Shown one piece after another: positions 1 through 5,740 of a stretch of 5,740 bases of DNA (position 1 is its first letter; each line of letters begins with the position of its first letter). Source of the stretch: an uncultured Clostridia bacterium (lineage in GTDB: Bacteria > Bacillota_A > Clostridia > Oscillospirales > Oscillospiraceae); the NCBI GenBank assembly GCA_947167435.1, contig CAMVIC010000115.1:1-5740 (forward strand), read 5' to 3'. The position numbers were made by a program, and so were the translations under genes. Below the pieces are notes generated by a model. The model searched no databases and was not told the DNA's origin. It worked only from the letters and a program-made list of their open reading frames with translations.

Positions 1-55
1 TATTTGGCTTTGCCGTCCCCCGCAAGGCAAAGTCAAATGCAAGCGAATCCCCGCT
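1..55. repeat. Structured direct repeat, copy 1
   Basis: This stretch matches 294-348 with only three differences (G7/A300, G22/A315 within the hairpin, none in the tail apart from the window-edge uncertainty). It contains a hairpin with a 13-base stem (2-14 with 26-38, one G-T pair) around a C-rich 11-base loop, then a conserved tail AAGCGAATCCCCGCT. Similarity fades over the next dozen bases. The copy may start before the window. The conserved hairpin plus tail, followed in both copies by a different hairpin, looks like a dispersed intergenic repeat family. No coding potential is convincing here. Confidence 0.8.
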
Positions 56-116
56 GGAGCACCAGAAGAACAGACAGGCTTTTCGCCTGTCTGTTCTTCT
101 GCTTCACGGGGATTCG
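44..116. other. Nested long hairpin following repeat copy 1
   Basis: A perfect 16-bp stem (64-79 with 85-100, loop TTTTC) sits inside an outer 10-bp stem formed by CGAATCCCCG (44-53) and CGGGGATTCG (107-116). The left outer arm is the tail of the repeat, so the repeat tail takes part in the structure here. Copy 2 of the repeat has no such partner arm downstream. Neither flank has a strong T tract, so it is not a typical intrinsic terminator. It could be part of a structured transcript or a mobile intergenic element. Confidence 0.7.
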
Positions 117-138
117 AATCATGTCCGAAGTCACCGGG

Positions 139-191
139 GGATAAGAGGCTCTGCCGCTGCCGGTGGCAGAAAAAGGCAGAGGCTCTTATCC
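139..191. other. Imperfect 17-bp hairpin
   Basis: Arms 139-155 and 175-191 pair over 17 positions with a single G-G mismatch. The apical part holds a second small stem, CTGCC (157-161) with GGCAG (165-169), leaving an A-rich internal loop on one side. There is no U tract on either side. It is one of a run of hairpins spaced almost end to end over 1-400. Its function is unknown. Confidence 0.65.
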
Positions 192-194
192 GCA

Positions 195-248
195 GCGGTC
201 GAAAAACCGGAGGACCAGCATAAGCCCGAACGGTTTTTCGGGCACCGC
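195..248. other. Bulged 15-bp hairpin with an alternative pairing
   Basis: GCGGT (195-199) pairs with ACCGC (244-248), and CGAAAAACCG (200-209) pairs with CGGTTTTTCG (231-240). This leaves a three-base bulge GGC (241-243) and a 21-base loop. A competing smaller stem, CCCGAA (225-230) with TTCGGG (237-242), would use the same right arm. Competing folds of this sort occur in attenuators, but no downstream gene on the same strand is close enough to support that role. Confidence 0.55.
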
Positions 249-250
249 AA

Positions 251-291
251 GGTGGATTGTTCGTGAACCAGTGCGCACACTGGTGAACACC
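251..291. other. Short hairpin before repeat copy 2
   Basis: ACCAGTG (267-273) pairs with CACTGGT (278-284) around the loop CGCA. Weaker flanking pairs are possible (GTTC 259-262 with GAAC 285-288, GGTG 251-254 with CACC 288-291, sharing one base). It continues the chain of hairpins and ends directly before the second repeat copy. No function can be assigned. Confidence 0.5.
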
Positions 292-293
292 TT

Positions 294-348
294 TATTTGA
301 CTTTGCCGTCCCCCACAAGGCAAAGTCAAATGCAAGCGAATCCCCGCT
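294..348. repeat. Structured direct repeat, copy 2
   Basis: This is the second copy of the repeat at 1-55, offset by 293 bases. Its hairpin is the better one: a perfect 13-bp stem (295-307 with 319-331). The same AAGCGAATCCCCGCT tail follows. Directly after it comes a strong terminator hairpin unrelated in sequence to the hairpin that follows copy 1. Conservation of stem and tail between copies suggests a defined element rather than chance. Confidence 0.8.
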
Positions 349-354
349 AAAGCG

Positions 355-401
355 CCAAAAACACAGGACCGCCGTTTGGGTTCGGCGGTCCTGCGTTTTG
401 G
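355..401. terminator. Bidirectional intrinsic terminator
   Basis: An 11-bp GC-rich stem, CAGGACCGCCG (364-374) with CGGCGGTCCTG (383-393), is extended by A-rich and T-rich flanks that also pair (355-362 with 395-401, one bulge). Read leftward, the stem is followed by TGTTTTTGG. Read rightward, it is followed by a T-rich stretch ending in TTTTTT at about 406-412. It lies 40 bases past the end of the broken zinc-ribbon gene, so it is the likely end of the leftward transcript. Confidence 0.75.
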
Positions 402-440
402 TTTGGTTTTTTCTCGATCTTTCTGGTGTGCAGACAGCAC

Positions 441-647
441 TCAGCTATTGTCCGAAGCCTCAGACCGCTTCGCTGTCTCGGGATTGAAAAACTCAATTTT
501 CCCGCAGTTGGGACATTCAAAAATCGCTATATCAAGGGCGCCTGACAGCAGATTGGACAGAGATCCCGTGAGGAATCCCGCTTTGCCAAGCTACAGCTGA
601 TTCTCGCCTTTATACCGCATTGGGGAAGCACAGCGCAAACAGTCCAT
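441..647 (-). pseudogene. Zinc-ribbon protein gene interrupted by an amber codon
   Basis: The frame starts at ATG 647-645 behind a good AGGAGG site (652-657) and ends at TGA 443-441, 68 codons in all. Codon 19 (593-591) is TAG. Read through, the product has two cysteine pairs, MDCLRC (Cys3, Cys6) and ECPNCGK (Cys45, Cys48). Between them lies a hydrophobic stretch of the type LGKAGFLTGSLSNLLSGALD. This resembles a small clostridial zinc-ribbon family that I recall as having glutamine before LGK, so a single CAG-to-TAG change would explain the break. The truncated 18-residue product would lack the second metal-binding pair, and no start codon soon after the stop allows obvious restart. It lies 52 bases after the hydrolase gene on the same strand, probably co-transcribed. 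The neighbouring hydrolase gene and the flavoprotein gene both end in TAG, so TAG works as a stop here. Sequencing error is the main alternative. Confidence 0.8.
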
Positions 648-699
648 TTTTCCTCCTTGCAGAATTCCGTGTGCACGGGCTCACTCCCGGCTGAAGCCG

Positions 700-1305
700 C
701 TATTGCCTGTACTCCAGGGAAAAGTCACAGCAGTCGGCGCCGCGGCCGATGGTTTTTGTCCGCCCCCAGACCAGCTTCGGGTGCATGTTGCCGTACAGCG
801 CGTCATCCGAATCACAGTACGCTGTCGTGATCTCCGGGCAGCCGTATCGCCTGCAGGTTTCAAAGTACGGGCATCTGACCATATTTGCCCGCATCTCGCC
901 GCCGCGCCTTTCCGGGAATTCATATGCAAACCCGGCGTCCGTTCCAAACAGCTTCTGCGACAGCTTCATGAAGAGCCCGGGAAGATGCTTTGCCAGACCG
1001 GGGATTCTGAGGCTTCGCCGGACATGCGGCTCCAGCTTTCCGGCAATGCGCTGAAAAACCTCCCGGATGTACCACACCGCTTTTTCCTGAGAAATGCCCG
1101 CCGCTCTCATTGCTTCATACACAGCGATTCCGGGATAAATGCGCTTGTAGGTGTGTATGCGCAGCGCCTTGGAATCCGAGGCATTTTCACGGCACAGCTC
1201 CTCATACCGCTTCTGGGCTGCCCTGGCAATTCCGTCCGCCTTCTGCCCGCCTATATCCTCTGCCGCGATGCTGCAGCATGCCTTGATGATTCTGTGTATT
1301 CTCAT
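700..1305 (-). CDS. ATC hydrolase family protein (L-2-amino-thiazoline-4-carboxylic acid hydrolase-like)
   Basis: This 201-residue protein starts at ATG 1305-1303, four to five bases after GGAGG, and stops at TAG. The C-terminal third carries the cysteine-rich signature I associate with the ATC hydrolase family (PF14196): CPYFETCRRYGCPE (Cys145, 151, 156), then YCDSDD (Cys164), GRTKTIGRGAD and the closing CDF (Cys193). The N-terminal 120 residues look helical and have no signal peptide or membrane segment. The founding activity, opening the thiazoline ring of L-ATC in Pseudomonas, is known for few members. Clostridial homologues are usually annotated by similarity only, so the substrate here is open. 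It has its own promoter at 1359-1387, divergent from the redox operon, and is followed by the broken zinc-ribbon gene. The family call is fairly secure; the reaction is not. Confidence 0.8.
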   Translation of the reverse strand: MRIHRIIKACCSIAAEDIGGQKADGIARAAQKRYEELCRENASDSKALRIHTYKRIYPGIAVYEAMRAAGISQEKAVWYIREVFQRIAGKLEPHVRRSLRIPGLAKHLPGLFMKLSQKLFGTDAGFAYEFPERRGGEMRANMVRCPYFETCRRYGCPEITTAYCDSDDALYGNMHPKLVWGRTKTIGRGADCCDFSLEYRQ

Positions 1306-1358
1306 ATTTCCTCCGGGTCTGAACCGCTTCCGGGCCAGTCCTTTGTTTTATGTGTCTA

Positions 1359-1387
1359 ACTGTATCACAGTGCCTGGGGCCTGTCAA
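1359..1387 (-). promoter_or_regulatory. Sigma-A promoter of the leftward hydrolase gene
   Basis: On the minus strand TTGACA (1387-1382) is followed after exactly 17 bases by TACAGT (1364-1359), a perfect -35 and a 4/6 -10 box. It lies about 55 bases upstream of the hydrolase start. The -10 box falls in a 13-base palindrome, ACTGT-N3-ACAGT (1359-1371), which has the same 5-3-5 geometry as the operators at 1399-1445 but a different sequence. A regulator may bind it, though the palindrome is short enough to be chance. Confidence 0.7.
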
Positions 1388-1397
1388 CGATTCATAG

Positions 1398-1426
1398 TTG
1401 ACACGGTGTCAGAATGGTGGTATAGT
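1398..1426 (+). promoter_or_regulatory. Sigma-A promoter of the rightward redox operon
   Basis: TTGACA (1398-1403) is followed after 17 bases by TATAGT (1421-1426), a perfect -35 and a 5/6 -10 box, predicting transcription start near 1433. This should be a strong promoter when free. Its -35 box lies inside the first operator palindrome, and the predicted start lies at the edge of the second. The -35 is back to back with the -35 of the leftward promoter, ten bases apart. Confidence 0.85.
1399..1411. promoter_or_regulatory. Probable TetR-family operator site 1
   Basis: TGACACGGTGTCA is a perfect 6-1-6 palindrome overlapping the -35 box of the rightward promoter. With site 2 it forms a larger inverted repeat (1398-1414 with 1430-1446; 16 of 17 bases match). 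The nearest candidate protein is the TetR regulator encoded third in the operon. Binding here would block polymerase. That this protein binds it is inferred from position and symmetry. Confidence 0.75.
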
Positions 1427-1432
1427 ACGTTC

Positions 1433-1445
1433 TGACATCGTGTCA
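1433..1445. promoter_or_regulatory. Probable TetR-family operator site 2
   Basis: TGACATCGTGTCA keeps the TGACA-N3-TGTCA core of site 1, with one changed base that breaks the sixth pair. It covers the predicted transcription start. The centres of sites 1 and 2 are 34 bases apart, a little over three helical turns. Two dimers could therefore sit on roughly the same face of the DNA and enclose the -10 box. Confidence 0.75.
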
Positions 1446-1472
1446 ATATGTTTTTTGAAGGGAAGCGGACGC

Positions 1473-1568
1473 ATGAAAAAGAATACGGGCGCGCAGCTGG
1501 CGCTGTATCTGGCCTTCGTGATGGGCTTTTCCTGCCTGACGGGCATCGTTGTGAACCTTATTCTTTAG
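1473..1568 (+). CDS. 31-residue single-pass membrane peptide, first in the operon
   Basis: ATG at 1473 is preceded by GAAGGGAAG (1458-1466), a moderate ribosome site. The frame ends at TAG 1566-1568. The product begins MKKNTGAQ and then has about 23 mostly hydrophobic residues (9-31), enough for one membrane span with a positive, cytoplasmic N terminus. It is the first gene after the predicted transcription start (leader about 40 bases) and ends 24 bases before the flavoprotein gene. I do not recognise the family. It might anchor or modulate one of the operon's redox proteins, or be a translated leader. An overlapping frame starting at ATG 1448 is less convincing because its ATG has no ribosome site and its product lacks coherent features. 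Confidence 0.6.
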   Translation: MKKNTGAQLALYLAFVMGFSCLTGIVVNLIL

Positions 1569-1592
1569 GAAACGCTTCAGGAGAAACGGAAT

Positions 1593-2129
1593 ATGAGAAT
1601 TCTTGTTTTAAACGGCAGCCCCAACCAAAACGGCTCCACCCGCCTGCTGATTGACGGCTTTACGCGGGGCGCGGGGGAAGCCGGGCACAGGGTAAGCGTG
1701 CTGGACACGGCCCACATGAACGTCCATCCCTGCACGGGCTGTATCGCCTGCGGCTATGACGGCACCTGCGTGCAGAAGGACGACATGGAGCAGATCCGCA
1801 AAGCGGTCATGGAGTCGGACATGCTTGTTTTTGCAACGCCGCTGTACTTCTTCGGCTTTTCGGCGCAGCTCAAAACGGTACTTGATCGCTTCTGCGCCTT
1901 CAGCAGCCGGGTCAATATGCGGAACATGAAGTCCGCCTTCCTTTCCGTTGCCTGGAATGACGACGACTGGACCATGGACGCCGTCCGGGAGCATTATCTG
2001 ACCCTGGTGCGCTATCTGAACCTGCGGGACATGGGCATGGTGCTGGGCACGGGCTGCGGCACCCCGTCCATGACCAGGCGCAGCCGCTTTCCCCAGGCCG
2101 CCTGCGAGCTGGGGAAGAGCCTGAAATAG
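1593..2129 (+). CDS. NAD(P)H-dependent FMN reductase / iron-sulfur flavoprotein-like protein
   Basis: This 178-residue flavodoxin-fold protein starts at ATG 1593, eight bases after AGGAGA (1579-1584). The N terminus MRILVLNGSPNQNGSTR gives the first beta strand and the FMN-phosphate loop (residues 7-17) of the FMN_red family (PF03358). ATPLYFFGFSAQLKTVLDRF (81-100) is the usual second flavin-contact segment. Between them is CTGCIACGYDGTC (Cys47, 50, 53, 59), spaced C-x2-C-x2-C-x5-C, followed by the family's KDDM. That spacing fits the compact motif that binds a [4Fe-4S] cluster in archaeal iron-sulfur flavoproteins. Cluster binding is therefore plausible, but related flavodoxin-family proteins with similar motifs are mostly untested. 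Likely role: cytoplasmic electron transfer from a carrier or NAD(P)H to a small acceptor such as a quinone. It is followed 14 bases later by the TetR gene. Confidence 0.85.
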   Translation: MRILVLNGSPNQNGSTRLLIDGFTRGAGEAGHRVSVLDTAHMNVHPCTGCIACGYDGTCVQKDDMEQIRKAVMESDMLVFATPLYFFGFSAQLKTVLDRFCAFSSRVNMRNMKSAFLSVAWNDDDWTMDAVREHYLTLVRYLNLRDMGMVLGTGCGTPSMTRRSRFPQAACELGKSLK

Positions 2130-2143
2130 AGAGGAGAAAAGCC

Positions 2144-2773
2144 ATGCCGAAAGGATCCGCGGAACTGACAAACGCGCGGCGGGAGGAAATCCTGGCCGCC
2201 TGCCGGAAGCTGTATGAAAGCCTGAGCTTCCGGGAAATCACCCTCAAGGAAATCGGGCGGCAGACCTCCTTCACCCGCACCTCCATTTACAATTACTTCG
2301 AGACGAAGGAAGAAATCTTTCTCGCCCTGTTTCAGCGGGAATACGAGCTGTTTGCGGAAGAGCTGGACGCGCTGTGCAGGCAGAAGGCGGCGCTGTCCCT
2401 TGACGAGCTGGCCGCGGAACTGGCTCACGCGCTGGATAACCGGCCCCTGATGCTGAAGCTGCTGAGCATGAACCTCTATGACATGGAAGCAAACTCCCGC
2501 ATGGAGCGTCTGGTGGAATTCAAAACCGCCTACGGGGCATCGAAGGACGCCCTGGACCGCTGCCTCGTCAGGTTTCTGCCCGGACTTGGGGAAGAAGGCC
2601 GGCAGACCTTTCTGTATGCCTTTCTGCCCTTCGTCTACGGCCTGTACCCCTATACCGTCGTGACGGACAAGCAGCGGCAGGCCATGGAGGAGGCCGGGAT
2701 TTCCTACGTCTACATGAGCACCTATGAAATGGCATATGCCTTTATCCGTACCATGCTGGGAGGCTTGCAATGA
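2144..2773 (+). CDS. TetR/AcrR family transcriptional regulator
   Basis: The gene encodes 209 residues from ATG 2144, with GAGGAG at 2131-2136. The N-terminal domain is a classic TetR helix-turn-helix: REEILAACRKLYES (13-26), then REITLKEIGRQTSFTRTSIYNYFETKEEIF (about 30-59), where TRTSIYNYF is the recognition helix and its flank. The remaining 150 residues form the ligand and dimer domain, which is variable and gives no clear inducer. It resembles the clostridial TetR group with a TetR_C_34-type C-terminal domain, from memory only. Its place in the operon behind a promoter with two TGACA-N3-TGTCA palindromes strongly suggests autorepression released by a small molecule. The stop overlaps the next start (ATGA), implying translational coupling with the monooxygenase-like gene. 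Confidence 0.93.
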   Translation: MPKGSAELTNARREEILAACRKLYESLSFREITLKEIGRQTSFTRTSIYNYFETKEEIFLALFQREYELFAEELDALCRQKAALSLDELAAELAHALDNRPLMLKLLSMNLYDMEANSRMERLVEFKTAYGASKDALDRCLVRFLPGLGEEGRQTFLYAFLPFVYGLYPYTVVTDKQRQAMEEAGISYVYMSTYEMAYAFIRTMLGGLQ

Positions 2774-3099
2774 TTACCGTAAATCTTTATTACACCGGGA
2801 TAAACGGCGCGGCCCGCGCCTTTGCGGAGGAAATGGTCCGCAGCGGCCTGGTCTCCGCCATCCGCGCGGAAGCGGGCAATTTACGCTATGAGTACTTTTT
2901 CCCCATGGACGATGCGGAGACCGTGCTGCTCATCGACCAGTGGCGGGATCAGGCCGCCATCGACGCCCACCACGCCTCGCCCATGATGGGCCGCATCGCC
3001 GCACTCCGGGAAACCTATGATCTGCACATGAGGGTGGAACGCTTTGTCTCCGACGACGCGGGGCTTCCGGAGCAGGACATGAAGTTTATCAAACGCTGA
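2770..3099 (+). CDS. Antibiotic biosynthesis monooxygenase (ABM) domain protein, quinol-monooxygenase-like
   Basis: This 109-residue protein overlaps the tetR stop by four bases (ATGA), with GGGAGG a few bases upstream inside tetR. It shows the ABM ferredoxin-like fold pattern: a first strand ITVNLYYTG (2-10), a helix with AARAFAEEMV (15-24), then GNLRYEYFFPMDDAETVLLIDQW (about 36-58), and the characteristic AAIDAHHASPMM (63-74) that packs over the active pocket. Family members work as dimers without metal or added cofactor, for example the quinol monooxygenase YgiN, or degrade heme in the IsdG group. The conserved AIDAHHAS region fits the YgiN-like side. A cytoplasmic role on a quinol or polyphenol is the best guess. 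In a strict anaerobe it may act as something other than an oxygen-using monooxygenase. Confidence 0.85.
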   Translation: MITVNLYYTGINGAARAFAEEMVRSGLVSAIRAEAGNLRYEYFFPMDDAETVLLIDQWRDQAAIDAHHASPMMGRIAALRETYDLHMRVERFVSDDAGLPEQDMKFIKR

Positions 3100-3111
3100 G
3101 GAGGATACGGA

Positions 3112-3867
3112 ATGAACAGGAAAATCACACAGACAGCCGGGCGAAGCCAGCTGGGCGAGTTCGCCCCGATGTTTGCCCATCTCAACGACGACGTGCTCTT
3201 CGGGGAAGTCTGGAACGAGGAGGCCATCGACGTCAAAACCAAGTGCATCATCACCGTGGTGTCTCTGATGGCCTCCGGCATCACCGATTCCTCCCTGAGC
3301 TATCATCTGCAGAATGCGAAAAACAACGGCGTGACCAGGGAGGAGATCGCCGCCATCATCACCCACGCCACCATGTATGTGGGCTGGCCCAAGGGCTGGG
3401 CCGTGTTCCGCCAGGCCAAAGAGATCTGGAACGAGAGCGCACCTGCAAAAAGCGAAAAGGATGCCTATCAAAGCAGCATCTTTTTCCCCATCGGCGAGGC
3501 GAATCCCTACGGGCAGTTCTTTGTGGGGCAGAGCTATCTTGCCCCCGTCTCCACCGAGCAGGTGCCGGTTTTCAACGTGACCTTCGAGCCCGGCTGCCGC
3601 AACAATTGGCACGTTCATCACGCCACAGCCGGCGGCGGGCAGATGCTCATCTGCGTGGGCGGCCGCGGCTGGTATCAGGAGTGGGGCAAGGCGCCCTTGG
3701 AGATGACTCCCGGCACCGTGGTAAACATCCCGCCCAACGTGAAGCACTGGCACGGCGCCGCGGCGGATTCCTGGTTTTCCCACCTGGCCGTTGAGGTCGG
3801 CGGTGAGAACTGCGCCAACGAGTGGCTGGAGCCGGTGTCCCAGGACGATTACAACAAACTGAAATAA
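3112..3867 (+). CDS. Carboxymuconolactone decarboxylase (CMD)-cupin fusion protein
   Basis: The protein has 251 residues; its start is preceded by GAGGAGG, 12 bases after the previous stop. Residues about 15-107 are a CMD/AhpD-like helical domain, with TKCIITVVSLMASGITDS (43-60), the histidine in SYHL (65), and GVTREEIAAIITHATMYVGWP (73-93). It lacks the CxxC peroxidase pair of AhpD; Cys45 is the only cysteine in the domain. Residues about 150-232 are a cupin barrel. The first motif GCRNNWHVHH (161-170) gives His167 and His169, Gln177 stands where many cupins have a glutamate ligand, and the second motif VKHWHGAAADSW gives His212 and His214. Metal binding is thus plausible. Fusions of this layout occur beside flavodoxins and reductases in Clostridia and are generally uncharacterised. 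It likely acts on a ring or keto compound in the same pathway as the ABM protein. No signal peptide is present. Confidence 0.9.
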   Translation: MNRKITQTAGRSQLGEFAPMFAHLNDDVLFGEVWNEEAIDVKTKCIITVVSLMASGITDSSLSYHLQNAKNNGVTREEIAAIITHATMYVGWPKGWAVFRQAKEIWNESAPAKSEKDAYQSSIFFPIGEANPYGQFFVGQSYLAPVSTEQVPVFNVTFEPGCRNNWHVHHATAGGGQMLICVGGRGWYQEWGKAPLEMTPGTVVNIPPNVKHWHGAAADSWFSHLAVEVGGENCANEWLEPVSQDDYNKLK

Positions 3868-3883
3868 AAAGGAGAACAGAAAC

Positions 3884-4363
3884 ATGAACAAACTGGTAGC
3901 CTATTTTTCCGCCAGCGGCAGCACCGAAAAGCTGGCGCAGACCCTGGCCGCCGCAGCGGACGCGGCGCTGTATGAGATCAGGCCCCAAGTCCCCTATGAG
4001 CGGCGGGACCTGAACTGGATGGACAAGAAGTCCCGCAGCACCGTGGAGATGCAGGACCCCGCCTGCCGTCCCGCGCTGGCCGATACCGCGGCCCCGCTTG
4101 CCCCGGTCGACGTGGTTTTCCTGGGCTTTCCCATCTGGTGGTACCGGGAGCCCAGCATCATCGACAGCTTCCTGGAGGCCTATGACTTCTCCGGCAAGAC
4201 CGTCGTGCCTTTCTGCACTTCCGGCGGCAGCCAGCTGGGAGAAGGCCAGGGCCGCATTGAAACGCTGGCAAAGGGCGCAAAGGTTCTGCCCGGCAAGCGC
4301 TTTGCCGCCCGCGCCTCCGAGACTGAGCTGAAGGCCTGGATCGCCGGGCTGGGGTTGGATTGA
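3884..4363 (+). CDS. Cytoplasmic flavodoxin
   Basis: This 159-residue flavodoxin starts at ATG 3884 behind AAGGAG. NKLVAYFSASGSTEKLAQ (2-19) contains the first strand and the FMN phosphate loop SASGSTE. GFPIWWYREP (81-90) is the loop that stacks on the isoalloxazine ring, with tryptophans 85 and 86. PFCTSGGSQLGEG (109-121) is the second flavin-contact loop. RRDLNWMDKKSRSTVEM (40-56) is typical of the clostridial Flavodoxin_4-type group. It should carry electrons between the operon's enzymes and a cellular reductase. It is clearly related to the next gene, whose mature domain shares PIWW, PFCTSG and the D-L-N-(W/Y) segment. The two probably arose by tandem duplication. The stop lies 14 bases before the next ATG. 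Confidence 0.92.
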   Translation: MNKLVAYFSASGSTEKLAQTLAAAADAALYEIRPQVPYERRDLNWMDKKSRSTVEMQDPACRPALADTAAPLAPVDVVFLGFPIWWYREPSIIDSFLEAYDFSGKTVVPFCTSGGSQLGEGQGRIETLAKGAKVLPGKRFAARASETELKAWIAGLGLD

Positions 4364-4377
4364 GCGGGGCCCAGACC

Positions 4378-5052
4378 ATGAAAAGGCTGATTTCCGTCTG
4401 CCTTTTGCTGATCCTGGCCCTGTCCGGGGCCGGCTGCGGCAGCGCGCCGGCCCCGGCGGCGGCCACCGAAGCCCCTGCCGAACCCTCCGAGCCGGTCCCT
4501 GTCGAATCGTCCGAGCCGGTCCCTGCCGAGCCCGCCGAACCGGAGACGACCCCGCAGCCCGAGGATGCGCCCGAAGCCGAAGCCCAAAGCAGCGTCCTGG
4601 TGGTCTATTTCTCCGGCACCGGCAACACACGACGGATTGCGGAGCGGATCGCGGCCATTACGGGCGCTGATCTGGAAGAGATTCTCCCGGTCCGGCCCTA
4701 TACCGAGGAGGACCTGAATTACAACGACCCCTCCACGCGCGCCACAGTGGAGCAGAACACCCCCGATGCCCGGCCGGAGATTGCCAATGAGATCTCCCTG
4801 GACGGCTATACCACCGTGTATCTGGGCTATCCCATCTGGTGGGGACAGGCTCCGCGCATTCTGAGCACCTTTGTCGGAAGCCACGACTTCACCGGAATCA
4901 CCGTCATCCCCTTCTGCACCTCCGGCAGCAGCGGCGCCGGCAGCACCGGCGAAACTCTGGGCGAGCAGGCCGGAACCGGAGACTTCCGTTCCTCCACCCG
5001 TATGAGCGCGGACATCTCCGACAGCGAGCTGCAGAGCTGGCTCGGTCAGTAA
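4378..5052 (+). CDS. Flavodoxin with lipoprotein-type signal peptide and proline-rich linker
   Basis: I chose ATG 4378 because it starts a clean export signal, MKRLISVCLLLILALSGAGC, with positive n-region, hydrophobic core and Cys20. A TTG at 4360 in frame would add six residues ahead of the signal and is less likely. The lipobox is imperfect, since Gly rather than Leu stands at -3, although the cysteine is followed by GS as in many clostridial lipoproteins. Residues 22-70 are a flexible Pro/Glu/Ala linker containing the near repeat SEPVPVES/SEPVPAEP. Residues 72-224 are a full flavodoxin domain: FSGTGNTRRIAERIA (78-92) for the phosphate loop, GYPIWWGQAPR (150-160) and PFCTSGSSGAGST (178-190). 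It is probably anchored on the outer face of the cytoplasmic membrane, where it could exchange electrons with extracellular quinones, metals or membrane partners. How it obtains FMN outside is unknown. It is the last gene of the operon. Confidence 0.87.
   Translation: MKRLISVCLLLILALSGAGCGSAPAPAAATEAPAEPSEPVPVESSEPVPAEPAEPETTPQPEDAPEAEAQSSVLVVYFSGTGNTRRIAERIAAITGADLEEILPVRPYTEEDLNYNDPSTRATVEQNTPDARPEIANEISLDGYTTVYLGYPIWWGQAPRILSTFVGSHDFTGITVIPFCTSGSSGAGSTGETLGEQAGTGDFRSSTRMSADISDSELQSWLGQ
4486..4525 (+). repeat. Short tandem repeat in the lipoprotein linker
   Basis: The 16 bases TCCGAGCCGGTCCCTG occur at 4486-4501 and again at 4510-4525, a period of 24 bases (eight codons), encoding the repeated SEPVP. 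This is a small internal duplication in a low-constraint linker. Its copy number could vary between strains. Confidence 0.8.
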
Positions 5053-5143
5053 GGGCTCCGGGCGTTTTGCATTACATCCGATAACCATATGACAATCTGA
5101 TTCCTTCGGCCGTGCAGCCCTGTGGTCTGAGGGATAAAAACAG

Positions 5144-5198
5144 GAATGCCTGCACCGGCGGCGGTCCTCCGCCGCCGGTGCAGGCATTCTTTCTTATT
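5144..5198. terminator. Strong bidirectional terminator between convergent transcripts
   Basis: A perfect 21-bp stem (5144-5164 with 5169-5189) closes a TCCT loop. Rightward it is followed by TTTCTTATT. Leftward it is followed by CTGTTTTTATCCC, a clean five-T tract. It lies 91 bases after the lipoprotein stop and about 45 bases past the HxlR gene's end, so it can end both transcripts. Bases 5053-5143 between stop and hairpin contain no recognisable gene. Confidence 0.9.
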
Positions 5199-5243
5199 CT
5201 GTCGTCTCAGCCGCTTTTCGCAGCCGTGCCGCGGGGCCGGACG

Positions 5244-5639
5244 TCACAGGGTCTCCTTCTCCCCGTAGAGCTCCTTCTCGTGCTGAAAGCCCCAGTTCAT
5301 GATGGCATAGCACACAGGCAGCAGGTCACGGCCCATCTCGGTCAGCGAATACTCCACGTGGGGCGGGATCTCGTTGAACTGCTGCCGGCTGATGAGACCG
5401 TCCTCCTCCAACTCCCGCAGGGCCTTGGTCAGCATGGTGTTGGTGATGCCGGGGAGGTCCTTCCTCAGCTGGCCGAAGCGGACGGTGTCATAGATGCACA
5501 TTTCATACATCAGCCGGGATTTCCACCGCCCCTGCAGCATCACCAGAAGCGGGGTGACGGGGCAGTTGCCGTCCCGGGTCACGATGCCCTTTTTCACGTT
5601 GACCAAGTACTCCTCATAGCTCATATACTCACGCTTCAT
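5244..5639 (-). CDS. HxlR-family winged helix-turn-helix regulator
   Basis: The 131-residue protein starts at ATG 5639-5637 with GGAGGGG about eight bases upstream. It ends at TGA. Residues 25-125 form a typical HxlR domain: NCPVTPLLVMLQGRWKSRLMYE (25-46), with the family's CP...W-K signature, then RFGQLRKDLPGITNTMLTKALRELEEDGLISR (about 54-85) as recognition helix and start of the wing, and VEYSLTEMGRDLLPVC as the second half. Cys26 occupies the conserved cysteine position that serves as thiol switch in redox-sensing relatives such as YodB and HypR. Cys48 and Cys110 are also present. It may sense electrophiles or disulfide stress, but many HxlR proteins with this cysteine are untested. It is co-transcribed with the upstream leftward gene (11-base overlap). 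Its target is not evident. Confidence 0.92.
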   Translation of the reverse strand: MKREYMSYEEYLVNVKKGIVTRDGNCPVTPLLVMLQGRWKSRLMYEMCIYDTVRFGQLRKDLPGITNTMLTKALRELEEDGLISRQQFNEIPPHVEYSLTEMGRDLLPVCYAIMNWGFQHEKELYGEKETL

Positions 5640-5740
5640 GCCCTTCCCCTCCGAATCTGTTCCAGCTTTTCACCCGCTGTCTCATGCCCTCCACGTCCAG
5701 CACGCCCCGGGCAAAGCCCTTGCGTACCAGCTCCTCCGGT
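5629..5740 (-). CDS. C-terminal end of an unidentified leftward gene (partial)
   Basis: An open frame runs from the window edge (first full codon 5739) to TGA 5631-5629, giving 36 residues: EELVRKGFARGVLDVEGM followed by RQRVKSWNRFGGEGHEA. Codon choice and amino-acid mix match the neighbouring genes. The frame overlaps the HxlR start by 11 bases, typical of an operon. A second open frame ends at TGA 5638-5636 with an ATGA overlap, but its product is glycine- and arginine-rich and looks less natural. I do not recognise the protein from this tail. Confidence 0.5.
   Translation of the reverse strand, partial: PEELVRKGFARGVLDVEGMRQRVKSWNRFGGEGHEA

Follow-up and report, generated by a model that had tools for sequence, protein, structure and literature searches.

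A predicted TetR-autorepressed redox operon of gut Clostridia, its conserved operator pair and an apparent deletion scar

Operon layout and the leading open reading frame

The stretch of DNA analysed here (the window) comprises 5,740 nucleotides from an uncultured Clostridia bacterium of the Oscillospiraceae. Tandem open reading frames occupy its plus strand from 1473 to 5052, with intergenic gaps of 24, 14, -4, 12, 16 and 14 bases, so that the spacing of 24 bases or fewer given in a preliminary description agrees with the coordinates. Six protein genes, all on the plus strand, lie downstream of one promoter: fldA, an FMN_red flavoprotein of the iron-sulfur type (1593..2129); tetR, a repressor with TetR_N and TetR_C_34 domains (2144..2773); abm, a protein of the antibiotic-biosynthesis-monooxygenase fold (2770..3099); a CMD-cupin fusion (3112..3867); fldB, a cytoplasmic Flavodoxin_4 protein (3884..4363); and fldC, a Flavodoxin_4 protein predicted to be a lipoprotein (4378..5052). 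Pfam finds FMN_red, TetR_N with TetR_C_34, ABM, CMD and two Flavodoxin_4 families in that order, confirming the three flavin proteins, ABM and CMD described earlier, and Cupin_2 scores slightly below its cut-off in the fusion protein (26.5 against 27.2 bits). By reading of the sequence, fldC begins with a lipoprotein-like signal peptide and a cysteine, but the lipobox is non-canonical. A strong bidirectional intrinsic terminator with a 20-pair stem is predicted at 5144..5189, and the six genes are predicted to be co-transcribed. Their dN/dS values against orthologues from the five loci compared are about 0.07-0.25, and they look to be under purifying selection. No Rfam family or tRNA was found across the window. 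PADLOC gave no match for the six proteins, and an anti-phage role was dropped for that reason; a divergent ATC-hydrolase gene was likewise dropped as a member of the system, its query matching the window alone among 81 sequences, in a comparison where most loci extend 7 kb or less to either side.

The operon had initially been described as having seven genes. The first of these, a 31-amino-acid frame at 1473..1568 on the plus strand, has no family match in profile searches, and DNA alignment to related loci L023 and L027 presents it as an in-frame fusion of the start of a flavin-reductase gene (about codons 1-12) to the end of an ArsP_1 permease gene. Its 5' part corresponds to nucleotides 1-37 of the flavin reductase (100% with L002, E 5e-14), and its 3' part to the last 69 nucleotides of the ArsP-type permease gene, stop included (nucleotides 835-903 of 903, 84% with L045, E 6e-16), both E-values being for a small local database. 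At the 10-nt junction, GCGCTGTATC (1500..1509, plus strand), lies a repeat of which L023 and L027, both keeping the full gene set, have one copy at each deletion end, 2,435 bp apart. On this alignment the first "gene" is evidently a deletion scar, about 2.4 kb having been lost between the 10-nt repeats, and the module removed upstream would have consisted of flavin reductase, DUF362 protein and ArsP-type permease. Seven genes at face value were given up because the 31-amino-acid frame appears to be a scar, which corrects the gene count; six stand.

The fusion was absent by blastn from all 80 related loci. Fragments of the flavin-reductase gene were found at the equivalent place in six further close loci, and the gene is partly deleted there in L076 and L080 as well. 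On a tree that omits L009 (at a contig edge) and loci with TetR identity below 66%, the fragment pattern takes 6 changes, at least 4 of them forced by starred branches, and the remnant label is unclustered (143 of 500 shuffles were equally low), as expected if losses were independent. The gene between promoter and tetR thus appears to have been eroded recurrently, while promoter, operators and repressor persist. That the frame is instead an assembly chimera, with no real deletion behind it, is improbable: the window junction is known from a single assembly, but a repeat of 10 nt falls short of the k-mer lengths that assemblers usually employ, and the other loci just named show partial loss of this gene at the equivalent position.

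Promoter, operator pair and repressor

A sigma-70-type promoter, TTGACA-17-TATAGT (1398..1426, plus strand), matches 11 of 12 consensus bases, and relatives have the same layout. It is flanked by two copies of TGACA-N3-TGTCA, a conserved pair of predicted TetR operators: copy 1, TGACA-CGG-TGTCA (1399..1411), overlaps the -35 box, and copy 2, TGACA-TCG-TGTCA (1433..1445), sits 34 bases from it, just past the -10 box. The exact pair occurs near tetR in 62 of 80 related TetR loci as well as in the window, and with one mismatch in 15 of the remaining 18 (that of L046 being downstream of tetR); L057 has a pair with two mismatches, and L009 and L054 have none. Within the 953,909 bases of the 80 loci exact pairs are confined to the span from -4.0 to +0.9 kb around tetR, and this span holds one extra exact pair (L075, at -2.7 kb). 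A genome scan found the pair in 33 of 38 genomes and the reversed pattern in none of the 38; these genomes belong to 38 of the 80 loci and were hand-picked for spread, and the pair is missing in exact form from the five genomes of L016, L064, L070, L076 and L080. In a family sample the TetR was present in 19 of 200 genomes, two being those of L001 and L005. The other 17 were added (L117 and L118, whose contigs equal those of L032 and L034 in length, are probably the same as these); of these family-sample loci, L119 and L133 have no exact operator site, L131 has no labelled partner, and L123 has divergent labelled partners only. The operon includes tetR itself, and a palindrome kept in relatives overlies the promoter, an arrangement expected of a TetR-autorepressed operon; because the pair is conserved in relatives, the single TetR-regulated promoter proposed earlier is well supported as a prediction.

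TetR proteins of the NemR thiol-sensing type have a conserved reactive cysteine in the ligand domain. Across 81 alignment rows the window TetR has no such conserved residue: Cys78 and Cys140 occur in 42 and 48 of the 81, and Cys20, shared by all 79 rows that have a letter at that position, belongs to helix 1, within the DNA-binding half. A structure model (mean pLDDT 79.3) retrieved generic TetR structures in a fold search, the best being 2zcx at 22% identity, and assigning a ligand from structure was dropped since the model matched generic TetR folds only.

Gene content of relatives and the enzymes

Among 36 close loci, each with at least 2.6 kb downstream, tblastn with chosen query families as labels placed ABM in 35, CMD in 34 and fldB in 30; a cupin was labelled in 25 and a lipoprotein-type flavodoxin in 10, and both of these counts weigh against the function favoured below. 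When conservation of gene order was checked, the TetR-ABM-CMD-flavodoxin core was found to be kept and the exact seven-gene set was not, fldA being immediately upstream of tetR in 2 of the 36 and the 31-amino-acid fusion being absent from the 80 loci searched. Partner families at relatives' loci are aldo/keto reductases (AKRs), flavin reductase, DUF362, DUF4405 and flavodoxins, with nitroreductase in 2 of 80 loci.

The CMD domain has a single cysteine (Cys45) and reads TDSSLSYH at the AhpD CxxC site, with T58 and S61 where AhpD carries CxxC in what we take to be its CxxC-before-His register; the CxxC before His of AhpD-type CMD peroxidases is absent. Against the PcaC model TIGR02425 (NCBIfam) it scores 52.9 bits, below the cut-off of 155.7. 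In the cupin, His167, His169, Gln177 and His212 align with cupins 4bif/4uxa, are each conserved in 97% or more of the 38 full-length rows, and form HxH...Q...H, presumably the metal ligand set of GtHNL-type (R)-mandelonitrile lyases. The cupin was not filed as a hydroxynitrile lyase because its score against NF049940 (NCBIfam) was 107.6 bits, under the cut-off of 140.

These domains allow a catabolic or cometabolic operon to be considered, whose task would be to convert one particular aromatic or alicyclic plant compound and not to protect from a toxin, and in which CMD would be a true decarboxylase-type enzyme and cupin and ABM would act on ring intermediates. Aromatic pathways include proteins of the ABM and cupin folds, and the CMD domain resembles PcaC-type proteins and has no AhpD CxxC; however, its PcaC score is far from the cut-off, and wide variation in gene content behind a constant operator (as labelled by the chosen query families) is more in keeping with a stress regulon than with an invariable pathway, so that we regard catabolism as rather unlikely.

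A compact cysteine motif, CX2CX2CX5-7C, defines iron-sulfur flavoproteins (Isf) in the portion of the source available (PMC3164229). The segment CTGCIACGYDGTC of fldA fits it as CX2CX2CX5C on an FMN_red fold, and fldA would accordingly be of the iron-sulfur flavoprotein type, a likeness resting on the motif. The motif would also suit defence against oxygen or peroxide, with the Fe-S flavoprotein and flavodoxins reducing O2 or peroxide and CMD acting as a peroxidase: the references of PMC3164229 include a title that links Isf with oxygen and hydrogen peroxide, and two further sources report a Burkholderia CMD gene up under HOCl (PMC7464077) and a Legionella YraC homologue with peroxidase activity (PMC4776306). 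The presence of T58 and S61 where AhpD has CxxC speaks against such a peroxidase, as does the finding of no peroxiredoxin, rubrerythrin or catalase among 19 partner proteins run through Pfam, and this role is judged unlikely. Resistance to metals or metalloids, in which the lost permease and flavoproteins would reduce and export an organometal(loid), is very unlikely. The relatives' permease is PF03773 ArsP_1 (Pfam), but its matches to SaoE and to a Cu/Zn efflux family are weak, at 60.4 and 99 bits far below the NCBIfam cut-offs of 325 and 300. The permease is lost from the window; among close loci it lies upstream of tetR in only 4 of 36, although 11 of 23 distant loci have it downstream.

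Proposed function, known systems and the wider regulon

On balance, the operon probably serves gut Oscillospiraceae and related Clostridia as a modular, TetR-autorepressed and ligand-relieved reductive defence, directed at carbonyl or quinone-like electrophiles. At rest, TetR would sit on both operators straddling the promoter, and an incoming toxic compound, the likeliest inferred substrate being an electrophile of the plant diet with carbonyl or quinone-like character, would bind and release it. The cytoplasmic fldA and fldB would then supply low-potential electrons to reduce the compound or repair its oxidation damage, fldC may have an equivalent role outside the membrane, and CMD-cupin and ABM may act on carbonyl/enol or phenolic intermediates. 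Handling of quinones, phenolics or other electrophiles had been suggested previously; a redox or electrophile role is plausible because relatives' partners include AKRs, flavin reductase, DUF362, DUF4405, flavodoxins, nitroreductase and, at one secondary operator, a MATE pump, but ABM and flavodoxin folds by themselves name no quinones or phenolics. The window has no AKR or nitroreductase, which counts against electrophile defence.

Literature searches turned up no report of an inducer, a transcript or enzyme data for the operon; a search by gene combination, covering few subscription journals, found no title or abstract start describing it, and a text search found no paper combining ABM, CMD and flavodoxin. 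Several known systems resemble it in part, as far as the available portions of the sources go. E. coli NemR-NemA-GloA, a TetR repressor with a reductase and a glyoxalase, responds to quinones, glyoxals and N-ethylmaleimide (PMC7464077) and is likewise a TetR-regulated electrophile response, but with other enzymes and unlike the window TetR, which has no conserved ligand-domain cysteine. In B. subtilis the CMD-family gene yraC is AdhR-controlled and induced by methylglyoxal or formaldehyde (PMC4776306), placing a CMD-family protein within an inducible carbonyl-electrophile response, a precedent for the electrophile defence favoured here; however, AdhR is a MerR-family (MerR/NmlR) regulator with alcohol dehydrogenase and cysteine proteinase partners, and flavodoxin, cupin and ABM go unnamed in the part of that report available. 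ECF41 sigma factors also adjoin CMD, oxidoreductase or epimerase (COE) genes, occasionally cupins, and so place a dedicated regulator beside a CMD gene, but use a sigma factor instead of TetR, a TGTCACA-n16-CGTC promoter and usually one target gene or operon (PMC3426412). The regulators found by Pfam in the window are TetR and HxlR only, with no ECF41 factor adjoining a COE gene.

Relatives of CMD-cupin (51-63% identity) are carried on plasmids of Bacteroides, Selenomonas, Lactiplantibacillus, Loigolactobacillus and Enterococcus, of which five regions were examined from 123 matched records. Four of the five (Bacteroides, Selenomonas, Lactiplantibacillus and Enterococcus) adjoin genes for flavodoxin or NAD(P)H oxidoreductase, AKR, SDR, flavin reductase or DUF362, which counts in favour of the proposed defence. 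The regions differ from the operon in that four have AraC, MerR, MarR or LysR genes close by (the Selenomonas cluster contains none), in that three encode CMD and cupin separately, and in that ABM and TetR are unannotated in all five. The MerR-type regulators beside CMD-cupin on three lactic-acid/enterococcal plasmids score best with NmlR and give no confirmation of an aldehyde signal, because those scores are below the cut-off and their alignments show no cysteine either at the sensing position or close by.

Seven exact operator sites were found away from the main operon. One each lies at flavodoxin and DUF4405 genes, at AKR genes with flavodoxin and a piece of fldA, at DUF362 with an fldC fragment, at flavodoxin and AKR genes, and at a MATE pump with a TetR remnant, and two lie at an esterase lipoprotein (L075, and L114, assigned by likeness to that of L075). 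By their neighbours, these sites would govern mostly the same pool of redox families. A broader reading, possible but tentative, is that TGACA-N3-TGTCA pairs mark an undescribed clostridial regulon. On induction it would set up electron transfer on both sides of the membrane, through cytoplasmic flavodoxins, the DUF4405 membrane protein, and secreted DUF362 and lipoprotein flavodoxins, and so reduce a dietary xenobiotic extracellularly; its promoter would stay constant while cargo genes are rapidly acquired and eroded. The operator pair offers a simple sequence handle on a regulon of gut Clostridia whose redox genes are poorly annotated, through which the inducer can be sought directly.

Operon layout and the short leading ORF

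Six tandem protein genes occupy positions 1593-5052 on the + strand, preceded by a short ORF (1473-1568), and the tight packing claimed in the preliminary description was borne out, with successive gaps of 24, 14, -4, 12, 16 and 14 bases along the ORF and the six genes. By Pfam these encode, in order, an FMN_red flavoprotein (fldA), a TetR regulator (TetR_N + TetR_C_34), an ABM protein, a CMD-cupin fusion (cmdcup) with a cupin part resembling 2f4p/4bif, and two Flavodoxin_4 proteins (fldB and fldC), the second bearing a signal peptide. A predicted promoter (TTGACA-17-TATAGT, 11/12) lies upstream of the six genes, and a two-way terminator with a 20-pair stem (5144-5189) is common to the operon end and a convergent HxlR gene. 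The named close homologues come from Oscillospiraceae, Clostridiales and Eubacteriales assemblies, and many of the record titles point to the gut of a ruminant host (goat, sheep, roe deer, buffalo or yak). The operon is real and regulated, with a conserved core.

The count of seven genes first reported is corrected to six, the 31-residue ORF at 1473-1568 having no family match in Pfam or NCBIfam and being, very probably, a deletion scar that joins a flavin-reductase start to a permease end. Behind the same promoter, full-set relatives carry a flavin-reductase gene (PF01613), next a DUF362 gene and last an ArsP_1 permease gene; the flavin reductase begins with the same residues as the window ORF, and the C-terminal residues of the permease resemble the ORF's end. 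At the DNA level, 1398-1509 aligns to the promoter and flavin-reductase start of two relatives (L023, 88%; L027, 85%), and 1500-1570 to the permease gene end (82% in both). The two alignments share GCGCTGTATC, which L023 and L027 each carry at the two sites, the copies being separated by 2,435 bp in either locus; in the window ORF, as in the two L023 genes, it begins on a codon boundary. When intact genes were blasted against the interval between promoter and tetR, the window matched flavin-reductase nt 1-37 (100%, E 5e-14) and nt 835-903 of the 903-nt permease gene (84%, E 6e-16), these E-values being for a small local database. The alignments, the repeat at both ends and the blast matches point to a single deletion between short repeats that took out almost the entire flavin reductase, the whole of DUF362 and almost the entire permease; what is left is a fusion in frame. 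No continuous match across the fusion junction was found in the 80 TetR loci. A mis-assembly is an unlikely alternative.

Erosion at this interval recurs among relatives. In the 42 loci classed as close by a TetR identity of 74% or more, the interval holds an intact flavin reductase in 15, fragments in 6 (L003, L011, L020, L025, L031, L038) and no match at E 1e-3 in 20; L009 has too little sequence to score. Placing the 7 rows with remnants (the window among them) on a 45-row TetR tree takes 6 changes, of which starred branches force at least 4. The window's nearest row, L001 (support 83/86, branch not starred), has the gene intact. Partial copies were also found in the more distant L076 and L080.

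The predicted operator pair

The single regulated promoter of the preliminary description corresponds to a predicted promoter spanned by two 13-bp TGACA-N3-TGTCA sites, predicted TetR operators at a spacing of 34 bases; the first (1399-1411) overlaps the -35 box and the second (1433-1445) lies just past the -10 box. The exact pair is present in the window and in 62 of 80 TetR loci; of the remaining 18, 15 have a one-mismatch pair (that of L046 downstream of tetR), L057 has two mismatches, and L009 and L054 have none. Across 953,909 bases, no exact pair at 30-40 spacing was found beyond -4.0 to +0.9 kb of tetR, a range within which L075 has a second exact pair at -2.7 kb. A scan of 38 genomes found the exact pair in 33 and the reversed-pattern control in none; of 40 distinct genomic places, matched letters being compared by eye, 33 are the known tetR pairs and 7 lie elsewhere.

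Four of these seven sites have genes of the same redox families behind them: at L112 a flavodoxin and DUF4405; at L113 an aldo/keto reductase (AKR), an AKR ORF running on into flavodoxin, an fldA piece and fldB; at L115 DUF362 and an fldC fragment; and at L116 fldB and AKR. The other three bring esterase or export: an esterase-like lipoprotein at L075; probably another at L114, going by its likeness to that of L075 over the stretch compared; and at L111 (5515-7341), where an exact pair precedes it, a MATE pump accompanied by a TetR remnant. The operator signature is a useful outcome of the analysis.

Gene content among relatives

Conservation of the reported gene set held in part. Family counts show that the close clade has kept a TetR-ABM-CMD-flavodoxin core but not the exact set: in the 36 close loci that extend 2.6 kb or more downstream, ABM is found in 35, CMD in 34, fldB in 30 and cupin in 25, but lipoprotein-type flavodoxin in 10, AKR in 3, and fldA directly upstream of tetR in 2. 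The 38 more distant loci differ in content: of the 23 that extend 6 kb or more downstream, AKR is found in 14, DUF362 in 12, permease in 11, CMD and fldB in 8 each and ABM in 5. At least one other query-pool family lies on the tetR strand, from -4 to +7 kb, in all 80 loci. The window's tetR, abm, cmdcup, fldB and fldA have dN/dS values of about 0.07-0.20 against L001-L003, L023 and L027, where present; for fldC the values are 0.15-0.25 against L002, L023 and L027, and 0.64 against the distant fldC-like gene of L001. At the corresponding point of the operon, six loci (L013, L015, L018, L019, L025, L045) encode CMD as a separate protein of about 110-118 residues with no cupin domain. A one-chain fusion of a DUF4405 membrane domain, an FGE-sulfatase-like domain and Flavodoxin_4 occurs in the same gene cluster of L019 (9108-11261, Pfam) and L023 (9316-11511, tblastn).

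Likeliest role and flanking features

The likeliest role of the operon is reductive defence against carbonyl or quinone-like electrophiles, because of its protein motifs, two precedents and the plasmid neighbours of CMD-cupin relatives. The CMD domain keeps a single Cys45 and His65, the AhpD CxxC being absent from its sequence, and the cupin keeps His167, His169, Gln177 and His212, which in the alignment fall on metal-site residues of solved relatives. FldA carries CX2CX2CX5C, which fits the compact motif that PMC3164229 defines for iron-sulfur flavoproteins. In B. subtilis, methylglyoxal or formaldehyde induces a CMD protein whose role is called undefined (PMC4776306), and NemR offers a TetR precedent for quinone or glyoxal sensing (PMC7464077). 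CMD-cupin relatives matched 123 plasmid records, of which five regions were read; in Bacteroides, Selenomonas, Lactiplantibacillus and Enterococcus the gene adjoins flavodoxin or NAD(P)H oxidoreductase, AKR, SDR, flavin reductase or DUF362, and on a Loigolactobacillus plasmid it lies next to genes for a MerR regulator and an SMR pump. However, the MerR neighbours of plasmid CMD-cupin have no cysteine at the sensing position, TetR has no conserved ligand-domain cysteine, and no induction evidence for the operon was found in the literature, all of which weigh against electrophile defence. The operon would be a variant within a known kind, TetR-controlled electrophile or redox defence. In L137, the brewery Loigolactobacillus plasmid region, CMD, cupin, an NmlR-like MerR and the SMR pump are adjacent.

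Flanking the operon, a divergent ATC_hydrolase gene (700-1305, - strand; PF14196, E 1.2e-33) has its own promoter-like site, TTGACA-17-TACAGT, 11 bp from operator 1, and as a query had no match in any of the 80 loci. The convergent HxlR regulator (5244-5639, - strand) has RrpA/RrpB, named redox, as its nearest NCBIfam models, with scores far under their cut-offs. A 73-bp direct repeat (1-73 and 294-366, 89%) lies within a hairpin-rich stretch, and this is possibly a dispersed repeat element, since pieces of 153-319 were also matched in L022, L027 and L033.
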